Source of the DNA: Botrimarina mediterranea
GTDB lineage: Bacteria; Planctomycetota; Planctomycetia; Pirellulales; Lacipirellulaceae
Assembly (NCBI RefSeq): GCF_007753265.1
Contig: NZ_CP036349.1
Span: 3,753,363-3,817,362, forward strand
Length of the DNA: 64,000 nt
Direction of reading: 5' to 3'
Below the pieces are notes generated by a model, which did no database searches, was not told the origin of the DNA, and saw only the letters and a list, made by a program, of their open reading frames with translations. Positions 1 through 64,000 of this stretch are shown here, in pieces. Both the position numbers and the translations under genes were made by a program. Numbering within the stretch: position 1 is the stretch's first letter; every line of letters begins with the position of its first letter.

Positions 1-1002
1 CAACAGATCGTCTCGCGCGAGGTTGGACTCACCGAGCCGATCCGCATCGGCCACAGCAGCGAGCGCGTTCTCGAGCAGACATTGCGTGAAACGCTGAGCC
101 CGTCGCCCGAAGCGCGGCCCGCGTCGGGCGCCGAGCTAGCCGGGCGGTTGCAGCTCGCGTTGCACCCGGAGGCGGCGGCGGTGTTCGATCCACCACCCAA
201 TAACTGGCGGCGCTACGCGTTGGCGGCGTGGCCGCTAACCGTGGTCTTAGCCGCGGTGCTCTTGCCCAACATCGCAGCGGGGCTCTTCAACTACTTCTAC
301 AACGAGCGCGAGATCATCCAGAAGCATCCGGAGATGAAGGACTACTTCGTCGCCCTCTCGACGGTGGTGAACTCGATCGCCTTCCCGCTCGGCGGCGTCT
401 TGGCGATGTACTACGGCCTGCCGATCGTACGATCGATCCAACGCGCGAAGCGTGGCGAGGACGCAACGACCGCAGAGATCGACAGCCTGTTTCATCTCTG
501 CCACCGCGGCGCGCTGCTCGGCGGCACGTTGTGGGGGATCGCGAGCTTCGTGTTCCCGATCGCTTTGACTCTGCGGTTTGGTGACGAGTTTCCGCCACAA
601 GAAGCAGGTCACTTCTTCCTCTCGCTACTCGTATGTGGCGGCGTGGCGGCGGTGTACCCCTACTTCTTGCTCGTAACGCTCGCTACTTCGGTTTATTACC
701 CACGCTTGGTGCGTGGCACGATGTCGGACCCCAAGTTCGACAAACGCGGCGTTCACCTCAGCGACCACGGCGTCTACTACCTGCTCGCCGCGGCGTCGAT
801 CCCGCTGATGGCGATCGTGCTCCTCTTGTCTCGGACCGAGGAGATGGACAAGTTCCGCGATATGATCCTCTGTGGTGTGTTTGCGACGCTGTTCGGGTTA
901 CTGGCCGCGTTCTCGGCGTATCGGTACGTGCTGCGGGTCTGGACTCAGATCACGCCCGTGTTGTCACGGCGGAAGTCCAATGCGGCGCCAGGCCTCGAGT
1001 AG
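1..1002 (+). CDS. C-terminal part of a membrane-anchored Ser/Thr protein kinase (5' end outside the window)
   Basis: The frame is already open at base 1, so only the 3' portion is present; the TTG at 82 is an unlikely start because kinase-like sequence continues upstream of it. Residues about 30-47 (SPSPEARPASGAEL) match the end of the C-lobe of bacterial Hanks-type kinases, where the D-P-x-x-R-P motif lies. A short proline-rich spacer follows, then about six hydrophobic segments (roughly residues 72-95, 115-137, 170-190, 205-230, 258-277 and 288-307, counted from base 1). Planctomycetes have many kinases of the form cytoplasmic kinase plus membrane tail, and this fits. The catalytic residues lie upstream of the window and cannot be checked. 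A perfect inverted repeat and a bidirectional terminator follow the gene. Confidence 0.7.
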   Translation, partial: QQIVSREVGLTEPIRIGHSSERVLEQTLRETLSPSPEARPASGAELAGRLQLALHPEAAAVFDPPPNNWRRYALAAWPLTVVLAAVLLPNIAAGLFNYFYNEREIIQKHPEMKDYFVALSTVVNSIAFPLGGVLAMYYGLPIVRSIQRAKRGEDATTAEIDSLFHLCHRGALLGGTLWGIASFVFPIALTLRFGDEFPPQEAGHFFLSLLVCGGVAAVYPYFLLVTLATSVYYPRLVRGTMSDPKFDKRGVHLSDHGVYYLLAAASIPLMAIVLLLSRTEEMDKFRDMILCGVFATLFGLLAAFSAYRYVLRVWTQITPVLSRRKSNAAPGLE

Positions 1003-1003
1003 A

Positions 1004-1073
1004 GTCCGCTGTGCGGACCGCACGGTTGAGTTAGTCTCGGTTGTAACTCGTAACGACGGTCCGCACAGCGGAC
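1004..1073. repeat. Inverted repeat, 17-bp perfect arms (GTCCGCTGTGCGGACCG class)
   Basis: Bases 1004-1020 and 1057-1073 are perfect reverse complements separated by 36 nt. Each arm also contains a partial palindrome (GGTCCGCACAGCGGACC). It starts two bases after the kinase stop codon and has no T-run, so it looks like one of the short palindromic elements scattered through this window rather than a simple terminator. Confidence 0.8.
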
Positions 1074-1082
1074 CCTACGAAG

Positions 1083-1115
1083 AAGACCGCCGGCCCCGTG
1101 GGACCGGCGGTCTTT
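1083..1115. terminator. Bidirectional intrinsic terminator
   Basis: AAGACCGCCGG (1083-1093) pairs with CCGGCGGTCTT (1104-1114) around a 10-nt loop, with T residues on the + side and A residues on the other. It sits between two converging genes (the kinase and the 1141-1908 gene), as expected for a shared terminator. Confidence 0.8.
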
Positions 1116-1140
1116 GTACGTTTCAATTCAGTGCTGACGA

Positions 1141-1908
1141 TTACATCCGCACGGCAGCGGCTTCGGTCTCCACTTGGTCGATGCCAAACTCTTCCAGGGC
1201 CGAGTCGATCTGTGACTTGGGCGCCGCCAGTTCTTCGGTCACCGGTTCCGGCGCGAGGGCCTCGGCAGCCTCTTGCAGCGGGGCCACCTCGATCACCTGA
1301 CGGGCGATCTCGGCGCGGTCGAGCAATCGAAGGTTGTTTGACTCGTCGATCTCGGCGAACGAGTCGAAGGCGTCCACGGCGACCATCAGCTTTTGGAAGC
1401 CGATCGGCGCGCCGCCGTTGGAGCCCATCGCCAGCGCCTCAACAGGGAGCGTGACCTCGATCTCAACGGTCGCGCCGCCGGGGATCTCTTCGATGCACGC
1501 CGTCGCGGTGGGGTCGCAAGGCTTGATCGGGCCGAGCAGCGCCACCAGCGACACGTGCACTTTGCACACCGAGCGGCCACTGTTGTTGGTGACGGCGACG
1601 ATGAAGGTCGGGGCGCAGGCCGGGTCGCTGATGGCGGACTCGACGACCGTCGTGATCGCTAGGTCGCCGATCTCGTTCGCGGGGAGCTCGAACGATCCGT
1701 AGGGCGAAGGGACAATCGAACAACTGGGCGAGGCTAGGCAACCGTGGAACGAGCCGTATCGCATCATCAGGTCGATCACATGGCCACAGCCGGGGGCGCC
1801 GGTGAAGGCGGTCTCGACCGGCTGACCTAGTGGCAGGTTGGCGAGGCTAGGCGCTGCGACGGCCAGCGTCGCGATCGCCGCAAGGCGGATTTTTAGTTTG
1901 GCGTTCAT
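1141..1908 (-). CDS. Secreted protein with a CARDB-like Ig-fold domain
   Basis: 255 aa. A Sec signal peptide covers about residues 1-23, with the likely cut after SLA. Residues about 75-195 contain VVESAISDPACAPTFIVAVTNNSGRSVCKVHVSLVAL split by beta-strand spacing, then a stretch ending in DESNNLRL. Alternating strands ending in D-E-x-N-N are typical of CARDB-type adhesion domains. The C-terminal 50 residues are acidic and Ala/Glu-rich. Start choice: AAAGGAT lies 6-12 nt before the ATG. There is no GTAACA element in front of it, so it may be read through from the 2028-2429 gene despite the hairpin between them. The binding partner is unknown and the family assignment is tentative. Confidence 0.7.
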   Translation of the reverse strand: MNAKLKIRLAAIATLAVAAPSLANLPLGQPVETAFTGAPGCGHVIDLMMRYGSFHGCLASPSCSIVPSPYGSFELPANEIGDLAITTVVESAISDPACAPTFIVAVTNNSGRSVCKVHVSLVALLGPIKPCDPTATACIEEIPGGATVEIEVTLPVEALAMGSNGGAPIGFQKLMVAVDAFDSFAEIDESNNLRLLDRAEIARQVIEVAPLQEAAEALAPEPVTEELAAPKSQIDSALEEFGIDQVETEAAAVRM

Positions 1909-1954
1909 CGCAACGAATCCTTTTCTATTGAGAGGTCGGTTTTGCTTACGAAGA

Positions 1955-1991
1955 AGGCCCGGCGACCACGTCGCCGTGAGTCGCCGGGCCT
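1955..1991 (-). terminator. Hairpin between two secreted-protein genes, possible (attenuating) terminator
   Basis: AGGCCCGGCGA (1955-1965) pairs with TCGCCGGGCCT (1981-1991). On the minus strand it lies just after the 2028-2429 gene and before the 1141-1908 gene. The T-run after the stem is weak, so partial read-through is plausible. Confidence 0.55.
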
Positions 1992-2027
1992 GTTGAGGGA
2001 CACCCGCTTATCGAAACCCCCGCGGGC

Positions 2028-2429
2028 TCAGTAGCAGCCCCAATAGCTGGTGACGACCGGCAGGCAGGTCGTGTAGCAGCTCACCACCGGGCGGTAGCAG
2101 TACAGCGGGCGGTAGCAGTAGTTGTAGCTGTAGTTCGAGTAGCAGCCGTAGTTGAAGTGGTTGTAGCCACCCCAGCAGTTCCAACCACGGTGGCTGTAAC
2201 CGCCAAAGCGACGGAAGCATGCCTCAACCGCGTCGGACTCTTCGCCGGCCTCTTCGGCCATCTGATCCACGTCGAGCGAGTTGAGGTCCATCTCTTCGAG
2301 TTCCACGCCGGCGTCGCTGATCGAGGCCAGGTCGGTCGATTGCAACTCGCTCATCAGGTCGTCGGCGAAGGCCGAGCCCGAAACAGCCAAGACCGCAACG
2401 ACAGCGAAGACAACGTTCTTGAGCAACAT
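2028..2429 (-). CDS. Small secreted Cys/Tyr-rich protein
   Basis: 133 aa, family not recognised. The signal peptide MLLKNVVFAVVAVLAVSGSAFA (in two halves, residues 1-11 and 12-22) is clear. An acidic central segment follows (about residues 25-68), then a Cys/Tyr/Trp/Gly-rich tail (about 70-133) with repeated Y-C-Y-R-P units and about ten cysteines. Disulfide-rich tails of this kind suggest a cell-wall or surface structural protein; planctomycete walls are known to contain proteins, but the role here is inference. It is divergent from the 2865 gene and has the shared GTAACA-N15-CGCTTGG element upstream at 2522-2549. Confidence 0.75.
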   Translation of the reverse strand: MLLKNVVFAVVAVLAVSGSAFADDLMSELQSTDLASISDAGVELEEMDLNSLDVDQMAEEAGEESDAVEACFRRFGGYSHRGWNCWGGYNHFNYGCYSNYSYNYCYRPLYCYRPVVSCYTTCLPVVTSYWGCY

Positions 2430-2521
2430 GATCGAATCTCCAGGCGGCAGGTTTTGGTGAAGGGCCGTGGCGAACTCTGCCGTCGTCTCGCCGCAGCCGT
2501 GTTAGTCGCGTCTCTGACGGA

Positions 2522-2549
2522 CCAAGCGACGACCTGCGGCGGGTGTTAC
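2522..2549 (-). promoter_or_regulatory. Shared promoter-like element, copy A (GTAACA-N15-CGCTTGG)
   Basis: Read on the minus strand, GTAACA (2544-2549) is followed after exactly 15 nt by CGCTTGG (2522-2528), about 92 nt before the start of the 2028-2429 gene. Four more copies with the same 15-nt spacing precede four other secreted-protein genes nearby. Spacing and position suit the -35 and -10 boxes of an alternative sigma factor. Confidence 0.6.
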
Positions 2550-2573
2550 CGATCAAACTCGAAAATTGAAAAG

Positions 2574-2759
2574 TCTCGCGCAGAGACGCGGAGACGCAGA
2601 GAGTTGGTGCGTGGAATGACTCACGCAAAGGAGCTAAGACGCAAAGAAGGAAGAAAGGGAAGAGAAAGAAGATTAAACAATCGGTCCTTTGCGTCTTAGC
2701 GCCTTTGCGTGAGTCTTAAAGGCTTCCCTTCCTCTGCGTCTCCGCGTCTCTGCGCGAGA
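2574..2759. repeat. Nested double inverted-repeat element
   Basis: Outer 28-bp arms at 2574-2601 and 2732-2759 are perfect reverse complements (core GCAGAGACGCGGAGACGCAG). Inner 28-bp arms at 2619-2646 and 2687-2714 match except at one position (core CACGCAAAG...CTAAGACGCAAAG). The element lies between two divergent secreted-protein genes and their promoter-like elements. It encodes nothing and looks like a non-autonomous palindromic element. Confidence 0.85.
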
Positions 2760-2794
2760 TTCTCAAGCTTCTTTGGAGAATTGAGTGACAACGG

Positions 2795-2822
2795 GTAACA
2801 TCAGCCGCGTGTCGCCGCTGGG
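2795..2822 (+). promoter_or_regulatory. Shared promoter-like element, copy B (GTAACA-N15-CGCTGGG)
   Basis: GTAACA (2795-2800), 15 nt, CGCTGGG (2816-2822), 42 nt before the ATG at 2865. Confidence 0.6.
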
Positions 2823-2864
2823 CGGGATTAAGGTCCCAACCCAACCCCAACCCCACGACCGATC

Positions 2865-3746
2865 ATGCGTTACTACCTACCAATGGCCCTCGTGGCCCTT
2901 TGCCTGCCGGTCGCCGCTAGCGGCGACGAGCTGTTCTCCGAGGTGGCTGTCGAGAGCGTCTTCGGCGCCTCGAGCAAGTCGGCCGATGGCGCTGCCGCCT
3001 CGACGGGCGTCTCCGCGACGGGGGTCCGGGTGACCGGCGCCGGGCAGCTCGGCGAGCTGCTGCGGGAACTGGGGTTCGAGCCCGAACGGGTCGATGGCCG
3101 CACCGTCACCATCCAGCTGGCCCACGGCCAATGGACGATCCCGACGACGCTCCACGCCGCCATCGACCGCAGCCAGGTCGATGTGACGATGGGCCTGGCG
3201 ACCCCCGAGAAAGGCGTCAAATGGGACGCCAACAAGCTGCTGCGGCTGCTGGCCGACCCCGAGGACGGGGGCGCCCACTTCGCCTTCGATAGCTCGAAGG
3301 GGCAGGTTCAGGTCCGTCAGACGGTGTCGGCCCGTGAGGTCACCAGCGTCAACCTGGGCCGGCTGCTAACCGAGATGGCCGAGTTCGCCGTCTCTCGTGA
3401 GAGCGCCTGGTTCGACAAGCCGAAGGAGTCCGACAAGTCGACACCCGCCACTACGAACGCCGCGGCGCCGACCTCGATCATCGGCTCGTGGGTCGCCAGC
3501 CTAGGCCAGGGCGAGGCGTTCGCCATCAAGCTCACCGCCGACGGCAAGTTCCAACTCGCCCACGTCAAAGCGGGCAAGACGACCACGTCCAACGGCAAAG
3601 CCGAGCGGACGGGTGACCAGCTGAGGCTGGTCGGTGACGGCAGCGTCACGATCTCCGGCACGCTCTCGAACATCACCGCCGAGGGCTTCGACCTGACGCT
3701 CACCAGCGGCAAGAAGCTGTCCTTCAAGAAGCCCGCGGCGAAATAA
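2865..3746 (+). CDS. Secreted two-domain protein with C-terminal 'GSW' beta module
   Basis: 293 aa. Signal peptide about residues 1-20. Residues about 55-165 (GQLGELLRELGF... onwards) alternate helices and strands and could be a YbjN/type III chaperone-like fold, but this is only an impression. After a Lys/Ser/Thr-rich linker, residues about 205-290 form a module beginning IIGSWVA with spacing L-x-L-x(3)-G-x-F, then GK, L-R-L and GTL. The same pattern ends the 6411-7205 product, so the two share a domain, perhaps a small lipocalin-like barrel. Its promoter element is copy B. No Shine-Dalgarno sequence is obvious. The function is unknown. Confidence 0.75.
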   Translation: MRYYLPMALVALCLPVAASGDELFSEVAVESVFGASSKSADGAAASTGVSATGVRVTGAGQLGELLRELGFEPERVDGRTVTIQLAHGQWTIPTTLHAAIDRSQVDVTMGLATPEKGVKWDANKLLRLLADPEDGGAHFAFDSSKGQVQVRQTVSAREVTSVNLGRLLTEMAEFAVSRESAWFDKPKESDKSTPATTNAAAPTSIIGSWVASLGQGEAFAIKLTADGKFQLAHVKAGKTTTSNGKAERTGDQLRLVGDGSVTISGTLSNITAEGFDLTLTSGKKLSFKKPAAK

Positions 3747-3777
3747 GCGAACTATGGGACCTTTGCAATGACGGCGC

Positions 3778-3877
3778 AGCCGCGGGCGGAAGCCTGCGGT
3801 TGTTGCTGTGCGCGGTCACCAGCAGCGGGCGAGCCCCGAGGCTCCGAGGCTCCGAGGGCTGCCGCCACCCGGCTGAG
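3778..3877. repeat. Imperfect inverted repeat, CTCAGCCGCGGGCGGTAGCC class
   Basis: The left arm 3778-3795 (CAGCCGCGGGCGGAAGCC) pairs imperfectly with 3857-3877 (ending CCACCCGGCTGAG). The same arm words recur at 18732-18820. The open frame that runs upstream of the protease start passes through this element, which argues against an earlier start there. Confidence 0.6.
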
Positions 3878-3909
3878 GTCTTTCGTGAAAGGGGAATCGG
3901 GGAACGGCT

Positions 3910-3937
3910 GTAACACTTTTCGCGGGTTGTCGCTGGG
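3910..3937 (+). promoter_or_regulatory. Shared promoter-like element, copy C (GTAACA-N15-CGCTGGG)
   Basis: GTAACA (3910-3915), 15 nt, CGCTGGG (3931-3937), 64 nt before the protease ATG at 4002. A TCTTTCGTG word lies 22 nt upstream (3879-3887) and is also found upstream of copy D. Confidence 0.6.
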
Positions 3938-4001
3938 ATTTGCAGAACCAACCCTGCCGCTCGCCAAGCGGCTCCAACCCAACTCTTTAAGGAACTCTCC
4001 C

Positions 4002-5186
4002 ATGTCCGCTTTCCGCCTCAACTTACGACCCCTGACCTTGCTCGCGGCCTTGGCCGTCATCGCCACCGCGGAGGTGGCGCGGGCCGACGCGGCGCTGTAT
4101 CGGCAGGTCCTGGACGCCACGACCTGGGTCCTCTCGAAGAACTCCGAAGGGACCTCAAGCGGCACCGGCGTGTTGGTGGACGCCGAGAAGCGGCTGATGA
4201 TCACCAACGCCCACGTCGTCGGCGACAGCCGTAGTGCGGTGATCTTCTTCCGAGACTTGAAAGACGACAAGCCGATCGTCGAAAAGAAGCACTACCTCGA
4301 CAATGTCCGTAAACTGGGCGTCCGGGGCCGGATCGTCGCGATCGACCGCAAGCGGGACCTAGCCCTGGTGGAGCTGGAAAAGCTCCCCGAATTCGCCAAG
4401 GCCCTCGAACTAGCGGCCGACAGCACGGGCCCCGGCGAGTCGATCGACTCGATCGGCAACCCCGGCGCCAGCGACGCCCTCTGGGTCTACACCTCGGGCA
4501 AAGTCCGCAGCGTCTACGTCAAGGAGTTCCGCACCGGCGCCGGCGAGCACGAGTTCCGCGTCGTCGAAACCCAGTCGCCGCTCAACACGGGCGACTCGGG
4601 TGGACCGATCGTCAGCCAGGACGGCAAACTCGTGGGCGTCGTCCAGGCGATCAGCAAGAAGGGCTCGCTGATCAGCTACGGCGTGGACATCAACGAGGTG
4701 AAGGAGTTCCTCGCCAGCGACTGGAAGCCCGCCCCGCTGCCCATCGCCGACGTGCTCGCCAAGACCGAATTGAAGGCTGAGAAGCACGAATCGGGCCACT
4801 TCACGGTCAAGATCGCGACCGAGAAGGACGGCGATCAGGAGGTCTTCGTCACCAAGGACACCGAGTACTACGGCCGGACCGACGTCCGTAAGGTGTGGTC
4901 GCTGGCCGCCTCGATCGAGTCAAAGGAGTTGACCGAGGAGACGATGCGGAAGCTGCTGGAACAGTCGGCCCGCACGAAGCTCGGCGGCTGGTCGGTCGAG
5001 TCGGACGGCCAGGGCAAGTACCTGCTGATCTACGTCTCGAAGGTCGACGCCACGGCGACGCCCGACTCGCTGGCGAGCATCCTGGAGTACACCGGCAAGA
5101 TCACCGCGGCGATGAAAAAGGAGCTGGAGCCGAAGAAGGCCGCCCAGGAAGCGAGCGACACGCTCCAAGACTGGCTCTCGGAGTAA
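4002..5186 (+). CDS. Secreted trypsin-like (S1C) serine protease
   Basis: 394 aa. The ATG at 4002 is chosen because AAGGA lies 8 nt upstream and a signal peptide follows at once (residues 1-29, cut after ARA); the longer frame from 3768 crosses a repeat. The catalytic triad is visible: His71 in TNAHVV, Asp119 in RKRDLALVEL, Ser199 in NTGDSGGPIV. This is the DegP/HtrA-type fold, but no PDZ domain follows. Residues about 265-380 instead form a separate alpha/beta domain, possibly YbjN-like, and the chain ends in a helix-rich Lys/Glu tail. Likely an envelope quality-control or processing protease. It is co-directional with three other secreted proteins and carries promoter element copy C. Confidence 0.85.
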   Translation: MSAFRLNLRPLTLLAALAVIATAEVARADAALYRQVLDATTWVLSKNSEGTSSGTGVLVDAEKRLMITNAHVVGDSRSAVIFFRDLKDDKPIVEKKHYLDNVRKLGVRGRIVAIDRKRDLALVELEKLPEFAKALELAADSTGPGESIDSIGNPGASDALWVYTSGKVRSVYVKEFRTGAGEHEFRVVETQSPLNTGDSGGPIVSQDGKLVGVVQAISKKGSLISYGVDINEVKEFLASDWKPAPLPIADVLAKTELKAEKHESGHFTVKIATEKDGDQEVFVTKDTEYYGRTDVRKVWSLAASIESKELTEETMRKLLEQSARTKLGGWSVESDGQGKYLLIYVSKVDATATPDSLASILEYTGKITAAMKKELEPKKAAQEASDTLQDWLSE

Positions 5187-5222
5187 TGGCCCGGTTTTAT
5201 CTTGTTAAGCCCAACGATCGAT

Positions 5223-5297
5223 CTGAGCCGTGGGCGCGAGCCCTCGGTGGGGAGATTGGTACCCGCTACCCACCGAGGGCTCGCGCCCACGGCTCAG
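5223..5297. repeat. Inverted repeat with 29-bp perfect arms
   Basis: 5223-5251 and 5269-5297 are exact reverse complements around a 17-nt loop (arm core GCCGTGGGCGCGAGCCCTCG). It lies about 35 nt after the protease stop and could halt transcription, but the arm sequence and missing T-run place it with the palindromic elements. Confidence 0.85.
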
Positions 5298-5566
5298 ACG
5301 TTCACCTCTGGTGGGGGATGCGGGAGTGGCTCGACCTCAGACGACGGCGGCGGTCATGGACATGCGTTTACATCCGCATAGAGGGCCCATTCGGGGCCTC
5401 TTGGGACTCGGGTAAGGGTTTACCAAGGCCCCTCACCAAAACGCCGTAAACGGCCTGCTAGAGGCCTTCCTGAGGGTTAGTGGGAAACCTCTACGTCGTT
5501 GGTCGGCTGGAAACGCCGCGAATCGCGTCTTTCGTGGGGCTCTGAAAAAGAATCCTCGAAAAACCC

Positions 5567-5594
5567 GTAACACTCCGCCGCCAGGCCCGCTGAG
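5567..5594 (+). promoter_or_regulatory. Shared promoter-like element, copy D (GTAACA-N15-CGCTGAG)
   Basis: GTAACA (5567-5572), 15 nt, CGCTGAG (5588-5594), 68 nt before the ATG at 5663. It is followed by CCTTTCAGACGGGG, which resembles the CTCTTTAGACGGGG after copy E, so the leader is conserved too. The rest of the 5187-5662 gap holds only the 29-bp inverted repeat. Confidence 0.6.
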
Positions 5595-5662
5595 CCTTTC
5601 AGACGGGGACGACAAGAGCCCCGCTCAGCCAACCCAAACGCTTCAAAACAAGGAACCCAGCC

Positions 5663-6121
5663 ATGTCCCGCACCGCCCGCACCGCCAAGATCACCCTCGC
5701 CGCTCTCACCCTGGTCGCCGTAACGGCCGGCAGCTCGCTCGCCTGCGGCGGCGGTGGCGGCGGCGGCCGCACCTCGGGCCGCTTCGCGATCAACTACCAC
5801 CGCAACGTCGGCCACATGAAGACCCAGGCCCCGCGGCAAAGCTACAACCAAGGCGGCAACTACCACCGCGCCGCCCCCAGCTACCACCAGGCGCCAGTCG
5901 TCTCGCAGCCGATTCACCATCAGCCGGTCGCCGTTCAGCCGCAGCACGTGCAACAGCCCGTCCAACAGCCGATCGTGCAGCAGCCCACCGCGGCGCCGCA
6001 GTTCGCCCCCCAGCAGGGCGCCCAACCGACCGGCGTCGTGACCACGCCTGCCACTGTTGACCCGACGGCCCAATCGCCTGAAGACGCCGCCCTGGCCGCT
6101 TTGGCGGCCTTTGGCGAGTGA
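5663..6121 (+). CDS. Small secreted Gly/His/Gln-rich protein
   Basis: 152 aa, low complexity, family not recognised. The signal peptide (1-27) ends at ACGGGGGGG, so the mature chain starts with a cysteine and a poly-Gly run. Residues about 40-120 are rich in H, Q, P and Y (repeats such as VQQP and HHQP). It ends DAALAALAAFGE, matched by SALDALAAFGG in the next gene product. AAGGAA lies about 7 nt before the ATG. The start-cysteine pattern ACGG could be read as a lipobox, but it lacks the usual L-x-G/A/S before Cys (here S-L-A-C), so lipidation is possible, not certain. Likely a surface or matrix protein. Confidence 0.75.
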   Translation: MSRTARTAKITLAALTLVAVTAGSSLACGGGGGGGRTSGRFAINYHRNVGHMKTQAPRQSYNQGGNYHRAAPSYHQAPVVSQPIHHQPVAVQPQHVQQPVQQPIVQQPTAAPQFAPQQGAQPTGVVTTPATVDPTAQSPEDAALAALAAFGE

Positions 6122-6318
6122 GACTCTCCCCCAGAATTGGGTTGGCCCGAGAGGGGGCGCTTCGGCAGTGTGCCGGGGCGTCCCCTCTTGCTTTTTTGGC
6201 GGGTCAAAACCGGGAGCACTCCCCCCCCACTTGCGTGTGGGGCTCTGAGTTGTCGAGCAGGTGCGACTGTCCTTGCGGTTCCTTTCTGCTGAGGCGGGGA
6301 AGTTTTCGAGGAATGTTA

Positions 6319-6346
6319 GTAACAGGCGCCCTGCCCTGCCGCTGGG
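6319..6346 (+). promoter_or_regulatory. Shared promoter-like element, copy E (GTAACA-N15-CGCTGGG)
   Basis: GTAACA (6319-6324), 15 nt, CGCTGGG (6340-6346), 64 nt before the ATG at 6411, the same distance as copy C. It is followed by CTCTTTAGACGGGG, as in copy D. Confidence 0.6.
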
Positions 6347-6410
6347 CTCTTTAGACGGGGGCGATGACCAACCCCTGAAGCCAACCCCCGCAAGACAAGG
6401 AACCCCAATC

Positions 6411-7205
6411 ATGGCCTCGACCTTCACCAACGCGACCTGCTCGATCGTTCTCACTGCCCTGTCGGCCTCGCAGGCGTTCGCCTGCGGCGGTGGCGGCGGC
6501 GGCTTCGGTGGGTACAGCGGCGGATACGGCGGCGGTTATAGCTACCCGAGCTACTCGCAGCCCGCTTACCACCAACCCGTCTACCAACAGCCGCAGCGTG
6601 TCGTACACCAGCCGCAGCATTACGGCCAGCAACCGCAATACGGCCAAACCCCGTACGGTCAGCAGCCGTACAGCGGCCAACCGGCGTTTCAGCCGCAAGG
6701 CCAATCGCAAGGCCAGCCGCAGTTCGCCCAGCAGCCGCAGGGGCAGCCGCCACAGCAACCCATCGCTCAGCAGCCGCAACAGCAGCAAGCCGCGCCTCAA
6801 GCAGCGGCCCCACAGCAGCAGCCGACGCCGCAGGCGGCTTCACAGCCGAGCCTCGACGCGTCGGGCTCCGCGCTCGACGCCCTGGCGGCGTTCGGCGGCG
6901 CCCCTGCGGCTCAAGGGGTGTCCTCCCAGTCCCCGAGCTTCGTCGGCTCGTGGACGGCGAACGTCAACGGCACGAACCGCGTCCAGCTGCAACTCGACGC
7001 CAACGGCGGCTTCAACTGGGTCGCCAACTCCAACGGCAAGGTCAGCTCGTTCGGCGGCAGCTACACGCTCGCCAATGGCCAGCTGACGCTCATTCGGTCC
7101 AGCGACAACCAGCAACTCGCCGGCACGCTGATCCCCGAATCGGCGGGCGGCTTCCGCTTCAAGCTCGCCTCGTCGACCGGCGACGGCCTGCTGTTCGTCC
7201 GTTGA
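6411..7205 (+). CDS. Secreted Gly/Tyr/Gln-rich protein with C-terminal 'GSW' module
   Basis: 264 aa. The ATG at 6411 is preferred over the longer frame from 6261 because AAGGA lies 9 nt upstream and a signal peptide (1-24, ending AFACGGGG) follows; promoter element E would otherwise lie inside the gene. Residues about 25-50 are a Gly/Tyr stretch, about 50-155 a Gln/Pro-rich stretch with QQP and GQP repeats, then SALDALAAFGG. The C-terminal 85 residues (FVGSWTANV...) are the beta module also found in the 2865-3746 product. The architecture is a disordered sticky linker plus a compact domain, probably extracellular. It appears related by duplication to the 5663 gene (same start of mature chain, same DALAAFG motif, similar leader). 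Confidence 0.78.
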   Translation: MASTFTNATCSIVLTALSASQAFACGGGGGGFGGYSGGYGGGYSYPSYSQPAYHQPVYQQPQRVVHQPQHYGQQPQYGQTPYGQQPYSGQPAFQPQGQSQGQPQFAQQPQGQPPQQPIAQQPQQQQAAPQAAAPQQQPTPQAASQPSLDASGSALDALAAFGGAPAAQGVSSQSPSFVGSWTANVNGTNRVQLQLDANGGFNWVANSNGKVSSFGGSYTLANGQLTLIRSSDNQQLAGTLIPESAGGFRFKLASSTGDGLLFVR

Positions 7206-7230
7206 ACGACACCGCGATAAACAGAACGCC

Positions 7231-7264
7231 AACCGCCGGGCCCAACTTGGGCCCGGCGGTTTTG
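7231..7264 (+). terminator. Strong intrinsic terminator
   Basis: AACCGCCGGGCCCAA (7231-7245) and its exact complement (7247-7261) form a long GC stem followed by TTT, 26 nt after the 6411-7205 stop. Confidence 0.85.
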
Positions 7265-7649
7265 TCGTTGCCACCGCGCCAGTCCAACGGACCGCCATCG
7301 TGCGACCCGGGAAGCGTCGAATCCCGCAGGGAAGCGGGCGCCTGATTCCCTCGGGGGGCTGACGCCACCCGGCTCACCTGGAATCAGCCTCATTACGGAT
7401 CGCCCCAATGAAATCCTTGACGACGGCGACTCTGCGGATTACGTTGACCTTTCAGGTGCAGGTTCTCTGCTCCGAGGGTTCCTCGTTTCACTAAACGTGG
7501 CCCCTTGCTCAACCCGGAAGTCTTAACCCCCCAAGGCGTGACTAATGGCAATCTCGGCTGCTCTCGCAGCCATCGCCAGATCGTAAGCGTGCCCTTCGGC
7601 ACGACGCCCCCTGTGGCGTACCGATTCTCACCCCTTGAAAAGACTTCCT
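7265..7649. other. Intergenic stretch without a recognisable gene
   Basis: About 385 bases between a terminator and the next gene. A weak imperfect hairpin (CTGATTCC near 7352 with GGAATCAG near 7380) includes CTGACGCCACCCGGCTCA, related to the CTCAGCCG repeat class. No GTAACA-N15 element, RNA gene or convincing frame was seen. Confidence 0.5.
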
Positions 7650-8285
7650 ATGCCGGCCTCCACCTTCGCAGGGTGGCGGGTTCTGCCGGCGCTGGCCGCA
7701 CTCGTTTGCGCCGCGCTGCTCCCCGCCCCGACTTACGCCCAATCCTTCAGCAGCTACCTCGGTGGCTGGAGCTACGTCGATCGCAACAACGATGGCGTAC
7801 TCAATTTCAGCAACGATCCGAATCCAGAAATCGTGATCGGCGGCGTCGAAATCAACTTGTACAAGCACAACGGGGTTGATTACATCCAGATCGCCAGCAC
7901 CGCGACGGACCCCTACGGCCGTTATCAGTTCGGCCAGTTAGACGCGGGCCGCTACAAGATCGAACAAGTCCAGCCCGTGGGCTGGGTCGACGGAAAAGAC
8001 ACCGCGGGCGTGCTGCTCGCCATCAATGACCAGTCGGTCCCGCCCGGCAGCAATGTCGGCGTGTCGGGCAACAACTTCGTTACCGACATCCAGCTCACCA
8101 ATAATACGATCGGTGAGTTCTACAACTTCGGCGAACGCGGTCTGGCCGCGGGGTACGTGTCGAAGCGTTTCTTGTTCGCTTCGACACCCTCGAATCCCTT
8201 TGGCGAGCCGGTCCCCGAGCCAACGACCTTGGCGATGATCGTTGGCGTCGGGGTTGGCTTGCTGACCGCTCCACGCCGTCGTTGA
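7650..8285 (+). CDS. PEP-CTERM protein with SdrD B-like domain
   Basis: 211 aa from the ATG at 7650 (a TTG five codons earlier is the alternative). Signal peptide about residues 1-30, cut after TYAQ. Residues about 37-160 contain VDRNNDGVLN, GVEINLYK and TDPYGRYQFGQLDAGRYKIEQ, the pattern of the SdrD B-like (Cna B-type) repeat that binds calcium and forms stalks. The end, VPEPTTLAMIVGVGVGLLTAPRRR, split here as V-P-E-P, a hydrophobic helix and terminal R-R-R, is a PEP-CTERM sorting signal. The cognate sorting enzyme is an exosortase, not encoded in this window. Convergent with the BBP7 gene, with only 14 nt between. Confidence 0.85.
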   Translation: MPASTFAGWRVLPALAALVCAALLPAPTYAQSFSSYLGGWSYVDRNNDGVLNFSNDPNPEIVIGGVEINLYKHNGVDYIQIASTATDPYGRYQFGQLDAGRYKIEQVQPVGWVDGKDTAGVLLAINDQSVPPGSNVGVSGNNFVTDIQLTNNTIGEFYNFGERGLAAGYVSKRFLFASTPSNPFGEPVPEPTTLAMIVGVGVGLLTAPRRR

Positions 8286-8299
8286 CGTAACGCGTCGCG

Positions 8300-9616
8300 C
8301 TAGTAGGTAAAGTCGACGCCGAAATCGAAGCCGTGCGCCACAAGGTCCGATCCGGTGACGCCCGGGAACGCCGGTTCCGGACCGCCGCCGGTCTGCACGG
8401 GCGGCAGGTTCCGCGGGTCCACCGCCAGCCCTGGCGGCAGATGCGACGCGGCGCGGGCCACGTCGCCCCAAAGGATCACGTTGTACCCGGCATGGATGCC
8501 GAGGTTGCACGTCAGCTGCGCGCCCAGGCCGAGCCGGAACTCGGGGATCACCACCGTCGAGGTGTCCGTGTAGCGGCCGATGTTGGTCACTTCGGACGTG
8601 AGCAGGCCGCCATCGAACGTGGCCGTTCCGCCGCCGGGGACGTTGTTGATCGTCTGTCCGCCGACGGTGACGGTGCGGCGGTTGGCGCCGATCGCCAGCT
8701 TGGCCGAGCCATCGATCCACCACCACGAGCAGCCACGCCGCGCCATCAGGCCGATCTCGCCGCCGTGGAACTCGTTCTTGGCGTCGAACTGGTCGTGCAC
8801 CGAGATCGTCGTGCCGGGCACCAGTGGCTGCGTCGTGCCCGGAAGCACTTCCAGCTGCTCGTTGATCGACAGGCTCGAGTCGAGCTGGTAGTAGCGGTAC
8901 CCCGACATCACATCGAGCGTGAACGACGGGCCACAGCCGCACGGGTCGCAGCAACGGATCAAGTTCTGCTGCAACGAGATGCCCGCGCCTTGGAACGTGT
9001 CCGAACCACGGACCGTGACCGTGCCGTCGAGCTCGTTCGGCACCGAGACAAGCTCCGCATCGGGCTCGTCCAGTTCGCTGTTGAAAAACGGGCGGCCGAC
9101 GATGGTGTTCGGGTCTTGCGAACGCGAGTAGTCGTAGCCGTCGCTGCCGGTGTTGAAGTAGTCGCCGGCGATCCCGATGGTCTGGCAGCCGTCGAGCCAC
9201 ACCCCGCCGCGGAGCCGGTAACCGCTCCGCCAGCCGTCGCCGATCCGCTCGTCACCGGCCAGGATGCTGGTCGTCGGCTGGCCCAAGACGGCCGAATCGA
9301 CAATCGGCGTGCCCGCCGGGCTAGCAGTCACCAGCGGCGGCACGTAGTCGCCGTCGAGCTGCCAGAGAATGTAGTCGGCCGAGAACCACGCCCCGCCGAG
9401 CCCGCCTCTGCCGCCGCCGTAGGTGTAGCAAACCTCGTCGCCACATCCGCAGGCTTCGGGCAGATCGCAGACGGTGTCACAGCAGCCATAGCTCGTGACG
9501 TCGCAGCAATCCGACGCGTAGGCGTCTTGGGCGTGGCTCACCGCCGGCCAAGCCAGCAGCGCTGCCGTGAGCCCCATCGTGCGACGCAACGCGCCGCCTA
9601 GGTTAAAGCGCATCAT
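8300..9616 (-). CDS. BBP7-family outer membrane beta-barrel protein
   Basis: 438 aa. Signal peptide about 1-29. A Cys-rich segment follows (residues about 35-65, with CCDV, CCDTVC and CGCGDEVC), then alternating strands from WFSADYILWQL to a C-terminal ...FGVDFTY ending in an aromatic residue, typical of outer-membrane barrels. The family (planctomycete BBP7) is known mainly from this phylum and is thought to be a surface barrel; its substrate is unknown. GGAGGGG stands directly before the first ATG of the MM start. It lies downstream of the sigma factor gene on the same strand. Confidence 0.8.
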   Translation of the reverse strand: MMRFNLGGALRRTMGLTAALLAWPAVSHAQDAYASDCCDVTSYGCCDTVCDLPEACGCGDEVCYTYGGGRGGLGGAWFSADYILWQLDGDYVPPLVTASPAGTPIVDSAVLGQPTTSILAGDERIGDGWRSGYRLRGGVWLDGCQTIGIAGDYFNTGSDGYDYSRSQDPNTIVGRPFFNSELDEPDAELVSVPNELDGTVTVRGSDTFQGAGISLQQNLIRCCDPCGCGPSFTLDVMSGYRYYQLDSSLSINEQLEVLPGTTQPLVPGTTISVHDQFDAKNEFHGGEIGLMARRGCSWWWIDGSAKLAIGANRRTVTVGGQTINNVPGGGTATFDGGLLTSEVTNIGRYTDTSTVVIPEFRLGLGAQLTCNLGIHAGYNVILWGDVARAASHLPPGLAVDPRNLPPVQTGGGPEPAFPGVTGSDLVAHGFDFGVDFTY

Positions 9617-9897
9617 CCCCTCCCCCCCTGTAAACTCTGACCGATCCGCCGGCTTGAACGACCAAGCCGCAAATAGCGGATCGACAGGTTGCCCCAGTCG
9701 TGGGGATCGTCCGGGTTGGGAGGGTTACTTTGCCGGAAGCGGCTGCCGAAAAAGGCTTCTAGCCGGCGGTTGGGGGACCTTGCGGGCTGGGCGATTTTTA
9801 CCTTCGGGCAGGGGGCAGCAGGCCCGGGGCTGGCGCTGCTATCGCGACAGCGAAGACTCCAGGGCCTAGCGCCGCCTCTCTCGCCGCCGCCGCGTTG
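9617..9897. other. Spacer between sigma factor and BBP7 genes
   Basis: 281 bases with GC-rich, T-poor sequence and an imperfect hairpin around 9732-9765 (GCCGGAAGC paired with GCTTCTAGCCGGC). No coding frame is convincing. It must hold the BBP7 promoter unless that gene is read through from the sigma gene; no GTAACA-N15 element is present. Confidence 0.5.
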
Positions 9898-10509
9898 CTA
9901 GCGGTCGGTAGGGCGGACGTCTTCTAGCTGCTCTTCGAGGACGCGGACGCTACGCGACAAGAGCACCCGGATCGCGACGTCGGTCTTGCCGAGCCGGGCG
10001 GCGATCTCTTTGGTGGGGAGGCCCTCGGCGTAGCGCATCTGGACTGCGGTGCGGGCCTCGTCGGAGAGCCCGCCGACCGCCTCGTGCATGCGTTGTACTC
10101 GCACGTCGCGGCTGAACGCGGCGCTGGGCGAGGTGATGCTAGCGGCGAGGAACGCCTCGAACCCCCCTGCCCCATCGTCGCCCGCGGCGTGCATCGACTG
10201 CACCCGGCCCGCGTCGCGCCGCTGGGCGCCGAAGTGAAACCGATGGGCGTCCACCACCCGCCGCCGGCACAGCTCTTGGAGCCACTGGATCGGCTCGTAC
10301 CGGTCGAGCGGCGCCGTCTCCAAACCGGCCAGCGCGGCGGCGGCGACCTCCTGGATCAGGTCGTCGGGCTCGACCATCGAGAGCAGCTTCGCGCTCATGA
10401 TCGACTTGGTGAAGCCAACGAGCCGGTTACGCTCGGCGTCGATCAGCTCGGCGAGCGCCTGGGCGTCGCGCGCCTTCACCCGTTCGACCAGGGCGTCATT
10501 GGGTTCCAT
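9898..10509 (-). CDS. ECF-type sigma-70 family RNA polymerase sigma factor
   Basis: 203 aa from the ATG at 10509; a GTG 16 codons earlier is possible but gives an unlikely N-terminus. Residues about 5-75 form region 2 (LIDAERNRLVGFTKSIM, with the PDDLIQEVAAAAL acidic segment). Residues about 130-190 form region 4 (LSDEARTAVQMRYAEGLPTKEIAARLGKT), the helix-turn-helix that contacts the -35 box. The length suits an ECF factor. No anti-sigma factor is adjacent. It is the only sigma factor in the window and lies within 3-8 kb of five genes with a shared promoter-like element, so it is a candidate reader of that element; its own upstream region has no copy. Confidence 0.85.
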   Translation of the reverse strand: MEPNDALVERVKARDAQALAELIDAERNRLVGFTKSIMSAKLLSMVEPDDLIQEVAAAALAGLETAPLDRYEPIQWLQELCRRRVVDAHRFHFGAQRRDAGRVQSMHAAGDDGAGGFEAFLAASITSPSAAFSRDVRVQRMHEAVGGLSDEARTAVQMRYAEGLPTKEIAARLGKTDVAIRVLLSRSVRVLEEQLEDVRPTDR

Positions 10510-10656
10510 CGCAACCACGGGGTTTGAGGAGTTCACCACGACGGACACAACGGGCACGACGAGATGAATCTACCGCCCTGCCCTTTCATCCAGGCAAGCA
10601 ATTTAGCAAGAAGACAACGCCCCGCCGAGCAGGCCCTGACTACCCTTCTAGAAATC

Positions 10657-10727
10657 AACCACAAAGGAACGAAGGAACCAAGGACGACGACATGTCAGTC
10701 CCTTCGTTCCTTTGTTCCTTAGTGGTT
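10657..10727. repeat. Imperfect inverted repeat, AACCAC/AAGGAACGAAGG class
   Basis: 10657-10685 pairs with 10698-10727 with a few mismatches (core AAAGGAACGAAGGAAC). It is followed by A8 on the + strand. A degenerate relative lies at 40065-40125. Confidence 0.7.
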
Positions 10728-10751
10728 CAAAAAAAAGAACCCGGGAAAGAC

Positions 10752-11504
10752 TTAGTGAATCGTCCGCCCGCCGTTGACGCTCAGCGACACGCCGGTGACG
10801 AACTTGGCGTCGTCCGACGCGAAGTACGCCACCGCGGCGGCGACGTCCTCGGGCTTGCCGAAGCGGCCCATCGGCGCGAGGGCCAGGTACTCGTCCTTGG
10901 CCTCCTGCGGCGCGTCTTCGTGGCGTTCGACCGGGATCCAGCCCGGCGCCACCATGTTGACGGTGATCCCGTGCGGCGCGAACTCGGCGGCGTTCGACTT
11001 TGCGAGGCCGATCTGGCCCCCCTTCGCGGCGACGTAGGGGCAGAAGTTGGGCCACGCGCCGTCGAACACCTCGCTGGTGATATGAACGATCCGCCCCCAC
11101 CCCTGCCGCTTCATGTGCGGCACACACGCCTTGGTGAGCAGGAAGGGGCTCTTGATAAAGAAGTCCACCATCCGCTGCGCGAACGCCCAGTCGTACTCCT
11201 CGATCGGCGTCATCGGCTGATCGCACGTCGCGTTGGGCACGAGGATATCAACCGGCCCAATCTTGCTCTCGATTTCACCCAGCAAGTCAGCAACGCCCGC
11301 CTCCTCAGTAACGTCGGCGCGCACGAGGCAGTGCTCGCCGCCAATCGCCTGCAACTCAGCAAACGCCTTCGCAGCGACTTCCTGATTGCCGTAGTAGTTC
11401 ATCGCCACCCGCGCGCCACGCCGGGCAAGCTCAAGGGCGATGCGTTTACCGAGGCCACGAGTCGAGCCAGTGACGAGAGCGGTGCGATTGGATAGTTCAG
11501 TCAT
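10752..11504 (-). CDS. Short-chain dehydrogenase/reductase (FabG-like)
   Basis: 250 aa, the usual SDR length. The cofactor motif TGSTRGLG (residues 12-19) is the classical T-G-x3-G-x-G, VPNA stands in the N-N-A-G position (about 89-92), and Tyr-x3-Lys appears as YVAAK (about 155-159) after the Ser of ITS. The C-terminal end FVTGVSLSVNGG is typical of the FabG/glucose dehydrogenase group. Substrate unknown: a 3-oxoacyl or polyol/sugar reductase are both possible. Its start overlaps the end of the small membrane protein gene by 8 nt, so the two are probably translationally coupled. Confidence 0.88.
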   Translation of the reverse strand: MTELSNRTALVTGSTRGLGKRIALELARRGARVAMNYYGNQEVAAKAFAELQAIGGEHCLVRADVTEEAGVADLLGEIESKIGPVDILVPNATCDQPMTPIEEYDWAFAQRMVDFFIKSPFLLTKACVPHMKRQGWGRIVHITSEVFDGAWPNFCPYVAAKGGQIGLAKSNAAEFAPHGITVNMVAPGWIPVERHEDAPQEAKDEYLALAPMGRFGKPEDVAAAVAYFASDDAKFVTGVSLSVNGGRTIH

Positions 11505-11790
11505 TTCGATGCTTGATCAACGTAAACAGCAGCCAATGGATTCCCCCCGTATCGAGAATCGCAGCAACTGCGCTAGTGATGAAAACCCAAGTTGGTAGTT
11601 GCACAAAGAGAAGGCAACCGAGGATTAGAAGACTACCTATGAAAGGGAATCCCGACGCCCACTTGAAATCCCCAAGAACTCCTCCGCGGGCTTGCCACAA
11701 TGGATACCGCAAGAAACTCAAGTAGAAGTTAAGTGACGAGATCAGCACCCCGATGGCTAGCAGTAAGTAGAAGATTGCCGGGACAGTCAT
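11497..11790 (-). CDS. Small integral membrane protein
   Basis: 97 aa, family not recognised. Three to four hydrophobic helices (about residues 4-24, 45-62 and 66-90) separated by short polar turns, ending KHRND. It precedes and overlaps the SDR gene by 8 nt. Base composition is less GC-rich than its neighbours. Function unknown. Confidence 0.7.
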   Translation of the reverse strand: MTVPAIFYLLLAIGVLISSLNFYLSFLRYPLWQARGGVLGDFKWASGFPFIGSLLILGCLLFVQLPTWVFITSAVAAILDTGGIHWLLFTLIKHRND

Positions 11791-11872
11791 TCGCTACCTT
11801 ATAGCCGTGCCATTTGACCATCCCCGTATCCCCACTTCATCCCCCCATCTCCCTTCCTAACGCCACCCCCAG

Positions 11873-13321
<1,449 letters not shown>

Positions 13322-13350
13322 AGGAATCGATCGTATGGGGTTCGCGCTTA

Positions 13351-13483
13351 ATCCCCCTCCCCCGGCACGGGGGAGGGGTTAGGGGAGGGGGATAACTAGG
13401 TACACGGCTAACGGTACGAATTGGTGAACCGTGTATCCGCTTCGCCTCCTCCCCTAGCCCCTCCTCCTGAAGGAGGAGGGGGA
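13351..13483. repeat. Inverted repeat, GGGGAGGGGTTAGGGGAGGGG class
   Basis: Two local hairpins (CCCCTCCCCC/GGGGGAGGGG at 13353-13377 and CCCTCCTCC/GGAGGAGGG near 13457-13480) are themselves arranged as arms of a larger inverted repeat through GTTAGGGGAGG and CCTCCCCTAGC. The same class occurs at 38641-38752. It separates the DUF1549/DUF1553 and DUF1501 genes. Confidence 0.75.
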
Positions 13484-13518
13484 TTCTCGGCTTCGCCTCG
13501 TTATGGATTTCAAATCTA

Positions 13519-15987
13519 CTAGTCGATGTAAACAAACTCGCTCAGATTCATCGCCATCACACAGAACTGGTCGAACGCCGCGTCGGGCGAGAGGCCGTGG
13601 GCGGTTTGGTAGCGGTCGATCAGTTGCAGGCTGTCGGAGATGTCCTCGGCGGTCGGCTCGCGCTGCGTGACTTGCTGGAGCGTGAACGCGACGCGGCCCT
13701 CGAGGTCGGCGGGGCCTTCGGCGATCGCGCGGTCGGCGAGCGCGGCGGCTTGCTCTTGCAGGAACTGGCCGTGCATCAGGCTCAGCGCTTGCGACGGCTG
13801 CACCGTGTTGAAGCGGGCCTCACAGCTGTTGTCCGTCTCGGGGAAGTCGAAGTTCGCCAGCTCCGGCGGGATAAGGCTGCGTTTGATGTGGATGTAGACG
13901 CTGCGCCGCTTCGCGGCCTCAGCCGCTTCGGGCGACGTGTCCCAGCCGGCGCCGGGGACGCTCTGCGTCGCGAGCACTTCCTGCGACAGCTTCGGAAACA
14001 CGCTCGGGCCGTAAACGGTACGGAGCAGTTGCCCGCTCACGGCGAGCGCCGAGTCGCGCACCTCTTCGGCCGTCAGCCGCCGCAGGTCGAAACGCCAGAA
14101 TAGGTCGTTCGCCGGATCGATGGCGAGGGCTTCGGCATTCGGCGCCGAGCTCATGCGGTACGCGCTCGACGTCACGATCAGCTTGTGTAGCGGCTTCAGG
14201 CGCCACTCGTGCTCCACGAGCCAACCGGCGAGCCAGTCGAGCAGTTCCGGGTGCGTCGGCGGCGTGCCGAGCTGGCCGAAGTTGCTGGCGCTGCGGACGA
14301 TGCCGCGACCGAAGTGGTGCTGCCAGACGCGGTTGGCGATCACCCGGCCGGTGAGCCGGTTGTCGGGCGAAACGATCCAATCGGCTAGCACGCGACGCCG
14401 CCCCGCCGAGCGGGCGCCCTCGGGGGCGGGCTCGATCGTCGGCTGCTCGTCCTCGAACAGCTCGGGGAACCGCGGGCCGACCTCGTCGCCGGGGACGTGG
14501 GGATTGCCGCGCAGATGGACGTGCGTCGGCTCCGGGTGGGGCTCGCAGGTCGCTAGCGCCAGCGCCTGATTCGGCGGCGGCAACGCGGCAAGCTCTTCCT
14601 CGACGCCGGCGAGCTGCCGCTTCAGGTCTTCATAAAGCTCGCGTTCGGCCTCGGTCTGGTGGTCGGCGAGCTTCGCTTCGAGCACGACGTCGCGCTCGTC
14701 GGTTTCGGTCTTGCGCTGATCCTCGCCCGGCATCCGCGCGATGGCGGCCTGCTCCAGCGCGGTGCTCTCCTTGGTGAGCGCCCGTCGCTTGCGGAAGAGC
14801 CGACGACGCTGCTGCTTGATGTCCTTACCCGATAGGTCCCACTGGCTGTTGGTCGATTGGTCCCCCCGGGCCCCGTACGGCGTGACGTCGCCGAAGAACG
14901 CGACCATGCCATAGTAGTCTTTCTGCGGGATCGGATCGATCTTGTGATCGTGGCACCGCGCGCAGCCCACGGTTAAGCCAAGGAACGCCTGGCTGGTGGT
15001 GCTGACGAGGTTGTCCATTTCGTCGGCCTTCGATTGCAACTCGTCGGCGGGCTCGTCGTCCCAGATGCCGAGGCGGTAGTATCCCGTGGCGATGATCGAG
15101 TCGTCGGTCACCTCCTCCAGTTCATCACCGGCGATCTGCTCGCGCACGAACTGGTCGTACGGCTTGTCCTCGTTGAGCGAACGGATGACGTAGTCGCGAT
15201 ACTTCCAGACATTGGGCTTGGCGCCGTCCCGCTCGAAGCTGTTGGTCTCGCCGTAGCGAACCACGTCGAGCCAGTGCCGAGCCCACTTCTCGCCGTGGTG
15301 CGGCGAAGCGAGCAGCGTATCGACGAGCCGCTCGTAGGCCTCAGGGCTCTCGTCGCGCGCGAACGCTTCGACCTCCTCGGGCGTCGGCGGCAAGCCGATC
15401 AGGTCGTAGTACAAGCGGCGGACGAGCGTGCGACGGTCCGCTTCGGGCGCGGGCGTGAGGCCCTTCGCTTCGAGCTTCGCCAGGACGAAGCGGTCGATGT
15501 CGTTTCGCGCCCAATCGGCGTTCTCGACCTTCGGCGGTTCGAGCTTCTCTGGTTGCTCGAACGCCCAGTGCTGCTCGTACTCGGCGCCGGACGCGATCCA
15601 AGCGCGGAGCGTGGCGACCTCTTCGGGCTTCAGCGCCGGGCCCTCGGGGGGCATCCGTTCGTTGTCCTCTTCCGAGGCGACGCGCCGCAGCAGTTCGCTC
15701 TCGTCGGGATCGCCCGCGACGATCGCGAACATCCCCGAGTCGGACTCCGCCGTCGCGCCCTTGAACGAGTCGAGCGCGACGCCGCTCTCGGCCGTGTCGG
15801 GGCCGTGGCACGAGAAGCAACGCTTGGTGAGGATCGGCGCAACATCGCGCTGGAAACTAACCGTCGGGGGCGCGGCTTGGTCGGCGACATGGTCGGCCGC
15901 TGGGGCCTCCGCCGCCAGGGACACACCACCCGCGCCGACCAGCAAGCCGATCACGAGCCACGCCGCGGGCGAGAAGGGTAGTTTCAT
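13519..15987 (-). CDS. DUF1549/DUF1553 protein with planctomycete cytochrome C domain
   Basis: 822 aa. Signal peptide 1-26. The PSCyt1 haem motif C57-x-x-C60-H61 (RCFSCHG) lies in a c-type cytochrome-like domain (about 45-125). PSCyt2/DUF1549 follows (about 160-370, with a second C-x-x-C-H in VGCARCHDH), then an Arg/Glu-rich coiled coil (about 395-460), then PSD1/DUF1553 (about 530-815). It is probably periplasmic and redox-active, with DUF1501 partner 11873-13321 immediately downstream. The function of this protein pair, abundant in Planctomycetes, is not established. Confidence 0.9.
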   Translation of the reverse strand: MKLPFSPAAWLVIGLLVGAGGVSLAAEAPAADHVADQAAPPTVSFQRDVAPILTKRCFSCHGPDTAESGVALDSFKGATAESDSGMFAIVAGDPDESELLRRVASEEDNERMPPEGPALKPEEVATLRAWIASGAEYEQHWAFEQPEKLEPPKVENADWARNDIDRFVLAKLEAKGLTPAPEADRRTLVRRLYYDLIGLPPTPEEVEAFARDESPEAYERLVDTLLASPHHGEKWARHWLDVVRYGETNSFERDGAKPNVWKYRDYVIRSLNEDKPYDQFVREQIAGDELEEVTDDSIIATGYYRLGIWDDEPADELQSKADEMDNLVSTTSQAFLGLTVGCARCHDHKIDPIPQKDYYGMVAFFGDVTPYGARGDQSTNSQWDLSGKDIKQQRRRLFRKRRALTKESTALEQAAIARMPGEDQRKTETDERDVVLEAKLADHQTEAERELYEDLKRQLAGVEEELAALPPPNQALALATCEPHPEPTHVHLRGNPHVPGDEVGPRFPELFEDEQPTIEPAPEGARSAGRRRVLADWIVSPDNRLTGRVIANRVWQHHFGRGIVRSASNFGQLGTPPTHPELLDWLAGWLVEHEWRLKPLHKLIVTSSAYRMSSAPNAEALAIDPANDLFWRFDLRRLTAEEVRDSALAVSGQLLRTVYGPSVFPKLSQEVLATQSVPGAGWDTSPEAAEAAKRRSVYIHIKRSLIPPELANFDFPETDNSCEARFNTVQPSQALSLMHGQFLQEQAAALADRAIAEGPADLEGRVAFTLQQVTQREPTAEDISDSLQLIDRYQTAHGLSPDAAFDQFCVMAMNLSEFVYID

Positions 15988-16050
15988 GCGAAAAGTATAA
16001 CGAAGAGTGCCTCGGTTCCTGCCATTAAATGGCCGTTGGCGCCCCCGATC

Positions 16051-16449
16051 TCAACCAGAAACTCCGGCAAACTCGGGGGTTTTCCAGATTGGGACGACTT
16101 TCTTCATCGCGGCGACGAACTCGTCGGCCGCCCGGATCGCCTCCGCCCGATGAAGGGCGCCGATCGACAGCCGAAAGGACGCCTCGCCCGCCGCGACGCG
16201 GCCCGTGCTGTGCTCGACGACGATCGCCAGCAGTTGGTGGGTCGTCAGGGTCGTTTGGGCAAGCCGGCGAAGCTCGCGCGTCGTCATCGGCTCATAAGCC
16301 TCGTACACCAGCGCCGTGAGCGGCCTGGCCTCTTCGGACGGCCGCACGATCCCGTCGAACACCACCCACGCGCCAGCGCCCGCTGGCGGCTTAGCCGTAG
16401 GTGGACCGAGCGGCCCCTCGATCAACTGAATCGTGACACGTTCACTCAT
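16051..16449 (-). CDS. moaE: Molybdopterin synthase catalytic subunit MoaE
   Basis: 132 aa. MoaE converts cyclic pyranopterin monophosphate to molybdopterin using sulfur carried on MoaD. Recognised by GAWVVFDGIVRP near residues 26-37, LVYEAYEPM, the VEHSTGRVAAGE core and the MKKVVPIWK lysines near the C-terminus, which correspond to active-site lysines in the family. It overlaps moaD by 4 nt (ATGA), so the two subunits are translationally coupled. Confidence 0.92.
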   Translation of the reverse strand: MSERVTIQLIEGPLGPPTAKPPAGAGAWVVFDGIVRPSEEARPLTALVYEAYEPMTTRELRRLAQTTLTTHQLLAIVVEHSTGRVAAGEASFRLSIGALHRAEAIRAADEFVAAMKKVVPIWKTPEFAGVSG

Positions 16450-16694
16450 CCGCCCGACACCATGCCGATGAGCGCAACCTCGTCGCCTTGCCGTATCGTT
16501 TGTTCAGCGGCTGCAAACTCGTGATTGATCGCCAGGCGACTCGACGCCAGCGAACCCGTCAGCGCCGGCGCCGCTTCGTGGAGAGCGGCGAGCACATCGC
16601 TCACACTCGGCGCCTCCTTCTCGATCGCCAAATCTACACTGCGCGCGCCGGCGAGCGTCGCTTGGGGGCCGAAGAGGAGGACCGAGACACGCAT
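16446..16694 (-). CDS. moaD: Molybdopterin synthase sulfur carrier subunit MoaD
   Basis: 82 aa, ubiquitin-like fold. The C-terminal Gly-Gly (MVSGG) is the site that is adenylated and thiocarboxylated for sulfur transfer to MoaE. The DEVALIGMVSGG ending is diagnostic. It lies between moaA and moaE on the same strand; a palindromic element separates it from moaA. Confidence 0.92.
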   Translation of the reverse strand: MRVSVLLFGPQATLAGARSVDLAIEKEAPSVSDVLAALHEAAPALTGSLASSRLAINHEFAAAEQTIRQGDEVALIGMVSGG

Positions 16695-16732
16695 ACGTTT
16701 AGACGTTCTATAGGAGGCTCAATCGATCAACT

Positions 16733-16819
16733 GTGGGAGGGGTCTCCAGACCCCGATTACGGTATCCAGGCCGCAATCTCGTATGGTGCGCGTCATCGGC
16801 GTCTGGAGACGCCTCCCAC
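16733..16819. repeat. Inverted repeat, GTGGGAGGCGTCTCCAGACGCC class
   Basis: 16733-16757 and 16795-16819 are reverse complements with a few mismatches; each arm contains its own small palindrome (GTCTCCAGAC). Located between moaA and moaD. It is similar in design to the element at 36599-36673. Confidence 0.75.
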
Positions 16820-16846
16820 AAGTTGATATTCCAAACGCGATCGCTC

Positions 16847-17893
16847 TCACCCCCCGATCGACGACATCGTCCGGAGCGGCTGCACGAAATGGTCCGTGTT
16901 GATCTCGTGCCCCGGACCTTTGTCGCGGATCGCTTGGCGGATTAGTTCTTCGACGCGCTCCTCGATAACCTCATCGCTCGCGCCGCTGCGGAGCGGCTCA
17001 CGGAGGTCGACCTCGTCGAGGCTGAACAGGCAGCTGCGGAGCTTACCATCGGCGGTGAGCCGGAATCTGTCACACGACGCACAGAACGGCTGGCTGACCG
17101 TCGGGATGAACCCGATGCGGCCCACGCCGTCAGCGAACGTGTACTCGGTAGCGGGGCTGCCGGTCGGCTCGGTGACGGGGACAAGCGGCTGGATCGACTC
17201 TTCGAGCGCGCGACGGATGTCGGCGGCGAACAGCACCCGGCCACGCTCCCAAGCGCTCGACGCGTCGAGCGGCATGTACTCGATGAAGCGGACTTCGAGA
17301 CCCGTGTCGCGCGCGAAGCAACCGAACGGCACGACCTCGCTCTCGGTGACCCCCCGCAGCGATACCACGTTCACCTTGATCGGGTCAAAGCCCACACGCC
17401 GCGCGGCGGCGATGCCGGCGACAACGCGCTGGTAGTCGTCACGCCGTGTCAGCTCTTTGAAGACGGTTGGGTCGAGCGCGTCGAGGCTAATGTTGACCCG
17501 CTTGAGCCCGGCGGCTCGCAAGGACTCGGCGTGCTCGTCGAGCAGCACGGCGTTGGTCGACAACGCCAGGTCCTCGACGCCCGGCAGCCGGGCCAGCTTG
17601 GCGACGAGAACTTCGAGGCCCTTGCGCACCAGCGGCTCGCCGCCCGTGAGCCGCACCTGCGTGACGCCGACCGACGCCGCGATCCGCACGACACGTTCGA
17701 TCTCCTCGAACGTCAGCAGCTCGTCGCGCGGCGCGACGGGGATGCCCTCGGCCGGCATGCAGTACCGGCACCGCAGGTTGCAGCGGTCGGTGACGCTCAC
17801 ACGGAGCTTCGTGTGGCGGCGGCCGAAGCGGTCGAGGAGAGGGAGAGCGATCGCCAAGGCTTGACCCGCAGGGGCAGGAGTCTGCAGCGCCAT
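16847..17893 (-). CDS. moaA: GTP 3',8-cyclase MoaA
   Basis: 348 aa, full length. This radical SAM enzyme rearranges GTP in the first step of molybdenum cofactor synthesis. The N-terminal 4Fe-4S/SAM motif is C38-x3-C42-x2-C45 (CNLRCRYC). The second cluster ligands appear near residues 270-290 (CASCDRFRL...LRSC). The chain ends SIGG, the C-terminal double glycine typical of MoaA. It is divergent from mobA and upstream of moaD-moaE on the same strand. No Moco riboswitch was recognised in the 240-base gap upstream. Confidence 0.93.
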   Translation of the reverse strand: MALQTPAPAGQALAIALPLLDRFGRRHTKLRVSVTDRCNLRCRYCMPAEGIPVAPRDELLTFEEIERVVRIAASVGVTQVRLTGGEPLVRKGLEVLVAKLARLPGVEDLALSTNAVLLDEHAESLRAAGLKRVNISLDALDPTVFKELTRRDDYQRVVAGIAAARRVGFDPIKVNVVSLRGVTESEVVPFGCFARDTGLEVRFIEYMPLDASSAWERGRVLFAADIRRALEESIQPLVPVTEPTGSPATEYTFADGVGRIGFIPTVSQPFCASCDRFRLTADGKLRSCLFSLDEVDLREPLRSGASDEVIEERVEELIRQAIRDKGPGHEINTDHFVQPLRTMSSIGG

Positions 17894-17996
17894 CCGGCGG
17901 CGCCATGCGTTAAACTGGAGCCTATCACCCCCGCCACCCCGGAGCGAGACATGCCGCGGATAGGTAGGGGGTTAGTTGGCTCGGTCTCGTACTGAG

Positions 17997-18104
17997 AATG
18001 ACCAATGACCAAGCCCCAATGACCAATGGAGAGCTACCGCACGGCGAATCCCTCGCCCCTAGCGCCAATCCCCTGACCCCGCGATTCGTTGGTCATTGGT
18101 CATT
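17997..18104. repeat. Inverted repeat with 16-bp perfect arms (AATGACCAATGACCAA)
   Basis: 17997-18012 and 18089-18104 are exact reverse complements, each a near-tandem repeat of AATGACC. A further AATGACCAATGG lies at 18018-18029. It fills the gap between divergent moaA and mobA and covers the TTG at 18096, so that codon is a poor start for mobA. Confidence 0.8.
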
Positions 18105-18131
18105 CAACTCCTAGACGAATGCGTCGGCAAA

Positions 18132-18728
18132 TTGATTCATTACCCACAAATCCCCGTCTACGTACTGGTCGGCGGCGCCAGCCAGCGGTTCGGCGCCGAC
18201 AAGGCGACGACGCTCGTGGACGGCGAGCCCTGGGCACTGCATGTCGGTCGGCGGCTGGCGACGGAGGGGGGCGAGATCGTGCTCGCTGGCAGGACACCCG
18301 ACGGCGCCTTCGACGGGCTGCGGCGGATCGATGACCTAGAGGGCCTCTCTGGGCCTCTAGCAGGCATTCTGGCGGCCTTGCGCGACCGACTCGACAAATA
18401 TGGCGTCGGCCTCCTAGCGTTCGCCTCGTGCGATCTGGTGCGGCCTGAGAGGGTCTGGCTGGAACCGCTGGTCGCCGAGTTCGCTGGGTCCGGCGCCCTC
18501 GACATCGCCGCCTACCGCGCGGCGGACCGCTGGCAACCGTTCCCGAGCGTCGCCCATACCCGCTGGCTCCCGGCCCTCAGCGAGCAAGCCGCGGCGGGGA
18601 CGCGGTCGCTGCAAGCGGCGCTCGACGGCGCTAAGGCAGCGGCGGTTAAGTGGGATGGAGCTGCGGATGGACCGCCGCAAGCGAACAGCGTCGCGGAATT
18701 GCAATCCCACTTAGGCAAGCACTGTTAG
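18132..18728 (+). CDS. mobA: Molybdenum cofactor guanylyltransferase MobA
   Basis: About 198 aa from the TTG at 18132; the frame is open to 18096, but that earlier TTG lies inside an inverted repeat and adds residues with no counterpart. MobA transfers GMP to Mo-molybdopterin. The nucleotide-binding motif VGGASQRFGADKA (normally L-A-G-G-x-S-x-R-M-G-x-D-K) follows the first strand, and GPLAGILAAL and FASCDLVRP match the later family motifs (G-P-L-A-G and the D-x-P-like metal site). There is no ATG or GTG start, which is unusual. Divergent from moaA. Confidence 0.82.
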   Translation: MIHYPQIPVYVLVGGASQRFGADKATTLVDGEPWALHVGRRLATEGGEIVLAGRTPDGAFDGLRRIDDLEGLSGPLAGILAALRDRLDKYGVGLLAFASCDLVRPERVWLEPLVAEFAGSGALDIAAYRAADRWQPFPSVAHTRWLPALSEQAAAGTRSLQAALDGAKAAAVKWDGAADGPPQANSVAELQSHLGKHC

Positions 18729-18731
18729 GCT

Positions 18732-18820
18732 CTCAGCCGGGTGGCAGAAGCCACCGGAGATGAAGCGGAGGAATCCCCACTTGCTCGGCGGCGCGCCGGG
18801 GGCTACCGCCCGCGGCTGAG
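18732..18820. repeat. Imperfect inverted repeat, CTCAGCCGCGGGCGGTAGCC class
   Basis: CTCAGCCGGGTGGCAGAAGCC (18732-18752, given in two parts as CTCAGCCGGGTGG and CAGAAGCC) pairs imperfectly with 18801-18820 (GGCTACCGCCCGCGGCTGAG). It lies between the convergent mobA and WD40 genes. Arm words recur at 3778-3877. Confidence 0.65.
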
Positions 18821-18847
18821 ACCCATCGATGTGGTTGGATGCTTGTG

Positions 18848-21187
18848 TCATTCCTTCGCGATGTGCTCGGCGCGCCACTCGCTTGTCGCTTTGAGGTCGT
18901 TGAGCTGCGCTTCGGCGACCTGTGCGCGGCGCTGGGCTTCGGTGAGCTTCGCTTGCTGCGCGGCGGCTTCGGCCTCGAGGTCGGCGAGCGACTGCTTCGA
19001 CTCCGCTTGCTTGGCGCGGCTGTCGCGGATCTGCTCTTTGATCGCTTCGAGCTGGGCTTGCAATTCCTTGGTCGCCTCGGCGGCGGCTTCGGCGGCCTGG
19101 GCGGCTTCCGCCTCGCGGGACGCGGCCTCGGCGGCGGCGGCTTCGAGCGTCGTCACCTCGGCGAGCGTCTGCTCGGCGCGCTTCGCCAGTTCGTCGGCCG
19201 CGGCGGCGTAGCGCTCGCGCTCGGCGACGGCGGCGTCGCGGGCGGTCGTCGCCTGCGCGACTTGCTGAGCCATCTCTTGGAGCGCCTTGGTTGCCGCTTC
19301 GGCTTCGGCTTGGAGCGGCGCCAGGTCTGGCAGGCCCGCGCGCTGCGAACCGACTTCCGCCAACAGCTGGTCGGCGTCGGACTTGCGCTGTGTCGCCTGA
19401 CCGGCGAGGCCCTCGGCCTCGACGCGGAGCGTCTGCGTCTCGCCTAGCGCCGCCGTCGCGGCGTGGACGGCGCTGTCGGCGTCGGCAACGGCCGCGACGA
19501 GGTCGCCGACGCTCGGCGCGTTCGCCTTGCGGGCCTCTTCGAGCTTCTTCGCCGCTTCCGCCAGCGCCGTGTCGGCGGCGGACTTCGCCTCGCTGGCGCG
19601 GGACTCGGCGCCCGTGCGGCCCTTGAGCGTCGCCTGGGCCTCGTCGAGCGAACGCCGGGCGGCGGCGAGGCTTTGCTCGGCGTCGGCGAGTCGTTTGTTG
19701 AAGGCGTCGTGGGCTTGTTGCGCTAGTTCTAAGGCTTTGCCTTTCTCAGCGGATAGCGTCGTGGCCTCGGCATGCTTGGCTTGCAAGTCGGCGAGCGACT
19801 TGTCCGCTGCCTCGACACGCTCGGCGAGCGTCGGCGGGTTGGGCGTGAACATCGCGACGGGCTGCTTCGTTTCGATATCAACGACGCGGACTTTGCCCGA
19901 CCAGTCGCTGGCGACGACGCGCTTGTCGCCGTGCGCGAAGACCGCGGCCAGCGCGACGTCGTCGGTCTGCGTGAGGTCGGCGACATGCCCGGCGTCGGCG
20001 TTCCAGAGCTTCACCAGCCGATCGCGCCCCGCGGTGACGAGGCGGCCGTCACTGGCGAACGCCACCGACAAGGTGCCGCCGCCGTGAGCAGGGAAAGACT
20101 TCACCTGCGCGCCGTCGGCGTTCCACCAGCGGACCGTCCCGTCTTCGCTGGCCGAAGCGAGCACGCCCGGCCGCCAAGCGAGCGACGTGATCGCCAGCGA
20201 GTGGCCCCGGAGGTCGCCACGCTCGTGGCCCGCCTCGGCCTGCCAGAGCCGCAACCCCGCGGAGCGGTCGCCGGTGGCGAGTAGCTGGTTGTCGGGGCTG
20301 AACGCGACGGCGGTGACCCAGTCGGTGTGCTTCTCGCACGTGTAGGCGAGCGAGCCGTCGACGACGCGGTAGACGCGGACCTTCTTCTTCGGCCCGCCGA
20401 TGGCGACGAGCCGGTTGTCGGGGCTGATGTCGGCGGCGAGGACGGTGTCGAGTTCGTCGCCAACCGTTGCAAGACGCGCGCCGCTGACCACGTCGATAAT
20501 CGCAGCGGTGCCGAGCGCGCCCTCGCGCCCGCCGGCAACGAGCAGCAGGCTGCCGTCACGGCTGAAGCGGACGACGTGCGGCGCGCCTTCCAGGTACGGC
20601 GTCACGCCCAACAGCGCGCTGGTCTCCGTGTGGTAGAGCGCGACCTGCCGCTGCCAGGGCACGGCGGCCGCGGGCGCCCAGGCGCTGGCGGCGATCGACT
20701 CGACGGGGCCAACGGCGTCGCTGGTGACCACCGGCTCGCGGTACCAGTCTTTAGGCATCGCCGGCTCGCCGACGGGCTTGCCGAGATCGCCGACATCGAC
20801 CACCGCGATCGCCGCCTTCTTGGACGCCATCGGCTTTGACTGGTCGTCCTTCAGCAGGCCGCCCTCGATCCAGGCGCGAACAACGGCGAGCTGGGCGTCG
20901 GGCAGCTTGTCGCCGCCTGGCGGCATCGCGGGCTGCTCGGCGTGCGTGATCAGCCGCCATAACCGCGAGCCGTCCGGGTCCCCCGGCGCCACGACCTCCC
21001 CCCCTGCCCCGCCAGCGAGGACCCCGTCGAAACCGTCAGCAGCAAAGTCGCTGGCGGCGTCGTCTTGGTTGTGGCACCCAGCGCAGTGCTCACGAAAAAT
21101 CGGCTTCACGTCCTTCTCGAACGTCACCGCGCCGAGAGCGCTCGACGCCGCTGCGACGAAGCCGATTACTGCAAGATGCTTAATCAT
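18848..21187 (-). CDS. Planctomycete cytochrome C (PSCyt1) - WD40 - coiled-coil protein
   Basis: 779 aa from MIKHLAVIGF; the earlier upstream start would add 11 residues before a good signal peptide. Cytochrome-like domain about residues 20-110 with EHCAGCHN (C-x-x-C-H) and AMPPGG. A WD40 propeller follows (about 155-455; units such as DWVTAVAFSPDNQLLATGDRS and RLVTAGRDRLVKLWN). The last 320 residues or so are an Ala/Glu/Lys-rich coiled coil. The promoter-distal gene of a four-gene operon with 21342-23810, 23807-26152 and 26221-27522; an inverted repeat separates it from the previous gene. It may assemble its operon partners at the envelope; function unknown. Confidence 0.85.
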   Translation of the reverse strand: MIKHLAVIGFVAAASSALGAVTFEKDVKPIFREHCAGCHNQDDAASDFAADGFDGVLAGGAGGEVVAPGDPDGSRLWRLITHAEQPAMPPGGDKLPDAQLAVVRAWIEGGLLKDDQSKPMASKKAAIAVVDVGDLGKPVGEPAMPKDWYREPVVTSDAVGPVESIAASAWAPAAAVPWQRQVALYHTETSALLGVTPYLEGAPHVVRFSRDGSLLLVAGGREGALGTAAIIDVVSGARLATVGDELDTVLAADISPDNRLVAIGGPKKKVRVYRVVDGSLAYTCEKHTDWVTAVAFSPDNQLLATGDRSAGLRLWQAEAGHERGDLRGHSLAITSLAWRPGVLASASEDGTVRWWNADGAQVKSFPAHGGGTLSVAFASDGRLVTAGRDRLVKLWNADAGHVADLTQTDDVALAAVFAHGDKRVVASDWSGKVRVVDIETKQPVAMFTPNPPTLAERVEAADKSLADLQAKHAEATTLSAEKGKALELAQQAHDAFNKRLADAEQSLAAARRSLDEAQATLKGRTGAESRASEAKSAADTALAEAAKKLEEARKANAPSVGDLVAAVADADSAVHAATAALGETQTLRVEAEGLAGQATQRKSDADQLLAEVGSQRAGLPDLAPLQAEAEAATKALQEMAQQVAQATTARDAAVAERERYAAAADELAKRAEQTLAEVTTLEAAAAEAASREAEAAQAAEAAAEATKELQAQLEAIKEQIRDSRAKQAESKQSLADLEAEAAAQQAKLTEAQRRAQVAEAQLNDLKATSEWRAEHIAKE

Positions 21188-21201
21188 GACGATGTTAAGG
21201 T

Positions 21202-21334
21202 GAGCCACAAAAAAGCACAAAGAAGAAGTTCGTCTGGAAGGACGATAGGAAGAGGTTTGACGGACAACCCTAACGGCCTACCGGTCTACCCACCTACCGT
21301 CCTTCTTCGTGTCTTTTGTGCCTTTCTGTGGCTC
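21202..21334. repeat. Inverted repeat, GAGCCACA(G/A)AAAGGCACAAA class
   Basis: 21202-21227 pairs imperfectly with 21303-21334 (GAGCCACA...GCACAAA...GAAGAA). An inner pair, AAGGACG...AGG with CCT...CGTCCTT, makes it nested like the 2574-2759 element. It sits between two genes of an apparent operon. Confidence 0.7.
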
Positions 21335-21341
21335 CAAACTT

Positions 21342-23810
21342 TTAGTGGTTGAAAGCGAATTCGCGGGAGTTGAGCACCGCCCAGAAGATGTCGCGCAAGG
21401 GTTCGATCGGTTTGGGGTCATCGCCGAGGAGCGGCGTTAGCTCGGCGCGCTCTTCTTCGGTCGCGGGGCGGCCTAGAGCGCTGCGATAAATGGCGTCGAT
21501 GACTTCGACGGGCGTCTTGCCGGCCTCGAGCCATCCCTCGATAAGCTTGCCGCTGTCGATCTTGCCGGCGACCGTCGCGCCGTTCAGCAGGTGCAGGGCT
21601 TGCGACAGCGTCGGGTCGGTCTTGGCCTCGCAGGCGCAGACCGACTCCCGGCGTGAGCGCCCGAAGGTCGTCAGGAAGTAGTTGCCACTGTTGCCGTCGG
21701 CGATCTGTGTCGCGCGAGACCCGAGCGGAAGACCCGGCAGTTTCTCCGGCGCGCCGGTCGCCTGGCTGAGGCAGTCGAGCATCGTCTCGGCCGGCATTCG
21801 GCGGGCGTGCGAGCGGGCGAAGTTGCGCGTGTCGCCGGCGTTCGACTCGTTTGGCTCGCACGAACGCTGGTAAGCCCTCGAGGTGGTTATGTCACGCACC
21901 AGACGCCGTAGGTCATAGTCGTACTCGATCAGTTTCTCGCCCAGTTCGTCGAACAACTCGGGGTTGCTCGGCGGGTTGCTGACGCGGATATCGTCGAGCG
22001 GCTCGACGATTCCGACGCCGAAGAAGTGCGCCCAGACGCGGTTGGCGACGCTCGGGGCGAACCACGGGTTCTCCGGCGACGTAACCCACTCCGCGAGCGC
22101 CTCGCGGCGGTCGCGGCCCTTCACGTCGGCCTCGGCGCCGCCGAGGAACTTCGGCTTCATCACCCGGCCATCAACCGGGTGCTTCGACTCGCCGCCACCC
22201 GAATTGAAGACGAACACCTCGCGGTAGTCCTCCCCCGTCTTGCGGCCGATCTGCGTGAAGAACGCGGTGAACGCGTAGTAGTCGTCCATCGTCCAGCGGT
22301 CGAACGGATGGTTGTGGCACTGGGCACACTGGAGCCGGGTGCCGAGGAAGGTCTGGGCGACGTTCTCGGCGATCTTCTTGGGGTCGGGCTCGATCTGATA
22401 GAAGTTGACCTGCGGCGTCGTGAACGAGCTGCCGCTCGCCGCGAGCAGGTCGCCGAACATGTCGTCGAGCGGCCGGCCCGAGTCGATCTGCTCGGTGAGC
22501 CACTGTGAGTACAAGAACATCGGCTTGTACTCGACGCGGTTGGGGAGCGTCCGCACGAGCAGCAGCTCGGCCCACTTGAGGCCCCACACCTGGGCGAAGC
22601 CCGGGTCCTTGAGCAACTCGTCGATTTTCGCAGTGCGCTTGGCCGGGTCCTCATTAGCGGTGAACGCCTCGACCTCGGCGACGGTCGGCAGGCGCCCGGC
22701 GATGTCGATCGTGACGCGGCGGAGAAACTCGTTGTCGCTAGCGAGGTCGCTGGGGTGGACGCGGAGCGTGCGGAGCTTCGCGCTGACCAGCTCGTCGATG
22801 TAATTGGCGGGCGTCTCCGGCCTGGGCTCGAACGGCTCGTCGGTCGGCAGCACGAGCACCTGGCTGCCCACGGTGTGCGTGTCGAAGCGGGCGGTGACGA
22901 ACGTCTCGCCGCGGCGGTCGGAGGTGACGAGGCCCGCGGCGTCGATGGCGGCCGACGACTCGTTGCTCGACTGGAAGACGACAAGGCTCGTCACGTCGCG
23001 CGAGGTCCCGTCCGAATAATCGGCGACAACAACGAAGCGCTGCATCTGACCACCGGCGCCGATGGCCGCCTTCGGCGGGTAGATGGCGACGCCCGTCACC
23101 GTTGGTGCTCCTTCAAGGTCGTTGCGGGCGCCGGCGGCGATCCAGTCGTGGAGCTTGGCGTAATAGTCGCTGTCCTCGTCGAACCGCTTGCCGCCGGTGT
23201 GGGTGACGCTGGCGACGGCCTTGGTGAGCAACAGGCTTTCTTCGGGCATCGCAAGGTTGAGTCTGCGATTGACCTGCTCGCGCGTCAGTCGGTGGTAATC
23301 GCCCGCCGGGTCAAATCCGAACAGCGACATCCGGAAGCCGTCCTTGCCGCGCGACGAGCCGTGGCAGCCGCCCGAATTGCACCCGGTGCGCATGAGGATC
23401 GGCATCACGTCGTGACGGAAGCTGACGGGCTTCTCTTTCGCGGTCCCTTGGGCGTGCACGTCAGCTTCGGCACGGAGGCCGGCGAACTCGACGCCGACAC
23501 GAGCGACGCCGTCGCTCGCCGCGCGGACGACGCCCTCTTCGACGCTTAAGGCGTCTTTCTCACCGTGCTCGACGCCGACGCGCCACTTGGCAAGGTCGGT
23601 GACGTCGATCGTCACGCCGTCGGCCTGCGTCGCGACCGCGACCATGCCTTGGTAGTCACCGGCGTGGCCGAGCGTCACCTGCGGCGGGTAGAGGCTGAGC
23701 TCGACGAAGCGCGTGGTGGATTGCTCGGGCGTGACGCCCTCTTCGGTCCCCTCGGCGATCGTGCAACTGATTGCCAGTAACGCGATCAGCGTAAATTTCT
23801 GGGTCTTCAT
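21342..23810 (-). CDS. DUF1549/DUF1553 protein with Ig-like (Big2) segments
   Basis: 822 aa. Signal peptide about 1-22. Residues about 35-115 and 245-320 resemble bacterial Ig-like group 2 domains (FVELSLYPPQVTLGHAGDYQ; VTGVAIYPPKAAIGAGGQ; SDGTSRDVTSLVVFQSSN). Between them is a cytochrome-like part with the motif C-N-S-G-G-C-H (four residues between the cysteines). DUF1549 follows (about 335-530, with CAQCHNHPFD), then DUF1553 (about 560-815). Its start overlaps the end of the PPC gene by 4 nt. Partner of the DUF1501 protein 26221-27522. Confidence 0.88.
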   Translation of the reverse strand: MKTQKFTLIALLAISCTIAEGTEEGVTPEQSTTRFVELSLYPPQVTLGHAGDYQGMVAVATQADGVTIDVTDLAKWRVGVEHGEKDALSVEEGVVRAASDGVARVGVEFAGLRAEADVHAQGTAKEKPVSFRHDVMPILMRTGCNSGGCHGSSRGKDGFRMSLFGFDPAGDYHRLTREQVNRRLNLAMPEESLLLTKAVASVTHTGGKRFDEDSDYYAKLHDWIAAGARNDLEGAPTVTGVAIYPPKAAIGAGGQMQRFVVVADYSDGTSRDVTSLVVFQSSNESSAAIDAAGLVTSDRRGETFVTARFDTHTVGSQVLVLPTDEPFEPRPETPANYIDELVSAKLRTLRVHPSDLASDNEFLRRVTIDIAGRLPTVAEVEAFTANEDPAKRTAKIDELLKDPGFAQVWGLKWAELLLVRTLPNRVEYKPMFLYSQWLTEQIDSGRPLDDMFGDLLAASGSSFTTPQVNFYQIEPDPKKIAENVAQTFLGTRLQCAQCHNHPFDRWTMDDYYAFTAFFTQIGRKTGEDYREVFVFNSGGGESKHPVDGRVMKPKFLGGAEADVKGRDRREALAEWVTSPENPWFAPSVANRVWAHFFGVGIVEPLDDIRVSNPPSNPELFDELGEKLIEYDYDLRRLVRDITTSRAYQRSCEPNESNAGDTRNFARSHARRMPAETMLDCLSQATGAPEKLPGLPLGSRATQIADGNSGNYFLTTFGRSRRESVCACEAKTDPTLSQALHLLNGATVAGKIDSGKLIEGWLEAGKTPVEVIDAIYRSALGRPATEEERAELTPLLGDDPKPIEPLRDIFWAVLNSREFAFNH

Positions 23811-26152
23811 GACTTCTGCCCTCCAGCGCTCGCGGTTTGCTTAGCGGTCTTGGTCGGCGCGGGGTCGATGCGGAACTCGGCGTAACCGTGGCGATACTCG
23901 ACTTGCTCGCCCTTCACCATCAGTCGCACACGGACGCCGACGCCCGGGTTGGGGCCGATGCGGGCGTCGAGCGGCACGTTGATGGCGAATTTCGCCGACT
24001 CGGCGCCGGCGGCGACTTCGACGGGGTCCGCGGTGACGCCCGGCGGGAGGCCGACGAGTTCGAGCGTCGCGTTGCCTTCGAACGGCGTACGGTGCGACAG
24101 GGCGACGGTCATCTCGACCGGCTCGCCTTGCTTGGTCGTGACCGTCGGAACCGAAAGATCAAAGTAGGCCTCGGCGACATTGAGCGTGACGAACGGCGAC
24201 GACGCGAAGACGCGGCCGCGGACGCCTGTGTCGGCGACGACGACGGTGGGCCACGCTCCAGTGCGGGCCTGACCATTGGCGGTCACTGGGATATCAACGT
24301 CGTTCTGGCCCTGGGGGATCGAGAGCGAGCGGTTGGTCGAGACGCCCGGCGTGTGGTGCAGCGTGTAGACGCGGATCGCTTGGTCGAAACCCTCATCGCG
24401 CCGGGCGTGGACCCTGAGGACCATGTTGCCGTCGCGGACGAGCGGCGCCTGCGGTTGATCGACGGTGATCGTGAAAGGCAGCCTCTTCGTTACCGCGACC
24501 GCGGCGTGATTGGCGTAGTGGCTCCACACCGAGACGTTGTTGCGGCCGCGGACCATCCAAGTCTGCTGGCGAAAGCGGGTCTCGAGCGGCGGCTGATTCT
24601 CCGGCTGGGTGAAGCTCGCTGTCACGGACGTGAGCGTGCCGGCGAGTGGCGCGTCGGACGCGGCGCTGAACACGACCGGCAACTGGTTGTAATCGGCCGG
24701 CAGTGGCGAGCACTCCGCGGTTATCCCCGGCGGGAGCGAGTCGAACGCGACCTGCATCTCGCCGCCCACGTCCTTGCGATTGACGGTGAGCAGCACCGCG
24801 CAGCGGCCGCCCTGTGGGACTTCGATCGTGGTCGCTTCGAACCTTTGTCGTTCATCGAGAGTGATTTCAACCGCGGCGACGCGCGGCGTCGCGTCGACGA
24901 GATAAACGAACGACGGATCACCGCGCCGCGTGCGATCCTCGATCTGCAGCGTGTAGTCGCCATCGTCGGGAGCGGTGAAACGAATGTAGCTGTCGGGAAA
25001 CCGGCCTTCATCATCGGCGCCGGCGAGGCGTTTGCCCTTGGCGTCGAACACACGCAGCACGGGGTCGAGGCCCGAGCGCAGCTCTCTGGCCCGGACTCGG
25101 AGGTCGAGCACCTCGCCCTTCTTCATCGTGATGACAAAGTGGTCACGGTCCCCCTCCGCGCCGATCACCCCCGCGGCGGCGCCGGGCGTGGTCATGCGGG
25201 TCGGCTTTTTACGGTCGTTGTTGGGCTCGGCTTCAAGCACCGGCGGCGCGGCGACGACTTTCATTGGCAATGACGACGGGGCGACGCCCGCGTCATCGGC
25301 GGCGTGGAGTTCGGAGTCGCCCTTCAACTCTCCCGGCGCCGTGACGGTCTGCTTGAAGTCACCCTTGGGGTCGCCAATGAGCGTGACCTCGCTCGCTTGA
25401 CCGGCGACGACCGCGGGCGGGTAGGCCGCCGCTGGACGGGGGAAATCGCCGATATGCAGCAGATAGGTCGAAGCGTCGTTGCCCTGGTACGCCGACTCAC
25501 GCAGCCGCACGAGGTACCGCCCGGCAGCCGGCGCGATGTAGGAAAGGAAGGCGTCCTGATAAGCGGCGGCTTCGTCGTCGCTGGCGGCGACCGTCTTGCC
25601 CGCCGCGTCGAGCAATTCGAGGCACGGATCGAAGAACGTGCGGCCAAGGCGGATGCCTTCGACCTCGACCGAGAGTCGCTGCCCCTCTTTTAGTTCGACC
25701 GCAAAGTAATCGTCGTCCTCGACTTTGATGACGCCGTGGACCGTACGGCCGAGCGGGATCGCTTGGGCTTCGGCGATGGTGCTGTTGGGCTCCACCTCAT
25801 CGACGCTCTCGAGGGCGCCGACATGGAGCGTCACGAGGTTGCTGACGCCCGTCGCTGTGCGCAAACGGATCGCGTGGCGGCCGAGCGGCGAGTCCTCGGC
25901 GACCTTAAGGGTGGCTTGCAGCGTGTTGCCGTCGGCGGGCTCGAGCTTCACGACGCTCAGGCCGGGCGCGTCGAAGAGTATCTCTTGCGGCTCGGCGCCG
26001 ACGCGCGGGCCGAGCAGCTTGACCGTCACCTCCGCGCCACGGCGGACGCCTTGGGGCGCGAGCTGATTGATGCGAGGCTGTGCCGCGTCGGCGATGGCGC
26101 CGGCGAAGCACAGCATGCCGAGGATTGCCGGCGATAATCTCTGGAGGAGCAC
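23807..26152 (-). CDS. Secreted protein with two PPC (pre-peptidase C-terminal) domains
   Basis: 781 aa. Signal peptide 1-23. An IPT/TIG-like N-terminal part (about 25-112) precedes two PPC beta-sandwich domains (about 115-230 and 310-420). They are recognised by EVEPNSTIAEAQAI and EAEPNNDRKKPTRM, by D-D-D-Y-F-A-V and D-R-D-H-F-V-I, and by AGRYLVRLRE and DGDYTLQIED. The C-terminal half is further Ig-like strands. PPC domains help secreted proteins fold or bind matrix. It belongs to the DUF1501/DUF1549 operon and overlaps the next gene by 4 nt. Confidence 0.85.
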   Translation of the reverse strand: MLLQRLSPAILGMLCFAGAIADAAQPRINQLAPQGVRRGAEVTVKLLGPRVGAEPQEILFDAPGLSVVKLEPADGNTLQATLKVAEDSPLGRHAIRLRTATGVSNLVTLHVGALESVDEVEPNSTIAEAQAIPLGRTVHGVIKVEDDDYFAVELKEGQRLSVEVEGIRLGRTFFDPCLELLDAAGKTVAASDDEAAAYQDAFLSYIAPAAGRYLVRLRESAYQGNDASTYLLHIGDFPRPAAAYPPAVVAGQASEVTLIGDPKGDFKQTVTAPGELKGDSELHAADDAGVAPSSLPMKVVAAPPVLEAEPNNDRKKPTRMTTPGAAAGVIGAEGDRDHFVITMKKGEVLDLRVRARELRSGLDPVLRVFDAKGKRLAGADDEGRFPDSYIRFTAPDDGDYTLQIEDRTRRGDPSFVYLVDATPRVAAVEITLDERQRFEATTIEVPQGGRCAVLLTVNRKDVGGEMQVAFDSLPPGITAECSPLPADYNQLPVVFSAASDAPLAGTLTSVTASFTQPENQPPLETRFRQQTWMVRGRNNVSVWSHYANHAAVAVTKRLPFTITVDQPQAPLVRDGNMVLRVHARRDEGFDQAIRVYTLHHTPGVSTNRSLSIPQGQNDVDIPVTANGQARTGAWPTVVVADTGVRGRVFASSPFVTLNVAEAYFDLSVPTVTTKQGEPVEMTVALSHRTPFEGNATLELVGLPPGVTADPVEVAAGAESAKFAINVPLDARIGPNPGVGVRVRLMVKGEQVEYRHGYAEFRIDPAPTKTAKQTASAGGQKS

Positions 26153-26220
26153 GTCACGACCCTATCGGGAGGAAGGGCGAGCGGAAGAACCACAGGGCTG
26201 TGGTTCGGCGGGGCAGGCTG

Positions 26221-27522
26221 CTACGCGATCAATTCCTTGCGGACGCGACCACCATCGACGATCTCGATGGGCCGGTCGCCCGGCGCCATTAGCTCCTTCG
26301 TGGCGTCGATGCCGAGCTGGTGGAAGACCGTCGTCGCCAGGTCTTCGGGCGTGATCGGCGTGGCCTCGGGCTCCGAGGCGGTCGGCCCGGATGAACCGAT
26401 CACTGCGCCGCGCTTCATACCGCCGCCGGCGAGCACGACACTAAAGACCTTCGACCAGTGGTCGCGACCGGCGTCGGCGTTGATCTTCGGCGTGCGGCCG
26501 AACTCGCTGGAGACGACCACCAGGGTATCGTCTAGGAGGCCACGCTCGTCGAGGTCGGCGACGAGCGTCGAGAACCCCTGATCGAACGCCGGCAGCAGGT
26601 TGCGCATGTTGCCGGTGATGTTCTGGTGGTGGTCCCAGCCGCCGTAGGAGAGTGTCACGAACCGCGCGCCTGCTTCCACGAGCCGGCGGGCGAGCAGCAT
26701 CCGCTGCCCGGCCTGGTGGCGGCCGTAGCGATCACGGATCGCGTTGTCTTCTTTCTGGAGGTTGAAGGCTTCGCGGGCGCTCTGCGAACCGATCAGCTCG
26801 AAGGCACGTTGGTAGAAGGCGTCCATCGCCGCGACGGCGTCGGACGCGGCCTCCTCGGTAAACGGACGATTGACGATCTCCAGCGCCTTGCGGCGGCGGT
26901 GGTAGCGCTCGTCGCTGACGTTGCCGGGGAGGTTGAGGTCGCGGACGGCGAAGTTGGGATTCGCCGGGTCGTCACCCACGCTGAACGGGGCGAACGCCGT
27001 GCTCAGGTAACCCGAGCCGCCGTAATCGGTGACCTGACCGGGAATGCTGATATAAGCCGGCAGGTCCTTCCGCGGGCCAAACTCGTGGCTCACGACGCTG
27101 CCGTAGCTCGGGTAGACCAGCGCCGGGCTGGGCCGGTAGCCGGTCAGCATGTTGTGCTGGCCGCGTTCGTGGGCGGCTTCGCCGTGGGTCATCGAGCGGA
27201 TGACCGTCAGCTTGTCGGCAAGGCCCGCGGTGCGCCCGAGCAATTCACTGAAGCGGACACCGGGTAGGTTGGTCGCCACCGAACCAAGCTCTCCCCGATA
27301 CTCGATGGGGGCGTCGGGCTTCGGGTCCCAGGTCTCTTGGGCGGAGACGCCGCCCTCTAAGAAGATGTGAATGACGCTCTTGGCCCGAACCGGCGGGGGC
27401 GTGTAGCTGTTGGTCGCGGCCTGAGCCGATTGCAGGGCGAAGAAGTCGCCGAGCGAGAGTCCAAGTCCAGTCACGGCACCGGCGGCAAGGAAACCGCGGC
27501 GGGTGGGTTTCGGGACGGGCAT
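26221..27522 (-). CDS. DUF1501 protein, Tat-exported
   Basis: 433 aa. The N-terminus PKPTRRGFLAAG is a Tat signal with a cut after AQA. DUF1501 marks: SVIHIFLEGGVSAQETWDPKP, the IRSMTHGEAAHERGQHNML segment and SSEFGRTPKIN...GRDHW near residues 360-380. A smaller paralogue of the 11873-13321 product. First gene of the operon that runs to 18848. The N-terminal 'FLEGGVSAQETWD' replaces the usual G-G-P-S-x-x-D-T-F-D form. Confidence 0.88.
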   Translation of the reverse strand: MPVPKPTRRGFLAAGAVTGLGLSLGDFFALQSAQAATNSYTPPPVRAKSVIHIFLEGGVSAQETWDPKPDAPIEYRGELGSVATNLPGVRFSELLGRTAGLADKLTVIRSMTHGEAAHERGQHNMLTGYRPSPALVYPSYGSVVSHEFGPRKDLPAYISIPGQVTDYGGSGYLSTAFAPFSVGDDPANPNFAVRDLNLPGNVSDERYHRRRKALEIVNRPFTEEAASDAVAAMDAFYQRAFELIGSQSAREAFNLQKEDNAIRDRYGRHQAGQRMLLARRLVEAGARFVTLSYGGWDHHQNITGNMRNLLPAFDQGFSTLVADLDERGLLDDTLVVVSSEFGRTPKINADAGRDHWSKVFSVVLAGGGMKRGAVIGSSGPTASEPEATPITPEDLATTVFHQLGIDATKELMAPGDRPIEIVDGGRVRKELIA

Positions 27523-27685
27523 CGGTCAACGCTCCGGGGCTATCAAGCACTTGGCTCGGTTGCGGATCGTAGGACCCGCAATGCCTTGGCGCAGGACATG
27601 GATAACCGGGCGGGAGGGGATAAGCCAGCAACTAATGGACGCCGCTGCGAGATTTAGCGCGAAACGGTGGGGTCGCTAACGCATA

Positions 27686-27701
27686 TGGCACAACGGTTGC
27701 T
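27686..27701 (+). promoter_or_regulatory. Sigma-54 (RpoN) promoter candidate
   Basis: TGGCACAACGGTTGCT matches the -24/-12 consensus TGGCAC-N5-TTGCW with exactly 10 nt between the GG and GC dinucleotides. Transcription would start near 27712, about 190 nt before the ATP-grasp gene at 27905. The rest of the 27523-27904 gap has no recognisable gene. It would need an enhancer-binding protein such as NtrC; no gene for one is in the window. Confidence 0.65.
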
Positions 27702-27904
27702 GCCCCAGTTTGTCCATACGACGCACCCTGTGCGGACCCGTTCTTTTCGGAGTACGGCGCGCGGTCGGGGTGTGCGCGTGCCGCGCAAAGCCGCTGGGCC
27801 TGCCTACTCGTCGAGCAGTTTTCAGCCGATAACGTTGGACCCGGACGGGCCTTGTGCGGTAATTTGCCGGCCTTGTTCAGCACCTCCGAGGGCCCACCCG
27901 CCCC

Positions 27905-29386
27905 ATGTACAGCACCGACTCGTTCGACGAGATGTTCGCTTCGGCAGACGTTCCCCGCGACCCCTGCCGGGCGTTCGTCGAACGGCTCGGCGGCGTCACG
28001 CTCGACGAGCTCCGCAATCGCCAGATCGCCGCGGAGCTGCACCTCAGCAACATGGGCATCACCTTCAACGTGTACGGCCACGAGGCCGGGGTCGAGAAGG
28101 TCTGGCCGTTCGACGTGTTGCCGCGGATCATCGGCTATGACGAGTGGGCCCGTGTCGAGGCGGGGCTTCGTCAACGCGTCAAAGCGCTAAACCTGTTCAT
28201 CGACGACATCTACAACGACCAGAAGATCATCGCCGACGGGGTCGTCCCCGAGCACCTGATCCAGACCGCGTCTTCCTACCGCCCCGAGCTACGCGGCTTT
28301 AGCCCGACGAACAAGGCGTGGTGCCACATCAGCGGCGTGGACCTCGTCCGCGACCGCGACGGCGTGTTCTACGTGCTGGAGGACAACCTGCGCTGTCCTT
28401 CGGGCGTGTCGTATGTGCTCGAGAACCGTGAGATCATGAAGCGGACGTTCTCGACCATCTTCCAGGGGATGGCCGTGACGCCGGTGGAGCAGTACCCCGA
28501 GCAACTGCTGCGGACGCTGCTGGACAGCGCCCCGCCCGGGGTGGAGTCGCCCCTGGCGGTAGTCCTGACACCCGGAGTCTACAACTCGGCCTACTTCGAG
28601 CACACGTTCCTCGCCCAGCAGATGGGCGTCGAGCTGGTGCAGGGCGTGGACCTCACGGTCATCGATGACGTGGTCTACATGCGCACCACGCGCGGCCTGC
28701 GACGCATCGATGTGATCTACCGGCGGATCGATGACGACTTCCTCGACCCCGAGTGCTTCCGCGAAGACTCGGTGCTCGGCGTCCGCGGCCTAATGCGGGC
28801 TTGTCGGGCCGGCAACGTGACGCTCGCCAACGCCCCGGGCACGGGCGTCGCCGACGACAAGGCGGTCTACGCTTATGTCCCCGACATCATCCGCTACTAC
28901 CTGAGCGAAGAGCCGATCCTCGCCAACGTGCCCACCTATGTTTGTTGGGATGAACAACAGCGCGAACACGTGCTGGCCAACCTCGACAAGCTGGTGGTGA
29001 AACCGACCAACGAGTCGGGAGGTTACGGCATCGTCCTGGGACCGCGGGCTTCGAAAGAAGACCTTGAGAAGTGCGCCGAGCGGATCCGCGCGAACCCGCG
29101 CGAGCACATCGCCCAGCCGATGCTCGACCTCTCGACCGCGCCGACGCTCACGTCCGACGGCCTGGAGCCCCGACACGTGGACCTACGGCCGTTCGTCCTG
29201 GCCGGTAAAGAAATCTACGTGATGCCGGGCGGCCTGACACGGGTGGCTCTGGTCCAAGGGTCGATGATCGTCAACTCCTCGCAGGGCGGCGGCAGCAAGG
29301 ACACCTGGGTGCTCCGCGACCCCGCTGGGACCGACTCCTGGAAGGCGCTGACTAGCCACATCAATGGGTCGGCGGCGTCGGCTTGA
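27905..29386 (+). CDS. Circularly permuted ATP-grasp protein (DUF404/DUF407)
   Basis: 493 aa. Predicted amide-bond-forming ligase (ATP-dependent carboxylate-amine ligase). Family marks: [16 protein letters not shown] near the start, [39 protein letters not shown] split over residues about 135-165, [13 protein letters not shown] (ATP-binding loop, about 360-372) and [12 protein letters not shown] at the end. It heads an eight-gene co-directional cluster, with an alpha-E gene next. In this enzyme group (ATP-grasp plus alpha-E plus transglutaminase) a role in making or attaching small peptides has been proposed from genomic context; no substrate is established. Confidence 0.9.
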
Positions 29387-29455
29387 CGCCCCCACTTAAC
29401 CAAAAGTCCCCCTCGCGGCGAATCAGCCCGGGCCCCAAGCTCTCCCCCGCACCGA

Positions 29456-30448
29456 ATGTTAAGCCGCGTCGCTGAATCGATCTTCTGGATGAGCCGCTAC
29501 GTCGAGCGCGCCGAGAATGTCGCGCGCTTTATCGACGTGAACGACAACCTCACGCTCGGCGAAGGGGTCGACCTCAGCGAGCAGTGGGCGCCGCTGGTCT
29601 ACACAACGGGCGACCAGGACCTCTACAAGGAGCTCTACGGCGAGCCCCAACGCGAGGCGGTGCTGCGGTTCTTGGCGTTCGACCCACGGAATCCCAACTC
29701 GGTCTTCTCATGCGTCGCCGCCGCGCGGGAGAACGCCCGCAGCGTGCGTGAGTCGATCACCGTCGCGATGTGGGAGCAGGTCAACAAGTTCTACCTCATG
29801 GTGCAGTCGGCGCTGCAGAACAGCCGCTTCATCTCCGAGCCCAACCAATTCTGCGACATGGTCCGCCACGCCAGCCACACGCTGGTGGGCACCACCGACG
29901 CGACCATGTCTCACAACGAGGCGTGGCACTTTTCGCGTATCGGGCGGCTCCTTGAGCGTGCCGACAAGACTTCGCGGATCGTGGACGTGCAGTACTTCCA
30001 CCTGCTGCCGGGCCTGGACGACGTCGGCTCGACGCTCGACGTGGTCCGCTGGTCGGCCCTGCTGAAGTCCGCGAGCGCTCTGACCATGTACCGCCGCGTC
30101 CACGGCCGGATCACTCCCGCGGAGGTGGCCGAGTTCCTGATCCTGGACCGCGACTTCCCCCGTTCGATGCGGTTCTGCCTGATGCGGGCCCAGGAATCGA
30201 TCAGCGAGATCACCGGCAGTCGGCCGGGGACGTTCAGCTGCCGCTCGGAGAAACTCGCCGGTCGCCTGCGGTCGGAAATGGACTACACCGCGATCGACGA
30301 CGTCGTCCGCGAAGGGATGCACGAGTACATCGACGCCTTCCAACGCCGGCTGAACGACATCGGCGACGCCCTCTTAAAGGACTTCTTCACGCTGGACACG
30401 GACGCAAAACCGCCGAAGCAGACGCAGTTTCAACGTATGCTGCACTGA
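29456..30448 (+). CDS. Alpha-E domain protein (DUF403)
   Basis: 330 aa, nearly all alpha-helical. The N-terminus MLSRVAESIFWMSRYVERAENVAR is the hallmark of the family, given here in two parts (MLSRVAESIFW, MSRYVERAENVAR). SHNEAWHFSRIGRLLERADKTSR near residues 155-180 repeats the E-R-A-D motif. The partner of ATP-grasp proteins; the same domain is fused to an ATP-grasp in the 33999 gene. Role unknown, perhaps a substrate or scaffold subunit. Confidence 0.9.
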   Translation: MLSRVAESIFWMSRYVERAENVARFIDVNDNLTLGEGVDLSEQWAPLVYTTGDQDLYKELYGEPQREAVLRFLAFDPRNPNSVFSCVAAARENARSVRESITVAMWEQVNKFYLMVQSALQNSRFISEPNQFCDMVRHASHTLVGTTDATMSHNEAWHFSRIGRLLERADKTSRIVDVQYFHLLPGLDDVGSTLDVVRWSALLKSASALTMYRRVHGRITPAEVAEFLILDRDFPRSMRFCLMRAQESISEITGSRPGTFSCRSEKLAGRLRSEMDYTAIDDVVREGMHEYIDAFQRRLNDIGDALLKDFFTLDTDAKPPKQTQFQRMLH

Positions 30449-30522
30449 TTCGCTAGCCGCCCAAGCCCCCCGCCCCTACACCCGGCACAACCGGGTCCCG
30501 CCGACCGCGCCGTCGTCAAATA

Positions 30523-33500
30523 ATGAGTATTCGTGTTGCGCTGCACCACCGGACCAGCTACCGGTACGACCGACCCATCAGCATCGGCCCGCAGGTGATC
30601 CGCCTGCGGCCGGCGCCCCACTCACGGACGCCGATCGAGAGCTACTCGATGCAGGTCGGGCCGGCCGACCACTTCGTCAACTGGCAGCAGGACCCGTTCG
30701 GCAACTACCTGGCGCGGTGCGTCTTCAACGAGCAGGCGACCGAGCTCGACATCACGGTCGACCTAACGGCGTCGCTGTCGGCAATTAATCCCTTCGACTT
30801 CTTCTTGGAACCCAACGCCGAGAAGACCCCCTTCTACTACGACGAAGAATCGCAGCACAACCTGAAGCCCTACTTCGCCACGAACGAAGAGAGCCCGGCG
30901 CTCATGGAGTTGCTGGCGACGATCGACCGCACGCCGCGGAAGACGATCGACTTCCTGGTCGATATCAACCAACTGCTGCAGCGCGAGATCGGCTACACAA
31001 TCCGGCTCGAACCGGGCGTGCAGACCTGCGAAGAGACGCTCACCAAGCGCACCGGCTCGTGCCGCGATTCGGCGTGGCTGATGTGCCAAGCGCTACGGCA
31101 TTTGGGTTTCGCGTCGCGCTTCGTGTCGGGCTACTTGATCCAGCTGACGGCCGACCAGAAGTCGCTCGACGGCCCGTCGGGCCCCGAAGAGGACTTCACC
31201 GACCTGCACGCCTGGACCGAGGTGTTCCTCCCCGGCGCGGGCTGGGTGGGCCTCGACCCCACGTCGGGCCTCTTCGCCGGCGAGGGTCACATCCCGCTGG
31301 CCTGCACGCCACAACCGACGTCCGCCGCGCCGATTAGCGGCGGCCACGAGCCGTGCGAGGTCGAGTTCGACTTCGCAATGTCGGTCGAGCGCGTCCACGA
31401 AGACCCGCGCGTCACCAAGCCGTACACCGAAGACGAGTGGATTCGGATCGAGTCGCTGGGTCACGAGATCGACCGTCATCTCGAAGCGGGCGACGTGCGC
31501 CTCACGATGGGCGGCGAGCCCACGTTCGTCTCGATCGACGACATGGACGGCGAAGAGTGGCAGACCGCCGCGGTCGGCCCGAACAAGCGCCGCCTCGCCG
31601 ACAACCTGCTGCTGCGCCTGAAGCGGCGCTTCGGCAAGGGCGGACTGCTCCACTACGGGCAGGGCAAGTGGTACCCCGGCGAGCAACTGCCACGCTGGGC
31701 CCTGTCGTGCTACTGGCGCGCGGACGGGCAGCCGATCTGGGAGAACGACGAGCTGTTCGCCAAGGACGGCGTCTCGTACGGCCACACGGCCGACGACGCC
31801 CGCCGCTTCGGTAAGGCGCTCGCCGAGCGGCTGGTCGTGAACCCGGAGCACGTCATCGACGGCTTCGAGGACGCCATGTACTACGCATGGCGCGAGCGGC
31901 GGCTGCCGGCGAACGTCGATGTCCGCGACTCGAAGCTCGACGACAAAGAAGAACGCACCCGCCTGGCGCGGGTGTTCGAGCAAGGGCTGACGAGCTCGGT
32001 CGGCGTCGCCCTGCCGTTGCAGTTCGCTTGGTGGGAGTTCCAGCCGCGTTGGCGAAGCGGCAAGTGGATCGTGCGGTCGGAGGAGATGTTCCTGCTGCCG
32101 GGGGACTCACCGATGGGCTATCGATTGCCGATCCAATCGCTCGTCTACGACGACCGGCCGGCGCACGCCAAGGCGTTCCTCGAGGCCGACCCCTTCGACG
32201 CCGAGCGCCCGCTGCCGATGCGGGAGCGTCTGCGGCGCGCGGTGCCCGTGCCCGTCGGCGTCGCCGGCGGTGGCTACGGGTACGGCGGCGGTGGCGGAGA
32301 CTACGGCCACCACGACTTCCAGTTCCAAGGACGCCACCATGACGGCAACGGCGCCAATGGCGCCGGCCACGGCTATGGCGACAACGGTCACGGCCACGAT
32401 CCTTCGCAACCGCAACATCCCTTGCCGGAAGGAAGCGCTTCGCGGTTCGATCCCTACAAAGCCGACGTCAACTACAACGACCCGTCGAACCTGATCCGCA
32501 CCGCGATGTGCATCGAGCCGCGCGGCGGCACGCTCCATATCTTCATGCCGCCGATCGAACGGCTGGACGTGTACCTCGACCTGATCGCCGCGGTGGAGGA
32601 GACCGCCGAGGACCTGCAACTGCCGGTCGTCCTTGAGGGCTACCTGCCCCCGCACGACAGCCGCCTCAAGCATATCAAGGCGACGCCAGACCCAGGAGTC
32701 ATCGAGGTCAACGTCCACCCCGCCCACAGTTGGGACGAACTGGTGGAGATCACGACCGGCGTCTACGACGACGCCCGTGAGAGCCGCCTCGGGACGGAGA
32801 AGTTCGACCTCGATGGCTCCCACACCGGCACCGGTGGCGGCAACCACGTGGTGCTTGGCGGCTCGACGCCAGCGGACAGCCCCTGGCTGCGTCGCCCGGA
32901 CCTCTTGAAGAGCTTCCTTGGCTACTGGAACAACCACCCGTCGCTGTCGTACCTGTTCAGCGGCAAGTTCGTTGGACCGACGAGCCAGGCGCCGCGCGTT
33001 GAAGAGGCGCGGGCCGACAACCTCTACGAACTCAAGATCGCCTTCGAGCAGGTCCGCAAGGGCGAGCACACGCCGCCGTGGTTGGTGGACCGGATTTTCC
33101 GTCACCTGCTTGTCGACGGCACCGGCAACACCCACCGCGCGGAGTTCTGCATCGACAAGCTGTTCTCCCCCGACACCTCGTCGGGCCGGCTCGGCCTGCT
33201 CGAGTTCCGCGCCTTCGAGATGCCGCCGCACGCGCGGATGAGCCTCACACAGCAACTGTTGCTGCGGGCGTTGGTCGCTCGGTTCTGGGAGACACCCTAC
33301 GAAAAGCCGCTGGTTTCCTGGGGCACCTCGCTGCACGACAAGTGGATGCTGCCTCACTTCATTTGGCAGGACTTCGAGGACGTCATCGAAGCGACCCGCG
33401 CCGCGGGCTTCCCGCTGGAGCGTGATTGGTTTGCTCCGCACCTTGAGTTCCGCTACCCGTTCATCGGCCAGTTCACGCAGCGCGGCGTGAACGTCGAGCT

Positions 33501-33999
33501 GCGGCGGGCGATCGAGCCCTGGTACGTCCTCGGCGAGGAAGGCGCCCCGGGCGGCACCGCGCGGTACGTCGATTCATCGGTCGAACGCATGCAGGTGAAG
33601 GTCAATGGCATGACCGACCCGCGTTACGTGCTGACCTGCAACGGCCGCCGCGTGCCGCTCCACCCAACCGGCGTGCAGGGCGAGTTCGTCGCGGGCGTCC
33701 GCTACCGGGCGTGGCAGCCGCCGAGCTGCCTGCACCCGACGATCCCGGTAGACGGTCCGTTGGTGTTCGACCTCGTGGACGAGTGGATGGACCGCTCCGC
33801 CGGCGGTTGCCAGTACCACGTCGGCCATCCAGGCGGGCTTAACCCGCAAACTTTCCCTGTCAACGCCCTGGAGGCCGAGACCCGTCGGGCGACGCGATTC
33901 CTCGCTTTCGGTCATACGGCAGGTAAAGCTATGATGAGGGACGACGGTCCTAATCCCGAGTTCCCGCTCACGCTCGATCTCCGCCGCGGCAAGCATTGA
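30523..33999 (+). CDS. Transglutaminase-like protein fused to DUF2126
   Basis: 1158 aa. A transglutaminase N-terminal beta domain (about 1-90) is followed by a papain-like transglutaminase core with the triad Cys180 (KRTGSCRDSAW), His229 (DLHAWTEVF) and Asp245 (GLDPTSG). From about residue 330 DUF2126 follows (RLTMGGEPTFVSIDDMDG... to the end), itself a large domain found only with this gene set. A Gly/His/Tyr-rich insertion of about 55 residues (roughly 580-637) splits DUF2126. The chain lacks a signal peptide, so it is cytoplasmic. Such proteases or transferases are proposed to make or cleave the amide bonds formed by the ATP-grasp partners. The next gene overlaps its stop by one base. Confidence 0.9.
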   Translation: MSIRVALHHRTSYRYDRPISIGPQVIRLRPAPHSRTPIESYSMQVGPADHFVNWQQDPFGNYLARCVFNEQATELDITVDLTASLSAINPFDFFLEPNAEKTPFYYDEESQHNLKPYFATNEESPALMELLATIDRTPRKTIDFLVDINQLLQREIGYTIRLEPGVQTCEETLTKRTGSCRDSAWLMCQALRHLGFASRFVSGYLIQLTADQKSLDGPSGPEEDFTDLHAWTEVFLPGAGWVGLDPTSGLFAGEGHIPLACTPQPTSAAPISGGHEPCEVEFDFAMSVERVHEDPRVTKPYTEDEWIRIESLGHEIDRHLEAGDVRLTMGGEPTFVSIDDMDGEEWQTAAVGPNKRRLADNLLLRLKRRFGKGGLLHYGQGKWYPGEQLPRWALSCYWRADGQPIWENDELFAKDGVSYGHTADDARRFGKALAERLVVNPEHVIDGFEDAMYYAWRERRLPANVDVRDSKLDDKEERTRLARVFEQGLTSSVGVALPLQFAWWEFQPRWRSGKWIVRSEEMFLLPGDSPMGYRLPIQSLVYDDRPAHAKAFLEADPFDAERPLPMRERLRRAVPVPVGVAGGGYGYGGGGGDYGHHDFQFQGRHHDGNGANGAGHGYGDNGHGHDPSQPQHPLPEGSASRFDPYKADVNYNDPSNLIRTAMCIEPRGGTLHIFMPPIERLDVYLDLIAAVEETAEDLQLPVVLEGYLPPHDSRLKHIKATPDPGVIEVNVHPAHSWDELVEITTGVYDDARESRLGTEKFDLDGSHTGTGGGNHVVLGGSTPADSPWLRRPDLLKSFLGYWNNHPSLSYLFSGKFVGPTSQAPRVEEARADNLYELKIAFEQVRKGEHTPPWLVDRIFRHLLVDGTGNTHRAEFCIDKLFSPDTSSGRLGLLEFRAFEMPPHARMSLTQQLLLRALVARFWETPYEKPLVSWGTSLHDKWMLPHFIWQDFEDVIEATRAAGFPLERDWFAPHLEFRYPFIGQFTQRGVNVELRRAIEPWYVLGEEGAPGGTARYVDSSVERMQVKVNGMTDPRYVLTCNGRRVPLHPTGVQGEFVAGVRYRAWQPPSCLHPTIPVDGPLVFDLVDEWMDRSAGGCQYHVGHPGGLNPQTFPVNALEAETRRATRFLAFGHTAGKAMMRDDGPNPEFPLTLDLRRGKH

Positions 34000-36581
34000 T
34001 GCAGAGTCAGGCGCAGTCTCTCGGTGGTCCGGCAAGCACCGCTCCGAATAGCGCCGAGCCTGGATCGCTGTTCGCTGAGTACGCGCCGATCGCCGGCGTC
34101 TACGACGAGATGCTCGACGAGACGGGCCGTTCACGGCCCGCCTGGAAGGGCTTCCGCTCGCAGGTCGCGCAGATCGGCGAAGTCGAGCTGCTGCGCCGCT
34201 GGACGCAGTCGCAACGGCTGATCAACGAGAACGGCATCGTCTACAGCGCCTACGGCGACGCCGAGGGACGCTACCGCCCCTGGGCGCTCGACCCCTCGCC
34301 GCTGCTGCTGCACGAGAGCGAATGGGGCGCCATCTCGCAGGGCTTGTCGCAGCGGGCTTCGCTGCTCGAGCTGCTGATCGCCGACCTCTACGGCGACCAG
34401 CAGCTAATCACCTCGGGCCTGTTGCCCCCGGAGGTGGTCTACTCGCACCCGGGCTACCGTGTGGCGTTGCATCGCCCACCGATGGCCAAAGGGGGTCGGC
34501 CGCCGAACTTGCTGTTTTACGCCGCGGACCTCGGCCGCTCTCCGGACGGCCAGTGGTGGGTCTTGGCGGATCGGACCGAAGCGCCCTCGGGCGTCGGCTT
34601 TGCGCTCGAGAATCGGCTGGTCACTTCACGGATGCTCGCCGAGTCGTTCCGCGAACGCCGCGTCCGGCGTCTTGCGCCGTTCTTCCTGCAACTGCAAGCG
34701 ACATTGCGTCGCTGGGCGCCCGCCGGGCGCACAAACCCGACCATCGCGATTCTCAGCCAAGGCGCCGCGCACCCCAATTACTTCGAAGACGCTTACCTCG
34801 CTCGCTACCTCGGCTATCTGCTCGTCGAAGGCGAGGACCTCACCGTTCGCAGCCGCCAGTTGTGGATGAAAACACTCGACGGCCTCGCGCCGATCGACGT
34901 GCTGGTGCGGCGGCCCAGCACCGACCAATGCGACCCGCTCGAACTGGGGGGCGAGTCCCCAGTCGGCGTAGCAGGCTTGGTCCAGGCAGAACGCGACGGC
35001 GCCTTGCTGGTCGCCAACGCTTGCGGCAGCGGCCTGGTCGAGTCTCCGATCTTTATGTCCTTCTTGCCACGGCTTTGCCAAGAGCTGTTGGGCGAAGACC
35101 TCCAGCTGCCGGGCGTCGCCACTTGGTGGTGCGGCGACCCCGAGGCGCTCGAGTACGTCATCGAGAACCTCGACACCCTGATCCTCAAGACCGCCTTCCG
35201 GCGCCGTGGCCAAGAGTCGTTGCTCACCAACAAGCTGCGCAAGTCGCCGCGTGACGCGCTGGTGAAGATGATCCGCAGCGACCCGGTCAACTTCGTCGCC
35301 CAGGAGCAAGTGAACCGCTCCGCGTCGCCGACCTATCGTCAAGGGAAGGTGCAGCCCGCGCGGGTGGCGCTGCGGGCGTTCGTCGTCGCGGGTGACGGCG
35401 ATTACCACGTGATGCCCGGCGCGCTGGCGCGGACGTCGATCGACTCCGGGCCGCTGGAGGCGACGCTGCTTACGGGTGAAGGGAGCAAGGACGTCTGGAT
35501 CGTAGGAGACAAGCCGGTCGAGGTAGTGACCCTGCTCCCCGGCGAGCACGAGTCGATCGAACTCGTACGGATCGGCTCTGAGCTCCCCAGCCGTGTGGCG
35601 GACAACAGCTACTGGTTCGGGCGGCAGCTCGAACGAGCGGACGCCGCGGCGCGGCTGGTGCGCATCGTCGCGACGCGGCTGAGCAGCGAAGGCAACGCGG
35701 CGGACTTTCCCGAGCTGCCCGCCCTGATCCGCGCGTTGGCGGAGAAGGGACAGATCGAACCCGGCTACGCCCTGGCCGAGATGCGCGAGCGGTTGCCGAT
35801 GGTTGAGCTAGCATTGCCGCGCGAGGTGCTGAACCACACACAATCGAGCTCACTTGCGGCGACGGTCGATCGGATGTTCGCGTCGGCCGCCAAGGTGCGA
35901 GACCGGTTGTCGCGCGACACCTGGCGGATTGTGCTGCGGGTCTACGAGGACTTCCGCAACCAAGACGCCGGCGGGGCCAACCTCACCGACGTGCTGAATC
36001 TGACGAACGAGCTGATCATCGACCTTGCGGCGCTGGGCGGCATGGTGGTCGAGAGCATGACGCGAACGCAGTTCTACCGCTTCCTCGACATCGGCCGGCG
36101 CCTCGAACGCGCGATGCAAGCGATCGACCTCTTGCGGACTTGCCTCGTCGAGTCGCGCGACGTCTCCCCTGCCCTGCTCGAAGCGCTCTTGGAGTCGGCC
36201 GACAGCCTGATGACCTACCGCGCCCGCTACCGCGCAAGCGTCAAGCTGGCGCCGGTGCTGGATTTGCTCGTCACCGACGAAACCAATCCCCGCAGCATCG
36301 CCTACCAACTCAACACGCTCGAACGGCACATCGGCAAGCTGCCCCGCGCGGACGACGGCGGCCCCGGCGCCCCGCCCGAGCAGCGGCTGGCGCTCGCCCT
36401 CTCGCACACCGTGCGGATGGCCGACATCCGCGAAATCTGCGAGGCGTACGAACTCGACAACCCACGCCCCCTCACTAGGCTGTTGTCTGACCTCGAACGC
36501 GACCTGCCCGCCTTGTCGCACGCGATCTCCTTGAAGTACCTGGCTCACTCCGGCCCACCGCGTCAGCTCGCGCCGACGTGA
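33999..36581 (+). CDS. ATP-grasp (circularly permuted) fused to alpha-E domain
   Basis: 860 aa from the ATG that shares its A with the previous stop codon (TGATG); a TTG one codon earlier is the alternative. ATP-grasp part about residues 20-510 (YSAYGDAEGRYRPWALDPSP; VLADRTEAPSGVGFALENR; ILKTAFRRRGQES in place of the usual V-K-P loop; EGSKDVWIVGD). Alpha-E part about 535-850 (ADNSYWFGRQLERADAAARL; RRLERAMQAIDLL). This is the fused form of the pair encoded by 27905 and 29456, giving two ATP-grasp/alpha-E sets in one cluster. The ILKTAFRR variant at the lysine loop suggests a different or reduced catalytic activity, but this is inference. Confidence 0.88.
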   Translation: MQSQAQSLGGPASTAPNSAEPGSLFAEYAPIAGVYDEMLDETGRSRPAWKGFRSQVAQIGEVELLRRWTQSQRLINENGIVYSAYGDAEGRYRPWALDPSPLLLHESEWGAISQGLSQRASLLELLIADLYGDQQLITSGLLPPEVVYSHPGYRVALHRPPMAKGGRPPNLLFYAADLGRSPDGQWWVLADRTEAPSGVGFALENRLVTSRMLAESFRERRVRRLAPFFLQLQATLRRWAPAGRTNPTIAILSQGAAHPNYFEDAYLARYLGYLLVEGEDLTVRSRQLWMKTLDGLAPIDVLVRRPSTDQCDPLELGGESPVGVAGLVQAERDGALLVANACGSGLVESPIFMSFLPRLCQELLGEDLQLPGVATWWCGDPEALEYVIENLDTLILKTAFRRRGQESLLTNKLRKSPRDALVKMIRSDPVNFVAQEQVNRSASPTYRQGKVQPARVALRAFVVAGDGDYHVMPGALARTSIDSGPLEATLLTGEGSKDVWIVGDKPVEVVTLLPGEHESIELVRIGSELPSRVADNSYWFGRQLERADAAARLVRIVATRLSSEGNAADFPELPALIRALAEKGQIEPGYALAEMRERLPMVELALPREVLNHTQSSSLAATVDRMFASAAKVRDRLSRDTWRIVLRVYEDFRNQDAGGANLTDVLNLTNELIIDLAALGGMVVESMTRTQFYRFLDIGRRLERAMQAIDLLRTCLVESRDVSPALLEALLESADSLMTYRARYRASVKLAPVLDLLVTDETNPRSIAYQLNTLERHIGKLPRADDGGPGAPPEQRLALALSHTVRMADIREICEAYELDNPRPLTRLLSDLERDLPALSHAISLKYLAHSGPPRQLAPT

Positions 36582-36598
36582 GGCTTGAGGCTTCGTCC

Positions 36599-36673
36599 TG
36601 TAGGAGGCGTCGCCGACGCCGATGACGCGCAACTGCTAAGAGACCGAAATCGGCGTCGGCGACGCCTCCTACA
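36599..36673. repeat. Inverted repeat with 25-bp perfect arms (TGTAGGAGGCGTCGCCGACGCCGAT class)
   Basis: 36599-36623 and 36649-36673 are exact reverse complements; the arm core is AGGAGGCGTCGCCGACGCC, itself partly palindromic. It lies within the ATP-grasp/transglutaminase cluster, 17 nt after a stop codon. Confidence 0.85.
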
Positions 36674-36751
36674 AATTTCATTCGCGCTGCCTAACCGCCC
36701 TGCCAAATCCAATGCCCCTCGTCCCCCGCCCCTAGCCCCCCGCCCCTCCCC

Positions 36752-37630
36752 TTGCGCTACCGCATCCGCCACTCGACGAAGTACGCCTACAGCGACACGG
36801 TCGCTGTGTGCCACAACTTGGTGCGGCTCGCGCCGCGGGCGTTTGGTGGGCAGACGCTCGACTCCTACCGGCTAATCGTGTCCCCCGACCCATCGGACTG
36901 CGCCAAGCGGACGGACCTGTTCGGCAACCGAGTCGAGTTCTTCTCGATTCAACGGGCCCATCAAACCCTGACGCTGACGGCGATCAGCGACGTCGAGGTC
37001 CATGAGCAGCCGCTGCTGCCGGCGACGTCTCTCCCGTGGGAGACCGTGCGGGACTCGTTCCGCTTGCCGGGGGACGCCGACGCCACCAAGGCGTATCGCT
37101 TCGCGTTTCCCTCCACGCACGTCCCACGGAACGCAACCCTGCGCGACTACGCGTCGACATCCTTCACTCCCGGCAGGCCGATCCTCGACGCCGCTCGCGA
37201 CCTCACCAGCCGGATCCACGCCGACTTCAAGTACGATCCCCGGGCGACGACCGTCAGCACGCCAGTGCTGGATGCGTTTAACGCTCGCGCGGGCGTGTGC
37301 CAGGACTTCGCCCACGTCGAGATCGCCTGCCTGCGGTCGCTGGGGCTCGCGGCGCGGTACGTGAGCGGCTACCTGCGGACGATCCCGCCGCCGGGCAAGG
37401 CTCGGTTGGTGGGCGCCGACGCGTCACATGCGTGGCTGAGCGTCTATTGCGGCGCCATCGGCTGGGTGGATTTCGATCCGACGAACGATTGCATCCCGGG
37501 AACCGATCACATCACCGTCGCGATCGGCCGCGACTACGCCGACATCAGCCCCATCCAAGGCGTCTTCGTCGGCGGTGGCTCGCACACGATGGTCGTGTCG
37601 GTCGACGTGGAGCCTCGCGACACTGTCTAA
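36752..37630 (+). CDS. Transglutaminase family protein
   Basis: 292 aa, starting at TTG (no ATG or GTG fits; MRYRIRHSTKYAYSD is the family's normal N-terminus). N-terminal beta domain about 1-85; core with Cys183 (GVCQDFAHVE), His226 (ASHAWLSV) and Asp242 (VDFDPTND). A smaller relative of the N-terminal part of the 30523 product. Cytoplasmic. Fifth gene of the cluster and, with the ATP-grasp and alpha-E genes, part of the conserved set. Confidence 0.9.
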   Translation: MRYRIRHSTKYAYSDTVAVCHNLVRLAPRAFGGQTLDSYRLIVSPDPSDCAKRTDLFGNRVEFFSIQRAHQTLTLTAISDVEVHEQPLLPATSLPWETVRDSFRLPGDADATKAYRFAFPSTHVPRNATLRDYASTSFTPGRPILDAARDLTSRIHADFKYDPRATTVSTPVLDAFNARAGVCQDFAHVEIACLRSLGLAARYVSGYLRTIPPPGKARLVGADASHAWLSVYCGAIGWVDFDPTNDCIPGTDHITVAIGRDYADISPIQGVFVGGGSHTMVVSVDVEPRDTV

Positions 37631-37642
37631 CTTGGTTCCGAA

Positions 37643-37744
37643 GAATGGGACACGGATGGACGCGGATTTAAAGAATAGCCGCGGATACAATTCAAGAAGC
37701 AATCCGCGTTTATCCTTTTCATCCGCGTCATCCGCGTTCCATTC
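37643..37744. repeat. Inverted repeat, ACGGATGNACGCGGAT class
   Basis: GGACACGGATGGACGCGGAT (37648-37667) pairs with ATCCGCGTCATCCGCGTTCC (37721-37740) with small mismatches, and further CGCGGAT/ATCCGCG pairs lie inside. It lies between the transglutaminase and amidase genes. Confidence 0.75.
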
Positions 37745-37761
37745 TTTTTTCTTTTGAATCG

Positions 37762-38628
37762 ATGAAACCAGACTCAACGGTTCGCGTCGCCCTGGTGCAG
37801 ATGGCCTGTAGTGGGTCGCGAGAGTCCGTGCGTGACCGCGCCGAGGCCTACGTCCGTCAGGCGGCCGATGACGGCGCGCAGGTGGTGTGCTTGCAGGAGC
37901 TCTTTGACGCGGCCTACTTCCCGCAGGAGGTCGCCGTCGAGCGCTACGCGCTCGCGGAGCCGCTGCCCTCGCCGACGACCGAGCGTTTCGGCGCGCTGGC
38001 GGCAGAGCTCGGCGTCGTGTTGATCGTGCCGATCTTCGAAGAGGCGCAACCGGGCGTCTACTTCAACTCGGTCGTGGTCTTCGACGCCGACGGCGTCGAC
38101 CTCGGCAAGTACCGCAAGACGCACATCCCCGACGGGCCACAGTACCTCGAGAAGTACTACTTCACGCCCGGCGACCTCGGTTACAAGACGTTCGCCACGC
38201 GGTTCGGCAAGATCGGCGTCGCGATCTGCTGGGACGAGTGGTTCCCCGAGGTCGCGCGGATCATGGCCCTCCAGGGGGCGCAGGTGCTGTTCTACCCGTC
38301 GGCGATCGGCACCGAACCCGACCGGCCCGGCTACAGCTCGGCCGAGGCGTGGCGGACCGTGATCCGCTCGCACGGCATCTGTAGCGGCGTCTTCGTCGCG
38401 GCGGTGAACCGCGTCGGCACGGAAGAAGCCATGACGTTCTACGGCGAGAGTTTCGTCAGCGACCCGTTCGGCGAGATCATCGCCCAAGCCGACGGCACAG
38501 AGCAGGTCTTGATAGCGGACCTGCCGCTGGGCCGCGTCCGCGAGTCACGCGAGCTGCTGCACTTCCTGCGCGACCGCCGCATCGACACGTACAAACCGCT
38601 CCTAAAACGCACCATCGAAGAAGCGTAA
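37762..38628 (+). CDS. aguB: N-carbamoylputrescine amidase-type nitrilase
   Basis: 288 aa. Carbon-nitrogen hydrolase with the nitrilase triad Glu46 (CLQELFDA), Lys119 (KYRKTHIPDG) and Cys156 (AICWDEWF). HIPDGPQYLEKYYFTPGD, FYPSAIGTEPD and the terminal LRDRRIDTY fit the AguB group, which hydrolyses N-carbamoylputrescine to putrescine, ammonia and CO2. The usual upstream enzyme, agmatine deiminase, is not nearby, so another carbamoyl or amide substrate cannot be excluded. It follows the ATP-grasp/transglutaminase genes and precedes two aminotransferases. Confidence 0.83.
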   Translation: MKPDSTVRVALVQMACSGSRESVRDRAEAYVRQAADDGAQVVCLQELFDAAYFPQEVAVERYALAEPLPSPTTERFGALAAELGVVLIVPIFEEAQPGVYFNSVVVFDADGVDLGKYRKTHIPDGPQYLEKYYFTPGDLGYKTFATRFGKIGVAICWDEWFPEVARIMALQGAQVLFYPSAIGTEPDRPGYSSAEAWRTVIRSHGICSGVFVAAVNRVGTEEAMTFYGESFVSDPFGEIIAQADGTEQVLIADLPLGRVRESRELLHFLRDRRIDTYKPLLKRTIEEA

Positions 38629-38640
38629 GCGCGTTGAGTT

Positions 38641-38752
38641 CCCCTCCTTTTCAGGGAGGGGTTAGGGGAGGGTCCGCGTATTGCTACGCTAGGGAGGTCG
38701 TCCGCAATGAGCGTTCAGACCCTCCCCTAGCCCCTCCCTGAAAAGGAGGGGG
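38641..38752. repeat. Inverted repeat with ~33-bp arms (GGGAGGGGTTAGGGGAGGG class)
   Basis: 38641-38673 and 38720-38752 are reverse complements with a single mismatch in the core (TTAGG against CTAGG). Same class as 13351-13483. Confidence 0.85.
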
Positions 38753-38762
38753 ACAAAAAGCG

Positions 38763-40055
38763 ATGCACGCACCAGTTAACACCGACCCGCTCGCTTGCCT
38801 CTCTCCCGCGTGGGCCCGGGTCGTCTGCGAAGTCATCGAACGTGGCGAGGGAGCGTACCTCTACGCCAAGAGCGGCAAACGCTACCTCGACTTCACCAGC
38901 GGCATCGGCGTGACCAACACGGGGCACTGCCACCCGGTGGTCGTCGAAGCGGTGCGGTCGCAGGCGGAGCGGCTGTTGTTTGGGCAGATGAACTGCGTCG
39001 TCCCCGAGACGGCGATCGAGCTGGCCGACCTCTTGCGGCCGAAGCTACCGGAAGGTCTCGATACGTTCTTCTTCGCTAACTCCGGCGCCGAGGCCGTGGA
39101 AGGCGCGGTGAAGCTTGCGAAGGCCGCGACGGGTAAGCCGAACGTCATCGCGCTCGAAGGGGGCTTTCATGGCCGCACGGCGATGACGATGGCGCTCACC
39201 AGCAGCAAGACCGTCTACCGCGCCGGCTATCAACCGCTCCCCGGCGGCGTTTTCTACGCGCCGTTCCCGTACGTCCTCAATCACGCCGACTCGGGCCTCC
39301 AGTTCGTTGATGACGAGCACCTGTCGGATTACTGTCTCTCACGGCTGGAACACGTCCTGGCGTCGCAGTCGGCGCCGAGCGAGACGGCGGCCGTGCTCTT
39401 GGAGCCGGTGCTCGGTGAGGGGGGCTACGTCCCCGCGCCCGCGACTTACCTCAAGGGACTGCGCGAGCTGTGCGACCGGCACGGCCTGTTGTTGATCGCC
39501 GACGAGATCCAGAGCGGCTTCGGCCGCACGGGTGACTGGTGGTACCACACCCGCGCCGGGATCGCGCCCGATATCCTGACGATGGCGAAGGGGATCGCGT
39601 CGGGCCTGCCGATGTCGGCGATCGCCGCGCCACGCGAGCTGATGGCGAAAATGGGCCCCGGCATGCACGGCGGCACCTATGGGGGCGGCTCGGCGATCGC
39701 CCAAGCCGCGGCGATCGCGACCATCAACGTTCTGGAAAGCGAGAAGCTCGCCGAGAACGCCGAGAGGCTCGGCGCGTACCTCACCGAAAGGTTGCGCGTC
39801 TTCGCCGCTCGCTTCCCCGATCTTCGCGAAGTGCGCGGCCCCGGGCTGATGGTCGGTTGCGAGTTCGCCGCCGGGGCGACGGGCAAGGCCCAAGCCGGCG
39901 GCGTCGCGAAACACTGCGCCGAGAACTCCTTGCTGCTTCTCACCTGCGGCACGCACGGCAACGTCGTCCGCTGGATCCCACCGTTGAACGTCACGCAAAA
40001 GCAGCTCGACGACGGGTTGGAGGTCTTCGAGCAATCTCTCTTGGCGATTCTCTAA
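38763..40055 (+). CDS. Class III PLP aminotransferase (GABA/putrescine type)
   Basis: 430 aa. PLP lysine Lys276 in ILTMAKGIASGLP; LIADEIQSGFGRTG is the canonical D-E-x-Q-x-G-x-G-R-T-G motif; FANSGAEAVEGAVKLA binds the cofactor phosphate; GGTYGGGS is close to the substrate loop. Family members act on omega-amino groups (GABA, putrescine, ornithine, beta-alanine). The position after an AguB-like amidase favours a polyamine or GABA substrate, but this is inference. Paralogue of 40139-41470. No SD sequence is obvious, and the repeat ends 10 nt before the ATG. Confidence 0.88.
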   Translation: MHAPVNTDPLACLSPAWARVVCEVIERGEGAYLYAKSGKRYLDFTSGIGVTNTGHCHPVVVEAVRSQAERLLFGQMNCVVPETAIELADLLRPKLPEGLDTFFFANSGAEAVEGAVKLAKAATGKPNVIALEGGFHGRTAMTMALTSSKTVYRAGYQPLPGGVFYAPFPYVLNHADSGLQFVDDEHLSDYCLSRLEHVLASQSAPSETAAVLLEPVLGEGGYVPAPATYLKGLRELCDRHGLLLIADEIQSGFGRTGDWWYHTRAGIAPDILTMAKGIASGLPMSAIAAPRELMAKMGPGMHGGTYGGGSAIAQAAAIATINVLESEKLAENAERLGAYLTERLRVFAARFPDLREVRGPGLMVGCEFAAGATGKAQAGGVAKHCAENSLLLLTCGTHGNVVRWIPPLNVTQKQLDDGLEVFEQSLLAIL

Positions 40056-40064
40056 GATCAACCT

Positions 40065-40125
40065 CAAAGTATCGAAGGAACGAAGAGACTAATCATGCCT
40101 TGCCTTCGTTCCTTTGTCACATCGT
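40065..40125. repeat. Degenerate inverted repeat, AAGGAACGAAGG class
   Basis: AAAGTATCGAAGGAACGAAG pairs partly with CCTTCGTTCCTTTGTCAC. It is related to the 10657-10727 element and lies between the two aminotransferase genes. Confidence 0.6.
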
Positions 40126-40138
40126 GCATAATCTCTGA

Positions 40139-41470
40139 ATGACTAGATCGATCCATCTCGTTACCGAAATCCCCGGGCCGCAGAGCAAGATCCTTGTCGC
40201 CCGGCGGCATGCGGCGACTCCCGCGGGGCTGGCGCATTCGACCGGCGTTGCAGTTTCGCATGCTCATGGCGCGCTTGTTACTGACGTCGACGGCAACACG
40301 CTGATCGACATGGCGGGCGGGATTGGCATGCTCAACGTGGGGCACACGCCGGAGGCCGTCGTCGAGGCGATCCGTGACCAGGCCGGCAAGCTCATCCATA
40401 GCTGCGCGCTGGTGACAACCTATGAGCCGTATGTCGAACTGTGCGAGAAGCTCAATGCAGCCGCACCAGGGCACTTCACGAAAAAGACCTTGCTGTCCAA
40501 CTCGGGCAGTGAGGCCGTCGAGAACGCCGTGAACCTGGCTCGCTACTACACGGGCCGGCAGGGGGTGATGTGCTTCGATGGCGCGTACCACGGCCGATCG
40601 CAGCTGGCGCTGTCGCTCACGAGCAAGTACGCGCTGTTTAAGAAAGGGTTCGGGCCGTTCAGCGGCGAGGTCTACCGCGTTGCGACGCCCAACGTCTATC
40701 GCGGGCCCGCGGGGCTCGACGAAGAGGCGTTCATCGACTGGACGATCGCCGAGTTCGATAACGCTCTCATCGCGCGGGTCGATCCGGCGGGGGTCGCGGC
40801 AGTGATCATCGAGCCCGTGCAGGGCGAGGCGGGCTTTGTCCCAATCCCACAGCGGTTCATGGAGCACCTCCGCAAGCGTTGCGATGAACACGGCATGGTC
40901 CTCATCGCCGACGAGGTGCAAGCCGGCATGGGACGGACCGGCAAGCTCTTCTCAATCGAACACACAGGTGTCGTCCCCGACGTGATCGTAACGGCCAAGT
41001 CGCTCGGCGCCGGGATGCCCATCGCCGCGGTGATCGGCCGGGCGGATGTCATGGACTCGGCCCACAAAGGCGGCGTCGGCGGCACCTTTGGTGGCAATCC
41101 CGTCGCGTGCCGCGCGGCGATCGAGGCGCTCAATCAGATCCAAAGTCCTGAGTTCCAACAACGGGCCCATGAAGTGGGCGAGCGCATGCGGCTGCGGCTC
41201 GAATCGTGGCGAGAGAAGTTTCCGCTGGTCGGCGACGTCCGTGGGGTCGGCCCAATGCGGCTCGTGGAGTTTGTTCGCGATCGCGACACGAAGACGCCGG
41301 CGCCAGACGAGACGCTGGAGATCATCCAACGCGCGGTCGCAGCCGGACTGATCCTGATCCGCGCAGGCCTCTACAGCAATTGCATCCGTCTGCTGCCGCC
41401 GATCGTGATCACCGACGAGCAACTGGAAGAGGCGCTCGATGTGCTCGAAGCGGCGATAGCAGCGCAGTAG
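40139..41470 (+). CDS. Class III PLP aminotransferase (4-aminobutyrate aminotransferase-like)
   Basis: 443 aa. PLP lysine Lys287 in VTAKSLGAGMP; LIADEVQAGMGRTG; LSNSGSEAVENAVNLAR; GGTFGGNPVACRAA. These fit GabT, which converts GABA and 2-oxoglutarate to succinate semialdehyde and glutamate. Last gene of the co-directional cluster that begins at 27905; 83 nt after its paralogue. Whether it is on the sigma-54 transcript is unknown, because several palindromic repeats intervene. Confidence 0.88.
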   Translation: MTRSIHLVTEIPGPQSKILVARRHAATPAGLAHSTGVAVSHAHGALVTDVDGNTLIDMAGGIGMLNVGHTPEAVVEAIRDQAGKLIHSCALVTTYEPYVELCEKLNAAAPGHFTKKTLLSNSGSEAVENAVNLARYYTGRQGVMCFDGAYHGRSQLALSLTSKYALFKKGFGPFSGEVYRVATPNVYRGPAGLDEEAFIDWTIAEFDNALIARVDPAGVAAVIIEPVQGEAGFVPIPQRFMEHLRKRCDEHGMVLIADEVQAGMGRTGKLFSIEHTGVVPDVIVTAKSLGAGMPIAAVIGRADVMDSAHKGGVGGTFGGNPVACRAAIEALNQIQSPEFQQRAHEVGERMRLRLESWREKFPLVGDVRGVGPMRLVEFVRDRDTKTPAPDETLEIIQRAVAAGLILIRAGLYSNCIRLLPPIVITDEQLEEALDVLEAAIAAQ

Positions 41471-41983
41471 CGGACTTCTTGCTCAGCGAAGACCAGATGG
41501 AATTCGAGTGATCTCACTTCGAGCCTATCTGCACGATTCTCGGGCTACTGACGCGGCGGAGGATGTCAGCAAGCGCTTTCAGCTCATTATTGCCCTTTCA
41601 CTCAAACACTGATTCGTTTTCGCGAAGTTGCGTGCGCATTCTTGACTCGCCTCGTTAATTGGATATGACAGGGGCGCAGAACGGGTAAGGCTTTCATTCC
41701 CGTCGCCATCTTTTCTTCAAGCGTCGCTGTCGGGCAGGAAGACGCGCTCTTGATTGGCTGTTATCGATCGGCCGCTGACGGCTAGCCCAGCGGCGTGGAC
41801 AGCGTCTTTGCGTAGCGGAACCTAAGCGGTTTTGTGACGGCTCGTGCCGGGAGAAGCCCGGCCGTCGTACGCCGCCCTTCTGGTTCTGCGCAGCGACCAG
41901 CCTGCGGCGTCTTTCGGGTCGGCGCGTCGCGGTTGGGCCTCTACTCCTCCCGGCCCATCTTCACTTCAGAGTGAGCTAATCCC
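41471..41983. other. Long intergenic region upstream of a PEP-CTERM gene
   Basis: 513 bases. The first 250 show no gene or repeat. A bulged hairpin at about 41836-41866 (GACGG...CCGGG-AGAAG-CCCGG-CCGTC) lies about 120 nt before the next ATG and could be a leader structure. It does not match the c-di-GMP or other riboswitch consensus sequences I know. No GTAACA-N15 or sigma-54 element was found. Confidence 0.45.
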
Positions 41984-43243
41984 ATGTATCGCAACTCAGT
42001 TCGTCTTGTCGCGATCTTACTGGCGGCCATCGGCTCGCTGGCCACCGCGGCGCCGTATGTCCCGGTGGTGCTCCCGCCGGGGGCGATCCCCGCCTTGGGA
42101 CCCGGCGTGATCCCTGCCCCGGGGGTCTTCGGCAAGGAGTACTCGCACAACATCGACCACGACTTTATGGGCGGAGTCGATCCCGAACAGGTCGTCGCCT
42201 GGGACGGGCTCGGCGGAACTCTCGACGGCATCGACTACAGCGGCAGCCGCGGGCCCAACTTTCCGCGGGAAGAAGAGGTCGACGCCCTCGCCAACCACGG
42301 CGATGCGCTTTACACGAGCCTCTACAATCCGAGTAGCGGGGCGATGCCAGATACCGCCCACCTGGTCTTCACAATCGACGACGCCGTCGCCGGATACGGC
42401 GGCCCCATCGGCCCAGGGACTCTTATTCCCGCCGTGCCAGGCGCCTTCGTCCCACCTAGCGGCCCTGTGGCCCTGTCCAACGGCAACACCATCGGTGGAT
42501 CAGCAGACATCTCGGTTGAAGAGGCTGGCGTCTACGCCGGCTTCGCCGTGCAGCATCTCTGGACACCCGCGCCACTAGTCAACGGAATGGCGGCGATGCG
42601 TGACGTCGATGGCCTTGAGCTCTGGGGCCCGGAACCGGGGACCGCCGCCGACTCGAACAAGTACTCGCTCGACGTCGATGTGACAACCGGAGGCGCCTCC
42701 GTGTGGAACTATGACCTCGGTCTTGGAACGAGCTCGCCGTATATCAGTCACGCCCTGATCGTCGACGCGGTCGAATCACTCCTAGGGACTGTCCCTACGA
42801 CGGCTTTCTCCAGCAGCGGCGATTTTCCGGGCCGGGAGGCGGTAAACCTCGACGCTATGATGGTGCGGGACATTATCGGAGACGACATGATCTTCGAGAC
42901 CGACCCGGCCGGCGTCGGCAGTGACTCGATCATCTTCAGCATCCGTCAAATCGTTGACCCGGCCGACCCGGATGGGTTCTATGCGACCGGAAGCGAGTTG
43001 TTTGTGTTGAATGCTCCGGTGGCCGGCGGTCCGGTCACGGCGGGCTATCTCTTCCACGGCGGCCACTTCTGGGACCACGCCTATGCGATATCGGACTTGC
43101 GGATCGCGGGAGCCAACGCCCTGGCATACATCGATGTCAACGGCATCGAAGCGATTGGCGAACTCGTTGTTCCCGAGCCTTCCACGCTCGGAGTGGCTCT
43201 CATCGGCTTTGCTATGGCCGCCGCTAGGCGACGCGTCGGATAG
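41984..43243 (+). CDS. PEP-CTERM sorted secreted protein
   Basis: 419 aa, domain not recognised. Signal peptide about 1-23. A Pro/Gly/Val-rich mature N-terminus, then mostly beta-strand sequence with many Asp and Gly residues. The C-terminus has VPEPST, a hydrophobic helix (LGVALIGFAMAAA) and RRR, a PEP-CTERM anchor processed by an exosortase. Probably an exported matrix or surface protein. A strong terminator follows, and the gene appears monocistronic. Confidence 0.85.
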   Translation: MYRNSVRLVAILLAAIGSLATAAPYVPVVLPPGAIPALGPGVIPAPGVFGKEYSHNIDHDFMGGVDPEQVVAWDGLGGTLDGIDYSGSRGPNFPREEEVDALANHGDALYTSLYNPSSGAMPDTAHLVFTIDDAVAGYGGPIGPGTLIPAVPGAFVPPSGPVALSNGNTIGGSADISVEEAGVYAGFAVQHLWTPAPLVNGMAAMRDVDGLELWGPEPGTAADSNKYSLDVDVTTGGASVWNYDLGLGTSSPYISHALIVDAVESLLGTVPTTAFSSSGDFPGREAVNLDAMMVRDIIGDDMIFETDPAGVGSDSIIFSIRQIVDPADPDGFYATGSELFVLNAPVAGGPVTAGYLFHGGHFWDHAYAISDLRIAGANALAYIDVNGIEAIGELVVPEPSTLGVALIGFAMAAARRRVG

Positions 43244-43250
43244 CTAACGC

Positions 43251-43285
43251 AGAAGGCGGCCGGCGCGTTGCGCCGGCCGCCTTCT
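43251..43285 (+). terminator. Strong intrinsic terminator
   Basis: A 16-bp perfect stem (43251-43266 with 43270-43285) around a 3-nt loop, 8 nt after the PEP-CTERM stop. The following bases are T/C-rich. It probably serves both converging genes. Confidence 0.85.
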
Positions 43286-43328
43286 CTCTATGGTTAATCG
43301 AATCGTGATAGCGATGCCGACTCAAACT

Positions 43329-44186
43329 TCACTGCGACAAGAACAGCGGCAAATCGGAGTGGTGGATCGTTTCGAGAACTGTGTCACCAAGCACCTTCCG
43401 AGAGATAAGCGTGCGGTGGCTGTTCCCCATCACGATCAGATCGGCGTTCCACTCATGGGCCGCTTCGAGCAGGCCTTTCCTGGCGTCGCCGGGCTGGTAG
43501 TCCAACTCGACATCGATGTCGTGGGCCTCGAAGTAGCCCGCGGCGTGTGACAGGTGCCGTTGCCGCCGTTCGTAGTCATCGCCGAAAGCCACGACCCGCA
43601 CGGTCGCGTCGGGCCAGAGCCGCATCTGGACAAACCGCCGCATCGTCTTCGCCGACTGGGGCGAGCCGCTGTAGGCGATCATCACCCGGTTGATGGGTCG
43701 GTACTTGGGCCCGGTGGCGATCAGCGGCCGAACGCCCCCCGCGATCAGTTTCACCATCGTGTCGGCGGCGTTGTAGTGGGCCTCCCCCGCAACGCCGTAC
43801 TCGAAGAGTCCTCGCAGACCGATCAGCGTGAGGTCGTGGTAGCGCGCCTGCGAGATCAGGTAATCGAACGGCTCGCTGCGTTCTTCTCGCAGCACCTTGT
43901 AACGGAGACCCGCGGCGGTGCACGCATTCTCGAACGCAACCACGGCAGCGGCGACCCGGTCGCGAGTCTCGGCAAAGCGGTGTTCGCGCATCTCAGCCGC
44001 CATGGCTCCGGCCCCGATCGGCGCCGGGCCGAGGCTACCGAGCTGGGCCGTGTTGACGATTGTAACGCCGGTGAGCAGCGCCTCGTTCCGGCGAGCCAAC
44101 TCGATGGCGGTCTGCGTGGCGGCTTCGGTGTAGCAAGCGCCTTCAGTCCCCATCCCGCCGAGGCCTACTAAGATCGATCGGTTCAT
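43329..44186 (-). CDS. Universal stress protein with two Usp domains
   Basis: 285 aa from the ATG at 44186, chosen because AAAGGAG stands 7 nt upstream; the longer frame to 44228 lacks such a site. Two UspA-like halves (about 1-145 and 148-285). The second ends LIVMGNSHRTLISRKVLGDTVLETIHHSDLPLFL, with the family's G-x9-10-G-(S/T) type loop reduced to G-N-S-H...G-D-T; the first Gly pair is incomplete, so ATP binding is uncertain. Soluble and cytoplasmic. Its neighbours are not functionally related. Confidence 0.85.
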   Translation of the reverse strand: MNRSILVGLGGMGTEGACYTEAATQTAIELARRNEALLTGVTIVNTAQLGSLGPAPIGAGAMAAEMREHRFAETRDRVAAAVVAFENACTAAGLRYKVLREERSEPFDYLISQARYHDLTLIGLRGLFEYGVAGEAHYNAADTMVKLIAGGVRPLIATGPKYRPINRVMIAYSGSPQSAKTMRRFVQMRLWPDATVRVVAFGDDYERRQRHLSHAAGYFEAHDIDVELDYQPGDARKGLLEAAHEWNADLIVMGNSHRTLISRKVLGDTVLETIHHSDLPLFLSQ

Positions 44187-44426
44187 CGCCGCGCTCCTTT
44201 GCTGAGCGACTGCTAGCGAGCACCTCAATCGTCGATCTCACACGCTCGCAGTCGCAACGTCGCGTCAAGGTGACTAAAGTGAATGGCAGTCAGGCCATAC
44301 CGGAGACTTTACCCGTCCCTACTTATAAGTATAGCGACGTATTCAACGGCTGGAGGGCCACAAAGCGACCCGCGGCCAATTGTCACGCACCCCTACAGCT
44401 CCCTGCTAGAAGCGTTGCGCCAATAC

Positions 44427-46046
44427 TCATCGACGCTCTAGTCGAGTCAGCATCGTCAGTCCAACGATCACTGCAAACGCGACAGTTGTCGGCTCGGGGA
44501 CCGATAGGGTTGCGCCCCCGGTCGTTGTCCCGTAATAGGCCGACCACACCGCATAGTCGGTCTCTGAGACGACGCCGTCGCCGTTGGCGTCCGCTGGATT
44601 GCCGGCGTCGATCACGCCGACATTGTCGCGATAGACCGTGTAGTCGGCGGCATCCACATCGCCATCTCCGTTCAAGTCGCCGATGGTGCGGGGGTCGAAC
44701 ACGTCGGTCGGGTCCCAGAAGACCGTGTCGAGGTAGACCGTTGCATCCGACGAGCCGAACAGTTGAACCGAGTCGAGCGACACGTTGACGCCATCGATCT
44801 GGCCGTTGCCGCCGGCCCACGCATCCCATTGGGACGCATCGTCGAGAAACCACTTGTACTCGTGCCACTCACCGTCGGCGATCACCGGCTTACGAACGCC
44901 GCGATCGCCCGTGTTGGGATCGTCAATGCCGAGCGAGACTTGCAATCCGGGGTCCGTGGTCTTTAACCAGAAGCCAACGGAACCGATCGATTCGAACTGC
45001 AAGTTGGCAATCTGCTCTGCCGCGTTTTGCGATCCATCGAAGTCGCTGTACTTGGCGCCGGCGACGTGCCGCATGAAGAACTCGCCGCCGATCGTTTCGT
45101 CGTAAACGACGTCGATCCGCTGCGAGTGCGAGCCTTGCTGGGCCGTCGAACTATCGCGCACCGCATCGGAGCCGGCGAGGTTTGCCGTGGTGCTGCCCGA
45201 GAACGTTGGCGAGCGATGGAAGACACCTTCGTTGCCGTCAATGATCCCATCCGACACTCGGCCGCTGCCGTAGTCGTCGAACGTCGTCAGCACCTTGCGA
45301 CCGTACGTAACGCCCGTGCCGGCGGTCGTCGCGGTGCGGACCTGGATGTCGGCGCCGTAGTAGTACTTGAGGATGTCGAGGTAGTTGATGGAGTTGTCGG
45401 ATAGATAGTCGCCGCCGTTCTGCGACATGGCGCCGCGATTCGGCCAGTTCGGATTGTTGACCGGGTCTTGACCGATGAAGCCCAGCGGGGTGCCGAAGTT
45501 GTATCTTCCGACCAGACCCTCGGCGTAAGGGTAGGTAACATGCCGCTCGGTGTCAGTTGGGTCCGAATCCCCCGGCTCGTAGATGATTCCTGGGTTGTCC
45601 GGATTGAACGGTCCTGTGGGAATGGCCCCAGCTACGTAGAAGGAGGCGAGCAGTACGTCGGCCTGGGCTCCTAGGTTATCCCGCACCCAGAGAATCTCGC
45701 CCTCGGTGGCCGCGGCCGCTTCGTAGTGAATCTGCCGCGGAGATTGGCCGTTGCCGGTGTACACCTGATCGGAAGTGCCATCGTTGATGAACCCTTGCTG
45801 GGTCATCTTGTAGTAAGCAAAGGTCCGCGCGGCGACGGCCTGAGCCTTGAGCGCTTCGAAAGACGCTAGGCCATTCTCACTCTTCACAACGTTGGGGACG
45901 TAATCGCTCTCCGTCGGCTTGTTACCTAAGCCCGTGACGTTGATCGTGGGCAGCGCCGTGAACTGAGCCGCGACGTGACTCACCGACGCAACCCAGACAG
46001 ACACCGCAGCGGCGGCGCCAACAAACGTCCTGACAACCAACTGCAT
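44427..46046 (-). CDS. SpoIID/LytB-domain protein with dockerin-like repeats and PEP-CTERM anchor
   Basis: 539 aa. Signal peptide about 1-27. Residues about 48-215 match the SpoIID/LytB fold (YVPNVVKSENG, ASFEALKAQAVAARTFAYYKM, YTGNGQSP), known from peptidoglycan lytic transglycosylases of sporulation and their relatives. A beta-sandwich domain of about 180 residues follows (about 255-450). Then two EF-hand-like dockerin repeats (GDLNGDGDVDAADYTVYRDN and DANGDGVVSETDYAVWSAYYG) and VPEPTT plus a hydrophobic helix ending RLERR, a PEP-CTERM signal. The combination suggests a surface-sorted wall hydrolase or a derived carbohydrate-acting enzyme. Confidence 0.85.
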   Translation of the reverse strand: MQLVVRTFVGAAAAVSVWVASVSHVAAQFTALPTINVTGLGNKPTESDYVPNVVKSENGLASFEALKAQAVAARTFAYYKMTQQGFINDGTSDQVYTGNGQSPRQIHYEAAAATEGEILWVRDNLGAQADVLLASFYVAGAIPTGPFNPDNPGIIYEPGDSDPTDTERHVTYPYAEGLVGRYNFGTPLGFIGQDPVNNPNWPNRGAMSQNGGDYLSDNSINYLDILKYYYGADIQVRTATTAGTGVTYGRKVLTTFDDYGSGRVSDGIIDGNEGVFHRSPTFSGSTTANLAGSDAVRDSSTAQQGSHSQRIDVVYDETIGGEFFMRHVAGAKYSDFDGSQNAAEQIANLQFESIGSVGFWLKTTDPGLQVSLGIDDPNTGDRGVRKPVIADGEWHEYKWFLDDASQWDAWAGGNGQIDGVNVSLDSVQLFGSSDATVYLDTVFWDPTDVFDPRTIGDLNGDGDVDAADYTVYRDNVGVIDAGNPADANGDGVVSETDYAVWSAYYGTTTGGATLSVPEPTTVAFAVIVGLTMLTRLERR

Positions 46047-46339
46047 AATTTTTCCTCATACAACTCGATTCGGTGCCGACACCGACGCTAAACGTCCTTT
46101 CAGCCTATCGACGGTCTCCGAGAGAGGCTATCGCGTTTGCGCAAACTCACCGGCCTGTCGCAAAGTATCCGAGGCACAACTGCCGCGTTCGTAACCCCGG
46201 ACCCGCCGTGCGGGCACGCGGCCCAGGGGTGTCGAGACATTCGCATCGTCGCGAGAGAACTTGACTCCGTCTGCGTCCAAGAACGGCGCCGAAGACGGGC
46301 CAACCCTCTGCCGCGTAACTCGTTATCCTGCAACCCGTT

Positions 46340-46380
46340 GGCCGAGTGTCGGAATGGCAGACGCTCCGGACTTAAAATCT
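46340..46380 (+). pseudogene. 5' half of tRNA-Leu (UAA anticodon), truncated in the anticodon arm
   Basis: GGCCGAGTG, then a D-arm with TCGGAATGGCAGAC, then CCGGACTTAAAATC, reproduces tRNA-Leu(UAA) up to and including the anticodon loop (CTTAAAA). After TCT the match stops: there is no complementary anticodon stem, no variable arm, no GGTTCGA-type T-loop and no acceptor 3' strand. A terminator hairpin follows at 46406-46448. Anticodon loops of leucine tRNAs are known integration sites, so this may be one boundary of an integrated element. Confidence 0.7.
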
Positions 46381-46405
46381 AAGGGCCGCCTACAACGCTC
46401 TATAC

Positions 46406-46448
46406 AGCCCTACGGTTCCGCACTGGAATCGTAGGGCTTTTCTATTTT
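46406..46448 (+). terminator. Intrinsic terminator next to the tRNA-Leu fragment
   Basis: AGCCCTACG (46406-46414) pairs with CGTAGGGCT (46430-46438), with an inner TTCC/GGAA pair, followed by TTTCTATTTT. The upstream part of the gap (46047-46339) holds no recognisable gene. Confidence 0.75.
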
Positions 46449-46552
46449 GAGGGGTCGGCTGGAATCGGCCGAAATCGCTGCCCTACTGAGTGCTTATTGA
46501 GTGTTAAGGCCGCTCTGGATTTCTTCTGGACTGTCGGCGGGCTACGCACTCC

Positions 46553-46981
46553 TCACGTAGCACTCAGCATCACACCACCGGATGGCTCTGCAACCGGCAG
46601 GAGTATTGGCACGGAGAACCGCACCCGGTTGGCGGTCCTTGTCGAAGTTTCCGCCATTTTATTGCCCCGGGCGTTCATCTTCACCACCGCGACGGCGACG
46701 CCTATCTCGCCGCCCCCTTCGTTGCTATTGGCTTCCGACGTGGTGATGGCGCGGTCGAAGTCGATCTCTACGAGCTTTCGCTTGCCGCGGTCGGTGTCGT
46801 TTGTGACTGGGCTTGTCTGCGGCAGCCCGGCGACCGCCATTACTCGCGGATCGATCTCCGCGCTCTTGTTGGCCTTATCATCCGCCAGCGCCAGCGATGC
46901 CCCTGCGACGGCCCGGACCACTTGGCAGATAGCCTTCTCGATAAGCTCATGGAGGTTCATCTCCGCTTGATCGTTCGCCAT
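46553..46981 (-). CDS. Hypothetical accessory protein
   Basis: 142 aa from MANDQAEMNLHEL; two upstream in-frame ATGs (47002 and 47038) are alternatives. A helical N-terminus (LHELIEKAICQVVRAVAGASLALADDK) given in parts as LHELIEKAICQVV and RAVAGASLALADDK precedes a beta-rich C-terminal half ending RVRFSVPILLP. The strand pattern and the terminal V-P-I-L-L-P are reminiscent of small conflict-system-associated beta domains, but I cannot name the family. Adjacent to a tRNA fragment and a helicase pseudogene, so probably cargo of an integrated element. No -35/-10 was recognised. Confidence 0.5.
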   Translation of the reverse strand: MANDQAEMNLHELIEKAICQVVRAVAGASLALADDKANKSAEIDPRVMAVAGLPQTSPVTNDTDRGKRKLVEIDFDRAITTSEANSNEGGGEIGVAVAVVKMNARGNKMAETSTRTANRVRFSVPILLPVAEPSGGVMLSAT

Positions 46982-47365
46982 CCCGCGTCCCCACGAAGTC
47001 ATCCCCACAGATCCCGTAAGCCTTCCCCTCGTCAGCATCGCAGAACCGTCCGGCCTTGGTGGTTTCGAAGTTCCGGCATCGCCCGTTGTGGCGGACGCCG
47101 GTTTCCGTGTTGAGTCAGTAGCGGCCGGGAGCGGAGTCGGTGTCGCTTTCGACGGTCGGGGACATCGGACGGGCGGCGCCTACCTCTCGGACCGCTACGG
47201 GCTCGGCAACCGAGACGTGTTGCGTGGGGCCGGCTTCCACGGGCGCAGCGAGTCCCTCCCGCCAAATTCCTGCCAGCCGCCATCCGGCCTGAGCCGCCCG
47301 AATCGTTGCCAGCCTCGCCGCCGTCTCGAAGCATTCGTGCGAGACACTGATGACCGGCATCGACT
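46982..47365. other. Decayed stretch upstream of the helicase remnant
   Basis: On the minus strand, a stop-bounded frame (about 46970-47115) reads RHNGRCRNFETTKAGRFCD...YGICGDDF, with a Cys pattern like the end of a small zinc-binding protein, but it has no start codon. A second minus-strand frame at 47115-47360 (ATG start, VISVSHECFETAARLATIRAA) is possible but unsupported. The N-terminal helicase motifs expected here are missing. Confidence 0.35.
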
Positions 47366-48471
47366 CGGCGCGACCTGCGAGCGTTCAAGAGTAAGGCGAA
47401 GGGGCTGTTGCAATTTGGGGACGGATTGAAGGAGGTGATGCTGCCCGTCATCTTCGGGCGGGTGTAGGAGCACTACCAGCGGCTTAACCCCCAAGGCAAG
47501 CCGGCCATCCTGTTTACCCCTGGCGTCGCCGAGTCCATCTGGTTCACCGAAATGCTCTGGAAGCGGGGCATCTCGGCGGCCCATATCGACGGCGAAAAGA
47601 TCATCTATCAGCACATGACCGTCGTGGCGGACAGGGAGAGCCGCGCGGAGTTAAAGCGACGCAGCGAAGCGGGAGACATCGAGATCGTCAGCAACCGCTT
47701 CGTAATGAGGGAGGGCGTGGACTGGACGCACTTGGTCCACAGCGTCTTTGCCTGCACGTTCGGCGGTATCTGCGGCTACCTTCAATCGGGAGGCCGTGTG
47801 CTGCGGAATCACCCGTCGCTTGATCACGTCGTTATCCAGGACCACGGCGGAAACTACTGGCGCCATGACTCGCTGAACGCGGATCGAGTGTGGTCGCTTG
47901 ACGACACCGAAGCGAAGATCGCCGATCGCCATGCTGAAGCGTACCGGGAGAAGAAAGAAGCGGAGCCCATTGTCTGCCCGAAATGCGCCAAGGTGCGGGC
48001 GAGGGGCGTGGCATGTCCGGCCTGCGGCTTTGCCTACAGCGGTCCAGGATTATGCAACTGCTAGCAAATGGACGTTTAACAAAGGACTTACGTCGATGAT
48101 GCACTGCTGCGATAGCAGTCCGACGACGCTTAAGTCCTTATCTGAACGTGGTAACTGCTAGCCCTTGCATAATCCTGGTGAGCAAGCGGCTGGTGATCCA
48201 GACGGACGGATCACTGCGGGAAGTCATGGGCGACGTGTTCAGGCCGCCCCGCGTCTCGACCGACCCGGCCGACCACAACGCGTGGAAGGCGTGCGTCTTC
48301 CGCTGCCGCAACTCGGGTCGAACGTTCAATCAGGCGCGGGCGTTGTTTCAGCGGGAGAATAGCGGCCGTGTCCCAGGTCCAGACTTCCCGATGATGCCTA
48401 CCAGCCAAGCCGAATGGTATCGCAAGGTCAGCGACGTCGTAGGGACGCGATCAGCGGGAGCCAATCGATAG
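47366..48471 (+). pseudogene. SF2 helicase remnant, 5'-truncated, with nonsense codon and insertion
   Basis: The reading frame RDLRAFKSKAKG...LPVIFGRV is cut by TAG at 47465 and continues EHYQRLNPQGKPAILFTPG. Helicase motifs V and VI are clear (NRFVMREGVDW; YLQSGGRVLRNHP), then a zinc ribbon CPKC-x10-CPAC (about 47983-48030). A 135-bp inverted-repeat element (48044-48178) interrupts the frame, which resumes at 48178 as VSKRLVIQTDG and runs to TAG at 48471 (FRCRNSGRTFNQARALF; MPTSQAEWYRKVSD). Motifs I-III are absent. This layout resembles helicases of phage-like or integrative elements. Confidence 0.7.
48044..48178. mobile_element. 135-bp MITE-like insertion with 14-bp perfect terminal inverted repeats
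   Basis: The ends are CCAGGATTATGCAA (48044-48057) and its exact complement (48165-48178). Internal pairs continue as AGGACTTA/TAAGTCCT and GTCG/CGAC, and a central hairpin (ACTGCT...AGCAGT, 48102-48119) closes the structure. It contains no gene. It separates the zinc-ribbon and C-terminal parts of a helicase frame, so it is an insertion. No clear target-site duplication is seen. The parent insertion sequence is not recognised. Confidence 0.7.
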
Positions 48472-48773
48472 TGCTCACGCCTAAGCAAGTGAAGTGGTTG
48501 CGGAGAATCGCCGCTTGGCGGCATCGGCTAGGCGAAAGCTTCCTCTCTGCGAACGATGCGTCGGGCGGCGGCATGGAATGCGTCTGCATTAGGACGGAGA
48601 CACCGGGCGGTTTCCAGCGTTGTTTCGAGCTGTTTTTCTTCGACGAGACGGTTTACGTCATCATCCATCCGCCCGAGCCATCGCAACGAGTTCGACCAGA
48701 TGGCGTTAACGATTCGCAGACTGTCAAAGTTCAGGAAGCGACTTCTCTTTGGGCGGTAGAGGGGACATCGTAA
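48471..48773 (+). CDS. Hypothetical protein downstream of the helicase remnant
   Basis: 100 aa from the GTG at 48471, which shares its G with the helicase TAG stop, so the two were translationally coupled. The sequence (LTPKQVKWLRRIAAWRHRLGESF, given in two parts as LTPKQVKWLRRIA and AWRHRLGESF; ELFFFDETVYVIIHPPE) is a helix followed by strands and looks protein-like. Family not recognised. It may have lost its function with the upstream gene. Confidence 0.5.
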   Translation: MLTPKQVKWLRRIAAWRHRLGESFLSANDASGGGMECVCIRTETPGGFQRCFELFFFDETVYVIIHPPEPSQRVRPDGVNDSQTVKVQEATSLWAVEGTS

Positions 48774-49472
48774 TTTCTGGCGGCGTCAAGATTCTTGTCT
48801 TTCGAAACAAGCAGGTCGAAAGCGACAACCGATTTTCCAGCTCTTGCATCGACCCAGCATCCAACGCAATAGCCCTGCTCTGTGAACAAATCGAGCCGCT
48901 AATGAGAGAACCAGTTAGCGATGAGCGGTAGCCCCTGATGGTAGAACGGCGTGTCGCACGCCGAGTGGCCCCTGCGAGGGGACGACAAGTTGCGACACCG
49001 GACCCGACCCGCGGGCCGCATGGGAACCAACCGGTGCCACTTCCATGAGTGGGGCCAACCGAGCCAGCGGTGGGCAGGGTATAGCAAGTATTGCCGCGGC
49101 CAATCGACGGCCGTCCGAGCGGACGACGGAGTTTGGGCTCCCAATTTCTGGGCCTTCTTACCTGGGGGTTGGGGGCCCTTCGCTCTGACCGAACCGGCGA
49201 ACCACGGAGGAGCCTCATTGAGGACTGGCCAGAAACTTTCGCAACGATGCTAAACGGAATCGCAAAGGGCGAGAGCGAAGGCAAGACCGTCTTGAGTGCG
49301 TCCTGCGAGCTAGTACGCGGGTTTCGAATTACGAGATAGTCAGCAAAACGCAGGTCTCCCAGTCAGAAGCCCTCTGACTCTAGTCTTTGCCTTCAGGCTC
49401 CGTCCTCACCTCATCACCCCGCCGTCTGGACAGCGCGCCGATTCCTCCGGTCCAGATGACCCCGGAGCTGGT
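48774..49472. other. Intergenic or decayed accessory DNA
   Basis: About 700 bases without a confident gene. A + frame ending at 49339 contains RSLIEDWPETFATMLNG...TVLSASCELVRG, which looks like a protein fragment without a good start. No tRNA, integrase or transposase was found. Confidence 0.35.
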
Positions 49473-49718
49473 TTGAGAGCTACCGACTCTCACCCGATCG
49501 AGATCCAGAGCATCACGGTCTACGACGCCGAGGGAGTGGCCTCTGAAGGCCTGACGGTGGCCCAGCCGACGGACCTCGAGAACGTAGGCGTCCGGGACTA
49601 CCTGCTCATGTCGAAGGTCACAGGGGCCACCACAGCAGGGACGTACCGCGTCGTCCTCAGCTGGATCGGCGTCGACGAGGAGGAGAAGAGCGGCGGCATC
49701 CGCATCGTCGTCCCGTGA
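49473..49718 (+). CDS. Hypothetical beta-strand protein or C-terminal fragment
   Basis: 81 aa from a TTG; the frame is open further upstream. HPIEIQSITVYDAEG, TDLENVGVRDYLLMSKV and GTYRVVLSWIGVDEEEK suggest one beta-sandwich domain. There is no signal peptide or SD sequence, so it may be the tail of a lost gene. Confidence 0.35.
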   Translation: MRATDSHPIEIQSITVYDAEGVASEGLTVAQPTDLENVGVRDYLLMSKVTGATTAGTYRVVLSWIGVDEEEKSGGIRIVVP

Positions 49719-50036
49719 CGAGGCGTGGTTAGCGACGAGAGAACAGGTTGAGTTTCCGAAGCGGATTCGCTCAGCAGCCTCGAGCGAAGCGAAGCAACAG
49801 GTGAAGGTAGATCCGAGGGGAGCCTCTCCAGAGGGGTGGCAACGGTTGCCACCCCAAGCAGTCGGCAGCAGTCATGAAGGAGGCCTTTCGCAGAGGAGCG
49901 GCGAGGAGGGGGTAGCTCAACAACAGGCCCCCCAAACCGAGCCCAAAACGAGAGCAAAACAGCCGAGTAATCAGGGGGCAGCCCCAAACAGCCGTGTTTT
50001 CCAGAGGATTTCGAGCCTTGTAGAGCTCCGAAGAAG
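49719..50036. other. Noncoding stretch with a small perfect palindrome
   Basis: GGGGTGGCAAC (49833-49843) and GTTGCCACCCC (49845-49855) form a near-continuous palindrome. Otherwise purine-rich sequence without a recognisable gene; it grades into the AGCAG tract. Confidence 0.45.
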
Positions 50037-50492
50037 CCGCCAGCAGCGGGTAGCAGTTTTTTGAGAAGTCAGTAGCAGGTTTTAGCTGGGAAATAGCGGG
50101 AGTAAGCAGTTTAGCAGTCAGCAGAAGTCAGGAAGCAGTAGTCAGAAGCAAGCAGCCAATCAGGCCCTCAGTAGCCACCAGAAGGCCTCAGCAACGATCA
50201 GCAGTAGTCAGTAGCCACTAGTAGCCATAAGCGAGCAGAAGGAGCCTATAGCAGTGAGCAGCGAAGCGACATGACCAAGTCAGCAGTGAGCAGTAGGCAG
50301 CAGTGAAGTTCAGCAGTCAGCCAAGCGACCAATCCCATCATCAACACCCCATTCCCACCTATTTTCCCCAGCGAAAACCCCTTCATTCCCAGTAGCGATC
50401 AGCGAGCAGTCTGTAGACGGCTGTAGAAGGCAGCGAGAAGCGAGCAGGAGCTAGAAGGCAGCGTCAAAGAAGCAGTCAGAAGTAGGAAGCAG
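50037..50492. repeat. Degenerate AGCAG / CAGTAG / GTCAG low-complexity tract
   Basis: About 450 bases in which AGCAG, CAGTAG, AGTCAG, TAGCCA and GAAGCAG words recur every 5-12 nt on the + strand, interrupted near 50330-50390 by a C/A-rich segment. There is no constant period and no long open frame. The strand bias (A and G on +) is strong. Confidence 0.7.
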
Positions 50493-50913
50493 GGTCCTCC
50501 TGTAGGTCCCTCTCGAAAGGTCATCCCGGCCGCGATTGAAGCAGACATACCGTCCGTCCGGTGAGTTTTGGTGGTTAGGGGCAGCTTGGTTCTGTCGCGA
50601 CACGCGCGTCTGCCGCCCAAACCAAAGTCTTTCGGCACCAGGAACTGCCGCGGGTCACACTGCGTAGTTCCGTACTCCGGGCATCCCGAGGCCGTTTCAC
50701 TGTTCCGCCGATCTCGTCGGCTCGAAGACAGCCTTCGGCGTATCGGTCCTACGGAGATTAGAGACGGCTCGGAACCGCAGAGGCCTGACTCACCTCAGCG
50801 ACTTCGACGTGTAGGGACGACAATCAACTGAACAGGGGAATACAATTTCATCACCAAAACGCCTCTTCCGAAGCCGGTCTAGACGATTATTCGTGTCTGG
50901 CCAACCATTCGCT
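50493..50913. other. Intergenic stretch before the glycan operon end
   Basis: About 420 bases; open frames on either strand (for example + 50568-50831) have no protein-like composition. No terminator was found after the GH16 stop at 50914. Confidence 0.4.
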
Positions 50914-51813
50914 TTATCGATCAGCACTTTCGCCACTGGCGCTGACTTGATACACGCGAACGTAATCAATCTCGTAGCGAGCGGGTGAGCTCGCATCGGT
51001 TGGATCTCCACCGTTGATTCCACCCACCGCGAGATTCACCAGCAGGTAGTGCGGCTTGCGGAACGGGTTCGCGCGATTGTGACCGCTGCCGTCGGCTGCG
51101 GCGACATCGATCGAATTGATCAACCGTTCGTCAACGTAGAGATCGATCCGCTCGCTGGTCCAGTCCATACGCCAGACGTGGAACTGATCGACCCAGTCGG
51201 CGTCGCCCAGCTGATCGATCGGCGCCTGGACGGCATCCCATTTGGGCTTCCAGCCGTCGCCCTTCCACGCCGCGTTGGCGAGGATCATGCCGCGGTAATA
51301 CTCCATGACGTCGATCTCGCCACAGCGGGGCCAGCTACCGTTGCCGAGCGTCCAGAACGCCGGCCACATGCCCGGCGCGGTCGGGATCTTGGCGCGCATC
51401 ACAAACCGGCCGTAAAGCCACTGGCGCATGCCTTGAGTTTTGAGCGATGACGAGGTGTACTCGGCAAACTCGCGTTGGGTGTCCCACGCTCGGCTCCCCT
51501 CGCGGTAGTTAGGATTCTCGACGCGCTCTCGGACGGCCTGGATGACAAGTTTCCCCTCATCAACCGACGCGTTCTGGGGCTGGTACCACTGCAACTCTCG
51601 ATTGCGGACGAAGCCGTGTTCGCAGCTCCAACTGGCCGGATTGGGCGCGCCGTCGACGTCGAACTCGTCGGCCCAGACAAGCTCGTAGCCCCCTTGCTCG
51701 AGGGCGGGCGGCGGAGCGGACTCGGCGGGCCAATCGGCGACCGCGACATGTGCCGACATCGCGCAGCACGCGACGCAGATAACGGGGCCGAGTTGAGGGA
51801 ACTTGATCATCAT
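50914..51813 (-). CDS. Secreted glycoside hydrolase family 16 (beta-1,3(4)-glucanase-like)
   Basis: 299 aa. Signal peptide about 1-26. The GH16 catalytic motif E-x-D-x-x-E is intact as Glu166-Ile-Asp168-Val-Met-Glu171 (CGEIDVMEYY). WADEFDVDGAPNPASWS near the start and FHVWRMDWTSERIDLYVD, given in two parts as FHVWRMDW and TSERIDLYVD, are typical of laminarinases. The E-x-D-x-x-E form (one residue longer than E-x-D-x-E) favours laminarinase or lichenase subgroups over kappa-carrageenase. Last gene of the seven-gene operon with sulfatases and GH128 enzymes. Confidence 0.9.
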   Translation of the reverse strand: MMIKFPQLGPVICVACCAMSAHVAVADWPAESAPPPALEQGGYELVWADEFDVDGAPNPASWSCEHGFVRNRELQWYQPQNASVDEGKLVIQAVRERVENPNYREGSRAWDTQREFAEYTSSSLKTQGMRQWLYGRFVMRAKIPTAPGMWPAFWTLGNGSWPRCGEIDVMEYYRGMILANAAWKGDGWKPKWDAVQAPIDQLGDADWVDQFHVWRMDWTSERIDLYVDERLINSIDVAAADGSGHNRANPFRKPHYLLVNLAVGGINGGDPTDASSPARYEIDYVRVYQVSASGESADR

Positions 51814-51927
51814 GGAACCGCTGCAAAGATGCCGGCGGGCGTCGGCGCCGTACGAAGGCCTTGTAGGTCACGCTAAGTGTAGCCGTACATCAGCCTAGTG
51901 GGTGACGCTCACCAATGCGGCAAATGT

Positions 51928-53442
51928 TCAGCCCCCGGGGCGCCAAGGCTTATTGCCACCCTTCGGCTCCAAGAAGCGAGCGTCTACCTCAAGTCGCCAC
52001 GCTTCGAGCTGCTCGAGCATTTGGGCGACGCGCTCGGGTTGTTCCTCCACTAGGTCCTGTTGCTCGGCGATGTCCGACTCCAGATCGTAAAGGTGAACGC
52101 GACCATCTTCGTGCCGCTGGATCAACTTCCAGCGCCCGTCCCGCATAGCGCTGCCTGGGAAGCCGCCCTGATTGCTGTAGTGGGGGTAGTGCCAGTACAT
52201 CGGTCCCCGCTCGATCCGCTCGTCTTTCAAGAGTGGCGCCATGCTGACGCCGTCGAGGTGCTGATCCGGGCGTGGGGCCAGCCCCAGCAAGGCGAGCGAT
52301 GTTGGATAGAGGTCCGTCGCCGTGGTCGGAGCATCGCAGACACTCCCGGGCTTGCTCGTCGCGGCGGGCGAGCGAACGATCAACGGGACGCGGACGCCCC
52401 CTTCGTAGAGCCAACCCTTGCCGCCGGCGAGCGGCAGATTGCTGGTGTTGAGTCCTTCGGCCGTGGAGAGACCGCCGTTGTCGGACGTAAAGACAACGTT
52501 CGTGTCGTCATCGAGACCCAACGCGGCGAGCTTATCGAGCACCGTGCCCACCGCGATGTCCATCGACTCGACCATCGCGGCGTACTCGGGCTGGCTCTGC
52601 TCGACGCGGACATGTCGCGCCGCCTTGACGGGCCACACCTGCTCGCAGGTCTTGAAACTTCCCTTTGGATCGAGACCAAGCTTGGCGGCCTTACTACGGT
52701 ACTTCTCGATCAGCTCCTCGGGCGCCTGACGCGGATTGTGAACCTCATAGAACCAGAGGCACGCGAAGAACGGCCCCTCCTGATGGGCTTCGATGAAGTC
52801 ACAGGTCGCGCGGGCGAGACGCCTGGGAAGATGCTCGCCTGCCGGACCTTCGGCGAGACACGGGTTCTTGTACGGAGCAAAGTAACCGCCCGGCGGCGAT
52901 CCAGCGCCGTGCCCGCCGCGATTGACTTCGAAGCCATGGTGCTCGGGCCAGTCCTCTTCCGCATGCCCCAAGTGCCACTTGCCTGCGAAGAACGTCCGAT
53001 AGCCCGCTTCCTTCAGAGCTTCGGCGATAGTGAACTCGTTGGCTGGCAAGCGGCTCTCGTAAGGGGCATGGCTAAAGCGGCCCGTTCGATCCCCTGTAAA
53101 CCAGTCCGTTACGTAGGCGCGCGCGGGGTAACGTCCCGTCAACAGGCTGTAGCGACTGGGCGAGCAGACCGGGCACGTGGCGTAGGCATTGGTGAACCGT
53201 ACGCCGGAGGCCGCCAAGCGATCGATGCTGGGCGTTTCGTAGAACGTCTCCGGGTTGTTGGCGCCGACGTCGGCCCACCCCAGGTCATCGACGACAATCA
53301 TCACCAGATTCGGCGCCGCGTGCGTCGAATGCAGGGTGAACGCAAAGAGCGTCCCTACAATTGCCATCGAAAGTGCGTATCGCACGGTGCTAAGCCGAAT
53401 CGCCGAAGAGAGACGCCATCGATTGAGATGAAACCTATTCAC
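51928..53442 (-). CDS. Secreted sulfatase (type I, CSPSR)
   Basis: 504 aa from the GTG at 53442, chosen because GGAGGAG lies about 9 nt upstream; the longer frame to 53724 only shadows the next sulfatase. It overlaps that gene by 8 nt. Signal-like helix about 22-41. The formylglycine site is Cys93 in CSPSRYSLLTGR (C-x-P-S-R). NLVMIVVDDLGWADVG holds the metal-binding aspartates and FFAGKWHLGH is the family's second signature. TSDNGG near residue 320 is the third metal region. It hydrolyses sulfate esters, probably on a polysaccharide. C-terminus without PEP-CTERM. Confidence 0.9.
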   Translation of the reverse strand: MNRFHLNRWRLSSAIRLSTVRYALSMAIVGTLFAFTLHSTHAAPNLVMIVVDDLGWADVGANNPETFYETPSIDRLAASGVRFTNAYATCPVCSPSRYSLLTGRYPARAYVTDWFTGDRTGRFSHAPYESRLPANEFTIAEALKEAGYRTFFAGKWHLGHAEEDWPEHHGFEVNRGGHGAGSPPGGYFAPYKNPCLAEGPAGEHLPRRLARATCDFIEAHQEGPFFACLWFYEVHNPRQAPEELIEKYRSKAAKLGLDPKGSFKTCEQVWPVKAARHVRVEQSQPEYAAMVESMDIAVGTVLDKLAALGLDDDTNVVFTSDNGGLSTAEGLNTSNLPLAGGKGWLYEGGVRVPLIVRSPAATSKPGSVCDAPTTATDLYPTSLALLGLAPRPDQHLDGVSMAPLLKDERIERGPMYWHYPHYSNQGGFPGSAMRDGRWKLIQRHEDGRVHLYDLESDIAEQQDLVEEQPERVAQMLEQLEAWRLEVDARFLEPKGGNKPWRPGG

Positions 53443-54997
53443 CGGTAGCGTCTCCTCCAGACGAGGTAAGCTGTGGATCGGACGCGCGCACCGAGGCGAG
53501 CAGGCTCTTGAGTTCCGCCACCTTGGCCGGGTGCGATCTCGCGACGTTACGCCTCTCGCCGGCGTCGTCGGCGAGGTTGTACAACTGGTCCTGGCGATGG
53601 TTGGCGGTCTCGGCGGATTTGCCCCCCAGAACAGCGGGGCCGGGCGACGGCTCGATGTACTTCCAGTCGCCTTGCCGAATCGCCAGGGCGCTGGCCATCC
53701 CCGAGTGCTCGACAACGAACTCACGGCCTTGAGTCGATTCGCCCGTCAGCGTCGCGCTGAGGTCGAGGCTGTCGGACGCCGCCCCTTTCGGGATGTTTGT
53801 TCCGGCGATCGTGGCGAGCGAGGCGAGCACATCGACCTGGCTAATCAGGGCGTCCGAGGCGCCGGGCTTGATGCGTGCGGGCCAGTGGACAATCCAGGGG
53901 ACGCGTGTGCCCCCTTCGAAGCGGCTGTACTTGCCGCCGCGATAGGGACCGGCGGGGCGGTGCTCGCCGAGGAGTTCAACCGCTTGATCCTGATACCCAT
54001 CGTCTAGCACCGGGCCGTTATCGCTGCTGATGAGGATCAGCGTGTTGTCGAGTTGGCCGTTGGCTCTGAGCTCTTCGACAATCTGCCCGACGCACCAATC
54101 GAACTCGGCGATGGCGTCGCCACGCGGCCCGTGCGGGGTCGATCCGACGAATCGTGGGTGTGGCGCCCGCGGCACATGTGCTTGGTGCGCGGAGTAGAAG
54201 AGGAAGAACGGCCGCTCGTGGTTCTGCTTCAAGAACTTCCGCGCCTCGCCAACAAACGTGTCGGCCATCTCTTCATCGGTCCAGCGGCAAGCGTTGCCGC
54301 CCACCATGAAGCCAATCCTGCCGATGCCGTTGACGACGGAGTCGTTGTGTTCGTGCGACCAATCGACGCGTAGCCTGTCACGGTCCGTGACGCCGGTGGC
54401 CTGTCCGTCGGGGTTCGTATCGAAGACATCAACGGGGTCCGTCGGGTCGAGGCCGACGATCCGATGATCGCGGACATACACGCACGGCACGCGGTCGTTG
54501 GTGGTTGGCATGATGAAGCACTCATCGAAGCCGACTTCGAGGGGTCCCGGTTTGATCTCGCCCGACCAATCGGGCTTCGGCGGAACGCCCAGGCCGAGGT
54601 GCCACTTGCCGATCATCGCCGTGCGATAACCGGCGTCGCGGAGCACCGAGGCGATCGTCGGGACGCCTGGCTGGATCAGCGCGGCGCCGTTGGGCGGCGC
54701 GATGCCCCGCCCCGGCTTTCGCCACGAGTAGTCACCCGTGAGGATGCTGAACCGGCTGGGCGTGCACGTCGCCGAGGTAGCGTATCCCGAGGTGAACCGC
54801 AAGCCGTTCGCAGCGAGTTCATCGATGCGTGGCGTGGAGATCGTTTTAGCGCCGTAGCAGCCGAAGTCGCCGTAGCCAATGTCGTCGGCGTAGATGACGA
54901 CGACATTGGGCCGCTGCGCCGCCATCTGATTGACGCCGCCCCCAAACCATATGAGAAGCGCCAGAGCAATACCGGCGGCTTTGCAGTGCAGATTCAC
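53435..54997 (-). CDS. Secreted sulfatase (type I, CTPSR)
   Basis: 520 aa. Signal peptide about 1-27. VVVIYADDIGYGDFGCYG carries the metal ligands; the formylglycine site is Cys78 in CTPSRFSILTGDY; AMIGKWHLGLG and SSDNGPV follow. Arylsulfatase A-like length. It overlaps the following sulfatase gene by 8 nt, so the pair is co-translated. Part of the GH16/GH128 operon. Confidence 0.9.
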   Translation of the reverse strand: MNLHCKAAGIALALLIWFGGGVNQMAAQRPNVVVIYADDIGYGDFGCYGAKTISTPRIDELAANGLRFTSGYATSATCTPSRFSILTGDYSWRKPGRGIAPPNGAALIQPGVPTIASVLRDAGYRTAMIGKWHLGLGVPPKPDWSGEIKPGPLEVGFDECFIMPTTNDRVPCVYVRDHRIVGLDPTDPVDVFDTNPDGQATGVTDRDRLRVDWSHEHNDSVVNGIGRIGFMVGGNACRWTDEEMADTFVGEARKFLKQNHERPFFLFYSAHQAHVPRAPHPRFVGSTPHGPRGDAIAEFDWCVGQIVEELRANGQLDNTLILISSDNGPVLDDGYQDQAVELLGEHRPAGPYRGGKYSRFEGGTRVPWIVHWPARIKPGASDALISQVDVLASLATIAGTNIPKGAASDSLDLSATLTGESTQGREFVVEHSGMASALAIRQGDWKYIEPSPGPAVLGGKSAETANHRQDQLYNLADDAGERRNVARSHPAKVAELKSLLASVRASDPQLTSSGGDATGE

Positions 54998-55066
54998 AGA
55001 GACCTCGACTTTACAAGCGGATTGAGCACGCAGCGGCCCTAGCGACGAGCGACTGAGAGAGATGCC

Positions 55067-55903
55067 TTAGGCGTTGCGGTAAATCTCCCCCAGCGGCGTC
55101 AGTTGATTCGACGCGTCAAATAGGGCCGAAGTGCCCAGCGGCCCACTGTCCTGCGCGGCGCTAAACCAGGCGTACCGCTCGACGTACGGCTGCGCGTCGA
55201 GGGCCGGCAGCGCTTCCCGCATGAATCCAGCGACGCGGTCGGGCTTGTGCCGATTGACAGCGACCGTCTTCGCCTGCCAATCGCCGACCGCGAACTCCGT
55301 GATCCAGAGCGGCCGGCCGAACTCCTTGTACAAGTTGTCCAGCCGACGAACGAGCCCCTCGGCGTTCGGCCCGCCGTAGGAATGCACCGCAACGGCGTCG
55401 ACACGGAGGTTCTTCGCTTCGACTTGGTCCATGAACGCGTGCATCCAATCGCGGTCGGGATGGACACAGCCCGGGCTGACGAGCGGGACCTCGAGTTCCA
55501 TGAGCCGCGGCCAGAGTTCCACGACCCGCTCGACCGTCATGTTCGCTTGCTTTTCTTGATCGGGCTCGTTGAACCCGAGCAGATGGCTCACCTCGCCCGC
55601 GGCGATGCGCTCCTTCTGTGACGCCAGGAAAGCTTCGAGCTTCTCGTCGGACATGTTGCCCCAGATCATTGGGACGTAGGCCACCTGTTCGGAGAGCTCC
55701 GCGGGCCGCCGGTGACCCCAGTTGTACATCCACCCCGGACTCAAGGCGTCGATGCGCTCACGCCAGTCGTCGTTCTTTCTCGTGGTGAAGCAGCAGCCGC
55801 GCTTCTTCGACGGACCGACTTCCGGCTTAGCGGCTGCAGCGCGAGTTGCGACTGCCAATGCCGCGCCGCCCACAAGGGCGCCAAAATGACGACGAGTAAT
55901 CAT
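55067..55903 (-). CDS. Tat-exported GH128 glycoside hydrolase
   Basis: 278 aa. A Tat signal (TRRHFGALVGGAALA) is at residues 3-17. GH128 (Asl1-like, endo-beta-1,3-glucanase) marks: WGHRRPAELSEQVAYVPMIWG, acid/base Glu113 in GFNEPDQ, VDAVAVHSYGG and nucleophile Glu203 in LWITEFAVGDW; the end is WFSAAQDSGPLGTSALFD, a family-typical segment given whole here at 18 residues. It starts 3 nt after the stop of the larger GH128 gene, from which it may derive by duplication. Confidence 0.88.
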   Translation of the reverse strand: MITRRHFGALVGGAALAVATRAAAAKPEVGPSKKRGCCFTTRKNDDWRERIDALSPGWMYNWGHRRPAELSEQVAYVPMIWGNMSDEKLEAFLASQKERIAAGEVSHLLGFNEPDQEKQANMTVERVVELWPRLMELEVPLVSPGCVHPDRDWMHAFMDQVEAKNLRVDAVAVHSYGGPNAEGLVRRLDNLYKEFGRPLWITEFAVGDWQAKTVAVNRHKPDRVAGFMREALPALDAQPYVERYAWFSAAQDSGPLGTSALFDASNQLTPLGEIYRNA

Positions 55904-55906
55904 CTC

Positions 55907-58600
55907 TTAAAAGCTCCGTGAAAAAGTCTGTCGGCTGCGACGCCGGACAGACAGTTGGTAGTTGACGAGCAGAAGTGAAAGAGCCACGAGGTTGGTTGGT
56001 TCGGGAACCGCCGTAGCGCTCATTGAGATCGACTCGCCATAACGGCTGCTCCAGACAGCAAGGTCGGCGGCCGTGACGATTCCATCGCCATCTCCGTCCG
56101 CGCCGGTGAACGCTGTAACGGCGCTACCCAGCGCGTCGCGCCAGACCGTGTAGTCGGCCGCGTCGATGGCGCCATCGCCGTTGTAGTCGCCCGCGAGGGT
56201 GACGCTGACCACGCCTTCGCTCAGAAGGCGTCCCGTGTTCCACATCAGACCGCTGTCGAGTTGCGGCAGGGTCATTGCTGCGAATTCGCCCTGAACCGCA
56301 GCGAAGTCGAGGACATCAAACGAGCTGCCGGCTTGAATGCCGGGCTCGCCGTCATACGCCACGGTGAGCGTCGCGTCGTCAAGCGAGAGTGATCCGGCTA
56401 TCGATACTTTATCGGCAACGCCGTGGTCGCCGAGATCGACGCGTAATTCGCTGCCATTCTCCAAACGAAGGTCGCCCTCTACCTGGAGCAAGCTAGCGAC
56501 CTTGGCCAACGGCGACGTGATCGCCGCGAAGTTCTGCTCGACCTCTAGAGCGCTGAGTGATTTGTTCTGGTAGTACCGAGCAATCGCAAGGTCGCCGTGG
56601 AAGGGCGAGCCGACGGTTGAAGTGACTCCCGTCACCGAACTAGCGCCGGCGCCGAGCCCGGAGAGATTTCCACCCGACCAGTCAACCACACTCTGATTGG
56701 CTAGCGAGCCGACGGGTTGCCCATTGAGGTACAGCGTGACGGTGTCGCCGCCGGCGTCGAGATCAATGACGCCCACCGCTTGATGCCAACCCGGTGCCAG
56801 CGTGGCGCGGAGGTCGATGTCACCGCCGGTCCCATCGACGTTGAAGAGGAGTTCGTCGCCATTGAGCACTATCCCGACGCCCGACGCCGCCCCGCCCACT
56901 TCGAGCAGCACCTGATCGGCGCCCGCAGCTGTGTCGTTGACACGGAATACCACCTCGAACGTGGCGTCTTGGCGACTGCGTGGCCCGTCCGTCTCGAAGT
57001 ACTGATTGAGACCCTGAGCGCCGCCGGTGGACCCGATCGAATACGCCGCCGTGATCGCGGGGAACGCCGAGTTCGAGACGGCGATCGGACTCACGGCTTT
57101 AGCAAAAGTGAAGGAGTTGCTTGACCCGATCGCGTCGGACCAAGCGTTATCGCCGGGCGTGTCGAGGCTCGCGACGTAGTTCAGCTTCAGCCCTGTAGCG
57201 ACTGGTAGGACCTGCGGAGCCCCGTTCTCGAGCCCAGCGCCGCCGACATCGAGGACCGAGGCGTTGAGCGTCAGGTTCGAGGTGAATCCGGCCGTGACCC
57301 CGGAGGTTGTCAGCGTTGATCCCGCAGCGAGCCGCAGAGACCCCGCGACCGTGCCGGCTACGCTTAGGTCGTGATCCGAAAACGTGTGGGTTCCCCGCCC
57401 GTCTTGCAAGGACAGACCGAGCGTGGCGCCGGCGTTGACAATCGTGGCGCCCTGCGCCGCCGAGACGGGGCTCTCCAGCAGCCGCAGCGTCCCCGCTTCG
57501 ACCCGCAGCATTCCCTCCAGCAGCACCGGCCCGTAGAGGTCGATTGCCGCATCGCCCGTCTTGCGTAGCGTCGCCCCGGCGCGAACGTTGACAAAGCTCG
57601 AACGGAGGTTCAGCGTCGACCAATCGCTGTCAGCGGCAATCGTGCTCACTCCTTGAAGGGCGTCGATCGCCCGGACCGCGTCGGTTAAGGCTGGTCCCGA
57701 GTTCTGCAGCATTCCGCCGCGTAAATAAACGACATCCGTGCTGGGATCGGCCCCGGCAAGATCGCGCGACTCGCCCGCCATCAGCGTGCCGGCGTAGGCG
57801 TCTCCCACAACGGTCGGGGTGATCGGCGTGCCGCTGAACGCCGCTGCGTCACTGAAGAAACTGTAATAGGCGTAACGCTCGACGTAGCTCCGGCTCTCAA
57901 GAGCAGGGATAACGATGTCGAGGAACTCCGCGTTGGCGTTGAGGATCTGTTCGTCGGTGTAGTTGCCCGCCCAATCATGGATCGTGAACTCGGTGATCCA
58001 GACCGGGAGGCCATAACGGTTGTGGTAGTGATCCACGCGGCTGAGGAAATTGTTCGCGGCGCTGACGGCGTTGGGCGTGCTGGCGCCGTACCAATGGAAG
58101 GCCACCGCATCGACGCGGAGATCATCCAGTGGGTCGGCGTTGCTCTTGGAGGCGTCGACCTCTTGGAAGAACGCGTCGAGCCATGCCTGGCCTGCTGCGT
58201 CGTCCGAGACGCCGGGGCTGATCAACCGCTTGTCGGGGAGATTCGACTGCACCTGAGGCCACAACGCGAGCGCCTCCGTCACCGTAACGTCCGACTGATC
58301 AACCCGTTCGGGTTCGTTGAGCACGAGCACCGAATCAACATTGGGAATACTGTTGATAGCGTCGAGCTTGTTCTGCAGGTTGGCGGGGTACTTGATCAGC
58401 GGGACAAACTCGGCCAGCGCGCCGTTGGCCGAGGCGGGAATATCGTGCCACCAGCGGTAATACCAACTGGCGTTCGAGGCGTTAATGTCGTCGGCGCTAC
58501 CGCCCGCCCAGCCGAGCTTCGGCGACCCGGCGACGACTGAGTACGGCGTGAGCGCCATACTCAGCAGCACGAGTAGCGTTAGATGAATCCCGTCTCTCAT
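55907..58600 (-). CDS. GH128 hydrolase with LamG-like, dockerin-like and PEP-CTERM modules
   Basis: 897 aa from the ATG at 58600 (a GTG six codons upstream would disrupt the signal peptide). GH128 domain about residues 25-265 with LVLNEPERVD and PVWITEFTIHDW. An autotransporter/PATR-like repeat region (about 300-440) precedes a LamG/concanavalin-like module (about 500-680) and another beta region. Then GDYNGDGAIDAADYTVWRDA and GDGDGIVTAADLAVWS, dockerin-like calcium loops, then VPEPT plus a helix and a long basic tail (VRRRSRQTFSRSF). Predicted beta-1,3-glucanase held at the surface. The LamG module is nearly duplicated in the sulfatase 58662-62114. Confidence 0.87.
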   Translation of the reverse strand: MRDGIHLTLLVLLSMALTPYSVVAGSPKLGWAGGSADDINASNASWYYRWWHDIPASANGALAEFVPLIKYPANLQNKLDAINSIPNVDSVLVLNEPERVDQSDVTVTEALALWPQVQSNLPDKRLISPGVSDDAAGQAWLDAFFQEVDASKSNADPLDDLRVDAVAFHWYGASTPNAVSAANNFLSRVDHYHNRYGLPVWITEFTIHDWAGNYTDEQILNANAEFLDIVIPALESRSYVERYAYYSFFSDAAAFSGTPITPTVVGDAYAGTLMAGESRDLAGADPSTDVVYLRGGMLQNSGPALTDAVRAIDALQGVSTIAADSDWSTLNLRSSFVNVRAGATLRKTGDAAIDLYGPVLLEGMLRVEAGTLRLLESPVSAAQGATIVNAGATLGLSLQDGRGTHTFSDHDLSVAGTVAGSLRLAAGSTLTTSGVTAGFTSNLTLNASVLDVGGAGLENGAPQVLPVATGLKLNYVASLDTPGDNAWSDAIGSSNSFTFAKAVSPIAVSNSAFPAITAAYSIGSTGGAQGLNQYFETDGPRSRQDATFEVVFRVNDTAAGADQVLLEVGGAASGVGIVLNGDELLFNVDGTGGDIDLRATLAPGWHQAVGVIDLDAGGDTVTLYLNGQPVGSLANQSVVDWSGGNLSGLGAGASSVTGVTSTVGSPFHGDLAIARYYQNKSLSALEVEQNFAAITSPLAKVASLLQVEGDLRLENGSELRVDLGDHGVADKVSIAGSLSLDDATLTVAYDGEPGIQAGSSFDVLDFAAVQGEFAAMTLPQLDSGLMWNTGRLLSEGVVSVTLAGDYNGDGAIDAADYTVWRDALGSAVTAFTGADGDGDGIVTAADLAVWSSRYGESISMSATAVPEPTNLVALSLLLVNYQLSVRRRSRQTFSRSF

Positions 58601-58661
58601 CGCGATCTGATCACACACGTTTAGTTGGTCTGGATGGCAAGAGGCGCCCGTTGGTTGCGTC

Positions 58662-61600
58662 TCAGCGCCCGTCGCCCTTTAGCCAGTTGAGCAACAGCCC
58701 GCCGACGATCGTCAGCGAGGCTCCGGTGGGTTCGGGCGTGGCGTTCGAATCGGCTCCGCTTGCGAATGCTTGCCCGTAGTTCGCGCTCCAGACGGCGTAG
58801 TCGAGTTGATTGACCATGCCGTCGCCGTTGCCATCGGCCCTCGTACCGGCCGGCACGGCTTGTCCGTCCATGTCGCGCCATGTGGTGTAATCCGCGGCGT
58901 CCACGGCGCCGTCGCCGTTGTAGTCCCCCGACAGGGTGACCAGCAGCGTTGCCGATGAGCCGTCGTACTTGACCTGCCACATCAGGCCGCTCGTCAGCGC
59001 CGGGAGCTGTTCGCTCTGGAAGACTCCCGACAGCGTCGCTCCGTTGATGATCGCATACACGTCGCCCGCGGACGGGGCGAAGCCGCTCGCCGCCGACACC
59101 ACCAGCACACCGTCTAACTCGACCTTGCCGGCCGCGCTGACTCGGTCGTGGGTCTCGGGATTGAGGAGGTCGAGTTCGATCGTGGCGGCCGACTCGAGCG
59201 AGAGGTCACCGACGATCGCCAACGTGACGGCGTCGGCGCCGCTGGGCTGCTGATGGCCTTGGAGCAGCCACTGGTAGTTCTGATCGACTTCGTCGAGACG
59301 AAACGCAACGTCTGTGTAGTAGCGAGCGATTGCGATGTCGCCATGGAACGGATTGCCAACGGCGGAGGCGACCCCGGTCGACGAACTAGCGCCGGCCCCG
59401 ACCCCCAGGGGATTGCCGCCGGCCCAATCGTCGATCGTCTGATTGGCAAGGCTACCGACGAGCGCGCCGTTGAGATAGAGCGAGATCGTGTCGCCACCGT
59501 TCTCCAGGTCGACCACGCCGATGGCTTGATTCCAGCCTGGAGTTAGCGTTGCGGTGAGGTCGGCGTCTGCCGCGTCGCCATCGACGTTGAACGTTAAGGC
59601 GTTGTTGTTCAGCACCAGCGCGACGCCCCGCGTGGCGCCGCCCGCCTCGAAGAGAACCTGATCGGGGCCGGCTGCGGCGTCGGTGACGTGGAAGACCAAC
59701 TCAAAGGTCGCGTCGAGACGGCTGCGCGGTCCGGTGTTCTCGAAGTAGTTCGTGAGGCCGGCAGCTCCACCGCTCAGCGGGATGCTGTAGGCGGCTGACA
59801 GTGCGGGGAACGTCGGCGTGCTGACCGGGCTCGTCGATGTCGGTTGATTGAAGGTGATGTTATCGGCAGTTCCAGCGCTGTCGAACCAGATGGCGTCCCC
59901 GCTAGTGTCATTGGCGGCGTTGTAGTCGAGTTCCAGCCCCGCCTGCACGAATCGCAGCGGTGGGTCGCCGCCCCCTGTCGAAGGCGATATCCCCTCCTCA
60001 CCGACGCGGATCGACGCGCCTGCCCGAACCAGCACGTCGCCGCGAACGGCGCCGTCGGTAAAGGCGACCTTGCCCTGCTGCAAATCGAGGACGCCGGTGA
60101 TAGCGACTTCGCCGCCAAACGTCGCCTCCGCGCTGCCCTGCTTGATTAGGTTGCGTCCGGGGCGGAACTCCCGGATGTCGCCGCCAAACACAAACCGTTG
60201 ATTGCCGTCGCCGGTAATGGCGAGGTCGTCGTAGAGTTCGATCTCGTGGTCGATCTGGAAGGTGAAGCGATTGGGGTTGGCGTCCGTCGCCTCGAGCCGA
60301 ATCTCTGGCGTAACGCTATCGAGGCTAGTGACCATGAGCAGGCCCTTGCCGTTGATCGTAGCGGTGTGCTCGGCGCCGAGCGGAGCCTCACTACTGGCGA
60401 GGGTCAAACGATTGGCCATGTAGGCAAAACCGCCGACCGAGTTGAGGTCGTTGGTGACCGTGTAATCGCCGCTAGATTTCGCGCGGAAGGTCAAGCGGTT
60501 GTTGGCGTAACCGTCCGTAAACGTCGCGGTGTTCCCGCCCGCGGGGTTGTCCGCGTTCTGCCACACGCCGGCGGATGAAAAGTTTGCCGATGCAAAATCG
60601 GCCTCGCGAAAGAGAAAGCTATCGAACTGATTGGTCGATGGCGCTTGGTTGTCGTAGCGGGGCTTGTCCATCTGGACGTGGTAGCTCGCCAACAGCTGGT
60701 GCAGCTCGGCGACGAGCGTGGCGTTCGTCGCCGACGAGACGACGTTGTTTGACTCGCCCGGGTTGACGGCCAAGTTGTAGAGCTGGTAGCCCGTGTTGGG
60801 CTGGTACATGTACTTCCAGTCCCCCTTACGAACGGCAGACTGCTGGTTGCTGAAGCGGGGCAGGAAGAGGTTGTCGTGGGCGACGCCCGGCGACTGTCCA
60901 TTGAGGTAGGGCAGCAAGTTCTTGCCGTCGATGACCTCAGCATCGTCGAATGCCCCGCCGCCAGCGCCCACGAAGGCGGTCGGGAGCAGATCGATCGCAT
61001 GCACGAGGTCTTGCGAAGATGTCCCGCGAACCGACGCTTGAACGCCGGCACCGGCGACGATCATCGGCACACGGATACCGCCGTCGAATTGGCTCCCCTT
61101 GCCATTGCGGAGGGCGCCGTTGCTGCTGAAGTTGGGATCGACATCGCAACAGTCGCCGCCGTTGTCGTTGATGAACATCAGCAGGGTGTTTTCGGCGACG
61201 CTGTCGGAGGTGTCGCCGTCGCCGTTGGGGTCCTCGATCGCATCGAGCAGCTTGCCGATGTTCCGGTCCATGGCGTGCTGCATGGCGGCGTAGGTACGGC
61301 GCGACCCGGTGAAGCCCGCGATGCCCAAAGAGTCGATGTACTGCAGGTCGGCGGGAGTCGCCTGCATTGGCGTGTGGGGAGCTGTAAACGACGTATACAA
61401 GAAGAACGGGTCCGTCGTACTGGCAGCGTTCGCCCGCACATAGTCCACGGAGAGGTCGCCGAGAACATCGGTGATGTACTGGCCGGAGTAGTCGCCCTCA
61501 ATGAGGGCGCTCTGCGCCACTCCGCCGGCGCCGTCCGACACCGTACGACGCAGCGCCCGCGCGTCCGCTTCTGCCCCGACGGAATATGACCGCGAGCCTT

Positions 61601-62114
61601 CCCAGAGGCCTTCGAAGAGCTCGACGCCTTGGTTCTCCGGTCGGTTGCCGAGAATACTGCCGGCGTTGGCGTGCTGGCCGATGTGCCATTTGCCGATCGC
61701 CGCCGTCGAGTAACCGACGCTCTGCATGCGTTCCCAGATGGTCACCTCCGAAGTGGGCAACCCCTGGTCCGTCGGAGAAGATCCGATGGCGCTCGTATCG
61801 CTGATGATATTGTTGCCATAACCGAAGCGATTGCCGTAACGACCCGTGGTGATCATCGCGCGGGAGACCGAGCACACGCTGCCCGCGTAGGCATTCGTGA
61901 AGCTAACGCCACGCGACGCGAGTCGATCGAGGTTCGGCGTCGGGATGACGCCCCTGGCCCCGGGGTTCGCGGCGGGGTCGGCGTCACGAATGAAACCGAA
62001 ATCGGCCCAGCCTGCGTCATCTGTGATGATCAGAACGACGTTCGGACGTTCCACCGACAGAGCAGTCTCTGCCGCGAGGATCGTGAGGACGGCGATAGCG
62101 ACGGTGCGAATCAA
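58662..62114 (-). CDS. Large sulfatase-like protein with LamG-like, dockerin-like and C-terminal anchor modules
   Basis: 1150 aa from the TTG at 62114, which gives the signal peptide MIRTVAIAVLTILAAETALS; the GTG at 62198 would add 28 residues before it. Sulfatase domain about 22-470: NVVLIITDDAGWADFG, AAIGKWHIGQ and FINDNGGD are normal. The activation site reads Cys81-S-V-S-R, with Val where Pro (or Ala) is expected, so formylglycine formation is uncertain. After it come beta-rich regions, a LamG-like module (about 785-970), two dockerin loops (GDYNGDGAVDAADYTTWRDM; GNGDGMVNQLDYAVWS) and TPEPTG plus a helix ending WLKGDGR, a divergent PEP-CTERM without R-R-R. Confidence 0.85.
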   Translation of the reverse strand: MIRTVAIAVLTILAAETALSVERPNVVLIITDDAGWADFGFIRDADPAANPGARGVIPTPNLDRLASRGVSFTNAYAGSVCSVSRAMITTGRYGNRFGYGNNIISDTSAIGSSPTDQGLPTSEVTIWERMQSVGYSTAAIGKWHIGQHANAGSILGNRPENQGVELFEGLWEGSRSYSVGAEADARALRRTVSDGAGGVAQSALIEGDYSGQYITDVLGDLSVDYVRANAASTTDPFFLYTSFTAPHTPMQATPADLQYIDSLGIAGFTGSRRTYAAMQHAMDRNIGKLLDAIEDPNGDGDTSDSVAENTLLMFINDNGGDCCDVDPNFSSNGALRNGKGSQFDGGIRVPMIVAGAGVQASVRGTSSQDLVHAIDLLPTAFVGAGGGAFDDAEVIDGKNLLPYLNGQSPGVAHDNLFLPRFSNQQSAVRKGDWKYMYQPNTGYQLYNLAVNPGESNNVVSSATNATLVAELHQLLASYHVQMDKPRYDNQAPSTNQFDSFLFREADFASANFSSAGVWQNADNPAGGNTATFTDGYANNRLTFRAKSSGDYTVTNDLNSVGGFAYMANRLTLASSEAPLGAEHTATINGKGLLMVTSLDSVTPEIRLEATDANPNRFTFQIDHEIELYDDLAITGDGNQRFVFGGDIREFRPGRNLIKQGSAEATFGGEVAITGVLDLQQGKVAFTDGAVRGDVLVRAGASIRVGEEGISPSTGGGDPPLRFVQAGLELDYNAANDTSGDAIWFDSAGTADNITFNQPTSTSPVSTPTFPALSAAYSIPLSGGAAGLTNYFENTGPRSRLDATFELVFHVTDAAAGPDQVLFEAGGATRGVALVLNNNALTFNVDGDAADADLTATLTPGWNQAIGVVDLENGGDTISLYLNGALVGSLANQTIDDWAGGNPLGVGAGASSSTGVASAVGNPFHGDIAIARYYTDVAFRLDEVDQNYQWLLQGHQQPSGADAVTLAIVGDLSLESAATIELDLLNPETHDRVSAAGKVELDGVLVVSAASGFAPSAGDVYAIINGATLSGVFQSEQLPALTSGLMWQVKYDGSSATLLVTLSGDYNGDGAVDAADYTTWRDMDGQAVPAGTRADGNGDGMVNQLDYAVWSANYGQAFASGADSNATPEPTGASLTIVGGLLLNWLKGDGR

Positions 62115-62235
62115 GTGGATAGTCTCAAAGGTTGTAGAAGCCTCGCCGCGCCCGCCATCAAGACGAATCTTGACGGTTGCAGTCCTGTAAAGCCCCACAG
62201 GTGGACGCGGCGAAGCGTAGGCAGTAGTCCGGGTC

Positions 62236-63903
62236 CTAACGGCGAGCGCGGTGAACCATCAGCGCTAGCGAGAGGCCCGCAAGCATCACGGTCGAGGGCT
62301 CGGGCACGGCCAGCGATGACGACGAAGTGATGGCCGCGTAGCGCGCCGCCACGTCGCCAGCGGTTAGCGCGGTTGGCGTGAACTCGAAGATCGCGATGTG
62401 ACCCTTCAGATCGAAGTCAGCGCTGGCGTCGCCCGGATCGGTCAAGGGACCGCCCGAGGCGAACACGCCGCCGATTAACCCGAGGCCGGCCTGGTTACCG
62501 CCAGCCCAGTCGTTCACGTCCGTAGGGCTCAGCTCGGTCGTGGCGGCGAGCACGCCGTTGACGTAGAGATCAACGTAGTCGTCCGCCGAGGGGAGTGTCG
62601 CTTCGTAGGTGTTGTGGATGACGGCCACGACCTGCGTCCAGCCGTCGTCGGTCAGCGTCGTCGATACCAGCTGATCGTTGCCTGCGAAAGCCGACTTCAC
62701 GTACAGCGAGAGGGTGTCATCTTGCAGCGAAAGGTAAGACCCTGCGCCAGTCCCGCCGACCTCGTAGAGGACCTGATCGCCGTTGGACAACCCGTCCGGC
62801 TTGAACCAGAGCTCGAAGGAGCCGCTCTGACGACTCACTTGCTGACCGTTCAAAACCGACTCGAAGACGTTCGCCGTGCCGATGGCGCCGCCACGGAACG
62901 CCGCTGTGATGCCGGGGACCGAAGGATCGTTGACGGAAGTCATCGCGGGCGAGCTGTAGTTGGCGGCCCAGTGCGTGTAATCGCCAGCGTTCACCGGCCC
63001 GGACACGCCGGGCGCCCGACTACCCGAGGCGAGCAGGGTTTCGTCGCCGTCCAGATTGTCACGCCAGACCGTGTAGTCCGCGGCGTTGGTGAAGCCGTCG
63101 CCGTTGTAGTCGCCCGGTTGCGGGTTACGGAACGCGAAACGCTCTTGCGACGGGGCGAGCGTCTCCCAGGTCCGATTGCCGGGAATCTGAACCGCGGAGT
63201 CGATCCGGTGAGCAACCGCGGGCGGCGGTAGGGCGACTGGCGATCCCGAGAACGAGGCGGCGAAGTTCGGGTTCGCTCCGCCGACCGCGACGCCATCGGC
63301 AAGTCCAACACGCACACCGCGCCGCGTCGGCGCTGCGGTGTTGATCTTCACCCGCATCGTGTTGGTGCTCTGCATGTGGAGCGCGAAGCCGCTGCTCTGC
63401 GCCGTGAAGTCGATCGGCGTATCAAACTTCACGAAGTACTCGTCATTCTGGTTGCCGGTGTAAGGCTGGAGCGTAGCGGTCACCGTGCCGAGAATCGGCT
63501 CTCCGGTCATCGTACTGAAGCTGTAGCCGTCAAAGAGGTTCGGGTTGGCGCCGCCCGAGAGCTCGAAGAACGTGAACGTCCAATCGCCTGGCTGCGAGTT
63601 GTTCGTACCCGCCGCATCGTTGGCCACGATCGGAATCGCGAGGCCCGAGATGGAAACCGCATCGCCCGCGGTCCAGATGTTGTTGTACTGGGCGACCCAC
63701 GTCGCGAAACCCGGGGCCGTTTGGTCGGCAAAATCGCCTCCTCCCGTAGCGGCTTCGTCAAGGATGAAGTCGCCGCCAAGCTGCTCGGGCAGATTCATGC
63801 CCCGTTCAAAACCTTTGACAAGGTCCAGAGCACTGGCGGTCGCGGCGGTGAGCAGTGCAGCCGAAAACATGCCGGCCGCCCGGCCCAGGTTCCTAAATCT
63901 CAT
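62236..63903 (-). CDS. LamG-like / dockerin-like PEP-CTERM protein, first gene of the glycan operon
   Basis: 555 aa from the ATG at 63903 (signal peptide MRFRNLGRAAGMFSAALLTA then ATASA); the frame extends to 63984 but that part is not conserved-looking. Residues about 30-230 form a beta domain of unknown type. GDYNGDGFTNAADYTVWRDN and VNAGDYTHWAANY are dockerin-like. A LamG/concanavalin-like domain (about 350-520) and VPEPSTVMLAGLSLALM plus VHRARR follow. LamG folds bind polysaccharides, so it may present the glycan to the operon's enzymes. Promoter probably within 63904-63952. Confidence 0.8.
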   Translation of the reverse strand: MRFRNLGRAAGMFSAALLTAATASALDLVKGFERGMNLPEQLGGDFILDEAATGGGDFADQTAPGFATWVAQYNNIWTAGDAVSISGLAIPIVANDAAGTNNSQPGDWTFTFFELSGGANPNLFDGYSFSTMTGEPILGTVTATLQPYTGNQNDEYFVKFDTPIDFTAQSSGFALHMQSTNTMRVKINTAAPTRRGVRVGLADGVAVGGANPNFAASFSGSPVALPPPAVAHRIDSAVQIPGNRTWETLAPSQERFAFRNPQPGDYNGDGFTNAADYTVWRDNLDGDETLLASGSRAPGVSGPVNAGDYTHWAANYSSPAMTSVNDPSVPGITAAFRGGAIGTANVFESVLNGQQVSRQSGSFELWFKPDGLSNGDQVLYEVGGTGAGSYLSLQDDTLSLYVKSAFAGNDQLVSTTLTDDGWTQVVAVIHNTYEATLPSADDYVDLYVNGVLAATTELSPTDVNDWAGGNQAGLGLIGGVFASGGPLTDPGDASADFDLKGHIAIFEFTPTALTAGDVAARYAAITSSSSLAVPEPSTVMLAGLSLALMVHRARR

Positions 63904-63952
63904 GATTGGAATTTCCAGGGAGAGGAGGTGTAGTCGCTTAGCGAGAGAAGAG

Positions 63953-63982
63953 GGTTCGCCGCGCCACCCCGCGCGGCGAACC
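63953..63982 (-). terminator. Hairpin upstream of the glycan operon
   Basis: GGTTCGCCGCGC (63953-63964) and its exact complement (63971-63982) form a 12-bp stem with a 6-nt loop; on the minus strand it is followed by a C/T-rich run. It probably ends a minus-strand gene outside the window, which would make the 62236-63903 gene the true start of the operon. Confidence 0.6.
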
Positions 63983-64000
63983 AACTAGTCGAATAGCCGT

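Follow-up and report, generated by a model that had tools for sequence, protein, structure and literature searches.

Five copies of a promoter-like element, GTAACA followed 15 nt later by a CGCT-type box, precede genes for putative exported proteins in a 64,000-nucleotide stretch of the Botrimarina mediterranea genome (hereafter the window). What reads this element, and how many genes does it serve? The initial annotation took it for the signal of an alternative sigma factor regulon for surface proteins and named no sigma factor. From the sequence comparisons below, we consider it very probable that the element acts as a -35/-10 promoter recognised by a single dedicated ECF sigma factor, encoded at 9898-10509 and serving about six promoters; a Ser/Thr kinase most likely controls this sigma factor.

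The element and its proposed target genes

The five copies, their coordinates, the 15-nt gap and the -10 variants given in the initial annotation are exact in the sequence, and every copy is oriented towards its gene, within the 42–92 nt of a start codon reported there (Table 1). With up to two mismatches allowed, the window contained eight matches, compared with 3.4 (sd 1.67) in shuffled sequence, and none of 100 shuffles equalled eight; the perfect matches among the eight are exactly the five originally listed. Copy 3 (3910..3937) sits within a longer ORF (3768-5186), and the aligned protease homologs begin downstream of their motif.

Table 1 Features of the locus. Positions refer to the window; distances were measured from the motif end to the ATG; models R1 and R2 are described in the text.
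Position	Strand	Feature	Details
1..1002	+	C-terminal part of 755-aa Ser/Thr kinase	L041 12098-14365; Pkinase 2.9e-32; gene begins ~1.27 kb before the window
1141..1908	-	255-aa secreted protein, perhaps co-transcribed with the 2028..2429 gene from copy 1	Suggested by gene order and strand
2028..2429	-	Target: 133-aa secreted Cys/Tyr-rich protein	Conserved TSYWGCY-like tail; alignment of 11 homologs
2522..2549	-	Promoter copy 1	GTAACA-N15-CGCTTGG; 92 nt before Cys/Tyr-rich secreted protein gene; matched by R1 and R2
2795..2822	+	Promoter copy 2	GTAACA-N15-CGCTGGG; 42 nt before 293-aa secreted protein gene
2865..3746	+	Target: 293-aa secreted protein	Lipocalin-like barrel and a domain resembling type III secretion chaperones/YbjN, both predicted
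3910..3937	+	Promoter copy 3	GTAACA-N15-CGCTGGG; 64 nt before trypsin-like protease gene
4002..5186	+	Target: 394-aa secreted trypsin-like serine protease	Pfam PF13365 1.7e-21
5567..5594	+	Promoter copy 4	GTAACA-N15-CGCTGAG; 68 nt before 152-aa Gly/Gln-rich secreted protein gene; matched by R1 and R2
5663..6121	+	Target: 152-aa secreted Gly/Gln-rich protein	
6319..6346	+	Promoter copy 5	GTAACA-N15-CGCTGGG; 64 nt before 264-aa Gly/Gln-rich secreted protein gene; matched by R1 and R2
6411..7205	+	Target: 264-aa secreted Gly/Gln-rich protein	Weak TIGR03066-like C-terminal domain
9898..10509	-	ECF sigma factor, candidate reader of copies 1-5	Sigma70_r4_2; TIGR02937; position beside motif clusters

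The target products look exported, in agreement with the signal peptide previously assigned to each of them, as judged by N-terminal hydrophobicity only; in one start-codon assignment the script ranked candidate starts by N-terminal hydrophobicity and took the top one, a choice biased towards this reading. The earlier term surface proteins is supported only in part, namely for the apparent export. Querying Pfam with the 133-aa Cys/Tyr-rich protein identified no family at E 0.1. Homologs of the 255-aa protein lack a motif of their own (0/14 reach an upstream score of 8 out of 10). The structure model of the 293-aa protein is usable in part (mean pLDDT 71.5, pTM 0.45), and Foldseek matched it to type III secretion chaperones (best E 1.6e-4), a lipocalin-like protein (0.0087) and YbjN (0.017). 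In the protease, His71, Asp119 and Ser199 are invariant across 8 aligned homologs and presumably form the catalytic triad; its structure model was too poor for use (mean pLDDT 44.4).

Distribution within and between genomes

The genome-wide scan called for in the initial annotation returned five matches to the strict pattern GTAACA-N15-CGCTKRG in 5.87 Mb, all five at 2522-6346 of the window and before exported-protein genes; the reversed pattern matched once. A further site with one mismatch, at G000:C1:5114464, precedes a paralog of the Cys/Tyr-rich gene and counts as a sixth copy. Two models were assembled from sites chosen by hand: R1 from 39 of 57 listed sites, including all six of this genome, and the leave-out model R2 from 31 of 35 sites from outside the host's family. 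Scans of this genome scored 150 of 2742 (R1) and 150 of 437 (R2) first-look candidates. The top five R2 matches were the sixth copy and copies 1, 3, 4 and 5 (E 1e-4 to 0.013), with copy 3 the best (E 1e-4). Copy 2, the weakest (E 5e-4 with R1), ranked eighth with R2 (E 0.86), beneath two non-cluster matches. Weaker matches at 5738985 (E 0.0086 with R1, 0.40 with R2), 3966746 (E 0.16 with R1) and 2346928 (E 0.53 with R1, 0.22 with R2) were not counted as members. A large genome-wide regulon was rejected, as pattern and model scans yield about six promoters; the predicted regulon turns out to comprise about that number genome-wide, five of them in one cluster.

A logo was drawn from 58 aligned sites. 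As these were picked by pattern, selection fixes the box columns and +25, and some sites may be non-promoters. Outside the selected columns, the logo shows an A/T-rich block (A) at -21 to -18, a G in 94% of sites at +27, and TAG at +33 to +35. We propose that GTAAC would serve as the -35 box and CGCT(T/G)NG as the -10 box, with the TAG ~10 nt after CGCT as the probable transcription start. The AAC-N16-CG geometry of the candidate promoters matches those of BldN (CGTAAC-N16-CGTTGA) and SigW (TGAAAC-N16,17-CGTA) (PMC2375139), but their -10 CGC differs from the CGT that, together with AAC at -35, is typical of ECF promoters (PMC8103513; the publications cited here are drawn on in excerpt).

Orthologs of the sigma factor with at least 69% identity were found in 3 of 58 other genomes (G001, G003 and G007), all three with a motif cluster, while the same-genus G002 has neither the sigma factor nor the strict motif and gave no model match. 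In G049, from another family, a cluster with the motif adjoins a 41% sigma homolog. Leaving aside G000 (the host), G001, G003 and G007, the remaining 55 genomes carry the strict motif at close to background frequency, with 42 matches (three of them in G049) vs 39 for the reversed pattern. At E <=0.05, R2 had matches in 11 of the 39 host-family genomes other than G000, G001, G003 and G007; stretches around model matches in G034, G006, G060 and G064, some of them short contigs, held no homolog of this sigma factor or kinase.

Sigma homology was the sole criterion for selecting 80 named loci (1.26 Mb). In these, GTAACA-Nk-CGCT occurred 37 times at k=15 (four of the sites are in L121, a locus from the same genus, and two pairs of sites are identical) and 0–3 times at each other k (8–23). 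In 80 loci without target-family homologs, the k=15 spacing was found 16 times vs 20 in total over 24 other spacings (0.8 each), and twice in reversed sequence. Upstream scores of 9-10 of 10 were reached by 34/41 target-family genes vs 17/933 other genes, the host genome being excluded, and in five loci GAAACA replaces GTAACA before the Cys/Tyr-rich gene. The 80-locus spacing count and the kinase-neighbour count below took in all named loci; 12 loci duplicating other contigs were dropped from the upstream scoring, logo, site-list, acidic-motif, target-less-locus and tree counts. Because 74 of 96 non-redundant loci lack GTAACA-N15-CGCT, including full 20-kb loci with both sigma factor and kinase, not every sigma homolog can be taken to read the motif. 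The pairing of this signal with a neighbouring sigma factor of this type is found again in several related planctomycetes.

The proposed sigma factor, its putative kinase and competing explanations

The predicted product of 9898-10509 is an ECF (group 4) sigma factor with regions 2 and 4 only. Pfam detected region 4 (Sigma70_r4_2, 1.2e-10) and, weakly, region 2 (0.035), and no region 1 or region 3 family at E 0.1. The protein scored 59.1 bits against TIGR02937, above the cut-off of 42.9; the best-scoring family was TIGR02984 (Sig-70_plancto1; 98.8 bits), yet below its cut-off of 183.75, and the closest solved structures are ECF sigma factors. An acidic [ED]x[ED]D motif, EPDD in this protein, is kept in 92 of 99 homologs. 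On a tree of these 99, 16 changes are required to account for the motif label (24 rows with GTAACA or GAAACA), compared with a mean of 21.6 for shuffled labels, and 0 of 500 shuffles were as low. The label is therefore clustered but scattered over the tree, and a single clade of motif-using sigma factors was rejected. Autoregulation through GTAACA-N15-CGCT was not supported, as 1/86 sigma genes and 0/71 kinase genes reach upstream scores of 9-10.

The 755-aa kinase has about six membrane helices by hydropathy and carries an unusual DFN motif. Its gene and the sigma gene, ~8.9 kb apart, flank the motif cluster on either side, and a kinase homolog gene lies near the sigma homolog in 59 of the 80 named loci; in G001 the kinase gene is ~328 kb away from the sigma gene. 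The kinase is a probable input controlling the sigma factor.

Could another ECF sigma factor of the same genome read the promoters, the neighbouring one not being cognate? A sigma search of this genome gave 45 first-look candidates with one passing E 1e-20, so more distant sigma factors probably exist, and some genomes have model matches away from any sigma homolog found. The presence/absence pattern among close relatives and the spacing-specific enrichment around this sigma factor in the 80 loci argue against such a reader, which we regard as unlikely. Two conserved boxes at fixed spacing could also be the binding site of a single protein, that is, the operator of a conventional two-box regulator with the sigma gene a neighbour by accident. 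The element is, however, non-palindromic and gene-oriented at all five window copies, its ECF-like AAC/CG boxes lie 16 nt apart with the start-like TAG at a near-fixed distance, and the association with the sigma gene persists where the target genes differ; we hold an operator to be very unlikely.

Descent of the promoter regions from one duplicated ancestor could in principle account for the likeness of the copies. Copies 4 and 5 have leaders with 53% identity, spacer identity is 67% between copies 1 and 2 and 60% between copies 1 and 3, and the 2865 and 6411 products share a weak TIGR03066-like domain (19.0 and 27.2 bits, both below the curated cut-off of 93.25). These likenesses qualify the earlier statement that the genes are not homologous throughout. 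The remaining nine downstream flank pairs are 21-35% and all ten upstream flank pairs 23-37% identical, at or near the ~27% of random pairs, while both boxes are identical. Moreover, the boxes are kept across families as most spacer columns vary, and the motif occurs near sigma homologs also in loci without target-family homologs. Common descent as the sole cause thus appears highly improbable; duplication may have spread the element, with retention only by selection.

The computational analysis establishes the motif, its spacing, conservation, confinement and association with the sigma gene; these, together with orientation and start-codon distance, uphold the initial reading as an alternative sigma factor regulon, and the ECF gene at 9898-10509 is the best candidate for its sigma factor. 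We propose that this sigma factor, most likely controlled by the membrane kinase whose gene ends at 1002, would bind and, when active, switch on about six promoters. The resulting exported products, namely small proteins rich in Cys/Tyr or Gly/Gln, a trypsin-like protease and a chaperone-fold/lipocalin-like protein, would probably serve in constructing or maintaining a portion of the cell envelope. A more detailed scheme, in which a six-helix DFN kinase activates an ECF sigma factor retaining its acidic motif, by a mechanism unlike that of EcfP, to produce exported envelope proteins (one with a T3S chaperone-like fold) from one nearly invariant promoter, is put forward tentatively, and we lean against it as a whole.

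Comparison with known ECF systems

The proposed regulon is new but of an already known kind. ECF sigma factors are numerous in planctomycetes: Rhodopirellula baltica has 37 ECF sigma genes, and RB10049/RB10051 is the only suggested sigma-target pair mentioned in the excerpted text (PMC2754498). The literature examined, available in part, contains no planctomycete promoter assigned to a sigma factor and no report of this promoter or regulon; the ECF classification paper may describe a group motif. For one planctomycete sigma factor there is now a defined candidate promoter, a small set of proposed targets and a candidate kinase, and the promoter can be used as a search tag for uncharacterised exported proteins.

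As here, ECF43 (EcfP/PknT of Vibrio parahaemolyticus, with EcfK/PknS of Xanthomonas citri) pairs an ECF gene with a nearby Ser/Thr kinase gene. In its members the acidic DAED motif is missing and the charge is supplied by phosphorylation (PMC8999054, PMC8103513), whereas the sigma factors studied here retain the acidic motif instead of the uncharged replacement that characterizes ECF43; because it is present in 92/99 homologs, EcfP-like charge restoration was rejected as a simple model. In kinase-linked groups outside ECF43, a review describes a DAED-like motif as retained (PMC8999054). Among them, ECF59, ECF61, ECF62 and ECF217 are planctomycete groups proposed to be kinase-regulated, with Rhodopirellula proteins tabulated as examples for ECF62 and ECF217; the available part of that paper gives no promoter or regulon for the four (PMC8999054). 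Compared by description only, our sigma factor resembles them in its probable kinase link and DAED-like motif, and the present locus opens a route to how such sigma factors become activated.

BldN of Streptomyces, whose promoter is close to GTAAC-N16-CGCTT here (PMC2375139), activates the secreted coat proteins chaplins and rodlins and is controlled by the anti-sigma factor RsbN (PMC4255298). Our sigma factor does match the BldN-family model (TIGR02952), at 47.1 bits, but far under the cut-off of 206.45, and Pfam and TIGR searches of its targets found no link to chaplins; the relation to BldN is one of analogy, not membership.

Motif copies in the own genome and in relatives

The five GTAACA-N15-CGCTGRG-like copies that the initial annotation had placed before secreted-protein genes were all recovered at the claimed positions, with exact spacing, the right orientation and motif-to-ATG distances of 42–92 nt. 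In the genome-wide scan that it called for, the strict pattern GTAACA-N15-CGCTKRG occurred five times in 5,871,207 bases, each time within the window cluster, and the same pattern read backwards matched once. A looser pattern matched 11 times, compared with 13 for the reversed control. Of the six additional matches, one was convincing (genome position 5114464), with CGCT 100 nt upstream of a paralog of the Cys/Tyr-rich gene; it was also the top hit genome-wide of a sequence model built from 39 sites, the own genome's six among them.

Motif copies and neighbouring features in the window
Feature	Positions	Strand	Remark
Kinase gene	ending at 1002		Ser/Thr kinase
255-aa family gene	1141-1908	-	secreted protein
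Cys/Tyr-rich gene	2028-2429	-	target
Motif copy 1	2522-2549	-	
Repeats	2580-2760		simple GAGACGC/AGACGCAAAG-type repeats in facing orientation, between divergent genes
Motif copy 2	2795-2822		
293-aa protein gene	2865-3746		target
Motif copy 3	3910-3937		
Protease gene	4002-5186		target
Motif copy 4	5567-5594		
Gly/Gln-rich gene	5663-6121		target
Motif copy 5	6319-6346		
Gly/Gln-rich gene	6411-7205		target
SdrD_B-domain and BBP7 porin-like protein genes	7650-9616		between cluster and sigma gene
Candidate sigma gene	9898-10509	-	product matches ECF families

Clusters of the strict motif also preceded orthologs of the same genes in two genomes of the same genus (G001 and G003) and one of the same family (G007), and in all four genomes, own included, the ECF sigma gene adjoined the cluster, with at most two genes in between. 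Hits to the sigma at E <= 1e-20 were found in 31 of the 59 genomes searched, own included, with identity of at least 69% confined to these four. Neither the sigma nor the strict motif was found in G002, another member of the genus. In the 55 genomes outside these four, strict matches were near background (42 summed vs 39 reversed). One exception was G049, from another family, where a sigma homolog of 41% identity is surrounded by a recognisable counterpart of the entire locus and the motif again precedes members of the same families.

For a sequence model trained on 31 sites from outside the own family, the top five in the own genome were the copy at 5114464 and copies 1, 3, 4 and 5 (E 1e-4 to 0.013); copy 2 ranked eighth (E 0.86). 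At E <= 0.05, 15 of 43 family genomes contained matches, 11 of them other than the own genome, G001, G003 and G007. No sigma or kinase homolog was present in the stretches examined around the matches in G034, G006, G060 and G064 (L052, L227, L229 and L230), and a sigma homolog of 39% identity, accompanied by a kinase, lies elsewhere in G034.

Spacing, upstream scores and site anatomy

In 80 named loci gathered by sigma homology alone (1,262,118 bases), GTAACA-Nk-CGCT occurred 37 times at k=15, and the count for every remaining k in the 8–23 range was 0–3. Thirty-one of the 37 sites lay 43–100 nt upstream of an open frame whose N-terminus is strongly hydrophobic, a count in which the script biased start choice towards hydrophobicity. 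Removal of duplicates left 96 loci, two stretches of G049 counted. Among the 80 of these without target-family homologs, 16 matches fell at k=15 vs 20 summed over 24 other spacings, and the reversed sequence gave two. Because the excess persists there, the motif can be set apart from shared ancestry of the targets and is tied to the sigma locus. Counting against this link, 74 of the 96 loci had no GTAACA-N15-CGCT match; some are short contigs, but others span a full 20 kb and contain both sigma and kinase. GAAACA preceded the Cys/Tyr-rich gene in five loci (Rhodopirellula, Stieleria and strain TBK1r), one of which also had a GTAACA site. The R. baltica BR-MGV contig (L134 and L135) carries two inverted copies of the region, their sigma genes separated by ~17 kb; this may be an assembly artefact.

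Outside the own genome, a two-box score of 9–10 of 10 was reached upstream of the four target families in 34 of 41 regions and among other genes in 17 of 933; the sigma (1/86), kinase (0/71) and 255-aa family genes (0/14) essentially lacked it. Of the seven misses among targets, at least four (two in L043 and one in each of L122 and L138) were due to gene-caller start errors, and the motif was present before the likely starts of these four genes.

An alignment covered 58 sites, which include close relatives and so represent fewer than 58 independent observations. Outside the selected columns, and counted from the -35 box (GTAAC), A formed a rich block from -21 to -18 and T was frequent at -16, -15 and -13; A was scarce immediately 5' of GTAAC, position +27 was G in 94% of sites, and +33 to +35 read T-A-G (53%, 69% and 61%). 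Judged from sequence, this arrangement is that of a promoter carrying both an upstream element and a start site. The alternative-sigma regulon suggested initially is supported by the k=15 excess at sigma loci, the target-gene upstream scores and the co-occurrence in relatives. These data support reading the motif as a putative sigma promoter, and we propose the ECF sigma as its candidate reader.

Exported proteins, kinase and known ECF systems

Members of the Cys/Tyr-rich family end in a TSYWGCY-like tail, possibly a sorting or cross-linking signal; an alignment of 11 homologs shows no variation at Tyr129, Trp130 or Cys132. The inferred catalytic triad of the protease was intact in all eight aligned homologs, and the 293-aa protein was predicted, with moderate model confidence, to combine a type III secretion chaperone/YbjN-like domain with a lipocalin-like barrel. 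We infer an envelope role for the exported proteins. The SdrD_B-domain protein has a weak PEP-CTERM match; the strict motif was absent from its gene and the BBP7 porin-like gene.

Kinase homologs (E 1e-5) were detected in 59 of the 80 named loci, some of which may be unrelated because kinases are common in these bacteria. The own kinase (755 aa; L041 12098-14365, its C-terminal part at window 1-1002) combines a kinase domain with about six membrane helices at the C-terminal end, and has the motif HRDVKPANV and DFN in place of the usual DFG. All five kinases inspected had this DFN.

As far as the available text of PMC8103513 and PMC8999054 describes them, ECF43 sigmas are without DAED and are activated via phosphorylation, and other kinase-linked ECF groups retain a DAED-like motif and may differ in mechanism. 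In contrast to ECF43, 92 of 99 homologs of the candidate sigma retain the acidic motif, which means that the mechanism of EcfP cannot simply be carried over to it. The candidate promoters, with CGC rather than the CGT typical of ECFs in the -10 box, share the AAC-N16-CG geometry of the SigW (TGAAAC-N16,17-CGTA) and BldN (CGTAAC-N16-CGTTGA) promoters, as excerpted from PMC2375139. BldN, in the portion of PMC4255298 consulted, activates secreted coat proteins, and a sigma driving secreted proteins is a parallel by analogy only.
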